Of a stretch of 64,000 bases of DNA, positions 1-64,000 are shown piece after piece. Both the position numbers and the translations under genes were made by a program. Each line of letters starts with the position of its first letter. The first letter of the stretch is position 1. The notes beneath the pieces were generated by a model that saw nothing but the letters and a program-made list of their open reading frames with translations, was not told the DNA's origin and ran no database searches. Location: the NCBI GenBank assembly GCA_004295245.1, contig REAR01000058.1, positions 1-64,000 of the forward strand. Reading direction: 5' to 3'. The DNA is from Sphingobacteriales bacterium (GTDB taxonomy: Bacteria > Bacteroidota > Bacteroidia > Chitinophagales > Chitinophagaceae).

Positions 1-180
1 GGGTAATTTCCAGCCAAAATTAATGGCGCCGGATCGGTGTCCGACGCCATATCACAAACCAATATTTCGAAATTAGTGTAATGAAGCTTTTTAGTAGATT
101 CCAGAAACTCGCAGGTTACTTTTTCCTGATTATAGTTCAATGTAATAATTGAAACAAACGGTTCAGCACCGGGCAACATA
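1..180 (-). CDS. Glycosyltransferase family 2, N-terminal fragment (runs off the window edge)
   Basis: Reverse complement translates as MLPGAEPFVSIITLNYNQEKVTCEFLESTKKLHYTNFEILVCDMASDTDPAPLILAGNY, a typical GT2 start; frame open to position 1. Confidence 0.75.
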
Positions 181-222
181 ATACTTTACTTTGGTACGGT
201 ATAAAGATAACAGGAAATAAAC

Positions 223-1380
223 TTATACGTTTGACTTTTGAATAAGGGCTGAAGGTGTGTTTGCCATAATCCACAAATCGTAAGTAAAGCTGTTTTTATT
301 GGCGTAAGTAATATCTAAAGCAATACGCTCTTCAACAGACATATCATCCTGGCCACGTTTTTTAATTTGCCACAACCCGGTAATACCAGCTGGTGCCATA
401 AAACGTTTTGCCCATTCGTCTGTAGTTAAAGTCTCTGCTTCATATAATGGTAAAGGGCGGTTGCCTACTAAAGACATATCACCACGCAATACATTAATCA
501 ATTGTGGCAATTCATCCAAACTGCTGTTTCTTAAAAAAGCACCAACCTTGGTTATACGAGGGTCGTTTGTTACTTTAAAGAAAACAGGCCCTTGATTTTC
601 TGTAGCGTTGTATTGGTTAAGATGTGATAATTGCTCTACTTTTTTATCCGCATCAACTTCCATAGTTCTAAACTTTAAGAAGTTAAACACTTTATAGCCG
701 CGTCCCGCTCTTTTAGAGATATAAAAAATGGGGCCTTTTGATTCTAACTTAACAGCAAGGGCAATTAGCAGAAATACAGGGCTTGCTACAGCTAAGGCTG
801 TACCAGAAATAAGAATATCCAATGTTCTTTTAGCATAACATTTGGCAAAGCCTAAGCTTTTTTGAGAGGCATGTATGTTTTTCTGAAGATCTCTGTGATT
901 TATTTGATCCTTAATACGACTGTAGAAGTTAACTTTTGCAATCAGCTTTTCATCACATTGGGTAAGCGTTATAATTTCATCTATATAAGGCAGATTTCTA
1001 TATTCTGCAATTTCTTTTTCAGAAAGAGCAGTAGCTTCTACAAACAATGGTATTCTGGCTAAAGTCTGTGTAGAGGCAAGATAATTGCTAACAGTCTTCA
1101 ACTCCTCTTTGCCTAAGGTTGCATCAAAAATAAATACGCCTTTATAGTTTGATTTTTTTTCAATAATTCTGGAGAAAATTGAGATGGCTTTTACGGCAGA
1201 TTCAGCAGCATAGCCCCCTTCAAAAATCTCAACCATTAAATCAATATGATGCGTGTTTTTTCCAATGTAAAAGAATTCCGGGTTCTCTTCTGCTAATACA
1301 TTAGCCTGAAAAGAATTTACAGAGAAGTGCTTATATGTTTTTACCGCTTGTTTGTTGTCTGGTAAATATGCAAGTTCCAT
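223..1380 (-). CDS. Bacterial sugar transferase (polyprenyl-phosphate glycosyl-1-phosphate transferase, WcaJ/WbaP-like) with receiver-like N-terminal region
   Basis: KRTLDILISGTALAVASPVFLLIALAVKLESKGPIFYISKRAGRGYKVFNFLKFRTM ... RNSSLDELPQLINVLRGDMSLVGNRPLP ... GITGLWQI motifs. Confidence 0.93.
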   Translation of the reverse strand: MELAYLPDNKQAVKTYKHFSVNSFQANVLAEENPEFFYIGKNTHHIDLMVEIFEGGYAAESAVKAISIFSRIIEKKSNYKGVFIFDATLGKEELKTVSNYLASTQTLARIPLFVEATALSEKEIAEYRNLPYIDEIITLTQCDEKLIAKVNFYSRIKDQINHRDLQKNIHASQKSLGFAKCYAKRTLDILISGTALAVASPVFLLIALAVKLESKGPIFYISKRAGRGYKVFNFLKFRTMEVDADKKVEQLSHLNQYNATENQGPVFFKVTNDPRITKVGAFLRNSSLDELPQLINVLRGDMSLVGNRPLPLYEAETLTTDEWAKRFMAPAGITGLWQIKKRGQDDMSVEERIALDITYANKNSFTYDLWIMANTPSALIQKSNV

Positions 1381-1436
1381 ACGGGGGTAAGATTTAGGTT
1401 TAGGGTGTTATTTCTAATAATAGGGTTCGATTAAAA

Positions 1437-1841
1437 CTAAACTGCTTTTAAAACAGTTTCTTTTTTGGTGTTTTCATTACTGGTCAACCGGGTTACTGCT
1501 TTTTCAAGTTCTACCGGATTAAATGGCTGCTGGAAACAATCCTTTATGCCAAGTTCTTTACATTTTTCTATTGTTTCTTTTCTATCTAAAGAAGATAAAA
1601 CAATTATTGGGATGTGACCGTATAGGCCACTGGTTGATAAATGTTCTATTAGTTCCCAGTTTTCAGTATCAGGCAGTTGAGAATCAACAATAATAACATC
1701 AGGCAGATTTCTCTTGGAGAGCCAATATAAGGCTGAACTTCCATCAGCAGCAGTAATCACCTGGTGTTTTTGTCCTAAAACTGTTTGCAACAAAAACCGG
1801 ATAGCCTTGCTTTCGTCAATTGCTAAAATTGTTTTTTTCAT
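1437..1841 (-). CDS. Stand-alone response regulator receiver (CheY-like) protein
   Basis: KTILAIDESKAIRFLL...PDVIIVDSQLPD...IPIIVLSS...FQQPFNPVEL pattern of REC domains. Confidence 0.88.
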   Translation of the reverse strand: MKKTILAIDESKAIRFLLQTVLGQKHQVITAADGSSALYWLSKRNLPDVIIVDSQLPDTENWELIEHLSTSGLYGHIPIIVLSSLDRKETIEKCKELGIKDCFQQPFNPVELEKAVTRLTSNENTKKETVLKAV

Positions 1842-2211
1842 GAGTCGATTGATTAATTAAGTTTAAAAAACTCAATCTTTCTATAGGCGGTGCAATTGGA
1901 TAGGGACGGTACTATAGGGTATTCGGATGAAAAAAACCTTGCGGTTGTGGCTTTCAAGAAAACTGTGGATTAAAATCGAAGTGGTAAGTAATCGTTACAA
2001 CTAAGAGTGAAGTGGTATTCGAAGGATGTTTGGGGTTCGTGGGGCAAACAACTTCAGACTTTTAGGGGTTTACCCAGATTGTCTTGTAACTGATGCTCCG
2101 TAAAAGTAGTAACAAAATTCAGAAATGCAAATCCGGCACTATCAATTTTTTGTTCTTGGGCAAAAGTAAGCCATTCATTCAACCTTTGTTATACCCATAT
2201 TGTGGTATTTT

Positions 2212-3399
2212 TCAGGCTATTTTTTGGCGGACAGCTTTTTCCCAAAGCACCGTTTGTTTACCTTGTAAGTATCTTTTAAAGCCCAAAAACACAGATACAT
2301 TCATAAAAAGGAAATAATACGGCACATACAGAGACTTCAGTTTTAGGTTCTTGGTTGCAAGTAACCAACCAGTTATGCCCAAAATGTAAAAAATAAGCTG
2401 TAAAAAAAAGGTAACCTTGTAAAAAAAGGCTCCCCCTAGTAAAACAAGTGCAAGATTAAGCGGTAGTAATAGTAATAAAGCCAGAGGGCTCAATGTCCAA
2501 CGTAAAACTCTGTGAGATATGTACTGAAAAGAAAGTAGCCCATATTTAGGCAGGTTTAAAAGATTTTTTAATATTAAAATGGCCTGAAACCCTCCGGCAC
2601 AAATTCTTACTTTTCTTTTTTGCTCGTCCTGAATGGAGGCAGATGCTGTTTCTGTGGCAAAAGCACCTGGTGCATATTTTACCACATACCCCCGAAGGCA
2701 TACTTTTAAAGACATTACAAAGTCTTCAATTATTATACCCGGTTCAATGGGCTCATATAATTCTTTACGTATAGAAATTAACTCTCCGGCAGCCCCAACT
2801 ACAGAGTACAAAATAGAATCTTGTTTCTTTAAAAAAGATTCATACTTCCAGTAAAGACCTTCCCCTGCACCGGCAGCCCCATCGGCCGTTTTTTCAAATA
2901 TTTTTTTCTCTCCGGCAACCGCACCAACCTTAGGGTCAATATATTCTTTTACAATTTCTTTGATACAAGCCTTATTAAGGTGTGTATTTGCATCACAAAA
3001 AATTAATATAGGCTCTTTTATAAAATCAATGCTTCTGTTAATGGCCGCTGCTTTGCCTTTGCGGTCTGGGCTATGCAACAAAACTACCTGTGGGTATTTA
3101 CTAACTATTGCCGGCGTGTTATCAGAAGATCCGTCCGTAACAAAGTAGATTTTTAATTTTTCAGCGGGATAGTCTAACGACAATGAATTTTTTATTTTTT
3201 CTTCGATATAATCCTGTTCGTTATAGGCTGCTATTATTAATGCCACTTCTGGCTCAAAATCTTTATTATAAGTGGTTGGTTTATAAATTTTCAATCGGGC
3301 TCTTATCTTATTTAGTGCCCAAATAAGCAAACCATATCCCATATAGGTGTACACAACAATTGCCGCGCAGGCCCAAAAAAGTAGTTGTAAAAAAATCAT
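2212..3399 (-). CDS. Membrane glycosyltransferase family 2
   Basis: EVALIIAAYNEQDYIEEKIKNSLSLDYPAEKLKIYFVTDGSSDNTP...FCDANTHL; C-terminal TM segments. Confidence 0.92.
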   Translation of the reverse strand: MIFLQLLFWACAAIVVYTYMGYGLLIWALNKIRARLKIYKPTTYNKDFEPEVALIIAAYNEQDYIEEKIKNSLSLDYPAEKLKIYFVTDGSSDNTPAIVSKYPQVVLLHSPDRKGKAAAINRSIDFIKEPILIFCDANTHLNKACIKEIVKEYIDPKVGAVAGEKKIFEKTADGAAGAGEGLYWKYESFLKKQDSILYSVVGAAGELISIRKELYEPIEPGIIIEDFVMSLKVCLRGYVVKYAPGAFATETASASIQDEQKRKVRICAGGFQAILILKNLLNLPKYGLLSFQYISHRVLRWTLSPLALLLLLPLNLALVLLGGAFFYKVTFFLQLIFYILGITGWLLATKNLKLKSLYVPYYFLFMNVSVFLGFKRYLQGKQTVLWEKAVRQKIA

Positions 3400-3496
3400 G
3401 CCGGTTTTTTTGAAAACTATTAAACGTAAAAGTATAATAATTAGTGTTTTGTAGCTTTAAATATCAATGGGTAAAAATGCTGCCCCAAGTATAGCA

Positions 3497-3603
3497 GCAC
3501 AAGTGTGCGACGCAACAGCTGCTGCTAAGCAATTTAATGCCGGGAAAATATTTTTTTACAAGCATTGGTTAAAAGCCAAGCTTTTGTTGCGTCGCACACT
3601 TGT
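3497..3603. repeat. Family A inverted repeat, copy A1 (arms 3498-3516 and 3586-3603, orientation opposite to the other pairs)
   Basis: cacaagtgtgcgacgcaac ... gttgcgtcgcacacttgt, perfect inverted arms. Confidence 0.9.
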
Positions 3604-3949
3604 ACTGCAACAAAAAAGCAACAATTTTTTAAAATAATTACTGTTATTAATCAACAGTATAGCATTAACATTACAAAACAGTGTAAAGTATTTGCCGTTT
3701 TATTTAGAATTCTCAATTTAATTATTAATTTTGACCCACCTCAAATACCCTTTTAGGTCACACATTCAATTATCCGTTAGAAAACTACGTGCTTTTATAC
3801 CTCTATTATTCTGAGAGAAGCCTCCGGTAAACACCTCCAATATACCCATCCAATTAAGTTTCACTTAATATCCTTAAAACCTGTATCAGCAATTTTGTTT
3901 GATGCGGACTAAGTTTTTATTGACTAAACGATATATATATAAACTTTTT

Positions 3950-6900
3950 ATGAAAAAAGTCTTACTCCTTACCACAATTGGAACACTACTTTTATTGAGC
4001 GTTACCCATGCACAAAATGTTATGGATCCATTGGATCCTGTGTACACTTACAATTCTTCGGATCCCGTAGGCAGCAATACCAACCCTACAGGTGCGGCGA
4101 ATTATGAAATTAAGAAATGGATAAGAACCAATACCCCTAACAGGGTAACCTGGAACACCACCAACTTTAAATGTTATTTATTTGGGGGTACTGCAACCAC
4201 CAGTGCGGTGGCTTTTCGTATACGTTTCCCTAACAATTATAATCCCAATAATGCCACTAAATACCCGGTAATGGTTTTTTTCCATGGAGGTGGTGAGGCA
4301 AAGCCAATTACAGAAAATCAAGACAATTTGTATTGGGGTGCACAAAAGTTTGAGCAAAGAATTAATGAAGGCCAGTGGAATGGCTTTTTGATATTTCCAC
4401 AATCAACCCGCTCTGGTTGGGATGATACCCATTTCTTTGCTTTAAACCATGTAATTGATACTTTGGCAAAATATAACAATGCAGATGTTGATAAAGTAGT
4501 GTCTATGGGCTTATCAATTGGAGGATTAGGCGCTATAGAATATGCCAGATACCATCCTACAAGAGTTGCAACATTGGCGCCCAGTTCTCCTGCGCTTTTA
4601 ACAAGTACTGTGCCTGATATGCCAGAGTTTCTTCATATTCCTACTTTCATGGGATATGGCGGTAAGGATACAAATCCCAGACCAGCCGATGTGGAAGTTT
4701 ATATTAATAATTTCAGAAACATTGGAGGGGATTTAGATACTGCGTACTTTCCTTTGTTGGGTCACGTATGCTGGAATGAGCATTGGGATGATAAATATTC
4801 TAATGGGCAATATATATTATTTGATTACTTAAATAAAATGCACAAAGCCCAGCCATTAGTATTTAATAATAAAAATAAGTTCTGTATTGACTCTGCAGTT
4901 ACAGCAAAGCTTGGTTTAACAGCTGGTTTTGCCGCTTATGAATGGCAAAGGCAGGATACTATAGTTGCAGTTACAGCAAAGCTAGGTTTAACGGCTGGTT
5001 TTGCCGCTTATGAATGGCAAAGGCAAGATACTATAGTTGGAGCACCATGGGTAACTATTGCCGGGGCTACAGGTAACGAATATTCTCCTACCCAATTCGG
5101 TTATTATAAAGTAAGATTTAAGCGTTCATTAGCAGGTAATTGGTCTCCTGATATATCAATTACCCCGTACAATAGTAAGGTATTACCAACATTAGAAAGT
5201 AAAACACTAGTGCCATTAGAGTTGCCGAGTGGTTATTTATTGTATGAATGGAGAAGGAATAGTGATAATGCCATAGTTAGTACTTCCAGAACTTTTAATG
5301 CACCTACCGGAGAGTATAAGGCAATAGTAAAAGAAACAGGTGGCTGCGGTGCTATTTTCTCACCCAACTTCAAGGTGGTGAATGCAGTTGGTACACCTAA
5401 ACCTGATGCAGCTAAAAATCTTACAGCATATCCGTTATCTGGTACAACTGTTCAGTTAGAGTGGAATAACAGTGCTAGCCCTACATATAATGAAACTGGT
5501 TTTGAAATTTATCGTGCCACAGCTGCTGGCGGACCTTATAAGTTTGTGTATACAACTGGTGCAGATGTGTTAAGCTATCTAGACCAGGGATTATCTACCA
5601 ATACAAATTATTATTATACAATAAGGGCCGTTAATGAAACGGGAGCTGCTACGCAAAGCAATGAAGCTACCGTTAAAACAGTAGTTGATAATATTGCTCC
5701 TACAGCACCTTCTAATTTAAAAACAGTTTACACTACCCGCAATGCAGTTGAACTGGTATGGAACCGAGCAACTGATAATGTTGGTGTTGCAAAGTATGAT
5801 GTGTATGTGAATGGCACTAAAATGTATACTACCGAGGATTCAAATTTTGTAGTTAATAACCTTACTGCGCAACAGGTATATACATTTGCAGTAAAAGCAA
5901 GAGACCTTGCTACCAATGTATCTCCCTTCTCTAACCAGATAACAGCAGCTACTATTTATAATGGGTTGCGTTATTCTTATTATGAAGGCATTTGGTCTAC
6001 GTTGCCAGATTTTAATCAACTGACACCAGTGTTATTTGGTACTTCAGCTACTCCAGATATCAGTGTAAGGCCAGCAGGTGTAACTACCAATCACGCATTT
6101 TTGTGGAAAGGATTTATAAACATAACACAAACTGGCACCTATATTTTTTATACTAATTCAGCAGACGGTAGTAGAATGTATTTTAACAATGCAGAGTATT
6201 CATTTAGTACAACATCAACTGTAAGTAACGACGGTACAAAAACCAATGCTACAGAAGTTGCAAGTGCATCTGTTGTAATTGGTACTGCAGGTTGGTATCC
6301 AATAACAGTAACGTACTTTCAAAATAGCGGCACACAGGCTATGGAATTAAGATGGCAGCGTACCACCTCACCAACTTTAGCGAAACAGGCCGTTCCTGCA
6401 ACGCAATTTGCAGAAACACTTTCTTTAGGTACAGTTCCGGCTGCGCCTAGCTCATTAGTTGCAACAAGCGCTGGCTATAATAGCATTCAGTTAAATTGGA
6501 TTGATAATAGTGCGAATGAAACGGGTTTTGAATTGGTAAGAAGTACTGTCGAAAACGGAACTTTCACACCTGTAGCAAATGTAGGAGCAAACACCACTTC
6601 CTACTTAGATCAAACCAACCTGGATCCTAATACTAAATATTTTTATCAGGTAAGAGCGATTAATGCAGCTGGAGCATCAGCATTTGATTATTCATATACA
6701 CAGGCTAACTGGAAGTTGAATAACAATCTGAATGAAGATACAGATGTAACCCGTAACTTGACAGGCTCTGGTACTATTACTTATAACTCATCAGACAAAC
6801 AGGAAGGCTCGCATTCATTAATACTTAATGGATCAAATGCAACTGCGACAGTAAACAACAGTTCAGGTGGTGGCTTTCCTAGCACAGGCGGTTACACGCA

Positions 6901-9900
6901 ACGTACTATAGCTTTGTGGGTTAAAACAAGCACCACTACCAATAACCGTATGTTTTTTGATATTGGCGGTAATGATAATGGTATGGCATTGCGTTTAAGT
7001 GGAACTAACTTACAAGCTGCTATGGTTAGCTCTGTATCAGGTTCTGCTGTCAGAGTTACTTCTTCAAGTGTTAGTGTTGCTACTGGTAATGCCAACGGAT
7101 GGACTGTTGGTGGCTGGAATCATGTTGCTGTTGTCTACAACGTAAATAATTTTAAAATCTTTATTAATGGTGTAGAACGTGCATCTTCAAATATCAGCAT
7201 AACTTCAATGGGTACTTCTAGTAGCATCTCACAGTTCGGTCATATGGATGGCAGTAATGCTTTTAACGATAATACCTATAGTTTCTTTAATGGGCAAATG
7301 GATAATATCCATATTATAAATGGGGCATTATCTGCTGCTGAAATTGCTACTTTAAGTAACAATACATTTGCACAATCTACAGCAGTAACTGCTTCTTTAC
7401 CTCTTGCTCCTTCTGTGCCAACAGTATTAAATGCGCAGGTAATATCTAAAACGCAGATTAATGTCAGCTGGACAGATAATTCAGCCAATGAAACTGGTTT
7501 TGAAATATTCAGATCTACTAATGACAATAGCAATTTCCGCTTATGGGCAACAGTAGCGGCTGGTACCACCAGTTACCAGGATACTGGTTTGTTCGCAAAT
7601 GTAACTTACTATTATAAGGTTAGAAGTATCAACGCAGCTAACCAGTCTGCCTTTTCTAATGAGGCAAATGGTAAAACAAATAATACAAAGCCGGCTATTA
7701 ACAAAGTGTACGACTTTACTATGCGCTACGGCACATCTATAACTATTCCAATTACGGCAGCAGATCCTGATAATGATGACCTATTATTTACAAGAGCTGG
7801 TGTTCCTTCTTTTGGAACGTTTACTAATATCTCTAATGGGGTGGCTCAATTAGTCTTTAATCCTAAAGACTATCAACAAGGAACTTATAATATCCGCATT
7901 TTAGTAAATGACGGAAACAACGGAAAAGACACGATGCGTTTTGTATTAGTGGTAAATGAAAATAATCCTCCCGTTTTAAATTCAATTAACAATGCTGGTG
8001 TTGATGAAGGCGGTAATACCGTTGTAAATCTTTCAGCATCAGATCCTGAAAATAGTAATACCATCCGTTGGTTCTTTACCGGTTTACCAAGTTTTGCTGT
8101 GTTTAATAATAATGGTAACGGCACAGGTGCTATAACTATAACACCCGGCTTCGCTGCCGCTGGTACTTATCCGGTAACCGTTAAAATTGATGATGGATTT
8201 GGAGCAACTGCAACCAGAACTTTTAACATTACAGTGAATGAGAAGTCTCCTGCACAGAAATGGTTGGTAAACATCCGTTTTAATACAGATGGCCCTTCTC
8301 CATGGAACAATATGTCTACTGCAACACTTTCAAACCTTAAAAATTCAAATAATGTAACCACTGGTTTGTCTATTGCATCTGCTCCTGCTTACGTAATGAA
8401 CACAAAATGGTTTGATGGAACACAAACAGGGAATAATTCAGGCATTTACCCAGATGCAGTTTTAAGAGATCATTTGAACTTTGGTTCAGACCTTGGTTTT
8501 GATACATTGTATATGACCTTTAGCGGATTAAACCCTGCTAAATTGTATAACCTGAAGTTTTTGGCAAGTAACCAATACAGCAATGCAAATAACAGTACCA
8601 TTTTCAGAATTGGCGTTAAGAGAGATTCGGTGTACTCAAGATTGAATACGCAGAACCGTGCAAGTATCAGTGGTGTTGCGCCTTCACCCGCAGGCCAAAT
8701 TACCTTTCAGGCTTACAAAGGATACAACTCTAACGACTATATCTATTTAAATGCTTTTGAAATAGAAGAAGCATACGATGATGGAACTGCTCCGGCTAAG
8801 CCTTCTAATTTTACCGGTACTTATATTGCAGGCACAGGTGCACGTTTAAACTGGAACGATGTAGCCTACAATGAGACAGCTTACCAAGTTTTCCGTGCTA
8901 CCAATCAGGCCGGTCCTTACGCCCAACTGAACGTAGGTGCTACCAATCTGGATGCTACAAGCTATACAGATAATACAGTAACACCTTCTTCTACCTATTA
9001 CTATTTTATCAAGGCGGTAAACAGTTATGGATCTTCTGCCAACACAGATACCGTTAAGGTAGTAGCTGGCAATAATGCTCCTGTTATTACTGGTTTAGGT
9101 TTTTTATATGTAAGAACCACAGAAGCGGCTTCATCTAACTTTACAGTTTCTGATGATTTAGGTGACAACATTTCTGTAAGTACACTTAATATGCCCGGCT
9201 TCCTGAAATTAGAAAACATGGGTGGCGGCGCTTACAGAATTGTAACCAACCCTATAGCAACTGCTGATAATTTAGGTTGGTATACAATGACGGTTAAAGT
9301 TACAGATGATAAAGGCGGTATTACTACTCAAGAGATTTCGGTAGTGGTATCTGATATACAGGCTTCTAAAACTGTATTATTAAACTTTGGTAATAATGGT
9401 AAAACAACTCCCGCTCCTTGGAACAATTTCCTGGGTAACCCTTATGCCGGTAGAAATCAAAATGGCTTAAGTAAAGATGATGGCACTAATTCTGGCTTTG
9501 GAATTAACATAGTAAGCAGCAATATTAATGTGCCGTATTTTGATGATGGATTTATTACAGGCAATAGCAGTGGTATAGTGCCAGATTCTGTGTTGCAAAG
9601 CTATTTATATACATCAGAAATTACTGCTCAAACCTTTGAAATAACAGGTTTAGATAATAGTAAGTTATACAGCTTTGGTTTTATTTCTGCTGTAAACGAA
9701 GGTTCTTCATTTGCTGGCACATTTGCTGCAGGCGCAGCTTCTGTAACAGTGCAAGGGCGTTACAATGCCAATCAAATGGTTCGGTTAAACGGCATTGCAC
9801 CTACAGGTGGTAAAATCATTCTGTCAATGACTAAAGCAGCAGCTCCTTCTCGTTGGATTGCACTGAATGGTTTAATTGTTCAGGAATATACCGGAAGCGC

Positions 9901-11092
9901 CACCTTTATGCTTAGCCCTAACGATCTGCATATAGATTCTATTGGCAAAGCCGCTGTTAAATTAACATGGACAGATCGTGCTTCTAATGAAAATACATAT
10001 GAAGTGCAAAGAGCCACTTCTTTAAGCGGAACATGGACCGCTCTAACCACTTCTCTGGCTGCTAGCAGCACTGGTTATGCAGATAATACAGTGGCCGCAA
10101 ATACTAAATATTACTACCGTGTTCGCTCAAGACAAACAGGTGGTGCTTTGTCAGACTTTAGTAATGTAGATAGTGTGGTTACCTTATCTTCTGTAGTATT
10201 GGTTAACTTAACCAATAATGCAACACAGGCAGCACCCTGGAATAACTCATCTTTAGCACCGGTTAATGAAGCTATAATTGATAGCCTTAAAAACGAAGTG
10301 AGCAATTACTCAGGTGTATCTGTGGTATTAGATAAGGCTTTTACAGGCACCAACGCTTTCGGAGTTATTACCGGCAACAATACAGGAGTATTTCCAGATA
10401 ACGTTTTAAATACAAACTATACATTAAACCCTGGTGAAAGCAGTATTTTAAGAATTACAGGGTTAGACCATACTAAACGTTACCGCATTGGTATAAGTGG
10501 TAGTGGTGGTTTATACGGTACCCTGCTGGCTTCTTATGAAATTAATGGCAGAACCGCTTACTTGAATGGATACGGCAACAGCACCAAAGCCATTTTTATT
10601 GGCAATCAGGTACCAGATATTAACGGAGATTTATTGGTTAACATAAATGCACTTACCAACTTTAATAGTGCCGGAGCATGGACCAATGCAGTAGTAGTAC
10701 AGGCATACACAGATGCACCGGGTGGTACCAACCCCAACCAGCCTAACAGTGGCCCGGGTTCATTGGTAACCTCAAACACAGACCAAACCGTGGTAGCCGC
10801 AAACACACCTGTTGAAGCGGTAAGTATAGATAATGCCTATCCAAATCCGTTTACAGATTTTGTAAACCTTGAGTTTAACAACACCAATAACAATGCTTAT
10901 ATGGCGGTAGAGGTATACGACCTGGCAGGTAAAAAAGTAATGACCCAACAGGTAGGCGCCGTAGCCGCAGGCAACACTGTATTACGTATTAACCTGGCCA
11001 AAACCAGCCTGCAACCTGGCGTTTACATGGTTCGCCTGAACGTAAATGGCTTACCATCTAACACGGTAAAACTGGTAAAAGCCGGTAAATAA
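3950..11092 (+). CDS. Very large secreted multidomain protein: N-terminal alpha/beta-hydrolase (esterase/PHB-depolymerase-like), Fn3 repeats, PA14-like, LamG-like, cadherin/Ig-like domains, three APWNN modules, C-terminal T9SS sorting domain
   Basis: ORF 3899-11092; better start at MKKVLLLTTIGTLLLLSVTHAQ (signal peptide). YPVMVFFHGGGEAKP and GLSIGGLGA (GxSxG); repeated Fn3 motifs (W.DNSANETGFEI.RST); C-terminus NAYPNPFTDFVNLEF...GVYMVRLNVNG. Confidence 0.9.
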   Translation: MKKVLLLTTIGTLLLLSVTHAQNVMDPLDPVYTYNSSDPVGSNTNPTGAANYEIKKWIRTNTPNRVTWNTTNFKCYLFGGTATTSAVAFRIRFPNNYNPNNATKYPVMVFFHGGGEAKPITENQDNLYWGAQKFEQRINEGQWNGFLIFPQSTRSGWDDTHFFALNHVIDTLAKYNNADVDKVVSMGLSIGGLGAIEYARYHPTRVATLAPSSPALLTSTVPDMPEFLHIPTFMGYGGKDTNPRPADVEVYINNFRNIGGDLDTAYFPLLGHVCWNEHWDDKYSNGQYILFDYLNKMHKAQPLVFNNKNKFCIDSAVTAKLGLTAGFAAYEWQRQDTIVAVTAKLGLTAGFAAYEWQRQDTIVGAPWVTIAGATGNEYSPTQFGYYKVRFKRSLAGNWSPDISITPYNSKVLPTLESKTLVPLELPSGYLLYEWRRNSDNAIVSTSRTFNAPTGEYKAIVKETGGCGAIFSPNFKVVNAVGTPKPDAAKNLTAYPLSGTTVQLEWNNSASPTYNETGFEIYRATAAGGPYKFVYTTGADVLSYLDQGLSTNTNYYYTIRAVNETGAATQSNEATVKTVVDNIAPTAPSNLKTVYTTRNAVELVWNRATDNVGVAKYDVYVNGTKMYTTEDSNFVVNNLTAQQVYTFAVKARDLATNVSPFSNQITAATIYNGLRYSYYEGIWSTLPDFNQLTPVLFGTSATPDISVRPAGVTTNHAFLWKGFINITQTGTYIFYTNSADGSRMYFNNAEYSFSTTSTVSNDGTKTNATEVASASVVIGTAGWYPITVTYFQNSGTQAMELRWQRTTSPTLAKQAVPATQFAETLSLGTVPAAPSSLVATSAGYNSIQLNWIDNSANETGFELVRSTVENGTFTPVANVGANTTSYLDQTNLDPNTKYFYQVRAINAAGASAFDYSYTQANWKLNNNLNEDTDVTRNLTGSGTITYNSSDKQEGSHSLILNGSNATATVNNSSGGGFPSTGGYTQRTIALWVKTSTTTNNRMFFDIGGNDNGMALRLSGTNLQAAMVSSVSGSAVRVTSSSVSVATGNANGWTVGGWNHVAVVYNVNNFKIFINGVERASSNISITSMGTSSSISQFGHMDGSNAFNDNTYSFFNGQMDNIHIINGALSAAEIATLSNNTFAQSTAVTASLPLAPSVPTVLNAQVISKTQINVSWTDNSANETGFEIFRSTNDNSNFRLWATVAAGTTSYQDTGLFANVTYYYKVRSINAANQSAFSNEANGKTNNTKPAINKVYDFTMRYGTSITIPITAADPDNDDLLFTRAGVPSFGTFTNISNGVAQLVFNPKDYQQGTYNIRILVNDGNNGKDTMRFVLVVNENNPPVLNSINNAGVDEGGNTVVNLSASDPENSNTIRWFFTGLPSFAVFNNNGNGTGAITITPGFAAAGTYPVTVKIDDGFGATATRTFNITVNEKSPAQKWLVNIRFNTDGPSPWNNMSTATLSNLKNSNNVTTGLSIASAPAYVMNTKWFDGTQTGNNSGIYPDAVLRDHLNFGSDLGFDTLYMTFSGLNPAKLYNLKFLASNQYSNANNSTIFRIGVKRDSVYSRLNTQNRASISGVAPSPAGQITFQAYKGYNSNDYIYLNAFEIEEAYDDGTAPAKPSNFTGTYIAGTGARLNWNDVAYNETAYQVFRATNQAGPYAQLNVGATNLDATSYTDNTVTPSSTYYYFIKAVNSYGSSANTDTVKVVAGNNAPVITGLGFLYVRTTEAASSNFTVSDDLGDNISVSTLNMPGFLKLENMGGGAYRIVTNPIATADNLGWYTMTVKVTDDKGGITTQEISVVVSDIQASKTVLLNFGNNGKTTPAPWNNFLGNPYAGRNQNGLSKDDGTNSGFGINIVSSNINVPYFDDGFITGNSSGIVPDSVLQSYLYTSEITAQTFEITGLDNSKLYSFGFISAVNEGSSFAGTFAAGAASVTVQGRYNANQMVRLNGIAPTGGKIILSMTKAAAPSRWIALNGLIVQEYTGSATFMLSPNDLHIDSIGKAAVKLTWTDRASNENTYEVQRATSLSGTWTALTTSLAASSTGYADNTVAANTKYYYRVRSRQTGGALSDFSNVDSVVTLSSVVLVNLTNNATQAAPWNNSSLAPVNEAIIDSLKNEVSNYSGVSVVLDKAFTGTNAFGVITGNNTGVFPDNVLNTNYTLNPGESSILRITGLDHTKRYRIGISGSGGLYGTLLASYEINGRTAYLNGYGNSTKAIFIGNQVPDINGDLLVNINALTNFNSAGAWTNAVVVQAYTDAPGGTNPNQPNSGPGSLVTSNTDQTVVAANTPVEAVSIDNAYPNPFTDFVNLEFNNTNNNAYMAVEVYDLAGKKVMTQQVGAVAAGNTVLRINLAKTSLQPGVYMVRLNVNGLPSNTVKLVKAGK
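4895..5038 (+). repeat. 72-bp in-frame tandem duplication (2 copies, 4895-4966 and 4967-5038)
   Basis: Protein reads AVTAKLGLTAGFAAYEWQRQDTIV twice; the DNA copies differ at 3 visible positions. Confidence 0.95.
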
Positions 11093-11112
11093 AAAAAGTA
11101 CTTTGACAAAAG

Positions 11113-11146
11113 AAGTAATCCGGAATTGTAAGATTCCGGATTACTT
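11113..11146 (+). terminator. Stem-loop after the giant secreted protein gene, possible terminator
   Basis: aagtaatccggaat-tgtaag-attccggattactt followed by AT-rich atattaaattt. Confidence 0.7.
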
Positions 11147-11254
11147 ATATTAAATTTCCACCACGAAAATAACCCTGGTGCCGAAACCGTTATAGCGGAG
11201 ATTTTTAAAAAAAACGGGGTATGTACCCGGCAGATGGTCTACTATTGTACTTTT

Positions 11255-11435
11255 GTTGCGTCGCACACTTGTGCCGCACCGCAGTACTGGCCACTGGGCT
11301 CAATTAAAAAAAATCGGCAAAAGGCTGCTTGCCTTATTAAAACTAAAGGGGTATAAGAAGAAATTTTATGGGTAGCAACAATTGGGTGCCTTAGTGCCAC
11401 ATAGTAGTACTATAGCCACAAGAGTGCGACGCAAC
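11255..11435. repeat. Family A inverted repeat, copy A2 (arms 11255-11273 and 11417-11435)
   Basis: gttgcgtcgcacacttgtg ... cacaagagtgcgacgcaac. Confidence 0.9.
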
Positions 11436-11496
11436 GATGCTGAAGGGCAGTGCTGCAGCCCGTTAACAAAAACCTCTTAACCGCAAAACAAACATT

Positions 11497-13683
11497 ATGG
11501 ATTTTATTTTTTTGCTGAACGCATTGCTTAAGAAAAAATGGGTGATTTTAATTTGCGCCCTTGCCGGGTTTGCTGCCGGTTTTTTGTTTACACTTACGCA
11601 AAAGAAACTCTATCTATCTGCCGCCACTTACTCAACTGGTTTTACCATGCGCAAAACGGTAAAACTTTCTGAAGATGAGGGGCTCAATAATTTTGAAATA
11701 GACCAGCGCTTTAAAAACGTTATTGAAACGTTTAAATCTCCCACGGTTATTAGCATGCTTTCTTACGATTTGATGCTGCACGACCTGGAAGACCCACGCC
11801 CCTTTACGGTTTTAACGGAGAAAGACCTGGTTAAACCAGAATATTTGAATGTGAATAAAGATGATGCAAAACGTATTTTGCGTGCTAAAAAAGCCAAAAC
11901 AGAAATGCTGGAGGCGTATGATTCAATAGAGAATAAAGTATATGAATTAATAAGATTGTACAAATACGATAACGAATCTATTTTAGAAGAACTACAGGTA
12001 GGGCAGGTGCAGGGTACCGATTATCTGAATATTTTGTTTCGGTCAGAAAACCCAAAAATGTCGGCCTTTGTGGTAAATACCATTGGTAAAGAGTTTATAA
12101 CTTTTTACGGATCTATCACTTCTGGAAGAACGGTAGAATCTTCTGGCAAGCTGGATAGTTTGTTAATTGAAAAGAGAAAAGAAATAGATAAGAAAACAAA
12201 AGAATTACAAACTTTTAAAGCCGGCTTTGGTTCTGCAAATGTTGCAGATAGAGGTACTGCTGCCATGTCTATATTAGGTGATCGGTTAAAAAGTGAAACA
12301 GAAGAAAAGAGTAAGCTGAATGAATTAGAAGGTCAGTTAACCTCAGTAAACACTCAATTAGCCAGCATTGGCGTTTCTACCAATGATGGCGGTAATTCAA
12401 ACGCAGAAATTATAAGATTAACAAATGAAAACAGGCGGTTGAGTGGCGAATTGAGTGCCAAAGGCGGTACTGATATTACAATACAAAATAAAATAGACGC
12501 CAATAAAAGAAGATTGTTAGAACTGGGCAGTGGAAGAAGTAACGATAACTCAGAAAAAAATGAAGTAAGAAGAAGAAGAGATGAATTAACGGCACAAAGA
12601 ATTGGTCTGGAAAATCAGATACGAGCTCAAAAAATAAATATCGCTGCTATTTCAAGAGATATAAATAAATACGAGGGTATTTCAAAGCAAGGTGCCGGTG
12701 CAGATGTTGTTGTAAAGTCTATGGAAACAGATATTGAAATTTTAACCCGTGAGTATGAAAGCATGTTGGGTGCTAATAAAGGAGCACAAGATATTAATGT
12801 GGCACCCGATATTAATTTTAAGCAAACACTATTGGGCCAACCGGCTACTAAACCAGAATCATCTAACCGTAAACTAATTGTAGGTGTAGCTGCGCTGGCA
12901 TCTATGTTTATTGCCATGTTGCTGATTATTGTTTTTGATTTTATGGACAGTTCGCTGCGGGCACCTTCTATATTTAGCCGCACTATACCTTTAAAATTAT
13001 TATCGGTTGTTAATAAGATAGATTTTAAAGGGAAAGAGTTAGAATCTTTATTTGATGTTACTGCTCAGGGGCGCCAGAAAATTGACGATAGTTTTATTGA
13101 AAATATTCGCAAACTGCGTTACGAAATTGAAACGGCTGGTAAAAAAACAATTTTGTTTACCAGCACTAAAACCGGCGAAGGTAAATCTATCATTATTGAA
13201 GCATTGGCTAATAGCTTTAGCTTAAGTAAGAAGAAGGTGCTATTAATTGACGCCAACTTTACCAATAATACATTGTCTCAACGCTTTCAGGCAAAGCCGG
13301 CCTTAGAGCAATTTAGTTTTAAAGGCGAAGGCGATAAACTGATGAATGCTATTAGTATGACCCGCATACCTAATGTAGATATAGTAGGTTGCGAGGAAGG
13401 AAAGTTTTCTCCGGCGGAAATATTACCAAAGAACAATCTTTTTGAGCATCTGGATCAGGTAGGTAAAAATTATGATTATATATTAATAGAAGGTGCTGCC
13501 TTAAATGAGCATGCGGATAGTAAAGAATTATCGCACTATGCAAGCTCAATAGTAGCAGTGTTTGCGGCGGGTTCTGTAATTAAGCAGGCAGATAAACAAT
13601 CGCTGCGCTTTTTAGAAAGCACCGGCGATAAAATGACCGGGGCTGTTTTAAACCGGGTGGATAAGGATAATATTGATTTATAA
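11497..13683 (+). CDS. Wzc-like polysaccharide co-polymerase / chain-length determinant with P-loop kinase-like domain
   Basis: N-terminal Wzz-type TM segment, coiled coil, GQPATKPESSNRKLIVGVAALASMF, Walker A TSTKTGEGKS, Walker A' KVLLIDANF. Confidence 0.9.
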   Translation: MDFIFLLNALLKKKWVILICALAGFAAGFLFTLTQKKLYLSAATYSTGFTMRKTVKLSEDEGLNNFEIDQRFKNVIETFKSPTVISMLSYDLMLHDLEDPRPFTVLTEKDLVKPEYLNVNKDDAKRILRAKKAKTEMLEAYDSIENKVYELIRLYKYDNESILEELQVGQVQGTDYLNILFRSENPKMSAFVVNTIGKEFITFYGSITSGRTVESSGKLDSLLIEKRKEIDKKTKELQTFKAGFGSANVADRGTAAMSILGDRLKSETEEKSKLNELEGQLTSVNTQLASIGVSTNDGGNSNAEIIRLTNENRRLSGELSAKGGTDITIQNKIDANKRRLLELGSGRSNDNSEKNEVRRRRDELTAQRIGLENQIRAQKINIAAISRDINKYEGISKQGAGADVVVKSMETDIEILTREYESMLGANKGAQDINVAPDINFKQTLLGQPATKPESSNRKLIVGVAALASMFIAMLLIIVFDFMDSSLRAPSIFSRTIPLKLLSVVNKIDFKGKELESLFDVTAQGRQKIDDSFIENIRKLRYEIETAGKKTILFTSTKTGEGKSIIIEALANSFSLSKKKVLLIDANFTNNTLSQRFQAKPALEQFSFKGEGDKLMNAISMTRIPNVDIVGCEEGKFSPAEILPKNNLFEHLDQVGKNYDYILIEGAALNEHADSKELSHYASSIVAVFAAGSVIKQADKQSLRFLESTGDKMTGAVLNRVDKDNIDL

Positions 13684-13712
13684 AATGGGTGTAACCTTTT
13701 AAACCTTTATCA

Positions 13713-14843
13713 TTGTTTAAAGATCTCTTTAACTCAAAAAAAATTTTGGCTACCAACCGGTATGCGTGGATAGATTATGTTCGTGGTATTTGTATCATAC
13801 TGGTATGCTATCGGCATTGTTTTGAAGGCTTAAAAGAAAGTAGCCTGCCTACTCAGGATCACCCTTTTCTTGAAATATTAAATGTATGCTTCTATAGTTT
13901 TAGAATGCCTTTATTTTTTATTGTATCCGGGTTGTTTGTAACATCCAGTCTTTTTAAAAAAGGGTTAAAAAAATATATTGGCAATCGGTTTAATATTATT
14001 TTCTATCCGCTGTTAATATGGGGGTCCATACAAATAACACTACAGTTATTATTGCGAGATTATGTGAATGCCAAGCCAGCATTAACTGATTATGTTAATC
14101 TGATTATTTTTCCAAGAAACCCCAATAACAACCAGCAATTCTGGTATTTAAACACCCTTTTTTTTGTAGGTGCTTTTTATGCTTTTTTTAAGGTGGTTTT
14201 TAAATTTAAACTGTGGCAGCAGGTTGTTTTAAGTGTGCTGTTGTATGCAATAGCCAGTTATTGGAGTTATAATGATATCACTTTCTACATTTTTCCGGAT
14301 GTGTTTCATCATTATATCTATTTCTGTCTGGGCAATGTATTTTCTGCATATATATTGAATAAAGAAAACCAGGATAAATTTGTTACATCCAAATGGCTCT
14401 GGCCTTCTGTACTCATGTTTATTGCAGTACAAACCATATTTACCATTGTAAACATACGGCATGCAGAAGACAATTTTATAAACCATAAAATGCCATGGGC
14501 ATACCTGCTTATTTCATTGGCCGGCTGTGCTTTTGTTATACAATTAGGTTTTGTGTTGCAGCAGACTGGTGTTTTAAAATGGTTGCGTGTTTTGGGTTAC
14601 CATTCGCTGTACATCTACCTTATGCATTTAATGATTATTGCAGCTGTACGAATATTTGTATTAAAAGTGCTGGGCATAGAAAGTGTGTATTTGATTTTGA
14701 GTGTGGCTATGGTGGCCGGTGTTTTATTGCCCATTATTTTTTATAATGTAGCCATGCGATGGGGGCTTTGGTGGTTATTTACGTTTGAGAAACCGCTTGA
14801 TAACACTGCCCTAGTTAATAATAAAAATACTGCAACCGCATAA
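13713..14843 (+). CDS. Acyltransferase family 3 (OafA/OpgC-like) membrane protein
   Basis: RYAWIDYVRGICIILVCYRHCFEGL; multi-TM; the track start codon is TTG so the true start is uncertain. Confidence 0.85.
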   Translation: MFKDLFNSKKILATNRYAWIDYVRGICIILVCYRHCFEGLKESSLPTQDHPFLEILNVCFYSFRMPLFFIVSGLFVTSSLFKKGLKKYIGNRFNIIFYPLLIWGSIQITLQLLLRDYVNAKPALTDYVNLIIFPRNPNNNQQFWYLNTLFFVGAFYAFFKVVFKFKLWQQVVLSVLLYAIASYWSYNDITFYIFPDVFHHYIYFCLGNVFSAYILNKENQDKFVTSKWLWPSVLMFIAVQTIFTIVNIRHAEDNFINHKMPWAYLLISLAGCAFVIQLGFVLQQTGVLKWLRVLGYHSLYIYLMHLMIIAAVRIFVLKVLGIESVYLILSVAMVAGVLLPIIFYNVAMRWGLWWLFTFEKPLDNTALVNNKNTATA

Positions 14844-14846
14844 AAA

Positions 14847-14948
14847 GTGAAAGAAGAACAAAACGATAATCGATTTATGCAGGCAGCAGCAACAATTGTT
14901 ATGATGCTGTTTTGTGCTTTTATGTATTTAAAGTTTATGTTTTTTTAG
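14847..14948 (+). CDS. Possible 33-aa single-TM small membrane protein
   Basis: GTG-initiated VKEEQNDNRFMQAAATIVMMLFCAFMYLKFMFF*, charged N-terminus plus hydrophobic helix, in a gap between two EPS genes. Confidence 0.4.
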   Translation: MKEEQNDNRFMQAAATIVMMLFCAFMYLKFMFF

Positions 14949-14958
14949 ATCAATAAAC

Positions 14959-16473
14959 ATGCTTCAACCTACTGAAACAAGAATGCAGGCTATTACCAGC
15001 TGGTTTAAAGAGAGCTTTTTTATAAAGCGCTTCAACTCGCCAGTGGGTAAGGTTATTATGGCACTGCTTGGTATTGCAGTAGCGTTTCTTACGGTTAAAA
15101 TAAACAAAGTAATACCCATTGGTATAGTAGGTTTGTTAGGAGGTATTTTGTTTGTGGTGGCTTGTCTGCGTTTTCCTGAGTTTGCTTATTATTCCTACGC
15201 CTTTTCAATATTTTTTTTCACACTTTTAGTCCGGTTGTTTAACCTGCCCGTTCCATTGGGTATTTCTGTAGAAGGTATCGGGCTATTGGCAGCCGCCTCT
15301 GTATTTGCAGAACAATTCAGAAAAAGGGCAGCGTTTGTAAGCTTCTGGAAATCGCCAATATCTTTAATGGTATTGGTTATGTTTATTTATACGTTGCTTG
15401 AACTGTTTAATCCGGAAGCGCATCGTATTACAGCATGGTTTAATTACTTTAGAAAGCAAATTGTGTTTCTCATCTATTTTCAGATGAGCTACTTTGTTTT
15501 AGATTCTATGGACCGCATACGCCGATTTGTAAAAATGTGGATCTATGTTTCTTTGGTAGCTTGTGCATGGGGTATAAAACAGCAGTATATAGGTTTTAGC
15601 TTTTATGAAGAATTATGGATTAACAGTGACCCACGAATTACAGAGCTACTCTTTCAGGGCGGTATGTTTCGAAAATTCTCTTTGCTGTCAGACCCGGCAG
15701 CATATGGTGTACTAACTGCTTCCAGCACAATATTTACATTAGTGCTTGCCATGCGTGAGCCTAATAAGAAGAAAAAACGAAATCTTTTTATATTAACCGT
15801 TATTCAATTTTTAGCTTTTGGTTACTCTGGCACCCGCACAGGTAACCTTATGATTATTGCCGGCCTGCTGATGTATTTCTTTTTAACCATTACAGAGAAA
15901 AATACCCTGCGGTTAATAATGATTGCCGTTTTTGCATTCATATTCCTGTTTTTTGGTCCAATGAAAAACAGCCCGGTTATACTGCGTATGAAGTCAACTT
16001 TTGAAGGCACTAAAGACCCTTCTGCTGCCGTGCGGGAATACAATCGTAAACGCATTCAACCCTTTATACATGCCCGCCCTTTTGGTGCCGGGTTAAATAC
16101 CGTAGAAATGGAAGGCCAACAATATTATCCCAATAATCCGCTGGCTTATTTTCCGCCAGATAGTGGGTATCTTAAGTTTTTATTGCAATACGGATGGGTT
16201 GGCTTTGCATTGCAGATGTTTTTATTTTTCTTAGTACTGCAAAGGGGCGTTTATGGGTTTTATACCTGCAGAGACCCCGAGCTAAAAACTATTTATATAG
16301 CAATAACTATTTGTATATTTTCACTATTGGTAGGCCACTACTCACAATTGGGCATTGCCAATTACCCGCAAATATTATTCTATTATGGAGCCTTGGTAAT
16401 TTTAATACGATTAAAAGATTTTGACACAATAAAACCTCAAACCCAGAATTATGCCTTGGAACAACAACATTAA
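14959..16473 (+). CDS. O-antigen ligase / Wzy polymerase-like polytopic membrane protein
   Basis: Many TM segments; GYSGTRTGNLMIIAGLLMYF, RPFGAGLNTVEMEGQQYYPNNPLAYFPPDSGYLKFLLQYGWVGF. Confidence 0.85.
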   Translation: MLQPTETRMQAITSWFKESFFIKRFNSPVGKVIMALLGIAVAFLTVKINKVIPIGIVGLLGGILFVVACLRFPEFAYYSYAFSIFFFTLLVRLFNLPVPLGISVEGIGLLAAASVFAEQFRKRAAFVSFWKSPISLMVLVMFIYTLLELFNPEAHRITAWFNYFRKQIVFLIYFQMSYFVLDSMDRIRRFVKMWIYVSLVACAWGIKQQYIGFSFYEELWINSDPRITELLFQGGMFRKFSLLSDPAAYGVLTASSTIFTLVLAMREPNKKKKRNLFILTVIQFLAFGYSGTRTGNLMIIAGLLMYFFLTITEKNTLRLIMIAVFAFIFLFFGPMKNSPVILRMKSTFEGTKDPSAAVREYNRKRIQPFIHARPFGAGLNTVEMEGQQYYPNNPLAYFPPDSGYLKFLLQYGWVGFALQMFLFFLVLQRGVYGFYTCRDPELKTIYIAITICIFSLLVGHYSQLGIANYPQILFYYGALVILIRLKDFDTIKPQTQNYALEQQH

Positions 16474-17182
16474 ATACGGCTTATTTGTAATTACAATGCT
16501 GGCTGTTGCTGAAATGGCCGCAGCACAACAGGCACCTGCTTCTACTTACGCTACTGCACAAGATACCAGTAAGGTGATGGATATACGTGAGCGACTGGTG
16601 CAATTAGCATTACAAAACCCTAACTACGAAGTAGCCGATAGAAAAATAGATATTGCCCGCTATCAATTAAAAAAATCAAAAGGCAGTTGGTTAAACAGTT
16701 TGTCTGCTTCTGGTAACTTAAATGAGTTTACCATTAGTCCCCCAGCCACCGGTGCCGGTGCGCAAGCCAACCTTTTTCCAAGATACAATGTGGGTTTAAG
16801 CATTCCTTTTGATATGTTTTCCAGCCATTCTAATGATGTTAGAATTTCAAGAGAAAATCTTTCTATTGCACAGGCAGAAAAAAATCAGCGCTTCAGAGAA
16901 ATAAAAGCAGAGGTTTTAACCAAGTACGAAGATTACCTGATGCATAAACAAAAACTGGAGTTTCAAAGCCAGATTACGCAAGATGCCCAATCTGTTTACC
17001 TGCAGGCAGAAAAAGATTTTGGAGAAGGCATCATTAAACAAGAAGACTACAATAAAGCATACAAAGCTTATACCGATGAGTTATCTAAAAAAGCCGAGAT
17101 GCAGCGTAACCTTAATGTAGTAAAGATAGATCTTGAAAAAATTATTGGTGTTTCTATAGACGAAGTGTTGCAAGCTAAATAA
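16451..17182 (+). CDS. Short TolC-like outer membrane efflux family protein
   Basis: Signal peptide, LVQLALQNPNYEVADRKIDIARYQLKKSKGSWLNSLSASGNLN..., coiled coil; 243 aa; overlaps the upstream gene. Confidence 0.75.
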   Translation: MPWNNNIKYGLFVITMLAVAEMAAAQQAPASTYATAQDTSKVMDIRERLVQLALQNPNYEVADRKIDIARYQLKKSKGSWLNSLSASGNLNEFTISPPATGAGAQANLFPRYNVGLSIPFDMFSSHSNDVRISRENLSIAQAEKNQRFREIKAEVLTKYEDYLMHKQKLEFQSQITQDAQSVYLQAEKDFGEGIIKQEDYNKAYKAYTDELSKKAEMQRNLNVVKIDLEKIIGVSIDEVLQAK

Positions 17183-17223
17183 TCGTTTTATGTAACCAGC
17201 TGTTGTAACAGTATGCAGCAGTG

Positions 17224-17325
17224 GTTGCGTCGCACACTTGTGCTGTGGTATATAGGGCGGCAAGTAGCAGGCTATTTTTTTTAACTGCTGCCTTCACCAT
17301 TTGCTGTTGAATTGTGCGACGCAAG
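17224..17325. repeat. Family A inverted repeat, copy A3 (outer motif GTAACCAGC at 17192; arms 17224-17242 and about 17310-17325)
   Basis: gttgcgtcgcacacttgtg ... attgtgcgacgcaag; right arm degenerate. Confidence 0.85.
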
Positions 17326-17383
17326 GATGCTGCCCAATGAACAAATGTTCACCTCCTGTATATATTTATAAAATTAAACCGGT

Positions 17384-18928
17384 ATGAAAAAGAATCTTCC
17401 TTTTTTAAGTGGCGCTTTATTTATTGCTGTTACGGTTGGTGCCATTCAATATATAGTCTTAAAAAGTACTGGTGGTGTTTTTTGCTACCCGTTGGATGAT
17501 ACATTTATTCATATGGCAGTGTCGGATAATATTGCGCAGCATGGCGTTTGGGGTATTACACCTGCTGAGTTTACCTCAACTTCTTCTTCTCCTTTTTTTA
17601 CGTTGCTGTTGGCACTATCAATAAAAATTTTCGGCGCTTCTATTTTTCTGCCTATTATTATAAGCAGTATTGGTACGTTTATTATTTTGCTGGCATTGCA
17701 ACAAGAATTGAATCGTTTTTCGCAGTTAACTATACTTAATAAAATACTAACCGTAATAACCGTGCTTGTTGTGGGTGCCTTGCCTGCATTAACATTATTG
17801 GGGATGGAGCATACTTTGCAAATAGCATTTACTTTATTGTATGTGCATGCCATTGCCAGTTATTTGCACACCAAACAGTCTGTCTATTTTAAACAAGCAT
17901 TGCTGTTTGGGTTTTTAATGGTTTTTACACGTTACGAAAACAGTTTTTTTATTGCAGGCAGTTTTGCGTTACTGGCTTGGGAAAAGCAGTGGAAGCAGGC
18001 AATTGTAATTGCCATTACCGGGGCATTGCCTATTTTGTTATTTGGTTTATATGCTAAAAGCCAGGGCGGCTTTTTTATTCCTAACTCAGTAATGATAAAG
18101 GCAAACCAGAATCTTAAATTCTTTTTCAATGGAGGCGCTTCTATTTTAGAAACAGCAAAAAGTATTACCGGGTTAATTGTTGCATGTTTGTTGCTTGCGG
18201 TGCAGCGATTAAAAGATCAAAATAAGGATCGTGATTTTTGGATATTGTGCTTGCTGGTTATTGCAGGTGTTATGCATGGGGCCTTGGCGCAATTTGGTTG
18301 GTTTTATCGCTACGAAGCTTATATTATTGTATTGGGTATTTTGCACCTTACTAAAATGGGGTTAAGCTGGTGGCAGCAAAACGGATGGGCTGTTTTAAAA
18401 AAGCAATGGGTGTTGGGTGCTGTATTTTTTTTATTGTTATTTAACCTGCCACTGCGGGGGGCCAACTCATTTAGAAATTCTGTAAGGGCTATTTATAATA
18501 TTTATGAGCAGCAATACCAAATGGCTTTATTTATGCAACAGTTTTATAAAGGACAAACTGTAGCCGCTAATGATATTGGTGCTATTACATACTATGGCAA
18601 ATTAAACACTATTGATTTATGGGGTTTAGGAAATAATAAAATAGCAGATGCCAGAAAAAATTTCTATTGGAACAATGAATTTTTACAACAAACGGTACAA
18701 ATCACCAATACCCGAATTGCTGTTATCTACGACTCGTGGTTTGATAAAGACCTTACTAAAACATGGCATAAAGTGGCTACCTGGGAAATGCCTTACAATT
18801 ATATTTGTGGCGATATAAAAGTGACCTTTTATGGTATTACAGATGCCGAAGCAACAACACTAAAAGATAAGCTGGTTGCTTTTCAATCTAAATTACCAAA
18901 GGATATAAAGGTGGAATATTTCAGGTAG
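17384..18928 (+). CDS. Polytopic membrane glycosyltransferase-like (GT-C type) protein
   Basis: GGVFCYPLDDTFIHMAVSDNIAQHGVWGITPAEFTSTSSSPFFTLLLAL early DD motif and multiple TM segments. Confidence 0.65.
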   Translation: MKKNLPFLSGALFIAVTVGAIQYIVLKSTGGVFCYPLDDTFIHMAVSDNIAQHGVWGITPAEFTSTSSSPFFTLLLALSIKIFGASIFLPIIISSIGTFIILLALQQELNRFSQLTILNKILTVITVLVVGALPALTLLGMEHTLQIAFTLLYVHAIASYLHTKQSVYFKQALLFGFLMVFTRYENSFFIAGSFALLAWEKQWKQAIVIAITGALPILLFGLYAKSQGGFFIPNSVMIKANQNLKFFFNGGASILETAKSITGLIVACLLLAVQRLKDQNKDRDFWILCLLVIAGVMHGALAQFGWFYRYEAYIIVLGILHLTKMGLSWWQQNGWAVLKKQWVLGAVFFLLLFNLPLRGANSFRNSVRAIYNIYEQQYQMALFMQQFYKGQTVAANDIGAITYYGKLNTIDLWGLGNNKIADARKNFYWNNEFLQQTVQITNTRIAVIYDSWFDKDLTKTWHKVATWEMPYNYICGDIKVTFYGITDAEATTLKDKLVAFQSKLPKDIKVEYFR

Positions 18929-19022
18929 TAATTTTTATTGCTTAAGTAATCAAAAATTTAATGGGCCTTGATTTTTTCTGCTAAGATGTTGTGTTGTATG
19001 ATCTGTAAGCTTTATGGCTTGG

Positions 19023-19949
19023 TTACTTATGTTTGGTAACCTTTACCCAATCTACCAGCATTTTACTTTCTCCTTTTTTAATAGACTGTAAACTGGTTTC
19101 TGCTAAACCATAATATGGTTTTGCAATGCCATTTATTTTAAATGGGTACACACCGCCTACAGCAAAATTCAGGATTAAATATTTGGAATTATTGAAAGCC
19201 CAGTCTCCAAAAAAATGGGTCATTGGTTTTGTTATCCTTAGCATTGGTATTTCATCGTATATAAAAAGCAGGGTGTCTGGTTTCCACTCCACAGTGTATA
19301 TATGCCATTGTGTTACGTCGTTGTTTTTAGGAAAATACATACGGTCAACAAGGGCAGCATCTCCGCTATATCCTTTACCATGTACTGCAGCGCTGGCCCA
19401 ATCTTTTTCACCAATATATTCCATTATATCAATCTCTCCTGTTTCAGGCCAATTGCCATTGCCAAGCATCCACCATGCGGGCCAGAGACCAGCACCATCT
19501 GGAAGTTTTATTCTTGCAGAAAAAGAACCATACGTGAATTCATGTTTACTCTTTGTATTGATTCGGCCAGAAATAAAATCAAATTTTTGTCCATCCTTAG
19601 TAAGGAAATTTGGAGTGAAAACTGGTTTTATTTGTAACGCTCCATTTTGCGCACCTTCTGCATCATTACCTTGCACAAGGGAAATAGTAGCTGCTGTATC
19701 AACATATGCTTGCAACTCATTGTTTACATGCACACCTGTAATCTCCTTATTCCATTTTGTCGTATCAAGCGATGGGGTAGAGAAGTCATCAAAGAAAACG
19801 ATTTCTTCTTCCTGTTGCGTCGTATTTAAATTTGCTGAGGTTGATTGACAGCGGGTCATTACAAATATGTTAGCTGCAGCAAATAGTAAAGTATAGATAA
19901 TATTTTTTTTCATCTGGATAGAAATTAAATAGTTGTTGGTTTTATACAC
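19023..19949 (-). CDS. Glycoside hydrolase family 16 (beta-glucanase/laminarinase-like) lipoprotein
   Basis: Lipobox-like VMTRCQS; FFDDFSTPSLDTTKWNKE...WPETGEIDIMEYIGE catalytic EIDIME. Confidence 0.92.
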   Translation of the reverse strand: MYKTNNYLISIQMKKNIIYTLLFAAANIFVMTRCQSTSANLNTTQQEEEIVFFDDFSTPSLDTTKWNKEITGVHVNNELQAYVDTAATISLVQGNDAEGAQNGALQIKPVFTPNFLTKDGQKFDFISGRINTKSKHEFTYGSFSARIKLPDGAGLWPAWWMLGNGNWPETGEIDIMEYIGEKDWASAAVHGKGYSGDAALVDRMYFPKNNDVTQWHIYTVEWKPDTLLFIYDEIPMLRITKPMTHFFGDWAFNNSKYLILNFAVGGVYPFKINGIAKPYYGLAETSLQSIKKGESKMLVDWVKVTKHK

Positions 19950-20977
19950 TATTGATAAACTCTGATGTAGTCAATTTCAAGTGAAGCAGTATTAAAGGCA
20001 GGATCTATCTGCCCACCAAATGTGCCCCCCATGGCTAAATTGATAATAAAGAAGAAATTTTGATTAAATGCAGTTGTATTATTGTTAGCAAAAGTGTAGA
20101 AAATAGTATTGTCAACAGAAATTTTAATACTGCTTGACGTCCATTCTAATGTATAGATATGAAAATCGGTAGTGGCGTTAGATATTACTGTAGTTGCACC
20201 ATCTGCATTACCTCCAGAGCGGCCGGGATAATGTAACGTGCCAAATATCCGATTCAAATCGTTGCCTTTATGCTCCATAATATCTATTTCGCCGCAAGCG
20301 GGCCACCCAGCACTATTAATATTATTACCAAGCATCCAAATAGCTGGCCATGTGCCACCACCGGCCGGTAACTTGGCTCGGGCTTCAACTTTACCATATT
20401 TAAAGGAAAACTTATCTTTTGATAACAGCCGGGCAGAGGTATAAGAACTGCCACTAAAGTTTTCTTTTTTTGCTGTTATTTTAAGCATTCCATCAGATAC
20501 ACTGGCATTACCAAGGCTATTTGTATAATACTGTAATTCAGCATTACCCCATCCACCGGCGCCAATATCAAACCCCCATTTAGAGGGGTTCGGTGCGCCA
20601 GCTGTTTCAAACTCTTCAGCCCAAATTAAGCTTAGGGCTACTGTTACACTTATTTGAATAGACTTAGATATTGTTTGGCCACTTGAACTTCTTGCTAATA
20701 CTTTTACAGTGTAGCTACCCGATGTTGGATAGCGATAAGTAACAGTACCGTTTGCTACTGTTTGAAAAACACCATTTCCATAATCATATTCATAGGCTAC
20801 TGTGTTGGTAGCCGTAGCTGTAAAAGTAACATTGCCACTATTGTCTGTGCTTATTACAGCATTTAATTGAAGATCGCTAGGTGTATTAGAACTACTTGCG
20901 CCACCACCCTTGTCCTTACCGCAAGATAAAGACAGGAGGGAGAGTAATAGTATACTTAAAAATGAATATTGTTTCAT
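19949..20977 (-). CDS. GH16 beta-glucanase lipoprotein with N-terminal PKD-like domain
   Basis: LSLSCGKD lipobox; PKD YEYDYGNGVFQTVANGTVTYRYPTSGSYTVKV; WPACGEIDIMEHKGND. Confidence 0.93.
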   Translation of the reverse strand: MKQYSFLSILLLSLLSLSCGKDKGGGASSSNTPSDLQLNAVISTDNSGNVTFTATATNTVAYEYDYGNGVFQTVANGTVTYRYPTSGSYTVKVLARSSSGQTISKSIQISVTVALSLIWAEEFETAGAPNPSKWGFDIGAGGWGNAELQYYTNSLGNASVSDGMLKITAKKENFSGSSYTSARLLSKDKFSFKYGKVEARAKLPAGGGTWPAIWMLGNNINSAGWPACGEIDIMEHKGNDLNRIFGTLHYPGRSGGNADGATTVISNATTDFHIYTLEWTSSSIKISVDNTIFYTFANNNTTAFNQNFFFIINLAMGGTFGGQIDPAFNTASLEIDYIRVYQ

Positions 20978-21078
20978 TTGTTATTAATTACAACCATTGA
21001 AATGTATAAACCTAAAATATTATCAAAGTGCTTACTAATTGATTCATTTAAACAAAGGATAAACTATTGATAGTTTAC

Positions 21079-21978
21079 TTACGGCTTTGGTTTTAGTTTT
21101 TGATACCAAGCATTACCATCAGCACCAATATTTCTTAGATGTATGCTAGTGCTAGTTGCAGATAGTATTTCATAGGTTGTGCCACCTGTGCCAAAATTGA
21201 TGATTCCGTTTCCAGGTGCAGTAAACTGAATGCGGGTAGAATTAGCCGGAGTAGATGCTGATGTGGCATCCATAAATGCCAGTTGTTTATTGCCACCTGT
21301 ATTAATACCGTAACACCCATCACCTCCTCCCATACCGTAAAAGGCGGTAGCAGCAGCAATAGAAAAGGATTGACCTTTGTTATTGATGTTCATAGAAATT
21401 CTATTGAGTACATCTTTTGAAAATGTTATTTCATCGTCATAGGCACAAGCCTCTCTTGTATTGGGTCCTGCTGAATAGTAGTTTGGAAAAAATAAATCAT
21501 TTTGGCCAACTCCAAAATGCCCTTGTGCATCGTTGTCTGTTACCCAAACTTTTGAAGAGCCATTAGTAAAAGCTTGTAAAATAGCCGTTGGAATTTCAAA
21601 TGCAACAAAAACAGTGATTTTTTTACTGATAGTTGAAATAGCGCCGCCAGTACCAATTGCATTAACAGAAATGGTGTAACTAAAAGTACCTGGATTACTG
21701 TATTTATGAGTCAGGGTTCCGGACGGAACAACCATTGAAGTGCCATCGCCAAAATCAATATTATACGTTAATGCATTAGATGAAGTGGTTGTTATCGTTA
21801 CGTTTCCGGTTCCATTTCCATTCGGATTGGTACCATCAATTCCTTGTACAACAGTAGTAAGTTTAAGTTCGGTAGGTGTTTTTATCTCTCCAAACTTGTA
21901 TTCTTCTTTTTTGCAACCTGTGCAAATAGAGAATACACTAATTAGTATGATTGCTATAGATTTTATATTCTTAATCAT
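21079..21978 (-). CDS. PKD-domain lipoprotein, probable surface glycan-binding protein (SusE/F position)
   Basis: CTGCKKEEYKFGEIKTPTEL; NIDFGDGTSMVVPSGTLTHKYSNPGTFSYTISV; located in the PUL. Confidence 0.75.
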   Translation of the reverse strand: MIKNIKSIAIILISVFSICTGCKKEEYKFGEIKTPTELKLTTVVQGIDGTNPNGNGTGNVTITTTSSNALTYNIDFGDGTSMVVPSGTLTHKYSNPGTFSYTISVNAIGTGGAISTISKKITVFVAFEIPTAILQAFTNGSSKVWVTDNDAQGHFGVGQNDLFFPNYYSAGPNTREACAYDDEITFSKDVLNRISMNINNKGQSFSIAAATAFYGMGGGDGCYGINTGGNKQLAFMDATSASTPANSTRIQFTAPGNGIINFGTGGTTYEILSATSTSIHLRNIGADGNAWYQKLKPKP

Positions 21979-21994
21979 GATTTATTTATTTTAA

Positions 21995-24070
21995 TTAGTT
22001 AAGTCTAATATCATCAAAATAATAAGTGTAATTAGAAGATCCATCTCCCATCGTTCCTAGATCAAAAATCAGAACAATTTTCTGATATGAATTTCCAATA
22101 TTGATAGCATTGAAATCAAATGTCAGTTCTTCCCATGCATTTGCAGTTGTAGTAGTAACTTCTTTTTCAAAGTTGATGCCTCCATTAGATGCATTTTCTA
22201 CTTTCAATAATACTTTTGCACCTATTCTTGGTGAAAAAACCTTGACTTTAAAAGTTCTCGACGAAGCAAAATTTATAGAGTTTACCAATTCTATAAAACT
22301 ACCGCCGTATACTTCACCGGTATTTTTTACCATTTTTGCTACTTTACTACTTGTATTGATACCTGAAGCACTTGGATTATTCACAACGGTGGCATTGCCA
22401 CCCCCAAAATCTACAAAGGGGTATGAGTATGTGGTTGATTGAAAATCTAATGGTAGTGCCAAGTAATTAGGCGTTGTATTTACGGGTAAGAAGGTTATGT
22501 CATCCCAGTAAAATACTTTACCAGTACCTGCATTTCCAAAATCAAAGAAAATAGAAGCCATGTTGTAGGTGTAAGAAAGGTTTATTGGAGCAGTACCAGA
22601 AGATTGATTGGCGAAATCAAAAATCAAAGTTTCCCAAGTATTGACAGCCTGTGTCATTGCTTCGGTTTCTACGGACCTTGTATTATTAGTGCGATCTTCT
22701 ACTTTCAATCTTATTCGTAATCCCGCAGTTGGTGAATATACACGTACACTCATTTGAGTTTTAGTAGCAGTGAAAGGAATAGGACTAGTGAACCCGGCTC
22801 CAATAGTAGTACCTGCCCAAACTTCTGCTCCGCCTGGCTTAGTTGTTTTTTTAACTTTATTACTTGCGTTTACAGGATCTGAAGCGTCAGCAGTAAGATT
22901 ATTTCCAAAATCAACAACTTCATAGTTAATGCCAGCCTGATCAAAACTAACCGGAAGACTGAGTAAGCTTACGGGCATTTGATTTACTAATCGGATATCG
23001 TCAAATAACCATGTAAAATTAGCTGAACCATCTCCTGATATTCCAAGATCAAAAATCAATACAATTTTTTGATAGGAGTTTGCTGTATTGATTGTTCTGA
23101 AATCAAAAGCCAGATCCTCCCAAGTATTGGCAACAGTGGTAATTACTTCTTTTTCAAATGAAATTCCACCATTGGTAAGGTTTTCTGTTTTCAACAATAC
23201 TTTTGCACCAACTCTAGGAGAGTAAACTTTCATTCGAAAAACTTTATTGCTGGAAAAATCAATCGGATTTCCTAACGTAATAAAACTGCCTCCCCAAACT
23301 TCGGGCGCATTTTTTACCAATTTACCCACTTTGGCAGACGTATTAATGCCATTCATGTGGGGGTTATTTATTTTTGTAGCAACCCCTCCACCAAAATCTG
23401 TAAAAGTATAATTGACGGTTAACGATTCAAAACTAATTGGTAATAATATAGGATCAGTTATTGTAATAGTAGTTGTGTAAGTTGTTGTAGCGGCACCACC
23501 ACTGTAAGCAATAACTTTTACCGTATAATTACCTACAGCTGCATAAGTATGACTTGGTGTTTGACCTTCTAAAAAGACCAATCCTGGTTCATTAGGTATA
23601 TCTCCAAAAAACACCCTGAAATTAGTTTCGTATAAAGCTGAAGCTGTAACATTTACTTTGAAATTATTGACTGGGTCGATAGTAACGGTTGCTGCTAAAT
23701 TTTCGGGAGCTTTAAAAGATACTGTGAGTGGCTTTGTTACTTCAGTTACTTTACCGGTAACACTACGGGCAACTATTTTTACGGTATAAACACCTTCTGG
23801 GTAGACATGTGTAGTGTTTTTGCCTGGTAGTACCAAAACAGGAGTATTTCCTCCATGCCCATAATAAACATCGTATTGAGCAACTCCATTGCCATTTGGC
23901 GTAATAGTAACAACACCAGTATTGTCTTGCGTAATTTCAAATAAAACAGACAATTCTTCTGGAGATGCCGCATTATTTACAAATGATAAGTCGTCATTTA
24001 TTTTTTTTTGGCAACTTAATAAAACAGTTATCAGTAATAAAACAAGGCCTATATATTTAACTGGTTTCAT
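21995..24070 (-). CDS. PKD lipoprotein with three tandem carbohydrate-binding-like beta-sandwich modules
   Basis: LLSCQKKIND lipobox; two PKD-like domains; three modules of type LPxxFES...FxDFGGG...KVxSPRxGAKVLLKxEN...FDDIRL. Confidence 0.8.
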   Translation of the reverse strand: MKPVKYIGLVLLLITVLLSCQKKINDDLSFVNNAASPEELSVLFEITQDNTGVVTITPNGNGVAQYDVYYGHGGNTPVLVLPGKNTTHVYPEGVYTVKIVARSVTGKVTEVTKPLTVSFKAPENLAATVTIDPVNNFKVNVTASALYETNFRVFFGDIPNEPGLVFLEGQTPSHTYAAVGNYTVKVIAYSGGAATTTYTTTITITDPILLPISFESLTVNYTFTDFGGGVATKINNPHMNGINTSAKVGKLVKNAPEVWGGSFITLGNPIDFSSNKVFRMKVYSPRVGAKVLLKTENLTNGGISFEKEVITTVANTWEDLAFDFRTINTANSYQKIVLIFDLGISGDGSANFTWLFDDIRLVNQMPVSLLSLPVSFDQAGINYEVVDFGNNLTADASDPVNASNKVKKTTKPGGAEVWAGTTIGAGFTSPIPFTATKTQMSVRVYSPTAGLRIRLKVEDRTNNTRSVETEAMTQAVNTWETLIFDFANQSSGTAPINLSYTYNMASIFFDFGNAGTGKVFYWDDITFLPVNTTPNYLALPLDFQSTTYSYPFVDFGGGNATVVNNPSASGINTSSKVAKMVKNTGEVYGGSFIELVNSINFASSRTFKVKVFSPRIGAKVLLKVENASNGGINFEKEVTTTTANAWEELTFDFNAINIGNSYQKIVLIFDLGTMGDGSSNYTYYFDDIRLN

Positions 24071-24096
24071 ATTTCTAATTTTAATTGTTATATGAT

Positions 24097-25608
24097 TTAG
24101 TACCCGGCATTTTGCGGTAATCCGGAAATGTTAATTTCAGTTTGTGGTATTGGGAAAACTTCATGCTTACCCGTTACAAATCCTGAAAGTTTACCGGCAG
24201 CCTGGCCGGTTCTAACTAAATCGAAAAACCGCTCGCCTTCCATAGCAAGCTCTAAACGACGTTCGTCTAGAATAGCTAAATAGAGAGTATTGCCACTGGC
24301 AGATATATCATGTAGTAAGTCTCCAAAAGCCCGACGTCTGACCAAATTCAAATAGGTTCTTGCTTTGGTATCGTTGGGTGCAGTAGCTTTATTATTCGCT
24401 TCAGCAGCCATTAATAAAACGTCTGCATATCGAATGGTTCGGAAATTATTTTCGTAGTTCAGTTCTATTTGTCCTGAAGTCTCCCCTTTTCTGGGCAGGT
24501 ATTTTTGGTTGTATAAGCCTGTGTTTTTGTATGGAGCTACCTGATAGGTAATATTATAGGATGGGTTCGCTGTTTTGTAAGCTTCAATATCTAATACTGT
24601 GCCTTCTTTTCTTTTATCACCTGTAGTGTAAGCCGCAGAAAGATTTTGTGTTGGTAAATTAGTGCTCCAACCTGCAGCATAGGGCATAGCAGCTGAACCA
24701 TTAATGCCTCTTATACCGCATTGCTGAACAGAGTGGTTACCTTGTCCTCTGTTTACATAAGACCAGTTGTAATAAGGTGAGCTATTAGAGTATTGAATTT
24801 CAAAAATTGACTCAGGCCCATTTTCACCTGCTTTTAGAAACATACCACTAAAGTCTGTAACAAGACTGAAAGCATTTGAAGATATAACAGTTTCTAATAT
24901 TGTAGCCGCCGCGTCATATTTTTTTTGATATAAATATACTTTACCTAATAAAGACTGTGCAGCATATTTTGTAATTCTTCCTTTATCTATTTGTATCGCA
25001 GGAAGTACAGCAATAGCATTATTTAAATCTATTTCAATTTGCTTATAAATTTCTGCTTTGGAAGCTTTGCCAATTGTCTTTGATTCGCTTAATCCTAATC
25101 TCTTATCAACGAATAAAGGAACATCTCCAAAAAACTTTACCAAATGAAAATAATAATAAGCCCTAAGAAAATATACTTCACCATATAAAGCATCCTTGCC
25201 CGCAAAATTAATTGTTTCACCAGCGAGGTTACTTGTTTTATACTGATGTAAGTAGTTCGCTCTATTAATCCCTTCGTAAGCTGCTTGCCAAAGCTCTGTA
25301 AGCGTGCCGTTGACAGGAGTATGGGAAAAATCATCAATTTGCTGCAAAGAGAGTACATCAGAAGCGTTTTCTCCGCCTGCAACAGAATTGTCGGAAGCAA
25401 TATCGCCAACAGGAACCGCTTGGTTCAACCATTGTATGGGTGTATATACGCTTACTGCCATTGTTCGATAATCAGATTCTGATTTCAAATAGGCCTCTTC
25501 TGTTATAAGAAAATCTTCTTTAGGGTCGTAATCAACCCATTTTTTACAGGAGGAATAAAGAAAAATTAAAAAAATGATGCTTACTGTTTTTATTTGAATA
25601 TTTTTCAT
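24097..25608 (-). CDS. SusD/RagB family nutrient-binding outer membrane lipoprotein
   Basis: SSCKKWVDYDP; ALYGEVYFLRAYYYFHLVKFFGDVPL; RYADVLLMAAEANNKA; DERRLELAMEGERFFDLVRTG. Confidence 0.97.
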   Translation of the reverse strand: MKNIQIKTVSIIFLIFLYSSCKKWVDYDPKEDFLITEEAYLKSESDYRTMAVSVYTPIQWLNQAVPVGDIASDNSVAGGENASDVLSLQQIDDFSHTPVNGTLTELWQAAYEGINRANYLHQYKTSNLAGETINFAGKDALYGEVYFLRAYYYFHLVKFFGDVPLFVDKRLGLSESKTIGKASKAEIYKQIEIDLNNAIAVLPAIQIDKGRITKYAAQSLLGKVYLYQKKYDAAATILETVISSNAFSLVTDFSGMFLKAGENGPESIFEIQYSNSSPYYNWSYVNRGQGNHSVQQCGIRGINGSAAMPYAAGWSTNLPTQNLSAAYTTGDKRKEGTVLDIEAYKTANPSYNITYQVAPYKNTGLYNQKYLPRKGETSGQIELNYENNFRTIRYADVLLMAAEANNKATAPNDTKARTYLNLVRRRAFGDLLHDISASGNTLYLAILDERRLELAMEGERFFDLVRTGQAAGKLSGFVTGKHEVFPIPQTEINISGLPQNAGY

Positions 25609-25628
25609 TGTAATAATTTTGAATGAGG

Positions 25629-28600
25629 TTATAGTTTAATATCGATACCAAAACTGTAAGTTCTGGCTTGAGGATAGGCTCCTCTGTCTATACCTGTATC
25701 CAGAATACCCCCTGCAATTTCTGGGTCATAGCCACTATATTTTGTGAGTGTCAATGCGTTTCTAATTTGAGCGTATACTCTTAACCTGCTTAAAAGCTTT
25801 TTTGTTGTGGATGGTGGGAAGGTATATCCTAACTGTAAGTTTTTAATTTTTATGAATGATCCATCTTCTACATAGCGATCTGAAACGCGGATATTGCTAT
25901 TGGCATCTGTAAAAGAATAACGCGGGTTTCTTGCATCGTTCGTTGTTCCGGGGCCTGTCCACCTTGCAAGTACCCCTCGGTACTTATTTGAATAATTTGC
26001 ATTTCTTTCATAAGCACTATATACTTCATTACCTACTGAAGCGTAAGTAAACATGTTAAAATCAAAATTTTTGTATTCTAAATTCAAATTCCATCCAATT
26101 GTAAAGTCCGGAAATGGATCGCCAATTTTTGTTTGATCGGCTGCATTTATTAAACCGTCTTTATTCATATCAACAAACCGGATATCGCCCGGCTGTGCGC
26201 CGGCTTGCGTGGCATGATTTGCTACTTCATCAGCCGTTTGAAATAATCCATCTGTTTTGTATCCAAAAAAATAACCCGGAGTGTATCCTTTTTCAAATAC
26301 AGTAACACTTTGACTTTGTCCATTAAAGTAATATCCGCCGAAAATTTTTGCTGTTCCGTCTGAATTAGTAGCCGTTACTTCGTTCTTTGCTTTTGTAAAC
26401 GTAATTGACGTATTTAGTTTTAATTTCTGAACAATCGTTTCGTTGTAAGTAACTGTCATGTCAATACCACTACTTTTAGTTGCGCCAATATTTGCTGTAG
26501 GAATTGGGATTGTACCCAAATAAAGGGAAGCTGAGGGAGTAAACAGCAAGCCATCCACTTCTTTTTGAAAGTAATCAGCAGAAATTGAAAATTTCCGTTT
26601 GAAAAAAGTAATATCAAAACCGGCATTTGCCTGTAATTGTTTTTCCCATCGCAGGTCATTATTAGCGGCAGATCCTATAGTAGCACCATTGTTAAAAATG
26701 CCACCAAAGGTATAGCCATTACTGTTTCCGGTAGGGCCATAACCAGTATTAACGCCGCCAGTAATGATGCGCACCAATTGAGGGTTTACATTTTCGTTGC
26801 CGATGGAACCGTAGCTACTTCTTATTTTAAGGTGATCAATAAACTCTGAGGTAAAGAATTTTTCTTTGCTAACTACCCAACCCAATGAACCTGAGAAAAA
26901 ATTAGCATATTTATTATTTTCTCCAAAGGCATATGAGCCATCCCTTCTTGCGGTAAATGATGCCAAATATTTTTCCTGGTAGTCATAGTTAATCCGGGAG
27001 AAATATGAAATATTTCTTCTGAAGTATTGATAATAGTAGCCAGAAAGAGCGTTAGAGTTTGTAGCATTATTATTACCGGTAGCGGCTGTAAAGTCTGCAA
27101 ACTCCCAAGAATTAAAAGGAACGTCCTGACGCGAAGCTCCGGCAGCGTTGCCAGAAATTTTTGCTAATGAAAACCCTAATATGGTTTCAAAATTGTGATC
27201 AGTATTTATCTTGAAGTTATAATTAGAAAATGATTCCCATGTATAGTTAAAATTACTTGTTTTTTCATGTGATACACTATTGTGTTCGCCTGGTTTTGCC
27301 GATCCATCAGCCAGCATAGTGTTATTGGTATTATTAATACCGTAGAAAATTAAGGGTGTGAAACTTTTTGCATTCCCATCGTATTTGGTGTAACCGAAAC
27401 GAGTAGTAATTTTCAGGTTTTTTAGAACATCGTATTGAAATTCTGCTTTCCCGTATAATTTGTTGCCAATATTTTTATTGTATGTGTTCTCAAGTTTAGT
27501 AAGCGGATTAAAAATTTCTGATAACAGCAAATTACTGAAGCCAAAAGTGCCTGCAGTATTGGGTACATTATTATAAATGGGTACTGTTGGATCAAAATTT
27601 AAAGCACTGCCAATAACACTATTAAAAGAATTTTCTTGTACTCCTTTACTGTCTAGTATTACAGCAGTAGTATTTAATATAAACTTCAATCGGGATGTTA
27701 AATCAAAACTAAGATTCGCCGTTAAATTTCCTCTTGTATATTTTGATTTATCAATTCCCCCAACAATTCCCCCCTGACTTACATAGCCAGCTGATAAAAA
27801 GTAAGTCATTTTATCACTTCCACCTCTTGCAGTTATATTGTGCGATTGTAAAGGGGCTTTTTTGAATATTTCTTTTTGCCAATCAGTACCTACCCCTAAT
27901 TTAGAAAGATCAGGAAAAATAATATTGCCTCCTGATACGGTACTGCCTTCATTAATCATTGCGGCGTATTCGGTTGCATTCAATACACCAATTGTATTCA
28001 AAACTTCCTGAATGCCATAATTTGCACTTATGGCTATATCTGGTTTCTGATTTTTTTTTCCTGATTTTGTCGTTACAACAATTACTCCGTTACCGCCTTT
28101 AACGCCATAAATGGCAGTTGTAGCAGCGTCCTTTAAAACATTTATTGATTCTATATCAGCAGGATTAATTGAATTGAAATCAGTAAGCGTTTGTGGAGAT
28201 CCGTCAATTATCACAACGGGATCGGTTCCTGAAAAAGAGGGAATTCCTCGTATTAACACGGTAGGTTTAGAACCGGGAGAACCATTTTGAATAACATTAA
28301 CCCCTGATGCCCTTCCTTGCAAGGCATCTTCTGTTCTAACTGGTCTAAGTTTTTCTATATCCGCACTTTTAATAGTGGATATGGCCCCAGAAACTTTAGT
28401 TATTTTTTGGGTGCCGTACCCAATAACTACAACATCAGTAAGTGTAGTCGTTGTGCTTTCCTCCAGCTGGATGTTAACGCTTAAAGCATTGTCAACTACT
28501 TTAAAATCAACAGGTTTCATTCCTGCATAACTGATTACAAGAACAACTCCTTTTTTCACGTTTTCAAGGGAGAAGTTTCCTTTACTGTCTGTAATGGAAC

Positions 28601-28784
28601 TAAGGGTAGAGCCTTTAACCAAAACAGTTGCTCCAACCAAAGGTTCGCCGGTTGTCTTATTAGATACATTACCCGACACAGGTCCTTGTGCCTTTACTTG
28701 TTGAAGCAAGCTTACAACAATAATCAAAAGTTTAAACAAAACGATTTTTAGTTTCATATAGCAGTTTTTTACTAAAAAAGTCAA
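25629..28784 (-). CDS. SusC/RagA family TonB-dependent receptor
   Basis: CarboxypepD_reg-like N-terminus, VVVIGYGTQKITKVSGAISTIKSADIEKLRPVRTEDALQGRASGV, long barrel. Confidence 0.97.
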   Translation of the reverse strand: MTFLVKNCYMKLKIVLFKLLIIVVSLLQQVKAQGPVSGNVSNKTTGEPLVGATVLVKGSTLSSITDSKGNFSLENVKKGVVLVISYAGMKPVDFKVVDNALSVNIQLEESTTTTLTDVVVIGYGTQKITKVSGAISTIKSADIEKLRPVRTEDALQGRASGVNVIQNGSPGSKPTVLIRGIPSFSGTDPVVIIDGSPQTLTDFNSINPADIESINVLKDAATTAIYGVKGGNGVIVVTTKSGKKNQKPDIAISANYGIQEVLNTIGVLNATEYAAMINEGSTVSGGNIIFPDLSKLGVGTDWQKEIFKKAPLQSHNITARGGSDKMTYFLSAGYVSQGGIVGGIDKSKYTRGNLTANLSFDLTSRLKFILNTTAVILDSKGVQENSFNSVIGSALNFDPTVPIYNNVPNTAGTFGFSNLLLSEIFNPLTKLENTYNKNIGNKLYGKAEFQYDVLKNLKITTRFGYTKYDGNAKSFTPLIFYGINNTNNTMLADGSAKPGEHNSVSHEKTSNFNYTWESFSNYNFKINTDHNFETILGFSLAKISGNAAGASRQDVPFNSWEFADFTAATGNNNATNSNALSGYYYQYFRRNISYFSRINYDYQEKYLASFTARRDGSYAFGENNKYANFFSGSLGWVVSKEKFFTSEFIDHLKIRSSYGSIGNENVNPQLVRIITGGVNTGYGPTGNSNGYTFGGIFNNGATIGSAANNDLRWEKQLQANAGFDITFFKRKFSISADYFQKEVDGLLFTPSASLYLGTIPIPTANIGATKSSGIDMTVTYNETIVQKLKLNTSITFTKAKNEVTATNSDGTAKIFGGYYFNGQSQSVTVFEKGYTPGYFFGYKTDGLFQTADEVANHATQAGAQPGDIRFVDMNKDGLINAADQTKIGDPFPDFTIGWNLNLEYKNFDFNMFTYASVGNEVYSAYERNANYSNKYRGVLARWTGPGTTNDARNPRYSFTDANSNIRVSDRYVEDGSFIKIKNLQLGYTFPPSTTKKLLSRLRVYAQIRNALTLTKYSGYDPEIAGGILDTGIDRGAYPQARTYSFGIDIKL

Positions 28785-28847
28785 TCGATATTAGCATTGC
28801 AATTTATAATCTGATTTCTTTCATTCAAAAAAACTACCCACAACATC

Positions 28848-28909
28848 ACTACATCAAAAAATACAACTTGCTGATATTATTTTATTTGTACTACTTCAAT
28901 ACTACATCA
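28848..28909. promoter_or_regulatory. Candidate operator: three direct repeats ACTACATCA (28848), ACTACTTCA (28890), ACTACATCA (28901) in the divergent susC/regulator spacer
   Basis: Repeat reading; the two proximal copies are 11 bp apart. Confidence 0.35.
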
Positions 28910-28917
28910 TCTCTTTT

Positions 28918-31854
28918 TTGCTACATTCACACAAACATTTAAATGTGTTTATGAGATTGCTCATCTTGTTATATGTACTTTTTCCAATTTCTGTTGTTTG
29001 TCAAAATACAATAGGCCTTCCTGATGTAATTAATTATCCGAAATTAACTTACGGTGCAGGGTTGCAAAACTGGGATATTAAACAAGATAAGAATGGTATC
29101 ATCTATTTGGCAAATAATGAAGGCTTGCTCACATTTGATGGTAGAAACTGGACATTATACCCTTTGCCTAATAAAACAATCGTTAGATCTGTTGAAATAG
29201 GACCTGATGGTAAAATTTATGTGGGGGGACAGGACGAAATGGGGTATTTTATTCCAACTGAAAGCGGTAGTCTGCAATATCATTCCCTGACTCAATTTAT
29301 TCCTGTTGGTGACAAGTCTTTTGGGGATGTATGGGATATCGTTTTTTTCAAAAATAGCATCTACTTCCGCTCTCTTTATAAAATTTACCAGGTTTCTAAT
29401 GAATCAATCCTTGTATTTCCTGCACCAAGTGAATGGTCTTTTTTAGAAAAATGTAATGGCAGTTTGTACGCACATGATTTTAGATCAGGAATAATGGTGT
29501 TTAACAATGCTAAATGGCAACCCTTATATACAAATAATTCACTTCCCAGCAACGATCCTGTTACGGGCATTTTGCCTGTAACAAATACAGAAGCAATAAT
29601 CAGTACATTAAAGAATGGCTTGTTTCTAATGTCTTCTGCGGGTATTTTAAAACTTGAATCTTTCAATAATGCCTTATTTGAAAGCGAAAGAATATATGCA
29701 GCTACCAAAGTAAATAATGATTGGATAGCTCTCGCTACAAACAATAATGGTATTTACATTATTGATACAAAAGGAAACATTATTCAAAAGTTTTCAAGGG
29801 CTGAGGGATTGCAGAATAAAAATGTACTTAGTATTTTTTTAGATAACCAAAGTAATCTGTGGTTAGGGCTAGATAATGGAATTGATATGATTGCTTATAA
29901 CAGCTCTATAAAAAAAATTAACCCTTTTTTTCAGGATGGGGCAGGTTATACAGTACTATTACATGATAATAAGCTTTATGCAGGTACGTCTAATGGATTG
30001 TATAGCGTGCCGCTAAAACCAGCAAACGATTTTAGCTTTAGCCGTGGTGTCTTCTTGCCCGTAAATAATACAAAAGGTCAGGTATGGGGATTGGCCAACA
30101 TTAATAATAAACTCCTTTTGGGCCACCATGAAGGTGCTTTTATTGTTGCTAATAATACAGCTGAAAAAATATTTTCTGACCCTGGTTTTTGGAATTTTAT
30201 TCCTGTATCTCCCACCTTGCCTACAAAGCAGATAATTTCTGGTAGTTATAAAGGACTTATTTTTTTTGATTATATCAATGGTGTTTTCAACAGAACCGGA
30301 GCCCTGCCAAATTTTGTTGAATCATCAAGATTTATTGCCATTGAAAATGATAATACTATTTGGGTATCACATCCATACCATGGCATCTATAAGATTACTA
30401 AAAAAGTAGAGGGGGGCTATACTATTAATTCTTATGATGATAAAAAAGGATTGCCTTCGCCGTTAAATAATCATGTTTTTAAAGTAAGGAATGAAGTTGT
30501 GATTGCTACAGAAAAAGGTGTGTATAAGTACAATAAAGAAAAAGATGATTTTGCGCCAGCAGCTTTTTATTTTAAATTCCTTGCTACAAAGAGCATACGA
30601 TATCTGAAAGAAGATACAGAAGGAAATATTTGGTTTATTAATGAAAAAACACCCGGTGTTGTTGATATGTCTGATAAAGAACCGGCTGTTGTTTTTTTTC
30701 CGGAGCTAACCAATAAATTATTGAGTGGGTTTGAATTTATTTACCCGTTAAATAAGAACAATATTTTTTTAGGAGCTGAGAAAGGCTTTTTTCATATTAA
30801 TTATGAAAAGTATAAAGCAACTCAGCCCAACCTTGCAGTTCAAATAAGAACGGTACGCATAGGAAGTAAAAGTGATAGCCTTCTATTTGGTGGGTACTTT
30901 AGTAGTTTAAATGATAAACAGGTTCAACAACCAAAACAAGTGCCGGAAATTAACCACAATAAGAAAAATATCCGGTTCGATTTTTCGGCTTCCATCTTTG
31001 GGTATCAATCAAATCTTCAATACAGTTACAGACTCAAAGGATTTGATGATAATTGGTCAGATTGGTCTAAAAGAACAGAGAAAGAATACACCAATCTTTC
31101 GGCGGGCAGTTATATATTTCAGGTTAAGCTGCGTAATAATCTAGGTAAAGAATCAGAAATTGCTGAGTATTCATTTAAAATTTTGCCGCCATGGTATTTG
31201 AAATTATGGGCCAAAATATTATATGTATTACTTTTTTTAGGGCTCTTTTTTTTGCTATACCAATGGCAGCAAAAAAAGTTAACGGTACAGCAGTTGCGTT
31301 ATGAAGAGGAACAAAAAAAACTATTATATATACATGAGCTTGAATTAACAAAAACTGAAAGTGAATTGGTATCAGTTAAAAACGAAAAATTAGAAGCCGA
31401 AATTAATTTCAAAAATTCTGAACTCGCCTCATCTGCTATGCATCTTGTAAAAAAAGGGGAGCTGCTGACAAAAATGAAAGCAGAACTTTCTCATATTTTA
31501 AAGGGTGTTGATAATCCAAACGTTATTACAGATCTTAAAAAAATGATTCGATCGTTGAGTGAAGACGATAATATGGATAAAGAATGGGAGAATTTTGCCA
31601 AGCACTTTGATAAAGTACATAGCGACTTTGTGCTGGAGTTAAAAAATACGCACCCCTCAATTACACCAAATGAGGTGAAATTGTGCGCTTATTTGCGCAT
31701 GAATCTTTCAACAAAAGAAATTTCCCAACTCATGAATATTTCAATACGTGGTGTGGAAATTAGTCGCTACCGGTTAAGAAAGAAATTGGGCATTTCTTCA
31801 GAAACAAATCTTTTTAGCTATCTTATTAATCTGCAACCAAAAAAAAATAGTTAA
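28918..31854 (+). CDS. Membrane-spanning PUL regulator: two-component-regulator-type propeller, Y_Y_Y domain, TM, coiled coil, LuxR-type HTH
   Basis: YGAGLQNWDIKQDKNGIIYLANNEGLLTFDGRNW; SYRLKGFDDNWSDWSKRTEKEYTNLSAGSYIFQVKLRN; C-term HTH ITPNEVKLCAYLRMNLSTKEISQLMNISIRGVEISRYRLRKKLGIS. Confidence 0.9.
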   Translation: MLHSHKHLNVFMRLLILLYVLFPISVVCQNTIGLPDVINYPKLTYGAGLQNWDIKQDKNGIIYLANNEGLLTFDGRNWTLYPLPNKTIVRSVEIGPDGKIYVGGQDEMGYFIPTESGSLQYHSLTQFIPVGDKSFGDVWDIVFFKNSIYFRSLYKIYQVSNESILVFPAPSEWSFLEKCNGSLYAHDFRSGIMVFNNAKWQPLYTNNSLPSNDPVTGILPVTNTEAIISTLKNGLFLMSSAGILKLESFNNALFESERIYAATKVNNDWIALATNNNGIYIIDTKGNIIQKFSRAEGLQNKNVLSIFLDNQSNLWLGLDNGIDMIAYNSSIKKINPFFQDGAGYTVLLHDNKLYAGTSNGLYSVPLKPANDFSFSRGVFLPVNNTKGQVWGLANINNKLLLGHHEGAFIVANNTAEKIFSDPGFWNFIPVSPTLPTKQIISGSYKGLIFFDYINGVFNRTGALPNFVESSRFIAIENDNTIWVSHPYHGIYKITKKVEGGYTINSYDDKKGLPSPLNNHVFKVRNEVVIATEKGVYKYNKEKDDFAPAAFYFKFLATKSIRYLKEDTEGNIWFINEKTPGVVDMSDKEPAVVFFPELTNKLLSGFEFIYPLNKNNIFLGAEKGFFHINYEKYKATQPNLAVQIRTVRIGSKSDSLLFGGYFSSLNDKQVQQPKQVPEINHNKKNIRFDFSASIFGYQSNLQYSYRLKGFDDNWSDWSKRTEKEYTNLSAGSYIFQVKLRNNLGKESEIAEYSFKILPPWYLKLWAKILYVLLFLGLFFLLYQWQQKKLTVQQLRYEEEQKKLLYIHELELTKTESELVSVKNEKLEAEINFKNSELASSAMHLVKKGELLTKMKAELSHILKGVDNPNVITDLKKMIRSLSEDDNMDKEWENFAKHFDKVHSDFVLELKNTHPSITPNEVKLCAYLRMNLSTKEISQLMNISIRGVEISRYRLRKKLGISSETNLFSYLINLQPKKNS

Positions 31855-31858
31855 GTAA

Positions 31859-33244
31859 TTACTTTCCGATACAGAATTTACTAAAAATATAATCCAGCTG
31901 GTCTTCATTGGTAATTTCACCGGTAATTTCACCAATATAATGCAGGCACCGTCGTATATCCAGTGCCAGCAAATCGCCGGGTATTTTATTATCCATCGCT
32001 GTTTTAATATCCGTTAATGATAATGCCACTTCTTTCAACGCATGAAAATGGCGGGCATTGGTAACCACAGTAGCTTCATGGGTAACGGTGCCCTGCAATA
32101 CCGTATCTACCAATCGCTCTTTTATTAACTCTGTATGAAGATTAGTTTTGGCAGCTATAAACAAACAGTTTTCAAAGCCGGCAAAGCGCTGGCGGGCGGT
32201 AGTTTCACCTGCCGTGTCAATTTTATTTGCAATTAACAGGTAATGAATATGCAGTTGTTTAAAATTGGCAATAGCTTCCTGCAATTCAGTAGTGGTAGTA
32301 GTGTTTACATCAAATAAATACAACACCACATCAGCTGCCTTCATTTTCTCAATACTTTTTTCTACACCAATACTTTCAATTATATCGGCCGTGTGTTCTC
32401 TTATACCAGCCGTATCAATCAGCCTGAACAAAATGCCATCAATGTTTAATATTTCTTCAATTGTATCGCGGGTGGTGCCTGCAATTTCACTTACAATAGC
32501 ACGGTTCTCATTCAGCAACGTATTTAGTAAAGTAGATTTACCAGCATTTGGCTTACCAATAATTGCCACACTCACTCCATTCTTAATTACATTACCCAAC
32601 TGAAAAGATTGTAACAATTGTTGTGTAACCGCATCCGCTTCTTTAATTAAAGCATACAATTGCGTACGATCTGCAAACTCCACATCTTCCTGACTAAAAT
32701 CCAATTCCAACTCTATCAAAGCAGAAAAACTCAGTAATTGATCTCTCAACGCTTTCAGTGCAGATGAAAAACCACCTTTAATATTTTTTAACGCAGCATT
32801 ACGGCTGGCATGGGTATTACTGGCAATTAAATCTGCCACAGCTTCTGCTTGTGTTAAATCCAGTTTACCTTTTAAAAAAGCTCTTTGTGTAAACTCTCCG
32901 GGTTTAGCCAGGCGGGCACCTTTGTTAATACAGGCATTCACTATTTGCTCTAATACAAACGGAGAGCCGTGCCCCGAAATTTCCACCACATCTTCGCCGG
33001 TATAAGAACGGGGTGCCTTGTATAAAGTCACCACCACTTCATCAATAGCCGTATCGTTTTCTTTTAATACACCCACATGCACGGTGTGCGATGATTGTTG
33101 TTGCAAATCTTTTTTAGGAAACAACACATTGGCCACCCCAATAGCGTTTGCGCCACTAAGCCGTATTACGCCAATAGCCCCAATACCCGGCGGCGTAGCC
33201 AGCGCAACAATTGTATCATCCCAACCCGATAGTTTACCCAGCAT
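31859..33244 (-). CDS. mnmE: tRNA-5-carboxymethylaminomethyl-2-thiouridine synthesis GTPase MnmE (TrmE)
   Basis: DTIVALATPPGIGAIGVIRLSG; GKPNAGKSTLLNTLL; IAGTTRDTIEE; DTAGIREH; C-terminal FCIGK. The ORF extends to 33352 through a repeat; start MLGKLSG at 33244 preferred. Confidence 0.97.
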   Translation of the reverse strand: MLGKLSGWDDTIVALATPPGIGAIGVIRLSGANAIGVANVLFPKKDLQQQSSHTVHVGVLKENDTAIDEVVVTLYKAPRSYTGEDVVEISGHGSPFVLEQIVNACINKGARLAKPGEFTQRAFLKGKLDLTQAEAVADLIASNTHASRNAALKNIKGGFSSALKALRDQLLSFSALIELELDFSQEDVEFADRTQLYALIKEADAVTQQLLQSFQLGNVIKNGVSVAIIGKPNAGKSTLLNTLLNENRAIVSEIAGTTRDTIEEILNIDGILFRLIDTAGIREHTADIIESIGVEKSIEKMKAADVVLYLFDVNTTTTTELQEAIANFKQLHIHYLLIANKIDTAGETTARQRFAGFENCLFIAAKTNLHTELIKERLVDTVLQGTVTHEATVVTNARHFHALKEVALSLTDIKTAMDNKIPGDLLALDIRRCLHYIGEITGEITNEDQLDYIFSKFCIGK

Positions 33245-33287
33245 GTATAATTTTTTTAACCGCTGCAAAAATAGTTTAATTGAGCTG

Positions 33288-33496
33288 GGTAACCAGCATC
33301 GCTTTTTCATGGCAGCAGCCGTTGCGTCGCACACTTGTACTGTTGAATACAAGTCCGCAAGTCCGGGGTTGGAAAGTCCGAAAGAATTTTACACTAACTG
33401 CAATCGTCTTTCAGACTTTCGGTCTTGCCAACTTTCGGACTTAGCGCACAAGTGTGCGACGCAACGGCTGCCGGGCTTTATTAAAATGCTGGCAAC
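33288..33496. repeat. Family A inverted repeat, copy A4 with both outer ends (GGTAACCAGC 33288-33297; arms 33321-33338 and 33448-33465; GCTGGCAAC 33488-33496)
   Basis: Direct reading; perfect 18-nt arms; loop contains further inverted segments (gaaagtccgaaag/ctttcggac). Confidence 0.92.
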
Positions 33497-33504
33497 AAAA
33501 TACA

Positions 33505-35655
33505 TTGGGCACTGTTATATTTGCTGCTACAAAACAGGCAGCCATCAGCAACTATACTTCCATATTAAATAACCCCATAGAATATTTAAAAGGCGTGGGG
33601 CCCCTGCGCGGAGACCTGCTTAAAAAAGAGCTGAATATTTTTACGTTTGCTGATTTGCTCAACCATTTTCCGTATCGGCACCTTGATAAAACAAAAATTA
33701 ATTTGGTAAAAGAAATAAGCCACCAAACAGAATATGCACAGGTGGCAGGCAAATTAATAAGCAAAGAAATTATTGGAGAAAAACGTAGCCGCCGTTTAGT
33801 AGCACAGCTAAAAGACAACACTGGTAGTATTGAATTGGTATGGTTTCAGGGCATTAACTGGGTAGATAAACTGCTGGAAATAGGCGGGCTTTACCTGGCT
33901 TTTGGTAAAACCAGTTTTTTTATGAGCAGCCCGCAGCTAACCCACCCCGAAATAGAAGTATACACCAAAGAAAAAAGCGAGGGCAAAAGTTTTTTAGAAC
34001 CCGTATACCCCACCACAGAAAAACTAAAAGCAAAAGGGCTGGGGGCAAGGCAAATTGGTAAACTTACTTTTGCATTATTTGCTCATATTGAAGAGAGAGA
34101 TCTGGCAGAAAACCTGCCGGCAACTATTGTAGCACAATATAAATTTATGCCGCGCCGGCAAGCGTATTTACAATTGCATTTCCCCTCCGGTGCAGAAAAT
34201 TACCAGCAGGCATTGCAACGTTTAAAGTTTGAAGAATTGTTTATTACCCAGGTGCGTTTAGGGCTGGTGCGCCTGCAACGCCATCGCTACAGCAAGGGTG
34301 TGGTGTTTGAGCAGGTGGGAGATTTGTTTAATAATTTTTATAAAAACCATTTGCCGTTTCAGCTAACCGGCGCACAAAAAAGAGTTTTAAAAGAAATAAG
34401 AAACGATACAGCGCATGGCCGCCAAATGAATAGGCTTTTACAAGGCGATGTGGGTAGTGGTAAAACCATTGTGGCATTATTATGCATGTTGCTGGCAGCA
34501 GATAACGGTTACCAGGCCTGTTTGATGGCACCTACTGAAATATTAGCTACGCAACATTACAAAGGCATTAGCGAATTATTAAAAGAGATGCCGGTTACCG
34601 TACGGTTATTAACCGGCAGTACAAAAAAGAAAGAACGCAATCAATTACTGCAGCAACTACAAGAAGGCAGCCTTCATTTTTTAATAGGCACCCATGCATT
34701 AATAGAAGAAACCGTACAGTTTAAAAACCTGGGGTTTGCAATTGTAGATGAGCAGCATCGTTTTGGAGTAGCACAACGGGCAAGGCTTTGGAAAAAAGCA
34801 ACACCACCACCGCATGTGCTGGTAATGACGGCAACGCCCATACCCCGTACACTGGCCATGACGGCTTACGGAGATTTGGATTACAGCGTAATTGATGAAC
34901 TGCCACCCGGCCGCATACCCATTACCACCGTACATCGGTACGAGCATGCAAGAGCCAGTGTATTAGATTTTGTACGCAGCGAAATTGATAAAGGGCGCCA
35001 GGCATATATCATCTTTCCGTTAATTGAAGAATCGGAGAAACTGGATTATGAAAACCTGATGCGTGGCTATGAAAATGTAAAAGCATTTTTTGCTGAACCA
35101 AAGTATTGGATAAGTATGGTGCATGGCCGGCAGGACGCAGCCACCAAAGAAACCAATATGCAGCGCTTTGTAAAAGGCGATACACAAATAATGGTATCCA
35201 CCACCGTAATAGAAGTAGGCGTAAACGTACCCAATGCCACCGTAATGGTTATAGAAAGTACCGAGAAGTTTGGCCTCTCACAGTTACACCAGTTACGGGG
35301 GCGAGTGGGCCGTGGTGCAGAAAAAAGCTTTTGCATACTGTTAACAGCGCCGCAACCAACCAAAGAAGCAAAAGAACGTATAAATATATTGTGCAGCACC
35401 AACGATGGGTTTAAAGTGGCCGAGAAAGACCTGGAGCTGCGCGGGCCCGGAGAAATAGAAGGCACCCGCCAGAGTGGAGCATTAAATTTTAAACTGGCCA
35501 GCCTGGTGCAAGACAGTCAGTTACTGCAAACCGCTAAAAACACCGCCGAAGTTCTTATCAATGAAGATCCCGAACTAAATTCGGCAGACAATTTGCCCCT
35601 TAAACAATACCTGCAACAACAAAAAGGTAAAACCGCGTGGAGTAAAATTTCTTAA
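33505..35655 (+). CDS. recG: ATP-dependent DNA helicase RecG
   Basis: PIEYLKGVGPLRGDLLKKELNIFTFADLLNHFPYR; LLQGDVGSGKTIVALL; DEQHRFGVAQRARL; MTATPIPRTLAMTAYGDLDYSVIDELPPGR. The track start at 33454 lies in repeat A4; TTG at 33505 is the first start candidate after the repeat. Confidence 0.95.
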   Translation: MGTVIFAATKQAAISNYTSILNNPIEYLKGVGPLRGDLLKKELNIFTFADLLNHFPYRHLDKTKINLVKEISHQTEYAQVAGKLISKEIIGEKRSRRLVAQLKDNTGSIELVWFQGINWVDKLLEIGGLYLAFGKTSFFMSSPQLTHPEIEVYTKEKSEGKSFLEPVYPTTEKLKAKGLGARQIGKLTFALFAHIEERDLAENLPATIVAQYKFMPRRQAYLQLHFPSGAENYQQALQRLKFEELFITQVRLGLVRLQRHRYSKGVVFEQVGDLFNNFYKNHLPFQLTGAQKRVLKEIRNDTAHGRQMNRLLQGDVGSGKTIVALLCMLLAADNGYQACLMAPTEILATQHYKGISELLKEMPVTVRLLTGSTKKKERNQLLQQLQEGSLHFLIGTHALIEETVQFKNLGFAIVDEQHRFGVAQRARLWKKATPPPHVLVMTATPIPRTLAMTAYGDLDYSVIDELPPGRIPITTVHRYEHARASVLDFVRSEIDKGRQAYIIFPLIEESEKLDYENLMRGYENVKAFFAEPKYWISMVHGRQDAATKETNMQRFVKGDTQIMVSTTVIEVGVNVPNATVMVIESTEKFGLSQLHQLRGRVGRGAEKSFCILLTAPQPTKEAKERINILCSTNDGFKVAEKDLELRGPGEIEGTRQSGALNFKLASLVQDSQLLQTAKNTAEVLINEDPELNSADNLPLKQYLQQQKGKTAWSKIS

Positions 35656-35694
35656 TAGGGTATGAGCCAAGCGGCAGAACTTTGCGCAGCAGCC

Positions 35695-35710
35695 GTTGCG
35701 TCGCACACTT
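35695..35710 (+). repeat. Family A single arm, copy A5
   Basis: agccgttgcgtcgcacacttcaactg, downstream of recG. Confidence 0.85.
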
Positions 35711-35765
35711 CAACTGTTTTGCATGGCTCAGCCGGGCAGGTTTTGTAAACAGTATGCATTCCTGT

Positions 35766-35791
35766 TTGTTTTAAGCATCTGCTTAAAACAA
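35766..35791. repeat. Perfect 12-bp-stem hairpin/palindrome TTGTTTTAAGCA-TC-TGCTTAAAACAA
   Basis: Direct reading, between recG and the next gene. Confidence 0.7.
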
Positions 35792-35910
35792 CGCTAATAA
35801 GAAAGGGCAGCAATAATGTTAATATTAAAATATTGCCGGCAGAATCATTAACAGATTACAGAACTATATACATATTTGTAAGGAAATAACGTTTTAAAAA
35901 GGTAAATTAG

Positions 35911-38900
35911 ATGAACAGCTTGAAGAACCAATTATACATATGCTTATTACTCACCTGCATCCTGTTTGCTCAAAACTCCCAGGCACAGGCTAATTTTGAA
36001 TTTGTTGAAAATAAAGGACAGTGGGACAGCCGCGTACATCTAAAAGGTGCTTTTACCTCAGGCGCCTTCTACCTCAGGGAAAAAGGGTTTACCGTATTAC
36101 TGCACAACCCCTACGATTTACAAAAAATGGTAGATCACCACCACGGCCAAGGCATAAAAAACAATACAGCAAATAATGCACTAAATGCCAGCCGCCCCGG
36201 CGAAGAAGGCCCCGAAGGCATTAGAACCGATAGCGGTAACATCTTACATTCGCATGCCTACAATGTAGATTTTTTAGGGGCTGCAACAGGCTTAAAAGCA
36301 CAGCCCGATAAAATACAGGATTCTTATAACAATTATTTTTTGGGAAGCGATAAAAGTAAGTGGGCCGCCAATTGTAAAATTTACAAAGCAGTCAACTATA
36401 AAAATTTATACCCAGGTATAGACATACGCTATTACTCAGACAACGGAACCTTAAAGTATGATTTACTGGTAAGCCCCGGTGCAGATATTAATGCCATTGC
36501 CATGCAATATGAAGGCATAGATAAACTCAGCATTAAAAACAATGAACTGATTATTTCTACTTCCGTAGGAGAAGTAAAAGAACTCTATCCATACAGTTAC
36601 CAGTTTGATAAAGTAACTGGTAAAAAAGAAGTACCCTGTAAGTTTGAAATTGTAAACGGCAATATTGTAAAATTTAAAATTAAAAATTACGATAAAACAC
36701 AACCACTGGTAATAGACCCCACACTGGTGTTTTCTACCTTTAATGGAAGCCCCGCTAATAACTACGGCTTTACTGCAACACCCGGACCAGATGGGACATT
36801 CTTTTCTGGTTGTAGTGTAAGAGAATCAGGATATCCTACCACTCCAGGTGCTTTTCAAAACGTTTTTGGTGGTGGTGCCGGCCAAAATGGGGTTTCTGAT
36901 ATTGGTATTATGAAATTTAATGCCACCGGTACAGCCCGTATTTATTCAACTTATATTGGCGGTAGTAATAATGAATACCCACACAGTATTATTGCTGATG
37001 CGGCAGGTAACCTGGTTATATTGGGCCGAACTTATTCGGCTAATTACCCCAGAACAGTACCAGTAGTTGGTACAGGTGGTGGTGGCGATATATTGGTTAC
37101 TAAATTAAATGCCGCTGGTACCGCCTTAATTGGTTCAATGGTTATTGGTGGCAATGGCTTAGACGGCACTAATATTAAAGACCCACAAAACGGTGCCAGT
37201 AGTAATCCACAAAGTATACATCGCTTTTATGGAGATGATTCCCGCAGTGAAGTAAACCTGGACAATGCAGGTAATATACTTGTGGCTGCACAGACACAAT
37301 CTGATAATTTTCCGGTAACTGCTGGTGTATTTCAAACCACTAAAGGGGCTTTGCAGGATGGAATGATTATGAAGATTAATGCCAATTGTAATGCATTAAT
37401 TTTTGCTTCCTTTCTTGGGGGTTCAGGAGATGATGGGGCTTTTGTAATAGCACAGCCTAAAGGCGGCGGTAATTATTTTGTGGCAGGCGGCACCACCAGT
37501 AACAATTTCCCCGGTAATAAAACAGGAGTAATAACACCTGCGTTTGCGGGTGGTACTACCGATGGTTTTATTGCAGAAATATCATCAGACGGTGCTTCCA
37601 TCATTCGTTCTACCTATTTGGGTACTGCTGGCATTGATATTATTTACGGAATACAGTTTGATAAATTTGGGTTTCCTTATGTAATGGGTATCACTTCTGG
37701 TAACTGGCCAGTGGTAAATGCTACGTACTCCAACCCCAATTCCTCACAGTTTATAGCAAAACTAAAAAAAGATTTATCTGCATACGAGTATTCAACTGTT
37801 TATGGTACCGGTACTGCACAGCCCAATATTTCGCCGGTAGCATTTCTGGTAGATCGCTGTGAGAACGTGTATGTATCTGGTTGGGGCGGTTGGTTAACGC
37901 CTGATGGCAACCCTTATAATCAGGCAGGTGTAGCAGGTATGCCGGTTACCACTGATGCCTTTAAAGGAAGTACGGTAGGAACTGGTAACAACAATACTGA
38001 TAACCGCGATTTTTATTTTATAGTGCTTCAAAAAAATGCGGCCGGTTTATTATTCGGCAGCACGTTTGGACAAAATGGAGGAGAAGGTGAGCATGTAGAT
38101 GGTGGTACCAGCCGCTTTGATGATCAGGGTGTAATTTATATGGCTATTTGTGCCAACTGTTTTGCTGGAACTCAAATTCCAATTACAACGCCGTACCCTA
38201 TTACCCCGGGGGTAGTTGGGCCTACTAATTTGTCGGGTGCAGCAGGGTGTAATTTAGGTGCTGCAAAAATTGCTTTCAATTTTGCAGGCGTGGGTGCCGG
38301 GGTACGTTCTTTTATACAGGGCACTTTAGATACTTCTGGTTGTGTGCCGCTGAATGTTGTTTTCAGAGATACAGTAAGAAATGCACAAACCTATGAATGG
38401 GATTTTGATGGTGACGGTATTACCGACCAGATAACTAACGATACACAGTTTGAAGTAACAGCTACCTATAATACTGTAGGCCGTTACCGGGTGCGTTTAA
38501 TTGCAGTAGATTCTACTACTTGTAATGTTCGCGATACTTCTTTTGTAAACATTATTGTTAGGAATGATGAAGCCACATTGGCTTTTAACGCAGTTAAAGT
38601 TGGTCCTTGCGAGTCTTTATCGTTCCAGTTTAATAATACTTCTATTGCACCAGCAGGCAAGCCATTCAGCAACCAGTCTTTTATCTGGGATTTTGGTGAT
38701 GGCTCCTCCAGGTTAGTAGCTGGCACAGGTAGTGTAACCCATGCTTTTCCGGCACCGGGTACCTATAACGTGCGGCTAATTTTGCCCGATACTAATTATT
38801 GTAATGCGCCAGACTCACTGCCATTAGAATTGCGCATTGCGCCCAACGTAAGAGCACAGTTTGAAATACCATTGGCTAATTGTGCGCCGTTTAATGCGGT

Positions 38901-39612
38901 GTTTAATAATACCAGTATTGCCGGGCAAACCTTTACTTGGGATTTTGGTGATGGCACCACCTCCACCTTAACCAATCCAACACATTTATATACTACACCG
39001 GGTACCTATACTATTAAGTTGCTGGCAACAGACCCTGCCACTTGTAACCTGATAGATTCTACCACCACCACTATTGTTGTAAGTGGCAGCCCAACAGCTG
39101 CATTTACCTATACGCCAACAGTGCCGGTGCAAAATGCCACACATACGTTTACCAATAACTCATCGCCAGATGCGGTGCGGTTTAAATGGATTTGGGGCGA
39201 TGGCGATTCTTTATCAACGGTAAGCCGTGCCGATGTGGATCATTTATACAACAGTACCGGAAACTTTAATGCTTGTCTGGTAGCTTATAATCAAATTGGT
39301 TGTCCGGATACAGTTTGTGCCACTGTGCAAACTATTGTAGTGCCGCAGTTAGATGTGCCCAATGCATTTACACCAGCAGGGCCTAATAATAATGTGGTGT
39401 ATGTGCGTGGTTTTGGTATTGGTAAAATGACCTGGCGTATTTATAACCGCTTTGGTAACCTGGTATTTCAAAGTGGCAGCCCCAATATTGGTTGGGATGG
39501 AAAATACAAAGGAACGTTACAGCCGATGGATGCGTATGCCTATACTTTAGAAGTGGAATTTACTGACGGAACAAAGGCACGTAAAACCGGCGATATTACT
39601 TTGCTGCGCTAA
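35911..39612 (+). CDS. Large secreted T9SS/gliding-associated protein: DUF7948-type N-terminus, SBBP-like beta-propeller repeats, PKD domains, gliding-motility (CHU_C-like) C-terminal domain
   Basis: NFEFVENKGQWDSRVHLKGAF; PKD YEWDFDGDGITD, FIWDFGDGSS, FTWDFGDGTT; C-term VPNAFTPAGPNNNVVYVRGFGIGKMTWRIYNRFGNLVFQS...GWDGKYKG. Confidence 0.92.
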   Translation: MNSLKNQLYICLLLTCILFAQNSQAQANFEFVENKGQWDSRVHLKGAFTSGAFYLREKGFTVLLHNPYDLQKMVDHHHGQGIKNNTANNALNASRPGEEGPEGIRTDSGNILHSHAYNVDFLGAATGLKAQPDKIQDSYNNYFLGSDKSKWAANCKIYKAVNYKNLYPGIDIRYYSDNGTLKYDLLVSPGADINAIAMQYEGIDKLSIKNNELIISTSVGEVKELYPYSYQFDKVTGKKEVPCKFEIVNGNIVKFKIKNYDKTQPLVIDPTLVFSTFNGSPANNYGFTATPGPDGTFFSGCSVRESGYPTTPGAFQNVFGGGAGQNGVSDIGIMKFNATGTARIYSTYIGGSNNEYPHSIIADAAGNLVILGRTYSANYPRTVPVVGTGGGGDILVTKLNAAGTALIGSMVIGGNGLDGTNIKDPQNGASSNPQSIHRFYGDDSRSEVNLDNAGNILVAAQTQSDNFPVTAGVFQTTKGALQDGMIMKINANCNALIFASFLGGSGDDGAFVIAQPKGGGNYFVAGGTTSNNFPGNKTGVITPAFAGGTTDGFIAEISSDGASIIRSTYLGTAGIDIIYGIQFDKFGFPYVMGITSGNWPVVNATYSNPNSSQFIAKLKKDLSAYEYSTVYGTGTAQPNISPVAFLVDRCENVYVSGWGGWLTPDGNPYNQAGVAGMPVTTDAFKGSTVGTGNNNTDNRDFYFIVLQKNAAGLLFGSTFGQNGGEGEHVDGGTSRFDDQGVIYMAICANCFAGTQIPITTPYPITPGVVGPTNLSGAAGCNLGAAKIAFNFAGVGAGVRSFIQGTLDTSGCVPLNVVFRDTVRNAQTYEWDFDGDGITDQITNDTQFEVTATYNTVGRYRVRLIAVDSTTCNVRDTSFVNIIVRNDEATLAFNAVKVGPCESLSFQFNNTSIAPAGKPFSNQSFIWDFGDGSSRLVAGTGSVTHAFPAPGTYNVRLILPDTNYCNAPDSLPLELRIAPNVRAQFEIPLANCAPFNAVFNNTSIAGQTFTWDFGDGTTSTLTNPTHLYTTPGTYTIKLLATDPATCNLIDSTTTTIVVSGSPTAAFTYTPTVPVQNATHTFTNNSSPDAVRFKWIWGDGDSLSTVSRADVDHLYNSTGNFNACLVAYNQIGCPDTVCATVQTIVVPQLDVPNAFTPAGPNNNVVYVRGFGIGKMTWRIYNRFGNLVFQSGSPNIGWDGKYKGTLQPMDAYAYTLEVEFTDGTKARKTGDITLLR

Positions 39613-39657
39613 TGGCTAAAACCATTTGCAACCAAACACCGCTGAACATTGATTGAA

Positions 39658-39665
39658 TAAATTTG
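39658..39665 (+). promoter_or_regulatory. Possible Bacteroidota -7 element TAnnTTTG (TAAATTTG)
   Basis: Consensus match upstream of the PorP/SprF gene; no well-spaced -33 element seen. Confidence 0.25.
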
Positions 39666-39684
39666 TAATTGTAAGGAGGTAATC

Positions 39685-40803
39685 ATGAAAACGAAGATGC
39701 ATTATAAGAAGCTGAACAGCGCTGCAACTGTAAAAGTGTGCGACGCAACGGCTGTTGCCAGAAGTGTTACTGCCGGGTTCAAAAAAATATTTTTTTCACT
39801 TGGTTTGTTTATCTGTGTATCTACAGCAAATGCGCAGGATACGCATTTCTCTCAATGGTTTAACTCGCCTTTATTAACCAACCCTGCTAACACCGGTTTT
39901 ATACCTGATGATGATTATCGTTTTGGTGCTAACTACCGCAACCAATGGGTGAATATTATGAATGTGCCTTATAAAACAATTAGTGTGTATGGAGATGTGC
40001 AGGCGTTTAGAGAAAAACTAGATAATGGTTGGTTGGGTTTAGGCGGTGTAATTTTAAATGATGTGGCAGGCAGTGGTAATTTAACTTCTACTAAAGTGTA
40101 TGGCTCTGTGGCCTACCATCAAATGGTGGGTTATAGCAGTTTGATTAGTGCTGGTTTTAATATGGGTTTTGTAAGTAAAAGAGTTAACCCAACGCAACTA
40201 AAATTTCCTGATCAGTTTAATAAGGCTACCGGTTTTTTTGATGCGGGTATACCTACTGCTGCGGCATTTAATGCCACCAGCATTGGTTATTTTGATATGC
40301 ATGCCGGTGTTAACTACGCTTACTTTCCTACAGAAAAAATTTATGTAAACGCTGGCTTTAGTGTGCAGCATTTAAACCGGCCTAAAGAAAGTTTTTTTGC
40401 AGCCACCAGTGGTTTTGATAATCGCCTGTCTCCTCGCTATACCGGTTTTATTAGTGCTAGTATTAAGGTAAACGATATGGTATTATTAAACCCGCAAGGC
40501 TATTATAGCAACCAGGCTAATGCCAATGAACTGGTAGCGGGTATGAACGCACATTACAATTTAAGTGGCGATGGCACCACACAGTTAATTGGCGGTTTGT
40601 ATTATCGCTTAAGCGAAGCCATTGTGCCGGTTGTTGGCTTTCAATGGAACGATTTTAAAATGACTTTTAATTACGATGTTACCACTTCTTCGCTAAAAGC
40701 CTATAACAATGGCCGCGGTGCCATAGAATTTTCTTTGGTTAAGCAAGGTTTGTTTAATACCTATAACCGTGGTGCCAGACAGGTTATTTGTCCAAGATTA
40801 TAA
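39685..40803 (+). CDS. PorP/SprF family type IX secretion membrane protein
   Basis: FKKIFFSLGLFICVSTANAQDTHFSQWFNSPLLTNPANTGFIPDDDYRFGANYRNQW; preceded by aaggaggtaatc. Confidence 0.93.
   Translation: MKTKMHYKKLNSAATVKVCDATAVARSVTAGFKKIFFSLGLFICVSTANAQDTHFSQWFNSPLLTNPANTGFIPDDDYRFGANYRNQWVNIMNVPYKTISVYGDVQAFREKLDNGWLGLGGVILNDVAGSGNLTSTKVYGSVAYHQMVGYSSLISAGFNMGFVSKRVNPTQLKFPDQFNKATGFFDAGIPTAAAFNATSIGYFDMHAGVNYAYFPTEKIYVNAGFSVQHLNRPKESFFAATSGFDNRLSPRYTGFISASIKVNDMVLLNPQGYYSNQANANELVAGMNAHYNLSGDGTTQLIGGLYYRLSEAIVPVVGFQWNDFKMTFNYDVTTSSLKAYNNGRGAIEFSLVKQGLFNTYNRGARQVICPRL
39734..39749 (-). repeat. Family A single arm, copy A6, inside the PorP/SprF coding sequence
   Basis: aagtgtgcgacgcaac translated in frame as VCDAT (context VKVCDATAVA). 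Confidence 0.9.
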
Positions 40804-40810
40804 TTTTTAT

Positions 40811-40862
40811 GTAACCAGCAACAGTAACTCTGGTTAAACTATACTTGCGTCGCACACTTGTG
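40811..40862 (+). repeat. Family A, copy A7 left half (GTAACCAGC 40811-40819; arm 40844-40862)
   Basis: gtaaccagc ... cttgcgtcgcacacttgtg. Confidence 0.85.
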
Positions 40863-40977
40863 CCACACAATAAAAATGAACAATAATGCGGCACCCTGGC
40901 TGCAAGCGGTAGTGGCAGTTGTAAAAGCATCCATACCGCCGTGTAATAAATTTTAAAGTAACTTTCCACTCCAATTA

Positions 40978-43791
40978 ATGCAGATGCCAGTACTAGAGAA
41001 AGAGTTGCTAAAAATATTTCCGAGGCAAAGAGTTAAAACAAGATTGATAGATGTGGTGGCGTATGCCAGCGATGCAGGTTTTTATCATTTGCAACCTAAA
41101 GCTGTGGTACAACCGGTTAACGAAAACGAAGTGGTACAGTTGTTTCAATTGTGTCACCAATTAAATGTGCCGGTAACATTTCGTACGGGTGGCAGCAGTT
41201 TAAGCGGGCAATCAATAACCAATGGCATATTGGCCGACTTAAGTATTCACTGGAGAAATTACGAGGTGAAAGAAAACGGTGCCGCCATTTGGTTGCAGCC
41301 CGGTATTATTGGTACTGTTGCCAATCAATATTTAAAAAAATACCAACGTAAAATTGGCCCCGATCCTTCGTCCATCAACACGGCTATGGTAGGAGGGATT
41401 TTATCGAATAATGCCAGCGGCATGTGTTGCGGGGTAGCATTAAATTCTTACCATACGGTTAAAGACATTTGCTTTGTGCTTACCAACGGTGCCAGTTATA
41501 ACACTGCTGTTAAAGAAGATTACCCGCGGTTTGAAAAAGAACAGCCAGCCTTGTTTACCGGACTTGCAGATTTGCACCGGAAGGTAAATAACACACCCTT
41601 GCTGTTGCAACGCATCCGCCAAAAATATCTTACAAAAAATACAGTTGGTTATTCCATTAATGCGCTGGCCGATTACCAGCACCCGTTGGATATTTTTGCG
41701 CATTTGCTGATTGGTGCAGAAGGTACACTGGCTTTTATAGCACACGCAACTTTACAAACCGTACCCGATTATGCGTGCAAGGCAACAGCCTTACTTTTTT
41801 TTGCAAATATGAAAGATGCCTGTGATGCAATTGTACCCATTACCAATAGCGGTGCAGAAATGATAGAACTGATGGACCGGGCATCTCTTCGCTCTATTGA
41901 ACATTATGAGGGCATCCCTGCATTCATTAAAGAGTTACCACCCACCGGCGCCGCATTGCTGGTAGAATATCAGGATGATAATATGGATGCTGTTGGGCAA
42001 AAGATAAAAGCTTTTGAAGCAGTAACGCAGTTACCCCTTTTACATGCGGCAACATTTACAACAGATGCTATTACAAGAGATTTGTATTGGAAAATTCGTA
42101 AAGGCATGTTTCCATCTGTTGGTGCAATAAGGGCCCGCGGCACCACGGTAATATTAGAAGACATTGCATTTCCGGTAGCGCAATTGGCTACAGCGCTGGC
42201 CGATTTGCAAGTATTGTTTGAAAAATATAAATACGATAATGCCATTGTATTTGGCCATGCAAAAGATGGCAATATCCATTTTGTGGTTACACAGTCTTTT
42301 AATACTCCCGAAGAAATAAGTCGCTACGAATTGTTTATGGAAGAAGTAGTGCAATTAGTGGTTAAAAAATATGATGGTGCATTAAAAGCAGAACACGGTA
42401 CCGGTCGTAATATGGCGCCATTTGTAGAAACTGAATGGGGCGGTGAAGCTTATGAAATAATGCAACGAATTAAAGCATTAGCCGACCCACAAAGTATTTT
42501 AAACCCCGGTGTTATTATTAACAATAATAATAAGGCGCATATCACTCACTTAAAACAAATGCCCGCTGTTGAAGAAGAAGTTGATAAATGTATTGAGTGT
42601 GGTTACTGCGAACAGAAATGCCCCAGCCGCGATATTACATTAACACCCCGCCGCCGCATTGTGGTAAGAAGAGCATTGGCAGCATTAAAAGAAAGCGGGG
42701 CACATGCTGCGCATAAAACGTTGTTGCAACAATACCAATACGATGGATTAGATACCTGTGCGGTGGATGGTTTGTGTGCCACTGAATGTCCGGTAGATAT
42801 TAACACCGGCAATCTTGTAAAACGTTTGCGCAGCGAAAACCATGGTAGGTTTGCAAACGCAGCAGCTTTGCACATTGCTAAAAATTTTAAAACAACAGAG
42901 CGCTTAATAAAGCTGGGCTTACGCAGCGGCCTATTGGTAAATAAAATTTTTGGCAAAACAGCAATGACTGCTGTAACTACTGGTATAAAAAAAATAGTTC
43001 CGTCTTTTCCTAAATGGATGCACACACAGGGCGGGCCATTACTATTACCTGCAACAGCAACGCAAGGCAATTTTATTTATTTTACTACCTGCATTAACCG
43101 CTGCATGGGCAGCAATCAAAACGGGGTAGCAACTGTTGTTGATAGTTTGTTAAGCGTAACTGCAAAAACAGGAATAGGGCTTTCAATACCGAACAATATA
43201 AAAGGTATTTGTTGCGGGCAACCTTTTTCTTCAAAAGGATTTAATACTGCAGCTGCTTTTACAAAAAATAAAACCATTGAATGGTTGTATAGGCAAACTA
43301 ATAGTGGCGCAGTGCCTGTGGTAACCGATATGAGTTCTTGCACACACACTTTAAAAGATTGCAGGGTTTATTTAACACCGGCTAACCAGCAAAAGTTTGA
43401 TGCATTAACTATCTTAGATGCTGTAGATTTTTTGCACGACTATGTGTTGCCTGTATTAAAAATAACAAAGCCAAAAGATAAAGTGGCGCTGCATCCGGTA
43501 TGTTCTTTAACCCATCTTAAAAATCAGCATAAGTTAATGGCCATTGCCAAAGCATGTGCTAAAGAAGTGGAGGTGCCGGTGTATGCCGGCTGTTGCGGCA
43601 TGGCAGGAGACAGGGGTATGCTGGTGCCTGCTTTAACAAAAGCCGCCGTAGCTATGGAAACAGCAGCATTAAAAACAAGTAACTGCAGCGGCTACTACTC
43701 CAGCGCTAAAACCTGTGAGATGGCATTGAGTGAAAGCAGTGGACTATTTTATGAATCTGTTGCCAACCTTTTAAACGAAGTTTCTGTATAA
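40978..43791 (+). CDS. FAD-binding oxidoreductase with 4Fe-4S and CCG domains (D-lactate/glycolate dehydrogenase-like)
   Basis: VTFRTGGSSLSGQS; GPDPSSINTAMVGGILSNNASGMCCG; CIECGYCEQKCPSRD; CAVDGLCATECPVDI; CCGMAGDRGML. Confidence 0.93.
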   Translation: MQMPVLEKELLKIFPRQRVKTRLIDVVAYASDAGFYHLQPKAVVQPVNENEVVQLFQLCHQLNVPVTFRTGGSSLSGQSITNGILADLSIHWRNYEVKENGAAIWLQPGIIGTVANQYLKKYQRKIGPDPSSINTAMVGGILSNNASGMCCGVALNSYHTVKDICFVLTNGASYNTAVKEDYPRFEKEQPALFTGLADLHRKVNNTPLLLQRIRQKYLTKNTVGYSINALADYQHPLDIFAHLLIGAEGTLAFIAHATLQTVPDYACKATALLFFANMKDACDAIVPITNSGAEMIELMDRASLRSIEHYEGIPAFIKELPPTGAALLVEYQDDNMDAVGQKIKAFEAVTQLPLLHAATFTTDAITRDLYWKIRKGMFPSVGAIRARGTTVILEDIAFPVAQLATALADLQVLFEKYKYDNAIVFGHAKDGNIHFVVTQSFNTPEEISRYELFMEEVVQLVVKKYDGALKAEHGTGRNMAPFVETEWGGEAYEIMQRIKALADPQSILNPGVIINNNNKAHITHLKQMPAVEEEVDKCIECGYCEQKCPSRDITLTPRRRIVVRRALAALKESGAHAAHKTLLQQYQYDGLDTCAVDGLCATECPVDINTGNLVKRLRSENHGRFANAAALHIAKNFKTTERLIKLGLRSGLLVNKIFGKTAMTAVTTGIKKIVPSFPKWMHTQGGPLLLPATATQGNFIYFTTCINRCMGSNQNGVATVVDSLLSVTAKTGIGLSIPNNIKGICCGQPFSSKGFNTAAAFTKNKTIEWLYRQTNSGAVPVVTDMSSCTHTLKDCRVYLTPANQQKFDALTILDAVDFLHDYVLPVLKITKPKDKVALHPVCSLTHLKNQHKLMAIAKACAKEVEVPVYAGCCGMAGDRGMLVPALTKAAVAMETAALKTSNCSGYYSSAKTCEMALSESSGLFYESVANLLNEVSV

Positions 43792-43850
43792 ATTTTAAAC
43801 CTGTAGTAATTAATACGGGTCTTATCCGTTAAAACATTCAAATCAGCAAT

Positions 43851-44459
43851 ATGAAAAAACTGAGTATATTATGCGGCATCTTTTTATTAACTCAAGGGCT
43901 GTTTGCGCAAGATGAAGAAGTAAAAGAAAAAGGGTTTAAAAAAGAAAAGCTCTTTAGTGGCGGCACGGTAAGTCTTTCTTTTTTCAACAATACCTTTCTA
44001 ATTGGGGGCAATCCAATTTTTGGGTACAGTCTTACTAAATGGGCGGATGTGGGGGTGGTGGCCAATTACAATTACTCTTCTGCCCGCGATTATCAGTATG
44101 TAAACGACCGGTTGCGCCAAACTAATTACGGAGGAGGTGTTTTTACAAGATTGTTTCCGGTAAATTTTTTATTTGCACAGGCCCAGTTTGAACATAATTT
44201 TATTACTCAAAAATTTGTAGCGCCTCCTAATAGTGGGTTACAGAACAGTACTTTTAAAACATCGGGCAATAGTTTTTTAATTGGCGGCGGGTACACTTCG
44301 GGCCGCTATCCGGGTAATAATAATTTTTTCTTTTTATCGCTGTTGTTTGATGTGAGTAATAATCCAAACTCACCGTATACAGATTACTTGGGCCGGCCCA
44401 TACCCGTTATAAGGGGCGGTTTTAATGTGGCGTTATTTCAAAAAGGCCGCAACCGTTAA
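43851..44459 (+). CDS. Outer membrane beta-barrel-like hypothetical protein
   Basis: Signal peptide LCGIFLLTQGLFAQDEEVKEKG, aromatic alternating beta-strand pattern. Confidence 0.6.
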   Translation: MKKLSILCGIFLLTQGLFAQDEEVKEKGFKKEKLFSGGTVSLSFFNNTFLIGGNPIFGYSLTKWADVGVVANYNYSSARDYQYVNDRLRQTNYGGGVFTRLFPVNFLFAQAQFEHNFITQKFVAPPNSGLQNSTFKTSGNSFLIGGGYTSGRYPGNNNFFFLSLLFDVSNNPNSPYTDYLGRPIPVIRGGFNVALFQKGRNR

Positions 44460-44469
44460 TGTTTTTTTG

Positions 44470-44626
44470 AACCCAGCTTTAGTAGCTCCGGTTTAGCTTT
44501 ACTTGCGTCGCACACTTAAGCAGTTGAGGTTATATGTTGCTGATTTAAAAATGTCAAATCAAAAATATCCAACAGTTGAAGTGTGCGACGCAACAACTGC
44601 TGAAGTATGTACTGCTGCTGGTTACC
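44470..44626. repeat. Family A inverted repeat, copy A8 with right outer end (arms 44502-44517 and about 44578-44595; GCTGGTTACC 44617-44626)
   Basis: cttgcgtcgcacactt ... gaagtgtgcgacgcaac ... gctggttacc. Confidence 0.9.
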
Positions 44627-44633
44627 ATATAAA

Positions 44634-44657
44634 GAAACACCCCGCAATGGCGGGGTG
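44634..44657. terminator. Bidirectional Rho-independent-type terminator
   Basis: gaaacaccccgc-aatg-gcggggtgtttc-tttt between convergent genes. Confidence 0.9.
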
Positions 44658-44668
44658 TTTCTTTTATA

Positions 44669-45580
44669 TTAATGTTTAATAAAGTTGGATTGATAGAGCA
44701 GTTGCCCCGTGCGGTTGGTAATATTTATATAGTGCACGCCTGTTTTTAATTGTGTTATGGCAATGCTGTTATTGGTTATGGTGCCTTGTTGCTCAACCTG
44801 GCCGGCTGTATTTATAAATTGGTACCGGGCATTGGTTAAATCAGTGCCATAGGTGGTTATTTGCAGCGCTGTGTTGCTGTTATTGGGGTTCAATAAAATT
44901 TCTTTTTGGTTGTTACCTTTTATTTTTATGATTTCTGAGTAGGCAAACTCGCCATCTTTTTCAATGGTTTTTAAACGATAGAAAGTAGTGTTTTCTTTAG
45001 CAGCGATAGAATAACTGTATTTGCTGCGATTGTTTGAAGTGCTGGCGTTTACCAAAGCTTCACTAAAAAAAGCCGATCCATCTTTACTGGCTTCAATAGC
45101 AAACGATGCAAGTGAGCTGGTATTAGCTGCCTCCCAAGTAAAACTGGTTTGCCGGTTATTGGTTATTGCATTAAAATTTATAAGTGTAATAGGCAGAATG
45201 CCCGACCCACCGGTAACAGGATAGATGCAGCTGTAGGTGGTGACACCTTGTACAAATTGTACGGACATATTACCTGAACTAGGTAAGTTTTGCCCTCTGA
45301 AACAATAATGTACCTGACAAGGGGTGGTAACTTCTATATTACCGGGATCAAAACAAAAACCAGAAAGTGTGGGGCTAATTAAAACAAGGGTGGGTAATGG
45401 GCTTGGGCACGTGCCAAAGTCTAAATCAATATCACCTGTTTTGGCTGCACCTGAGCAACCAGGAGATCCGCAACGACCAGGCTGCCCATTGCCATTGTTT
45501 CTATTGAAATAATTGGGGCATACTTGTGCATTTATAAATAAGGTACCCAGTAAAAAAAAGAGAGTTATAATCCGTTTCAT
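44669..45580 (-). CDS. Secreted protein with T9SS C-terminal sorting-type domain
   Basis: Signal peptide KRIITLFFLLGTLFINAQ; ILPITLINFNAITNNRQTSFTWEAANTSSLASFAIEASKDG; C-term GVHYINITNRTGQLLYQSNFIKH. Confidence 0.8.
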   Translation of the reverse strand: MKRIITLFFLLGTLFINAQVCPNYFNRNNGNGQPGRCGSPGCSGAAKTGDIDLDFGTCPSPLPTLVLISPTLSGFCFDPGNIEVTTPCQVHYCFRGQNLPSSGNMSVQFVQGVTTYSCIYPVTGGSGILPITLINFNAITNNRQTSFTWEAANTSSLASFAIEASKDGSAFFSEALVNASTSNNRSKYSYSIAAKENTTFYRLKTIEKDGEFAYSEIIKIKGNNQKEILLNPNNSNTALQITTYGTDLTNARYQFINTAGQVEQQGTITNNSIAITQLKTGVHYINITNRTGQLLYQSNFIKH

Positions 45581-45741
45581 AGTTGAATTTAAGTAAGTTA
45601 AAATTATGCCGTAAAGTGGAGGATATATGAGTAGTATTTAAAAATTATAAAATTATAGGTATAAACACTTAGTTATTTAAGTATTGATACTACAGGGATA
45701 GGGATCTGTTTAGAAAAGTTAGTTGTAACCAGCGCAAAATT

Positions 45742-46287
45742 TTATTTTAGATCAATTTTATTAAACAATTCAACGGGAGAATTACAAAACACAATGCGGT
45801 GCGAGAAGGGCTCATATAGAAAATCTTCTCTCTCCATAGTTTTAAGATGGTTTAATAAATGATCGTAAAAGCCGGCACTATTGAGGATGTATATTTTTTT
45901 GTCGTGTATTTTTAACTGATTCCAGGTAAGCATTTCAAACAACTCATCTAAAGTGCCAAAGCCACCGGGTAAAATAATAGCAGCATCACTTAACTCATAC
46001 ATCATTTTTTTACGACTGTGCATGTCTGGCACAATGGCTAGTTCTGTAAGGTTTTCGTGTTGGGCTTCCCATTCAATTAAAACCTTAGGTATAACACCCA
46101 TAACGTTGCCACCATTATTTAATACCGCGTCTGCCAAAGCACCCATAATGCCTTTTTTGCCACCGCCATAAATTAAACGAAGGTTTAGTACTGCCAGGTG
46201 ACTGCCTAACTCTGCTGCATGTTGTAAAAAAAGGGGATTATTGCCATTCTTTGAGCCGCAAAAAACAGCCACTGCCTGTACTTTCAT
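45742..46287 (-). CDS. LOG family / TIGR00730 Rossmann-fold protein (cytokinin riboside phosphohydrolase-like)
   Basis: VAVFCGSKNGNNPLF; LIYGGGKKGIMGALADAVL; DMHSRKKMMYELSDAAIILPGGFGTLDELFEMLTW. Confidence 0.95.
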   Translation of the reverse strand: MKVQAVAVFCGSKNGNNPLFLQHAAELGSHLAVLNLRLIYGGGKKGIMGALADAVLNNGGNVMGVIPKVLIEWEAQHENLTELAIVPDMHSRKKMMYELSDAAIILPGGFGTLDELFEMLTWNQLKIHDKKIYILNSAGFYDHLLNHLKTMEREDFLYEPFSHRIVFCNSPVELFNKIDLK

Positions 46288-46424
46288 GGTAAGTTAAGTT
46301 GAACGTGTTCCGTAGTAAGTAATTATTTATCAAAGTAAACCAATAAGCAGTAAACCTATACATTATTTTTTTACCTTCAATTTTACTGAAATACAAACGC
46401 TTGCTTTACTAAAAACTATAATGC

Positions 46425-47936
46425 ATGTCTCCTTTATTACTGTTTAGTTTTGTTATAGGTTATTTTCTGTTATTGTTAGTGGTGGCATGGTATACGGGCC
46501 GCAATTCTAACAACGATTCTTTTTTTATTGGCAACCGTAACAGCAACTGGATGCTGGTAGCCTTTGGTATGATTGGGACTTCTTTAAGCGGGGTAACTTT
46601 TGTAAGTGTGCCCGGTGCGGTAAGCAAAGAATCTTTTGCCTACCTGCAAATAACACTGGGTTATTTAATAGGTTATTTTGCTATTGCTTTTGTTTTACTG
46701 CCTTTGTATTACCGGTTAAATCTCACCTCTATTTACAATTACTTAAGCAGCCGTTTAGGAGTAAAAAGTTATAAAACAGGGGCCAGCTTTTTTATTTTAT
46801 CAAGAACATTGGGCGCCACAGCAAGATTGTATCTGGTGGTTAAAATTTTACAAGATGCTATATTAACCAGCTTTGATATACCATTTTGGTTAACCACTCT
46901 CATTATTTTAATTATGATTTTGCTGTACACCTACGAGGGAGGTGTTAAAACTATTGTATATACAGATACCTTGCAAACCACATGCATGCTGGCAGGTCTG
47001 GTTATTTGTGTCATCTTTATTTTAAATAAGTTGGATATGGGGCTTGGTCAAAGCTTGCAGGCCATGGGTAATAAAGGGTATACCAAAATATTTTTTACAG
47101 ACCCTAATAGCAAACTCTTTTTCTTAAAACAAATACTAGCCGGTGCTTTTATAACAGTTACTATGACGGGTATGGATCAGGAGATGATGCAAAAAAATAT
47201 CTCTGTAAAAACCTTAAAAGATTCTAAGAAGAATGTAGTAACCCTTGGTTTTATAATGCTGGTTGTAATAAGTTTGTTTTTAGTATTGGGAGGTCTGTTG
47301 CATTTGTATGCAGAAAACCTGGGCGGTCATTTGGCAACGGTAACAGAAAACGGAAAAGAAATAACCCGTTACATGATTGAAACCAACGATGCCACGGCAG
47401 ATAAACTCTTTCCGGTGGTAGCATTAAAATACATGCCGCCCCTTATTAGTGTAATTTTTATCATTGCATTAATATCAGCCTTGTTTCCAAGTGCTGATGG
47501 CGCTATTACCGCACTCACATCTTCCTTTTGTATTGATATTTTGGGCATGCAACGCCGTACCGATTGGAGCGATGCTGCAAAAAAGAAAACCCGCCAGCGG
47601 GTGCACCTTGTTTTTGCCGCTATCTTTCTGGTATTTGTAATGGTGTATAAATGGATAGATAGCCCCAGCATGATTGGTGTAATTTTAAAAGTAGCAGCTT
47701 ATACCTATGGGCCTTTATTGGGCTTATTTACATTTGGCATTATTACCAAACGAAAAGTAAACGATGCCATCGTTCCCTTTATTTGTGTGGCCGCACCACT
47801 GGTTTGTTTCTTCTTAGATAAATTTCAAAAGCAACTGTTTGGTGGCTTTGAAATAGGCTTAGAGCTGCTAATCATCAATGGGCTGCTTACATTCATCGGC
47901 TTGTTAAGCATCTCTAAAAAAGCCACGGTAGTGTAA
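46425..47936 (+). CDS. Sodium:solute symporter family protein
   Basis: YTGRNSNNDSFFIGNRNSNWMLVAFGMIGTSLSGVTFVSVPG; multiple TM; TMTGMDQEMMQKN. Confidence 0.95.
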   Translation: MSPLLLFSFVIGYFLLLLVVAWYTGRNSNNDSFFIGNRNSNWMLVAFGMIGTSLSGVTFVSVPGAVSKESFAYLQITLGYLIGYFAIAFVLLPLYYRLNLTSIYNYLSSRLGVKSYKTGASFFILSRTLGATARLYLVVKILQDAILTSFDIPFWLTTLIILIMILLYTYEGGVKTIVYTDTLQTTCMLAGLVICVIFILNKLDMGLGQSLQAMGNKGYTKIFFTDPNSKLFFLKQILAGAFITVTMTGMDQEMMQKNISVKTLKDSKKNVVTLGFIMLVVISLFLVLGGLLHLYAENLGGHLATVTENGKEITRYMIETNDATADKLFPVVALKYMPPLISVIFIIALISALFPSADGAITALTSSFCIDILGMQRRTDWSDAAKKKTRQRVHLVFAAIFLVFVMVYKWIDSPSMIGVILKVAAYTYGPLLGLFTFGIITKRKVNDAIVPFICVAAPLVCFFLDKFQKQLFGGFEIGLELLIINGLLTFIGLLSISKKATVV

Positions 47937-47964
47937 ACTAAATACTGTTTCTGTACGTTTTATA

Positions 47965-48006
47965 GTGTGCCATTGTTAATGGGCTGGTCCAATTACAATG
48001 GCACTC
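47965..48006. repeat. Long stem-loop (agtgtgccattgt ... acaatggcact) downstream of the symporter gene
   Basis: Inverted repeat by reading; no convincing T-tract. Confidence 0.4.
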
Positions 48007-48112
48007 AGTGTCTCTGGCAATAAACACAATAACCAACAAGTATTATTTTTAAAGCCGCATTTATGTAATTGGTTTATTGAAAGAGCTTTTGTGAAACCCT
48101 AAAAGGATTGTT

Positions 48113-48808
48113 ATGAATGACACGATTAAGTTGAGCAAGCAGCGCCGTTGGAGCGAATCAAAGGCGCACAGCAGTTGGCAGATCTTTAAAATTATGGCCG
48201 AGTTTGTAGATGGTTTTGAAGCACTGGCAAAATTAGGCCCCTGCATTTCCATATTTGGCAGTGCCCGCACACAACCCGGCCACCCGCATTATGAGTTGGC
48301 CGTAGAAATTGGCAAACGCCTCAGCGAAGAAGGCTTTGGTATCATCAGTGGTGGTGGCCCCGGTATTATGGAAGCAGCCAATAAAGGCGCACAGTTAGGC
48401 GGCGGTAAAAGTGTAGGCTTAAATATTGAACTGCCTTTTGAGCAAGAAGCCAATGCATATATAGACCGCGATGCCAGCCTGCATTTTGATTATTTCTTTG
48501 TACGCAAAACATTATTTGTAAAATACTCGCAAGGCTTTATTATGATGCCCGGTGGTTTTGGTACCATGGATGAATTTTTTGAAGTAGCTACCTTAATACA
48601 AACCGGTAAAATGAGCCAGGTGCCATTAATATTAGTTGGCAAAGAGTATTGGAGTGGTTTAATGAACTGGTTAGAAAACACCATGCTGAAAGAAAAATAT
48701 ATTTCGCCAGAAGATTTAGACTTGCTTAAAGTAGCAGATACTGCAGAAGAAGTGGTAGAACATGTACTGCATTTTTATAGTAAACATGCACTGCAACCTA
48801 ATTTTTAA
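48113..48808 (+). CDS. LOG family / TIGR00730 Rossmann-fold protein
   Basis: CISIFGSARTQPGHPHYELA; GFGIISGGGPGIMEAANKGA; FIMMPGGFGTMDEFFEVATLIQT. Confidence 0.95.
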   Translation: MNDTIKLSKQRRWSESKAHSSWQIFKIMAEFVDGFEALAKLGPCISIFGSARTQPGHPHYELAVEIGKRLSEEGFGIISGGGPGIMEAANKGAQLGGGKSVGLNIELPFEQEANAYIDRDASLHFDYFFVRKTLFVKYSQGFIMMPGGFGTMDEFFEVATLIQTGKMSQVPLILVGKEYWSGLMNWLENTMLKEKYISPEDLDLLKVADTAEEVVEHVLHFYSKHALQPNF

Positions 48809-48893
48809 ATATATTATTACTTATACTTTTAATTGCTGCTTTAATAGCAGCTATTTTTTTTGATGCCAGCCTTAGTACTACTTATCAGCAGCC

Positions 48894-48955
48894 GTTGCCA
48901 CGCTCGTTTCAACGGTGGTGCTTATGGCAGCAATGCGTGGCAGTTTTACACTGCC
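48894..48955 (+). repeat. Family B repeat, copy B1
   Basis: gttgccacgctcgtttcaacggtggtgcttatggcagcaatgcgtggcagttttacact. Confidence 0.88.
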
Positions 48956-49063
48956 TGTACCTAAGTGTTGCACCCTTCAGCAGCAGTATACAACACATCA
49001 TTTAACAGTTGCAACAGCCCTGCAACTAAACGGCATCCCTTATCTTTGCAAAAATTCAGTAAG

Positions 49064-49702
49064 GTGGAGTTTATACAACCAGCAGCACTGGCTTATGCAG
49101 ATAAATACACCAGCGAGCAATATATGCTGCTGCAGGAAATAGCTGAGCAAACAACGGCTACACATCCGCAGGCGCATATGTTAAGCGGGCATGTGCAGGG
49201 CAAGTTTCTGGAAATTATAAGTACACTGGTAAGGCCACGCCGTATTTTAGAAATTGGCACATTTACCGGTTACAGTACTTTATGCCTGGCAAAGGGCCTG
49301 CGGGAAGATGGGTTATTACATACTATAGAAGTAAGAGAAACAGAAGCCATGGCCGCACAAAATTTTTTCAAATTATCTGTATGGCAGGAAAAAATTTTAT
49401 TACACCTTGGCAATGCGTTAGAAATTATACCGGGTTTAGATGAAACCTGGGACCTTGTTTTTATAGATGCCGATAAGGTAAATTATATAGAATACTACAA
49501 AATGGTATTACCCCGTTTAAGAAGCGGTGGCATTATACTGGCAGACAATGTGCTATTTCACGGGCAGGTATTATGCGAGCCGGTAAAAGGTAAAAACGCC
49601 AAAGCCATGCATGCTTTTAATGAGTTTATAAAGCAAGATGAAAGCGTAGAGAAAGTTTTATTAACCGTAAGAGACGGGCTACTATTGATTCAAAAAAAAT
49701 AA
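49064..49702 (+). CDS. Class I SAM-dependent O-methyltransferase (caffeoyl-CoA OMT-like)
   Basis: SGHVQGKFLEIISTLVRPRRILEIGTFTGYSTLCLAKGL; WDLVFIDADKVNYIEYYKMVLPRLRSGGIILADNVLFHG; GTG start at 49064 preferred to 48965. Confidence 0.93.
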   Translation: MEFIQPAALAYADKYTSEQYMLLQEIAEQTTATHPQAHMLSGHVQGKFLEIISTLVRPRRILEIGTFTGYSTLCLAKGLREDGLLHTIEVRETEAMAAQNFFKLSVWQEKILLHLGNALEIIPGLDETWDLVFIDADKVNYIEYYKMVLPRLRSGGIILADNVLFHGQVLCEPVKGKNAKAMHAFNEFIKQDESVEKVLLTVRDGLLLIQKK

Positions 49703-49714
49703 GCAACCAATCCA

Positions 49715-50896
49715 ATGCAATTGAAAAGCATTTTTATAATTCTATTAATTATCATTCGTGTTGCCGGTGCAGCACAATCAAGAGACGAACTGATACAGCA
49801 ATACATTACTTCGTATAAAAATCTGGCCATAGAAGAAATGAAACGGACCGGTGTGCCTGCAGCTATTAAACTGGCGCAGGGCATACATGAAACAGAAGCC
49901 GGTAATAGTGTACTGGTAAAAAAATCAAATAATCATTTTGGTATAAAATGTAAAACTGGTTGGGATGGGCCCAAAGTATATCATGATGATGATGAAAGGG
50001 GAGAGTGTTTCAGAAGTTATACAGCCGCTGAAGCATCCTACCGCGATCATAGTAATTTTCTAAAAAATAGCCAGCGCTATGCCTTCTTATTTGCATTAGA
50101 CCCTACAGATTATAAAGGTTGGGCGTATGGCTTAAAAAAAGCCGGTTATGCCACCAATATTAAATACAGCCAGATACTGATTAAGCTGATAGAAGAATAT
50201 CATTTGGATACCTACAGCCTGATTGCTTTAGGTAAAATACCCGATATTGAAGCTGATTTACTTGTTAAGTTGGCACCAGAAACAAAACCTGAAATAGCAA
50301 TTGCTGAAGTAGCCATAGATTACCCCAGTGGCCGTTTTACTATTAATAAAACCAGTGTGGTGTATGCGGCGGCTGGTAATAGCTGGTTGCAACTGGCGCA
50401 GCAATATGAGGTGCCTCTGGCCCGATTGCTGGATTTTAATGATGTGTACAGTGATGGTGTGTTAGTAAAGGGGCAATTGGTTTTTTTACAACGTAAAAGA
50501 AAAACAGGCGATAAAGAGTTTCATACAGTAATGCCGGGCGAAACGGTTTATTCAATAGCTCAGCTGGAAGGAATACGAATAGACGCATTGAGAGAATATA
50601 ACAAACTAGCTGCAAGCGATGAGCCTGCTGTAGGCGAAAAATTATATTTACAGGATGCGGCACCACAAGCGCCGGTTTTAGCAGTTAATACCAAAGTAAT
50701 AAACAGCCCCGCAGCACATACATTAGTAAAAGAAACTATTAAGCATATTGTAAAACCCAAAGAAACACTTTACAGTATTTCAAAAAAATATGCAGTGCCG
50801 GTTACAGCTATTGTGGAATGGAATAAATTGCAGGGCTACGAATTAAAAATGGGGCAGGAACTGCTTATATTAAAAAACCAAGAAACGGCTTTGTAA
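49715..50896 (+). CDS. Secreted glucosaminidase with C-terminal LysM repeats
   Basis: VPAAIKLAQGIHETEAGNSVLVKKSNNHFGIKCKTGWDG; LysM FHTVMPGETVYSIAQLEGIRIDALREYNKL and KHIVKPKETLYSISKKYAVPVTAIVEWNKL. Confidence 0.95.
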   Translation: MQLKSIFIILLIIIRVAGAAQSRDELIQQYITSYKNLAIEEMKRTGVPAAIKLAQGIHETEAGNSVLVKKSNNHFGIKCKTGWDGPKVYHDDDERGECFRSYTAAEASYRDHSNFLKNSQRYAFLFALDPTDYKGWAYGLKKAGYATNIKYSQILIKLIEEYHLDTYSLIALGKIPDIEADLLVKLAPETKPEIAIAEVAIDYPSGRFTINKTSVVYAAAGNSWLQLAQQYEVPLARLLDFNDVYSDGVLVKGQLVFLQRKRKTGDKEFHTVMPGETVYSIAQLEGIRIDALREYNKLAASDEPAVGEKLYLQDAAPQAPVLAVNTKVINSPAAHTLVKETIKHIVKPKETLYSISKKYAVPVTAIVEWNKLQGYELKMGQELLILKNQETAL

Positions 50897-50927
50897 TAAT
50901 TTCGCTGATGGCAGCACTATTGTAAAA

Positions 50928-50972
50928 GGGTGCGACGCAACGGCTGCCCGGTAGCGATACCCGGCTGGTAAC
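50928..50972 (-). repeat. Family A right half, copy A9 (arm 50928-50941; GCTGGTAAC 50964-50972)
   Basis: gggtgcgacgcaacggctgcc ... gctggtaac, just upstream of hpt. Confidence 0.85.
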
Positions 50973-50984
50973 AAAAAATAATTT

Positions 50985-51521
50985 ATGGCAAATATTAAAG
51001 TACACGATAAGGAGTTTGAACCCTACCTGACCGATGATCAGTTGCAAAGCCGTATTAAGGCAATGGCGGAAGCTATTAATACCGATTATGCCGGTAAAAA
51101 GCCATTGTTTATTGCCATTTTAAATGGCTCTTTTATGTTTGCATCAGACCTGTTTAAGTATATAACAATTGATGCTGAAATTTGCTTTATTAAACTTGCT
51201 TCTTATAAAGGCACCAAGAGTACGGGCCATGTAATTACAGCTATTGGGCTGGATACGGATATTATTGACCGCCACGTTTTGATACTGGAAGATATTGTGG
51301 ATACCGGCAAAACCCTGAGTGAGTTTTTGCCACAGTTTCAGCACCAGCAGCCACTGTCTTTAAAAATTGCTGCCCTGCTGCACAAGCCCGATGCAATGGT
51401 GTATCCTATTAAAATTGATTACCTCGGCTTTTCTATACCTAACAAATTTGTGGTGGGGTATGGGCTGGATTATGACGGCTTGGGAAGAAATATCAAAGAA
51501 ATATACCAACTGGTGGGTTAA
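50985..51521 (+). CDS. hpt: Hypoxanthine phosphoribosyltransferase
   Basis: LFIAILNGSFMFASDLFKYI; VLILEDIVDTGKTLSEFL; FVVGYGLDYDGLGRNIKEIYQL. Confidence 0.95.
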   Translation: MANIKVHDKEFEPYLTDDQLQSRIKAMAEAINTDYAGKKPLFIAILNGSFMFASDLFKYITIDAEICFIKLASYKGTKSTGHVITAIGLDTDIIDRHVLILEDIVDTGKTLSEFLPQFQHQQPLSLKIAALLHKPDAMVYPIKIDYLGFSIPNKFVVGYGLDYDGLGRNIKEIYQLVG

Positions 51522-51547
51522 AAGCGTTTTACGCAAACAATTACCCT

Positions 51548-53359
51548 TTGATAAACAGGGGTTATCTGCGTAACTTTAGAATGTATCTATCCCGGGTGAA
51601 ACTTATGTACACCATATTGCTGTGCCTGCTGTGTAGTCAAATCATTCAGGCGCAATACTACCTGCGTGGCGAAATAAAGGATGAAACCAATAAACCGCTT
51701 GCCAACGCAAAAATTCTTTTACACTCTAATGGCTATGTTTACTACACGGGCAATAGTGGTGGTTTTGGTATTACTGCCAAAGAGCAGACTGATTCTATAA
51801 CTGTAATAGTGGAAGGCTACCAGCAACAACGCTTATTATTACACAGTGCCCGCTACGAGTATGTAGTACTGAAAATGCAACAGGGGGCTGGCAATATGCG
51901 CAAAAACCGGTTAATGAGTGTTACCAAAGACCGTAACATGGCAGATAAAACCAACTGGTCTGTTGGTGGAGAAACCTATAGCAACCTGATGGAAAATGAT
52001 TTTGTGCCTGCAAAAAATTTTCCTGAAACGGGGTTTGCTGTAAATACAGATAAAGCTTCTTATAGTAATATACGCCGGTTCATTAATATGAATAGTGCAG
52101 TGCCACCCGATGCCGTGCGCATTGAAGAAATGCTCAACTATTTCAACTTTGGGTATCAGGTGCCGGAAAAAGATAGTGTGTTCAGCTTCTCCTCTTTTCT
52201 TACACAATGCCCATGGAATGGAGACAACCAATTATTGTATTTAAAAGTATGTGCCCGCAAAGTAAATCTGGAAAAAGTGCCGCCCAGTAATCTTGTTTTT
52301 TTGATAGATGTATCAGGTTCTATGGATATGCCTAATCGTTTGCCGTTGCTAAAGTCGGCTTTTAGGTTAATGGTAAATAACCTGCGGGATAAAGACACTG
52401 TTTCTATAGTTGTTTATGGCGGTGCCGTAGGGGTATGGATGCAACCCACTTCTGGCAGTGAAAAAGAGAAAATTTTAAAAAGTATTGAAGAGATACAACC
52501 CGGCGGGGCAACACCCGGCGAAAGTGGCATAAAATCGGCTTACCGGTTGGCGCAAAGCCAGTTTATTAAAGGCGGTAACAACCGCGTTATACTGGCTACT
52601 GATGGAGATTTTAATGTGGGTCAAACTAATGAAGAAGAATTAGAAAAAATGATAACGGCACAACGGCAGTTGGGTATCTACTTAACTTGTTTGGGTGTTG
52701 GTATGGGCAACTATAAAGACTCTAAGCTGGAAGCATTGGCCAAAAAAGGCAATGGTAATTTTGCGTACCTGGATGATGAGAGAGAAGCAGAAAAAGTATT
52801 GGTAAAAGAGTTAACACAAACCTTATACTCAGTAGCAGATGATGTGTATATGAACATCAATTTTAATGCAGCCTACGTAAAAGATTACCGCTTAATTGGG
52901 TTTGATAATAAATTAAATGCTGTGGCTGATTCTTTAAGTGAACTGGAAGGTGGCGAAGTGGGAAGTGGTCATACCTTAATGGCCTTGTTTGAAATAACAC
53001 CTACACTGGCTAATGAACATACCAATCAAGATTTTACAAACAATGAAAAACTGGCATCTATTCGCTTTAATTTTAAAATACCGCACGATGCTGCAAAAAA
53101 ACAAACCGTATATGCAGTGCCCTTTCAAATAACACCATTTAATGAATTGCCGGCATGCCATCGTTTTGCCACATCGGTGGTTATGTTTGGTTCTTTGCTT
53201 AAAAATTCTAAATACACTAAAGCCATTAACTGGAACGATGCCATTATTATGGCCAATGAAAGTTTAAGCCCCGGAGATTTTACACAAAAAGAATTTCTTA
53301 CGCTGGTAGAGAAAGCAAAAAAAATATACGGCCGCGGTAAAAAGAAAAAAGATAGTTAG
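51548..53359 (+). CDS. VWA-domain protein (YfbK-like, von Willebrand + DUF3520-type C-terminus) with N-terminal CarboxypepD_reg-like domain
   Basis: GEIKDETNKPLANAKILLHSNG; MADKTNWSVGGETYSNLMENDFVPAKNFPETGFAVNTDKASYSNIRRFIN; VFLIDVSGSMDMPNRLPLLKSAFRLMV; start may be MYLSRVK. Confidence 0.92.
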   Translation: MINRGYLRNFRMYLSRVKLMYTILLCLLCSQIIQAQYYLRGEIKDETNKPLANAKILLHSNGYVYYTGNSGGFGITAKEQTDSITVIVEGYQQQRLLLHSARYEYVVLKMQQGAGNMRKNRLMSVTKDRNMADKTNWSVGGETYSNLMENDFVPAKNFPETGFAVNTDKASYSNIRRFINMNSAVPPDAVRIEEMLNYFNFGYQVPEKDSVFSFSSFLTQCPWNGDNQLLYLKVCARKVNLEKVPPSNLVFLIDVSGSMDMPNRLPLLKSAFRLMVNNLRDKDTVSIVVYGGAVGVWMQPTSGSEKEKILKSIEEIQPGGATPGESGIKSAYRLAQSQFIKGGNNRVILATDGDFNVGQTNEEELEKMITAQRQLGIYLTCLGVGMGNYKDSKLEALAKKGNGNFAYLDDEREAEKVLVKELTQTLYSVADDVYMNINFNAAYVKDYRLIGFDNKLNAVADSLSELEGGEVGSGHTLMALFEITPTLANEHTNQDFTNNEKLASIRFNFKIPHDAAKKQTVYAVPFQITPFNELPACHRFATSVVMFGSLLKNSKYTKAINWNDAIIMANESLSPGDFTQKEFLTLVEKAKKIYGRGKKKKDS

Positions 53360-53530
53360 TTTACCAGCTTCACCGCTCCGGTTACACATAGTTGCTACGC
53401 TCAGTTTAACAGTTGTACTATACCTACACACTTTTTTGAAACTGCATACTTAAGTAAACTTAGTGTAAACTGCCACGCATTACTTGCTGCCAGAAGCACC
53501 ACCGTTGAAACGAGCGTGGCAACGGCTGCC
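53359..53530. repeat. Family B element, copy B2, with both arms (GTTTACCAGC 53359; left arm 53391-53407; right arm 53508-53523)
   Basis: gttgctacgctcagttt ... aaacgagcgtggcaac. Confidence 0.85.
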
Positions 53531-53565
53531 GCTTACTGGTATACTGCCGGCATCCTAAAAAATTA

Positions 53566-54732
53566 TCAGCTAAAAAGCTCCCGCATTTTATCAAAAAAGC
53601 TTTTATCGCTTTTTTCTGGTTGTGGTTTAAAGTTGGCCGATTGGCTTAATTTTTCCATCATTGCTTTTTCTTCTGCATTCAGGTGTTGCGGTGTCCACAC
53701 GTTTACATGTATCAGCTGATCGCCTTTTTCGTAAGAGTTTACTGCCGGAAAGCCTTTGCCTTTTAAGCGAAATATTTTACCGCTTTGTGTGCCGGCAGGT
53801 ATTTTAATTTTTGCACGGCCATCAATGGTGGGTACTTCCACACTGGTGCCAAAGGCGGCATCGGGGATGGATATATAAAGATCGTAGGCTACATTCAACC
53901 CATCGCGGTGTAATTCTTTGTGGGTGTCTTCTTCTATTAAAATTATCAGATCGCCTGCTGCACCACCACGTTCGCCGGCATTGCCGCGGCCACTTACACT
54001 TAACTGCATACCTTCTTGTACGCCTGCAGGTATATCAATGGTTACAGTTTCTTCTCCATATACTCTTCCTTCTCCTTTACAACTACCACATTTGGCTGTA
54101 ACGGTGGTGCCCTCTCCGTTGCAGGTAGGGCAGGTGGTTACAGTTTGCATTTGGCCCAAAAAGGTATTGGTAACTTTTCTTACTTGTCCGTTACCCCCAC
54201 AAGTGCCGCAGGTTTGCACGCTGCCTTTATCTTTTGCACCGCTGCCACTGCAAGTGGTACAGGGCACATATTTTTTAACCTTTACATTTTTTGTTACGCC
54301 TTTGGCTATTTCTTCGTAAGTAAGTTTTAGTTTAATGCGCAGGTTGCTGCCGCGTATGCCACGGGCCCGGCTGCCGCCGCCACCGCGTGAAGAACGTTGT
54401 CCGCCATTAAAGAAACTCCCAAACATATCATCGCCAAAAATATCTCCAAACTGGCTAAAGATATCTTCCATATTACCACTGCCGCCACCAAAACCACCAC
54501 GCCCATTGCCGTTTACACCAGCATGCCCAAAACGATCATACTGTGCTTTTTTATCAGCATCACTCAAAACTTCATAGGCTTCTGCAGCTTCTTTAAATTT
54601 TTCTTCCGCGGCTTTATCGCCGGGGTTTCTATCGGGGTGAAATTGCATAGCCACTTTTCGATAGGCCTTCTTAATTTCATCTGCAGCAGCCGATTTTGTA
54701 ACGCCCAGTATTTCGTAATAATCTCTTTTCAT
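53566..54732 (-). CDS. dnaJ: Chaperone protein DnaJ
   Basis: [56 protein letters not shown]; four CxxCxGxG zinc motifs. Confidence 0.99.
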
Positions 54733-54786
54733 GCCTTGCCTCCGGCAGGAGGGTATTGTTTATATGATATAAAATGTTGGTATTAA

Positions 54787-55365
54787 TTATTTGCCCACCA
54801 CAACTTTGGCAAAGCGAATTATTTTGTCGTTCAGCAAATAACCTTTTTCCACTTCATCAATTACTTTTTCTTTAAGTACTTCAGTAGGTGCAGGTATTTG
54901 TGTAATGGCTTCGTGCAGGTCTGGGTTAAAATCTTGCCCTTTTGTTTCCATTGCTTTTAGCCCTCTTGCCTGCAGGGTATTGCGCAGTTTGGTAAATACC
55001 AGTTGCAAGCCTTCTTTTAAAGAAGCAATGTCTTCACTTTTGCTCAGCTGTGTTTGGGCACGGTCACAATCATCCAATACTTCCAGTAAAGGAATGATAA
55101 CATCTTTGCCAGCGGTTTGTAATAGTTCCAATCGCTCTCGGGCACTTCTTTTTCTAAAATTATCAAACTCTGCTACCTGGCGCAGGTATTTATCTTTCCA
55201 TTCAGCAATTTCTGCATGCAGGCTATCCAATTCACCCTGCTGTTCAGGGTTGCTTAAATGGCCGGTGCCGGGCACATCACTGTCTGCATTTATGTCAATG
55301 CCGGGTTGATTTTCAGCAATATTTTCAGCCGTAGTTTCTTGGTGGTTTGTTTCTTTTTCGCTCAT
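54787..55365 (-). CDS. grpE: Nucleotide exchange factor GrpE
   Basis: EWKDKYLRQVAEFDNFRKRSARERLELLQTAGKDVIIPLLEVLDDCDRA; DFNPDLHEAITQIP; start MSEKETNHQ preferred within ORF 54787-55437. Confidence 0.97.
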   Translation of the reverse strand: MSEKETNHQETTAENIAENQPGIDINADSDVPGTGHLSNPEQQGELDSLHAEIAEWKDKYLRQVAEFDNFRKRSARERLELLQTAGKDVIIPLLEVLDDCDRAQTQLSKSEDIASLKEGLQLVFTKLRNTLQARGLKAMETKGQDFNPDLHEAITQIPAPTEVLKEKVIDEVEKGYLLNDKIIRFAKVVVGK

Positions 55366-55576
55366 ATTTTCAAAAATTATCGCAAAGGTACTGTTGTCAA
55401 TTATATTGCCAAAGGCCAAACTAAGCCAAATTGGCAACAGGCATCACCCCTTTAAAGGCAGGCTGCAGGTGTTTACTATTTTTTCTTTGAATTTGATGTA
55501 AGTTGGCTGATTATTATAGAGAAGTTCCTAAATTCAGCGCCTCTTAAAACATTGTAAGTATTCTAAAAATAACAAC

Positions 55577-56911
55577 ATGAAGTATGTATTGCTGCTATTA
55601 ACCATCGCCATTATGGGTTGGGGTTGTGCAAATAATAACAACAACAGTACAGAAACTAAAACGCCTGCGAGCCTGCCCGGTACAGCGCTTTTACACGCTA
55701 ATCAATACCAGCTAACCCAAGTAATTATTTATGATGTTTTTGCGCCACCTGTGGCCAGCCGTATTTATGCATATACTTCGTTGGCAGCTTATGAGGCGCT
55801 GCGCCATAATACACCCGGGTATGCCTCTATAACAGCACAGCTGCATGGGTTTAAACCCATGCCACTACCCGAGAAAGATAAAAAATACAATTACTTGCTG
55901 GCGGCCACCAAAGCCTATTTTACTGTGGCTGAAAAAATTACGTTTTCAATAGATTCTTTAAAACAATACCAGGATAGTGTGTTTGCAATTTTTAAAAATG
56001 CATTGCCACAAGATGAGTATGAGCGTTCTCTTGCATTTGGAGATACGGTGGGCAAAACGGTATTGGTGCGTTCTACTACCGACAACTACAAAAAAACAAG
56101 AGGCATGGATCGTTTTTTGGGCAGCAATGCCCCTGGCAAATGGCTTCCAACATCGCCCGATTATTTAGACGGTACCGAGCCTAACTGGAAATTAATAGTA
56201 CCCCTTGTATTAGATACTGCTTCTCAAATAACAGCAGATCCTCCTCCAGCTTTTGGTACAGAAAAAACAAGCGCTTTGTATAAAGTGGCCTACGAAGTAT
56301 ACACAATCAGCAATAATTTAACGGATGAACAAAAGCTGATAGCCCGCTATTGGGATGATAACCCGGCAGTAATGGAGCACTCCGGCCATATGATGTTTTT
56401 AAATAAAAAAATTACACCGGTAGGTCATTGGATTGGTATTGCCGGCATTGCTGCTAAAAAAGCCAACAGCAATGATGTGGAAACGGCCCGTGCCTATACA
56501 CTAGCGGCTGTTGCAGTATTTGACGCATTCATTTCCTGTTGGCATGAAAAATATAAAAGCCAGCTTATACGCCCCATTAGTTATATCAATCAGTTTATTG
56601 ATAAAAACTGGCAACCTTATCTGCAAACGCCGCCTTTTCCAGAGCATACCAGCGGGCACAGCACTATTTCTGCTGCTGCAGCAACGGTTTTAACCAATTT
56701 ATTTGGCGCTAACTTTTCTTTTCACGACGATAGCGATAAAGATTACATTGGCATGGAACGCGATTTCAGCTCTTTTGACCAAGCTGCCCAAGAAGCGTCC
56801 ATCAGCCGCGTATATGGCGGCATACATTACACCACCGGCTGCAATGCGGGTAATAAAAACGGCACAGCCATTGGTACTTATATCAATCAAAAAATAAAAT
56901 TGAAGGAGTAG
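55577..56911 (+). CDS. Vanadium-dependent haloperoxidase / PAP2-superfamily phosphatase-like lipoprotein
   Basis: MGWGCANNN lipobox; LLHANQYQLTQVIIYDVFAPPVASRIYAYTSLAAYEALR; LIRPISYINQF; PPFPEHTSGHSTISAAAATVLTNLFG; SRVYGGIHYTTGCNAG. Confidence 0.88.
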   Translation: MKYVLLLLTIAIMGWGCANNNNNSTETKTPASLPGTALLHANQYQLTQVIIYDVFAPPVASRIYAYTSLAAYEALRHNTPGYASITAQLHGFKPMPLPEKDKKYNYLLAATKAYFTVAEKITFSIDSLKQYQDSVFAIFKNALPQDEYERSLAFGDTVGKTVLVRSTTDNYKKTRGMDRFLGSNAPGKWLPTSPDYLDGTEPNWKLIVPLVLDTASQITADPPPAFGTEKTSALYKVAYEVYTISNNLTDEQKLIARYWDDNPAVMEHSGHMMFLNKKITPVGHWIGIAGIAAKKANSNDVETARAYTLAAVAVFDAFISCWHEKYKSQLIRPISYINQFIDKNWQPYLQTPPFPEHTSGHSTISAAAATVLTNLFGANFSFHDDSDKDYIGMERDFSSFDQAAQEASISRVYGGIHYTTGCNAGNKNGTAIGTYINQKIKLKE

Positions 56912-56913
56912 TA

Positions 56914-57060
56914 GGTAACCAGCAATGGTACGGGTAGCAACATCGTTGCCACGCTCGTTTCAACGGTGGTGCTTATGGCGGCAATGCATGGCAGTTTATA
57001 TTGATTTTTTTACAGAAGTGAAGTGTCGCACCATTCAGCTGCAGCGCTTGCCGGGGCAAC
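56914..57060 (+). repeat. Family B element, copy B3 (GGTAACCAGC 56914-56923; arm region 56945-56997)
   Basis: ggtaaccagc...atcgttgccacgctcgtttcaacggtggtgcttatggcggcaatgcatggcag...gaagtgtcgcaccattcagctgcag. Confidence 0.85.
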
Positions 57061-57098
57061 TTTATGCAGGTATTTTTGTTACTAGTTAAAATATTAAA

Positions 57099-58031
57099 AT
57101 GGCAACTGTATTAATATCCGGCGGCACTGGTATGGTAGGAAAATTTGTAACACAATTATTGTTGCAACAAGGGTACCATGTTATCGTTCTCACCCGTAAA
57201 ATACCAGCAGTTACCACACCGGGCATAAAGTATGCCTTGTGGAATGTAGCCACACAAACTATAGATGCCACCGCGGTGCAGCAAGCCGACTATATTATTC
57301 ATTTAGCCGGAGAAGGGGTGGCAGACAAGCGCTGGACAGAAAAGAGAAAAAAAGAAATAATAGAAAGCCGCACACAAAGCAGTGCCTTATTAATAAAAAC
57401 ATTACAGCAAACACCACACCATGTAAAAGCTTTTATAAGTGCTGCGGCGCAAGGTTGGTATGGTGCAGACCCGCAACCCCCTACAACTTTTGGTGGTTTT
57501 ACAGAAGCAATGCCTGCCGCAACCGATTTTTTAGGAAATACCTGCAAGCAGTGGGAGGACAGTGTGGCTGCTGTAACAACATTGGGCATACGATTGGTAA
57601 AACTGCGTATTGGTATTGTATTAAGCAATACCGGTGGTGCATTGGCAGCATTTACAAAACCATTAGGCACAGGTGTTGCTGCCATACTCAGTAGCGGGCA
57701 ACAAATTATTAGTTGGATTACAATTGATGATGTAAGCCGTATGTTTTTATATGCTATTGAAAATACGGCTATGAATGGAGCTTATAATGCTGCCGCCCCA
57801 CATCCGGTAAGTAATAAAGTTTTAACACAAACACTGGCACAACAATTACGAGGCCGTTTTTATATGCCTATACATGTGCCGGCATGGGTATTAAAACTTG
57901 TAGTAGGTGAAATGAGTATTGAAGTGCTGAAAAGTGTTACTATGAGTGTAAAAAAAATACAAGATGCCGGATTTAAATTTGCATACCCCACTATTGAAGC
58001 TGCTTTAAATAAACTGGTGCCCCGTGCTTAA
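57099..58031 (+). CDS. TIGR01777 family SDR epimerase (YfcH-like)
   Basis: VLISGGTGMVGKFVTQLLLQQGYHVIVLTRK; DYIIHLAGEGVADKRWTEKRKKEIIESRTQSSALL; ISAAAQGWYG. Confidence 0.95.
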   Translation: MATVLISGGTGMVGKFVTQLLLQQGYHVIVLTRKIPAVTTPGIKYALWNVATQTIDATAVQQADYIIHLAGEGVADKRWTEKRKKEIIESRTQSSALLIKTLQQTPHHVKAFISAAAQGWYGADPQPPTTFGGFTEAMPAATDFLGNTCKQWEDSVAAVTTLGIRLVKLRIGIVLSNTGGALAAFTKPLGTGVAAILSSGQQIISWITIDDVSRMFLYAIENTAMNGAYNAAAPHPVSNKVLTQTLAQQLRGRFYMPIHVPAWVLKLVVGEMSIEVLKSVTMSVKKIQDAGFKFAYPTIEAALNKLVPRA

Positions 58032-58600
58032 CGGATATTGCTGTTATATATAATCACACCATCTGTAATCATTATTTTGTTTTTACGGGTATTAGCAGCC
58101 ACACCTTCAAAACGCAGGTAATAAACACCTTTGTTATTGTATTGAAGTAGTGTTACCGTGCCGGTAAAAAAACGGTAAACGTCTTTTTTGTTTTTAGGCA
58201 ATGGTAAAAAGAACCCCTGCACAGTGGCTGTATCACTATTACTAAAACTGTAACGGCCTTCTGCAGTGGTATTAATAACAAGTTGTAGTTGCTGCCCATT
58301 ATTTTTTTTGCTTTCAATTGTAAAACCAGCAGCAGGTGTTGTGGTGGTCGTAAGTTCTCCGGTAATTGATTTTACAGTATCTCCGTTGGCAATATAATTA
58401 AACAGATTGCTGTTAGTAATAATAGGAATTGCATCGGTATTACTGCTGTCTTGCGCCGCTTGCTTACTGGCGCTGTCAATAGCTTCCAGTGTTAGTTCTT
58501 TAATGGGTGTTACATTGTTATTACATGCAATAATTAAAATACTGTAACAGAGCACAAAAAAACGTTTCATAAACTGATTAATTAGCTTTAGGTGCAGCAA
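58028..58600 (-). CDS. Hypothetical lipoprotein
   Basis: KRFFVLCYSILIIACNNN lipobox; probable start at MKRFFV. Confidence 0.6.
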   Translation of the reverse strand: MLHLKLINQFMKRFFVLCYSILIIACNNNVTPIKELTLEAIDSASKQAAQDSSNTDAIPIITNSNLFNYIANGDTVKSITGELTTTTTPAAGFTIESKKNNGQQLQLVINTTAEGRYSFSNSDTATVQGFFLPLPKNKKDVYRFFTGTVTLLQYNNKGVYYLRFEGVAANTRKNKIMITDGVIIYNSNIR

Positions 58601-59126
58601 CGGGTATCAGCTTGGGTTGTTGCGCGGGGGGTATTGTAAGTTCAGGGCTTAATACAGGCAGGCTTTTCATAATGTCTGCATCTTTTGATTGGTACAGTAA
58701 ACCATCTGCAAAATACCATTGCTTGCCTTTATCTGTAGAAAGTGCAACCAAAGTGGTGTTAAGCACCACGGTAAACAACGTAGTTTGTATTTCCATTTCT
58801 TGTGGCACCAGGGCTTGCATTACTTTTTTATGAGTTACAATTTTGCCGGGGTTGCCAATAGTAATTCTTTTTACTTCGGGTTTAAATTGTTCCATGCGTT
58901 TACTAACCGTATCCATCATGGCCATCATATTTACTTTGTCTTTAGCCGTGGTTAGTAACCCGGGGTAAATAAATTTTTGTACAGCAGCGGCATCTTTTTT
59001 ACTGATGGCCCTTGCCATTTGCAGCGCTTGTGTTTTTATAGCTGTGGCGGTTGCCTGTGCCTGCAATGGTATGGTAAGTATAAAAAAACAGGTTGTTATT
59101 GTAAGAAATTTTAAGAAGCGTTTCAT
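58578..59126 (-). CDS. Hypothetical secreted protein
   Basis: Signal peptide MKRFLKFLTITTCFFILTIPLQAQA; the longer ORF to 59174 begins inside repeat A10. Confidence 0.65.
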   Translation of the reverse strand: MKRFLKFLTITTCFFILTIPLQAQATATAIKTQALQMARAISKKDAAAVQKFIYPGLLTTAKDKVNMMAMMDTVSKRMEQFKPEVKRITIGNPGKIVTHKKVMQALVPQEMEIQTTLFTVVLNTTLVALSTDKGKQWYFADGLLYQSKDADIMKSLPVLSPELTIPPAQQPKLIPVAAPKAN

Positions 59127-59157
59127 ATGTGGTGTTTGATGCGCAAAGTTATGCGGT

Positions 59158-59207
59158 ACAAGTGTGCGACGCAAGAATGCTGCGTAAATAAGCTACCGCT
59201 GGTAAAC
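59158..59207 (-). repeat. Family A right half, copy A10 (arm 59158-59175; GCTGGTAAAC 59198-59207)
   Basis: acaagtgtgcgacgcaagaatgctgcg...gctggtaaac. Confidence 0.85.
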
Positions 59208-59317
59208 AAAATTGATTTCTTCCTGTAATAATAAAGCATTTTTAACGTCATATGGCTGGCAAATGAAGAACGAAGCTTAATTTCATGCCTGTTCCATAAA
59301 CTTCAAACCCCCAAACC

Positions 59318-60250
59318 ATGAGCCTGCTGGAAGTAAAAGGTCTTAAAAAATATTACGCTACACAAAAGGCGGTTGACGATATTAGCTTTGCAATAGAACC
59401 GGGTACTATATTTGGATTGCTGGGCCCTAACGGTGCTGGCAAAACCACCTTGCTGCGTATGATTACCGGCATTTTTTACCCCGATGAAGGACAAATTATT
59501 TTTGATGGAAAAAAGTTTGACCCAGAAAACGATGTGGTGCATATTGGCTATATGCCCGAAGAAAGAGGCTTGTATAAAAAAATGAAAATTGGTGAGCAAG
59601 CGTTGTACCTGGCCCGTTTAAAAGGATTGGGAAAAGAAGATGCATTGGAAAAAATTAAGCAATGGTTTGTGAAATTTGAAATGCAGAGCTGGTGGAATAA
59701 AAAAGTGGAAGACCTGAGCAAGGGCATGGGTCAGAAACTGCAATTTGTTACTACCGTTTTACACGAACCCAAACTGATTATATTGGATGAACCGTTTAGT
59801 GGTTTAGACCCTGTAAATTCTAATCTTATTAAAGAAGAAATTTATCAGCTGGCTAAAAGAGGTTGCACCATCATCTTCAGCACACACCGTATGGAGCAGG
59901 TTGAGGAAATATGCGACCAGATTATTTTGGTGAACAAGGGCCAAAAAATTTTAGATGGAACTGTTAATGGGGTAAAGCAGCAATACAAAGACAATCTGTT
60001 TCATATTGGTTTGCAACAGGTGCCCCAAACTATACAAAGCAATTATTTTGAAGTGATAAAGCAAGAGAACAACGTACTGGAAGTTAAAATAAAAGAAGGC
60101 GCCACAACGAATAACGTGTTGCAACATTTTATACAAGAAGGTGTGGGTGTTACAGAGTTTCATGAAATACTGCCTACCCTGAATGATATATTTATTAAAG
60201 TAGTGGGCAATACGCCGCTGGCCCGCCAGTTTGAAACCGTGCAGCAATAA
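59318..60250 (+). CDS. ABC transporter ATP-binding protein (NatA-like)
   Basis: GLLGPNGAGKTTLLRMITGI; LSKGMGQKLQFVTTVLHEPKLIILDEPFSGLDPVN. Confidence 0.97.
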   Translation: MSLLEVKGLKKYYATQKAVDDISFAIEPGTIFGLLGPNGAGKTTLLRMITGIFYPDEGQIIFDGKKFDPENDVVHIGYMPEERGLYKKMKIGEQALYLARLKGLGKEDALEKIKQWFVKFEMQSWWNKKVEDLSKGMGQKLQFVTTVLHEPKLIILDEPFSGLDPVNSNLIKEEIYQLAKRGCTIIFSTHRMEQVEEICDQIILVNKGQKILDGTVNGVKQQYKDNLFHIGLQQVPQTIQSNYFEVIKQENNVLEVKIKEGATTNNVLQHFIQEGVGVTEFHEILPTLNDIFIKVVGNTPLARQFETVQQ

Positions 60251-60280
60251 CCAATAGTTACCAACTAACAAACCCAACAC

Positions 60281-61615
60281 ATGAGCAAGATTTGGCTGAT
60301 TATAAAACGAGAATATTTAACCCGTGTGCGGAATAAAACTTTTATTCTGTCTACCTTTTTAACACCACTGCTATTTGCTGGTATTATTGCAATAGTAGTT
60401 TTTATAACTGTTAAAAACAGCGATAAGGAAAAGATTGCTGTTATTGATAATAGTGGTGTGTTTAAAGAAAAAGTGGATAGCTCAAAGTCAGTACGCTTTG
60501 TTTTAAACCCATCGGTAGATACGTCTAATTATGTAGCGCAGGGTTATACAGCTGTTCTTTACTCGCCCAACAACCAAATTAATAAAACGCCCCGTTGGCA
60601 ATTATACTCTAAAAAGAATTTTGGAGTAATGGTAAAAGACAAGATTAATGATAAGATAAATAAGGAAACAGAAAATGATTTATTGCTGAGTATGTATAAT
60701 ATTAACAGCAAGGCGATCGATTCTGTGCGCCAGCTTGCCAGCACCGTTAAGATTGATGATATAATAATGGAAGAAGGTTCTAAGTTAAGCAAAGGCAACT
60801 CTGGTGTAGCCTATGCGGTTGGATATGGTGCTGCGTTTCTTATATACATTACCTTATTTATTTATGGCTCTATGGTAATGCGTGGAGTAATGGAAGAAAA
60901 AACCAACCGTATTGCTGAAGTGGTGGTTTCTTCTGTAAAACCTTACCAGTTAATGATGGGAAAAATTATTGGTATTGGCGCCGTAGGCCTTACCCAATTT
61001 TTTATGTGGATTATTTTAATCAGTGCACTTTCTAGTGCCGTGGGTGCATTTATACCACACGATTTGCTGCAACAGGTAAATGAAGCCAATAAAAGTTTAC
61101 CCGGCGGTAATATTGGTATGCAGGGTAATGAAGCTTTAATAGGGTTGGCTAAAGCTCAAAATGAATTATCGTCTGTTAACTGGTGGTTGGTTACAGGTTG
61201 CTTTATTTTCTACTTCCTTTTTGGCTATTTATTTTATGCTGCTTTGTTTGCCGCTGTGGGCAGTGCTGTTAATGAAGATCCGCAGGATGCGCAAAGCCTG
61301 ATGTTTCCAATAACAATGCCCATTGTATTGGCTATTGTAATTATGATTAATGCTATTACCCATCCAGAGAGTGCCCTTGCAACATGGAGTAGTATGGTGC
61401 CTTTCTTTTCACCCATTGTAATGATGGCACGTATACCTTTTGGGGTACCGGGCACCGTTCCTTACTGGCAACTGGCATTAAGTATGCTTAGTTTAATTGG
61501 TGGCTTTTTGTTTACCACCTGGCTGAGTGCAAAAATTTACCGTACCGCTATTTTAATGTATGGTAAAAAAGTTACCTGGAAGGAAATGTGGAAATGGGCC
61601 TTTCGTAAAAATTAA
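60281..61615 (+). CDS. ABC transporter permease (NatB/ABC-2 type)
   Basis: IWLIIKREYLTRVRNKTFILSTFLTPLLFAGI; GSMVMRGVMEEKTNRIAEVVVSSVKPYQLMMGKIIGIGAVGLTQF. Confidence 0.96.
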   Translation: MSKIWLIIKREYLTRVRNKTFILSTFLTPLLFAGIIAIVVFITVKNSDKEKIAVIDNSGVFKEKVDSSKSVRFVLNPSVDTSNYVAQGYTAVLYSPNNQINKTPRWQLYSKKNFGVMVKDKINDKINKETENDLLLSMYNINSKAIDSVRQLASTVKIDDIIMEEGSKLSKGNSGVAYAVGYGAAFLIYITLFIYGSMVMRGVMEEKTNRIAEVVVSSVKPYQLMMGKIIGIGAVGLTQFFMWIILISALSSAVGAFIPHDLLQQVNEANKSLPGGNIGMQGNEALIGLAKAQNELSSVNWWLVTGCFIFYFLFGYLFYAALFAAVGSAVNEDPQDAQSLMFPITMPIVLAIVIMINAITHPESALATWSSMVPFFSPIVMMARIPFGVPGTVPYWQLALSMLSLIGGFLFTTWLSAKIYRTAILMYGKKVTWKEMWKWAFRKN

Positions 61616-61645
61616 TAGTTAAAACAGCTATCATCTATTTATTTG

Positions 61646-61692
61646 CCGGTAAGAAATGTTGCACCAATGCACTCTTTCTTACCGGTATTTTT
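61646..61692 (+). terminator. Rho-independent-type terminator
   Basis: ccggtaagaaa ... tttcttaccgg followed by tattttttgt. Confidence 0.85.
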
Positions 61693-61700
61693 TGTACTAA

Positions 61701-62384
61701 TTATTCATCCAGCAAATCGGGCCTGCGTTGCTTGGTGCGTTGAATTGATTGCTCGTAACGCCACTCTTCAATTTTTTTATGATCGCCGCTCATTAAAACA
61801 TCGGGTACTTTCATGCCGTTAAAATCTACCGGACGGGTATAAACGGGTGGTGCCAGTAAATTGTCCTGAAAAGAATCAAAAAGTGCCGATGTTTCATCGT
61901 TTAGCACACCGGGCAACAAACGTCCAATAGAATCTACCAGCACGGCCGCTGCCAGCTCTCCACCACTTAAAACATAATCGCCAATAGAAATTTCTTTGGT
62001 TACATATTGCTGCCGTATGCGGTCGTCAATGCCTTTATAGTGCCCGCAAATAATCAGCAGGTTGCCTTTTAAAGAAAGTTGGTTGGCGGCAGATTGATTG
62101 TAACGCTCTCCATCGGGGGTTACATAAATAATTTCATCATAGCGGATATGTTGTTGCAGTGCTTCAATAGCTTTTGCCAGCGGTTCGCACATCATTACCA
62201 TGCCGGCGCCGCCACCGTATTGGTAATCGTCAATTTGTCCATACTCATTAACGGCCCATTGTCGCAAGGCATGCACACGTACCGTCAAATGCCCTTTCTC
62301 TTGCGCACGTTTCATAATAGAATGTTGAAGCGGACTCTCCAGTAACTCGGGCAACACAGAAATAATATCAATAATCATACACAA
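61701..62384 (-). CDS. trmD: tRNA (guanine-N1)-methyltransferase TrmD
   Basis: MIIDIISVLPELLESPLQHSIMKRAQEKGHLTVRVHALRQWA; YGGGAGMVMMCEPLAKAI; LSGGELAAAVLVDSIGRLLPGVLNDETSALFDSF. Confidence 0.98.
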   Translation of the reverse strand: MCMIIDIISVLPELLESPLQHSIMKRAQEKGHLTVRVHALRQWAVNEYGQIDDYQYGGGAGMVMMCEPLAKAIEALQQHIRYDEIIYVTPDGERYNQSAANQLSLKGNLLIICGHYKGIDDRIRQQYVTKEISIGDYVLSGGELAAAVLVDSIGRLLPGVLNDETSALFDSFQDNLLAPPVYTRPVDFNGMKVPDVLMSGDHKKIEEWRYEQSIQRTKQRRPDLLDE

Positions 62385-62443
62385 CAGTTAATGGCGGCAA
62401 AGATATATTTTTTGGTAGCGCTTTGGCCGGGTGTTTATAGTAG

Positions 62444-62636
62444 GGTAACCAGCTGCAGTTTTTCATAGCATCATCGTTGCGTCGCACACTTGTGCAGTAA
62501 GACCGTAAGACTGAAAAGTTGGAAAGAGTTGTGCAATTTAGGTAAGCATATTCCATACTTTCCTAATTACAGACTTGTATTTTATTGCACAAGTGTGCGA
62601 CGCAACGATGCTGATGGATTTGTTGTGGCCGGGTAC
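62444..62636. repeat. Family A inverted repeat, copy A11 (GGTAACCAGC 62444-62453; arms 62476-62494 and 62588-62606)
   Basis: gttgcgtcgcacacttgtg ... cacaagtgtgcgacgcaac, perfect 19-nt arms. Confidence 0.93.
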
Positions 62637-62644
62637 ATAAAAAA

Positions 62645-62991
62645 ACTACCAGCTCATAAGCCGGATTCTGTTTCTAAACTATCATTTATCTGTTTTGCAA
62701 ATTACTTTGCAAAATCAATCTGCCTACCCTCCAGCATCAGACGGGCCGTCTTCAGGCGCTGGTATACGTGGCATTTCAGCATACAAGGTTTACCCGCTGG
62801 CATAATTACTTATACCTGCTGTGAGCTCTTACCTCACATTTTCACCCTCACCCTGCTTGCGCGGGGCAGTTATTTTCTGTGGCACTTTCTGTTGGTGCTT
62901 GGCACCACCCGGCTATTCACCGGTGTATTGCCCTGTGCTGTCCAGACTTTCCTTCCTGTTATTGCTAACAAGACGATAGTTCGGCTGGTAG
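62645..62991 (-). ncRNA. rnpB: RNase P RNA component (bacterial type A-like)
   Basis: Minus strand carries the GGAAAGTCCGGACAGCACAGGGCAATACACCGGTGAATAGCCGG block, ...TACCTCACAGCAGG-like core and 3' ACAGAATCCGGCTTATGAGCTGGTAGT; ends pair (actaccagc/gctggtagt). Confidence 0.93.
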
Positions 62992-63046
62992 TAATTTTTT
63001 AAAAGAGCAACTGCAAAAATACAGTTTAAATAGTATTGCTGCTGTT

Positions 63047-64000
63047 TTAGAAAAGCGATGTGGGGATACGATCTTCCAGATAATTGAAACGGTAACCAAT
63101 TGTTAAGCCGGCTGTGGGCCAGTTGGTGTAAATATAAGCGGGCTTTAATGGTTGGTTGTAAGATTGCAGGGTGCCTCGCAAATCGGCATACATATGTTTC
63201 CAGTTATAGCCTACACTTAAATTAAAAAGTACGCCGCTACCCAATCTTAATGCCATGTGCCTGCCGGTTGTGCCAGAAGTATAATAGTTGGTTGTATAAC
63301 TTACACCCAAAAAAAGATTAGTGCACACATACAGCCGATTATTATTAAACACATAATTGTAGCCATAGCCGGGCATAATGCACCAACCTAATTGCGATAG
63401 TTTTTGCAACTCTTGCTGCTTGCCATACAATTCTTCGGTATCTAAAGAATCGGGCACCAGGCGGCCATTGGTAAAAAAATGCTGGTAAAAGGGTTCTGAC
63501 CGTATTAAAAAAGAACCGGCAGATTGGCGTTGCAGCTCTGACTGAGAATAGAAAGCCCGGTAAGAAAAACGTTCTTTATTGAAAACATAAGTTAGTTGTG
63601 CGCCTGTTTTAAAAAAACGCAGCTGTGGATCGCTTCTGAAATCACCTTCATTGGTAAAAGCTATTAAACCTTTATAGCGGTTTACATAAAAACGCAGGTG
63701 CATATTGTTGGTAGCCATAAAACCGGCGGCCAGTTTAAATTGCCGAAGGGTTTTACGTTCAAACGGAAACAATGCAGAGTTGCGCAGGGCAAGGGTTACA
63801 TCTGCATCTATAAATTTGTAGGTAAGGCCCAGCCCCATATAATCATTACTGTTGCTTGAGAAATTGGCGGCCTTGGTATTATTGTCGGCTTTAGAAGAAC
63901 CCCATAGCATGGAAAAATCGCTACCACCATACACAAACCGAACTTCGTTACTCAACTTAAAGCGGGCAATATAATTAGAGTCGGTACCCGGTACGGGCTG
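63047..64000 (-). CDS. DUF4421-like outer membrane protein (N-terminus truncated by window edge)
   Basis: Frame stays open upstream of 63955 (QPVPGTDSNYIARFKLSNEVRF...); NSNDYMGLGLTYKFIDADVTLAL; HLRFYVNRYKGLI; YRFNYLEDRIPTSLF. Confidence 0.65.
   Translation of the reverse strand, partial: QPVPGTDSNYIARFKLSNEVRFVYGGSDFSMLWGSSKADNNTKAANFSSNSNDYMGLGLTYKFIDADVTLALRNSALFPFERKTLRQFKLAAGFMATNNMHLRFYVNRYKGLIAFTNEGDFRSDPQLRFFKTGAQLTYVFNKERFSYRAFYSQSELQRQSAGSFLIRSEPFYQHFFTNGRLVPDSLDTEELYGKQQELQKLSQLGWCIMPGYGYNYVFNNNRLYVCTNLFLGVSYTTNYYTSGTTGRHMALRLGSGVLFNLSVGYNWKHMYADLRGTLQSYNQPLKPAYIYTNWPTAGLTIGYRFNYLEDRIPTSLF

Follow-up and report, generated by a model that had tools for sequence, protein, structure and literature searches.

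A REP-like dispersed repeat of the Chitinophagaceae, putatively mobilised in trans, with a conserved and putatively protein-bound 16-bp core

DNA uptake sequences of the Neisseriaceae and Pasteurellaceae have a conserved short core and a weakly conserved AT-rich flank, and they frequently lie as inverted pairs near gene ends, although they occur in coding DNA too. Among the repetitive extragenic palindromes, CGTC-tagged REPs without a dedicated transposase have been described (PMC3733652). We analysed a palindrome (copy A4) located between the divergent genes mnmE (minus strand) and recG (plus strand), whose identities were confirmed by Pfam, in a 64-kb stretch of DNA (hereafter the window) from a 3.37-Mb draft genome. 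This palindrome is made of two copies of an intergenic DNA repeat of about 80 bp, facing each other across a loop (Table 1). With slightly better than even confidence, we consider this repeat to be a REP-like dispersed element, mobilised in trans and spread throughout the Chitinophagaceae, with a core that is putatively still protein-bound.

Table 1. Coordinates of copy A4, of the other copies discussed in the window and of a young composite family from related genomes
Feature	Position	Strand	Basis or remark
Left unit, complete, T-side toward mnmE	33283..33362	+	extent -38..+42 around the core, from logo and dispersed-match extents
Left box GGTAACCAGC, weakly conserved GTnACCrGC box	33288..33297	+	sequence, logo
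Left arm, 24-nt perfect inverted repeat	33315..33338	+	
Left 16-bp core GTTGCGTCGCACACTT	33321..33336	+	exact match
109-nt loop with nested inverted repeat (33372-33384 with 33432-33440)	33339..33447	.	
Right unit, facing the left unit, T-side toward recG	33424..33503	-	left-unit model applied to the minus strand
Right arm, 24-nt perfect inverted repeat	33448..33471	-	
Right-unit 16-bp core	33450..33465	-	exact match
Right box GCTGGCAAC, degenerate form of GCTGGTTACC	33488..33496	-	
Single unit right after the recG stop codon	35657..35736	+	core 35695-35710; absent from the orthologous gaps of G001 and G002
Single unit within the N-terminal PorP/SprF leader, in frame	39708..39787	-	core 39734-39749; absent from the G001 and G002 orthologues
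Paired copy A8	44464..44632	.	cores 44502-44517 (plus) and 44579-44594 (minus); arms 35 nt, 77% complementary
Paired copy A11	62438..62644	.	cores 62476-62491 (plus) and 62591-62606 (minus); arms 32 nt, 94% complementary
Young composite family	L170-L189 (G228), L122/L124/L128 (G168)		

All the parts of A4 listed in a first-pass annotation of this DNA are present, with exactly 109 nt between the arms, but these arms, given there as 18 nt, are 24 nt long and 100% complementary. The second inverted pair that it placed in the loop (gaaagtccgaaag with ctttcggac) was also found and contributes to the predicted fold. Folding, which the same annotation had proposed, gave strong predicted structures on both strands (RNA z -8.5 and -10.7; DNA z -9.8). 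The outer "terminal repeat" is imperfect, as GCTGGCAAC shares no more than GCTGG with the left end. The loops of this and other paired units contain quasi-tandem words (e.g. AGTCCGAAAGTCCGAAAG, GTCGACAGTTGACAGTC, GAAAAGTGAAAAG, GAGCCATGAGCCACGAG), which are also seen in other genera.

Within the window, the A4 arm has 17 matches with at most 3 mismatches, against 0.29 expected, and an Rfam search of the window returned RNase P only, no model covering the repeat. We added about 290 kb of the genome to the window and aligned 127 half-units on their core; the copies are a sample from 357 kb and not exhaustive, gene calls are simple ORF picks, and several of the statistics given below count related copies as independent. 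The unit is directional and non-coding: the T-tract comes first, then a GTnACCrGC-like box and a variable stretch, and after these the 16-bp core and a weaker tail. Apart from the variable stretch, all these parts recur in other genera. In the logo of these half-units, conserved positions extend from near -38, in the T-tract, to about +40, with no conservation beyond either limit. An unbiased search for dispersed repeats in another genus (g42) gave matches bounded by about -41 on one side of the core and about +42 on the other. Nearly all the information is found in the core (about 2 bits per position), while the box at -31..-23 has at most 0.9 bit per position.

About half of the units are unpaired. 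In gaps with several copies, the units face each other with their T-sides outward in 47 of 51 cases, separated by loops of 6-149 nt (plus one of 298 nt) of variable content. The folding of single units is like that of dinucleotide shuffles (mean z from -0.4 to +0.5), with no consensus structure. A variant of the core, GTTGTGTCACTCACTT, carries linked changes at core positions 4, 8 and 10, two of the three preserving the GYGTCRC dyad; it is found alongside the main core in several genomes and is often paired with it.

The exact 14-mer of the A4 arm is present 487 times in the draft genome (0 for the reversed control). Among 299 sampled genomes of the family, which is common in the environment, 131 contain it (63 of 104 genera), with up to 936 copies. 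All named database matches to the core belong to Chitinophagaceae or to unclassified Bacteroidota/Bacteroidetes MAGs; Segetibacter aerophilus, Pinibacter soli and Limnovirga soli are among the cultured species that carry exact cores. A literature search did not find the core in any of the papers covered, and no Rfam model corresponds to it either. Intergenic DNA makes up 12% of the sequence, yet it holds 110 of the 126 units, and about 40% of the intergenic gaps examined contain units. These are enriched in convergent gaps, often with the T-side right after a stop codon, and some lie between divergent genes, as in the mnmE/recG gap. None of the roughly 130 copies in the sampled loci lies deep inside a conserved gene. 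By its distribution, the unit is therefore not simply a DNA uptake sequence. The PorP/SprF gene of the window (39685-40803) has a leader carrying an in-frame unit (KVCDATAVARSVTAGF), and its orthologues are without it.

We then looked at the constraint on the core. In the 357 kb of the source genome, 68, 38, 11 and 11 copies of the core show 0, 1, 2 and 3 mismatches, respectively; counts are about at background for 4-5 mismatches, without a decay tail, and 83% of the cores have at most one mismatch. Identity to the consensus is 0.95 in the core versus 0.38-0.52 elsewhere in the unit. Outside the core, units of this genome are nearly random with respect to each other (identity 0.537 vs. 0.484 when shuffled), and for only 3% of them is there a neighbour with at least 80% identity, compared with 58% in a young set from another genome (G228). 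As the non-core positions are nearly random while 83% of the cores keep at most one mismatch, recognition probably holds the core in place. Eleven orthologous comparisons, from a set chosen for a recognisable core, gave a mean identity of 0.91 in the core and about 0.65 in the rest of the unit, a result that we take as supporting only. A scan for split cores mostly counted intact ones and is unusable as a statistic. The simplest reading is that the copies of the source genome are old and that their core is kept in place, and there may be continued turnover from many divergent source copies. Tentatively, and with clear doubt, we propose that the 16-bp core could be a family-wide recognition site of a conserved Chitinophagaceae protein, present in hundreds per chromosome at gene boundaries and maintained by selection. 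If true, its scale would be comparable to that of DNA uptake or nucleoid-organising sites.

Presence and absence of units were compared between orthologous gaps. Units of the window are absent from the orthologous gaps of two genomes of the same genus. G228 and G088 are distinguished at one orthologous gap by a single unit, about 85 bp in length (L223 vs. L226), and a second single-unit-sized indel, of 63 bp, was found in genus g42 (L232 vs. L231). These differences support the insertion of single units as a block. The first-pass annotation had taken A4 as the reference full-length element; we abandon this view, since the repeating unit is one half of A4, about half of the units have no partner and the indels have the size of a single unit. 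Several units of genus g42 stay in place with cores broken near their centre by small palindromes. Cores interrupted near the centre (TTGC/GCAC) by small palindromes like GATTCTTTCAGTGAAAGAATC, or by a 72-bp insert, were recorded at L137, L230, L232, L238 and L033 (minus strand, about 9759). Other hairpins thus seem to use the core as a landing site.

A young composite family was detected in genus g87 (G228 and G168). It is about 130 bp long, with terminal repeats CCCrrATTTTGCAGTwG around one unit. The G228 composite was recently amplified and shows 5-bp TTnAA-like target duplications (common flank of 4.79 vs. 3.62 permuted, with 0 of 1000 permutations as high). In this genus, the unit appears to travel inside a MITE-like carrier. 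The burst may be that of another element carrying the unit, the composite having its own terminal repeats; a search for empty copies of this outer element returned unrelated matches only.

Could the whole paired palindrome transpose as one DNA transposon, a MITE with GGTAACCAGC and GCTGGTTACC as terminal inverted repeats? The palindromic layout, the outer boxes inverted in many pairs and the MITE-like behaviour of the G228 composite are in line with this, but we consider it very unlikely for the paired copies. Flanking direct duplications in 20 well-bounded pairs of the source genome do not exceed the permuted level (0.30 vs. 0.61), so that the target-site duplications looked for at the flanks are not supported. 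The two boxes, proposed earlier as element borders, are weakly conserved and not outermost, as the conserved T-tract lies outside them, which largely contradicts that proposal. Furthermore, about half of the copies are single, the presence/absence blocks are as long as a single unit, and the two arms of one pair resemble each other no more than arms taken from different pairs do in their outer, middle and core parts, and less so in the middle part. Inverted duplication was also rejected as the origin of the pairs, within-pair arms not being more alike save for a marginal excess next to the core here (p=0.03). The earlier description of A4 as MITE-like rather than a simple terminator is supported in part: A4 belongs to a dispersed repeat and is no simple terminator, but MITE borders are unsupported. 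Intrinsic terminators or RNA 3'-end stabilisers would account for the strong folding of the paired copies and for T-sides placed right after stop codons. Such a role is highly improbable, as the T-tract lies 5' of the palindrome: on either strand, T comes before and A after it, the reverse of an intrinsic terminator. Besides, the single copies, about half of the total, have no hairpin, and copies are also located in divergent gaps such as mnmE/recG.

Another explanation is that the unit is not mobile at all and that a host DNA-binding protein, with a role in the nucleoid, in replication/repair or in DNA uptake, uses the core as a functional site across the genome, copies arising and persisting by selection. 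A core far more conserved than the rest, without a decay tail, argues for it, and by analogy the inverted pairs near gene ends and the flanking T-tract recall DNA uptake sequences. We nevertheless regard it as unlikely: contrary to uptake sequences, copies are not found deep in conserved genes, the copy number ranges from 0-2 to 487 within one genus, a weak similarity extends over about 80 bp, indels are block-sized and no strand trend is apparent by inspection along the complete G007 chromosome. A RAYT-mobilised REP/BIME family is the least probable of the explanations considered. It would fit the intergenic location, the facing dimers and the enrichment in convergent gaps, and it first looked strong, as one unit lies about 150 bp from the stop codon of the only Y1 (RAYT) transposase gene of the source genome (L061 5601-6323, contig C141 of G000). 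However, hairpins of another type (GCCCACGGTTTAAACCGTGGGC) flank this gene and its orthologues, the core is absent nearby in 12 of the 13 closest Y1 homologues, and the unit itself has no hairpin. Y1/RAYT genes are not associated with copy-rich genomes (17 of 31 vs. 158 of 268 others; p=0.70), and no Y1 match was found in G160 (566 copies on one contig), G043 or G013.

The hairpins GCCCACGGTTTTAACCGTGGG and AAACCGTTAAAACGGTTT flank the RAYT-type Y1 gene, and in other genera many of its homologues have this REP type at their flanks. A tyrosine recombinase was rejected as a candidate as well: a core lies about 150 bp from such a gene in G299 (by coordinates), but among 30 fetched loci a true core was found nearby only at the G259 query itself. 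In G259, the recombinase gene (L066 1500-2942) is split into two reading frames and lies 230 bp from a core, and the genome has two exact cores only. Among Y1/RAYT transposases and tyrosine recombinases, no mobilising enzyme was found and no candidate is left; the source genome is a 96.4% complete draft, from which the gene could be missing.

The explanation that we retain is that of a REP-like element mobilised in trans. The units would have spread as non-autonomous elements, inserting into T-rich sequence near gene ends, and most copies of the source genome would now be old and immobile. Their core would be maintained because it is still recognised by a sequence-specific DNA-binding protein, which could be the mobiliser or one of the host. 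The long hairpins that paired copies can form in RNA or single-stranded DNA would be a by-product. What counts against this explanation is that the unit has no target duplication of its own, no hairpin and no mobilising enzyme found. Either the family is a large one without a known mobiliser, as for the CGTC REPs, or the core is a genome-wide protein site. Intergenic palindromes of these genomes should not be read as terminators or MITEs.

Several known systems can be compared with this unit. It is likened to DNA uptake sequences by its core, its AT-rich flank and its inverted pairs near gene ends, but it is not found inside genes and its copy number is near zero in close relatives. As in Rickettsia palindromic elements, one copy of the window is in frame in a coding sequence, the PorP/SprF leader, whereas nearly all other copies are intergenic and, as far as tested, sequence and structure are unrelated. 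Like MITEs, the unit is non-coding, small and dispersed, and it lies inside a MITE-like composite in G228; unlike them, neither the unit nor the pair in the source genome shows a target duplication or terminal inverted repeats that are sharply conserved. REP/BIME elements differ from the unit, which is about 80 bp long, has no internal stem-loop and bears a fixed T-tract on one side. The identity of the unit lies in its 16-bp core, that of a REP in a hairpin plus a tetranucleotide tag. With RAYT-associated REP/BIMEs, it shares the extragenic location, the high copy number and the facing dimers, but neither a hairpin in each unit nor a linked, flanked RAYT. The REP/BIMEs and CGTC REPs resemble it in being short, extragenic, present in hundreds of copies mostly arranged as facing (head-to-head) dimers, and enriched between co-directional and convergent genes (PMC3733652).

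Follow-up and report, generated by a model that had tools for sequence, protein, structure and literature searches.

A single arm of an abundant interspersed repeat is read in frame near the N-terminus of a porP/sprF gene in a Sphingobacteriales bacterium of the Chitinophagaceae, and we consider it very likely that this arm was inserted in frame into the n-region of the signal peptide, lengthening it. The draft genome comprises 3,371,011 bases in 269 contigs, and the window (the whole stretch of 64,000 nt that was analyzed) is from contig 248. The features of the window on which the argument rests are as follows:

39673 to 39679, plus strand: AAGGAGG resembling a Shine-Dalgarno motif, 5 bases before the ATG of porP (from the sequence)
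39685 to 40803, plus strand: gene for a 372-aa PorP/SprF-family protein, with the in-frame repeat close to the N-terminus (ORF and PF11751)
39724 to 39790, plus strand: solitary arm of the interspersed repeat, with its core at 39734-39748, encoding about residues 14-34 (exact core and profile score)
39787 to 39837, plus strand: predicted hydrophobic core and cleavage region of the signal peptide, IFFSLGLFICVSTANAQ, 3' of the insert (translation and signal-peptide positions of orthologues)
40805 to 40869, minus strand: second arm, in opposite orientation, directly past the PorP stop codon, core exact at 40845-40859

The porP gene and its start codon

A profile search matched residues 49-343 of the 372-aa ORF to PF11751 (PorP_SprF) at 3.3e-37, with 128.9 bits against a curated cut-off of 22.3 and with coverage of profile positions 3-265 of 273. 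A sequence-only reading of this DNA had named the gene as PorP/SprF and quoted its N-terminus, and both agree with the ORF translation and the profile match. Of the 397 genomes examined in the bacterial family, 381 contain PorP/SprF matches.

The same reading had noted a good Shine-Dalgarno-like sequence before the ORF, and AAGGAGG is indeed present at 39673-39679. This motif is rare at starts, preceding only 2 of the 911 called ATG starts within Shine-Dalgarno range in the sampled genome; it also precedes the start of four PorP orthologues (L210, L057, L059, and L064), with the shorter form AGGAGG in two more (L043 and L062). The next ATG of the ORF comes only at residue 92, within the Pfam domain. 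Because AAGGAGG is rare genome-wide and shared by orthologue starts, and because there is no ATG before residue 92, position 39685 is probably the start that porP uses.

Initiation within or past the repeat, which would leave the arm untranslated as proposed here, strikes us as very improbable. GTG and TTG codons are present, the former at residue 18 within the repeat and the latter at residue 41, and many published REPs at gene 5' ends are thought to have been misannotated as coding (PMC3733652). However, the GTG lacks a Shine-Dalgarno motif, whereas a strong one stands before 39685; a start at the TTG would leave no usable signal peptide; and the first ATG past the repeat, at residue 92, already lies inside the Pfam domain. 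The rare AAGGAGG before the 39685 ATG and the lack of any ATG between the repeat and residue 92 thus favor the in-frame insertion into the n-region that the sequence-only reading had put forward.

The repeat arm inside porP

The 15-nt core of the repeat, AAGTGTGCGACGCAA, is matched exactly at 39734-39748. When the copy in porP is left out of the profile, its outer 40 nt score 28.3 bits, which places it at the 97th percentile of 413 arms (p of about 5e-5 against 40,000 random genome positions), and for its inner 10 nt the score is 3.9 bits (p 0.016). We count the A-rich outer end GGGTTCAAAAAAAT as part of the repeat, so that residues up to about K34 are repeat-derived; TTCAAAAAAAT at the end of the arm agrees with the outer-end consensus GGTTACAAAAAA. 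A search for a partner arm within 200 nt upstream detected none, the best candidate having 7 mismatches. The earlier equation of VKVCDATAVA with the translation of the arm is right as to the core, which is exact, but too short in extent, as the repeat runs from about residue 14 to residue 34. The claim of an insertion of about 60 nt that kept the frame and lengthened the n-region is supported by the profile match, and by orthologues that have shorter signal peptides and no core.

These orthologues call for a more careful reading. Among 13 close orthologues (66-72% identity), the distance from the first ATG to a conserved Q is 24-29 aa in 11, versus 51 aa here, and 43 and 46 aa in the remaining two; in more distant orthologues it is 20-69 aa, and nearly half of these have 34-69 aa without this repeat. 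The lengths in the distant orthologues are upper bounds, as the first possible ATG need not be the start. In 54 orthologues, the 260 nt before the mature part contain no core with fewer than three mismatches; the orthologue with a three-mismatch core, L064, has a related variant of the arm before the gene. A scan of named genomes yielded four relatives only. In the orthologue comparison advised by the sequence-only reading, close orthologues are mostly shorter and none has the core, but distant ones may also be long without the repeat. Since long n-regions are tolerated in the PorP family, length alone is no proof of insertion. Signal-peptide DNA among congeners is too diverged for the exact borders of the insert, or a target duplication, to be read from it.

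The surroundings of the gene bear on whether the arm could mark a false join. The conserved end of the upstream gene (DITL.R followed by the stop codon) precedes PorP in relatives too, so that both sides of the insert stand in their ancestral context. An assembly artefact, in which a false join at the repeat united unrelated sequences, is conceivable in a draft of 269 contigs, where false joins at repeats may occur; however, the upstream gene and PorP are neighbors in relatives as well, and the reading frame runs through the arm without a stop. Given this synteny and the conserved end of the upstream gene, we give a chimeric join next to no credence. The gene directly upstream, at 35911-39612, encodes a large protein that contains DUF7948 and PKD repeats as well as a CHU_C type IX secretion signal domain.

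The repeat family

The 3.37-Mb assembly contains 502 exact copies of the core, or 878 copies when one mismatch is allowed, against 0-1 matches of the reversed pattern used as a control. Other genera of the family carry it in fewer copies (45 in G007, 51 in G013, and 20 in G005), and the arms of G007 and G005 follow the same general plan as those of this genome. We thus describe an abundant repeat family common to several Chitinophagaceae genera, with no mobilizing enzyme evident. The consensus of 413 arms is TCTACTGCTG-AAGTGTGCGACGCAA-CGATGGTTGAAAAAAATACCAATGCTGGTTACAAAAAAAA. The core is nearly invariant, the middle varies, and the outer end is conserved; an arm is about 60-65 nt long.

Arms are arranged in a strongly preferred way. 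Among 385 core matches in 1.31 Mb, neighboring arms at most 200 nt apart are in -+ orientation 88 times versus 3 times in +-, with spacers of 6-149 nt in the -+ pairs; grouping gives 88 pairs versus 209 solitary arms. Where a gene faces a solitary arm at its outer end, that end clusters just past the stop codon. The arm at 40805-40869 is an instance of this typical placement, with a weaker outer flank (-2.8 bits, p 0.025). The frames used by the two arms found within genes (porP and a second gene, below) are open in 253 and 234 of the 413 arms, and read-through of an arm is thus easy.

Several other elements were observed in the window. An Rfam scan matched only a bacterial class A RNase P RNA at 62641-62992 on the minus strand (238 bits) and gave no match at the repeat; arms at about 62446-62500 and 62568-62617 adjoin this RNA. 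A related repeat type with the core AAACGAGCGTGGCAA has 11 exact copies in 1.59 Mb sampled, three of them in the window (48893-48946, 53484-53541, and 56944-56997), and of another type, AAGTGAGTGACACAA, there are 20 exact copies in this sample but none in the window. Positions 4894-5037 hold two tandem copies of a 72-nt unit that are 96% identical.

Arms in coding DNA and a second in-frame case

Gene calls by a codon-usage model on 1.59 Mb sampled (about 47% of the genome) show that arms are nearly excluded from coding DNA: 84% of the sample is coding, and a random spread would put about 385 of the 459 core matches in genes, but only 9 overlap a called gene. Two of the nine are chance matches, four have an ATG past the arm, one lies at a 3' end, and two lie in the gene body; the share of arms within genes is below 1%. 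Exclusion was a judgment by eye: C6 and C28 were rejected as chance matches with 2 mismatches, and C54, C248:72012, L125, and L147 for a plausible ATG past the arm. Most of the 17 in-gene copies among 121 suggested by mechanical ORFs were likewise rejected, as they have a better start past the arm. At C189:19932 (L247), an arm lies antisense over the last 16 codons of a predicted gene of 270 aa, possibly as a C-terminal tail of repeat origin.

Only two arms in the 1.59 Mb, those in PorP and at C46:1248, are convincingly within a gene body, and both precede the hydrophobic core of a signal peptide, in its n-region. The arm at C46:1248 (minus strand; the same as L028:1248) is an independent second case; it is in frame, and the protein that contains it is at least 437 aa long and sortilin/BNR-like by appearance. 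The N-terminus of this protein, MPFNKTIGLRTVKLQLLKGATQEKLPRLTTAGIPIIIALLFTLPATLFAQ, can be compared with MPKQLLLTLLLLSVVIAQGQ of the congener G002, which shares the start codon and has no insert; the signal peptides are 50 aa and 20 aa long, respectively. The DNA of the two is alignable by eye upstream up to and including ATGCC, and a MAFFT alignment is poor past the start codon. About 30 nt of the extension are unexplained by the arm.

This second case helps to weigh a rival history for porP, in which the arm landed upstream of the original start, that start decayed, and an upstream start with a Shine-Dalgarno sequence was recruited, all sequence before the hydrophobic core being newly coding 5' leader. 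FKKIFFSLG does look like a typical MKKIFF start whose ATG has become TTC, and most apparent N-terminal overlaps in this genome have the arm just upstream of the likely true start. Yet FKK is accounted for by the outer end of the repeat itself, and the beginning of the protein, MKTKMHYKKL, resembles MNRTLHYYKV, the start of the orthologue L064 from another genus, which is also preceded by AAGGAGG. Further, the start codon of the C46 gene aligns with that of its insert-free congener, which argues against start recruitment and supports the claim of in-frame insertion into the n-region. We regard the recruited start as unlikely.

Proposed history and its implications

The genome hosts a large REP-like family of arms of about 60-65 nt, solitary or in inverted pairs, that are normally intergenic and near gene ends. 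We propose that one arm entered the beginning of an ancestral porP/sprF gene after its first dozen codons (MKTKMHYKKLNSA) and before the hydrophobic core. As the arm is open in the phase used and its net length kept the frame, the gene would have survived, with its signal peptide extended from about 27 to about 51 aa. The lengthened signal peptide is probably still exported and cleaved; as the n-region is loosely constrained, the insertion was probably close to neutral.

The porP insertion provides a clear, outgroup-backed example in Bacteroidota of a short intergenic repeat turned protein-coding. That both convincing cases of the sampled genome fall in one niche, the signal-peptide n-region, leads to a testable prediction of harmless entry sites. 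We suggest tentatively, as a possibility with the balance somewhat against it, that intergenic REP-like elements of Bacteroidota recurrently land, and are tolerated, in the n-region of Sec signal peptides; if so, repeats would repeatedly give new n-region codons to exported proteins, components of the type IX secretion system among them.

Comparison with known repeat systems

REPs and BIMEs are among the closest known counterparts of the family. Like the GTAG and CGTC superfamilies (PMC3733652), it has hundreds of copies, as singletons and as opposite-orientation dimers, which are intergenic and near gene 3' ends, with occasional intragenic copies including N-terminal ones; the reverse complement of the core contains CGTC, the tag of the CGTC REPs. 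It differs from them in its arm of about 60-65 nt. The tag of CGTC REPs is followed by a stem of 8-9 bp with a loop of 4-5 nt; no such stem was found beside this CGTC, where a potential stem of about 4 bp is confined to the GCAC/GTAC variants (131 of 347 arms). Neither a conserved single-arm hairpin (mean folding z of -0.6 to -0.7 against mononucleotide shuffles) nor conserved pairing columns forming a helix were found in the arms. The genome has one match to a Y1 tyrosine transposase (Y1_Tnp; L071, C141:5905-6249); an arm lies about 170 nt away on its 3' side, the contig ends on the other side, and no arm lies near the best Y1_Tnp of G007; this hints only faintly at a flanking RAYT as the mobilizer of the arms. 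With neither a convincing transposase nor a conserved single-arm hairpin, the family is REP-like and not a proven REP member.

Bacterial MITEs offer a second comparison. The family shares with them inverted arm pairs in one fixed arrangement, high copy number, and a non-coding nature. Unlike MITEs, it has no constant length between terminal inverted repeats, as the spacer varies over 6-149 nt, and its solitary arms (209) outnumber its pairs (88).

In terms of in-frame behavior only, the porP arm is comparable to the Rickettsia palindromic elements (RPEs), short in-frame inserts after which the gene stays functional. RPEs are about 150 bp long, with nearly half of the R. conorii copies in ORFs (PMC10969869), whereas here a lone arm of about 65 nt makes up the unit, and less than 1% of the arms lie within genes. 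In-frame RPEs are already published, with proteins carrying an N-terminal RPE-1 reported as expressed (PMC3733652, PMC10969869), and so are intragenic REPs, N-terminal ones included (PMC3733652). No report of a REP insertion in a signal-peptide n-region was found in the open-access literature. The porP insertion is thus well supported as a new case of a known but uncommon type of event.
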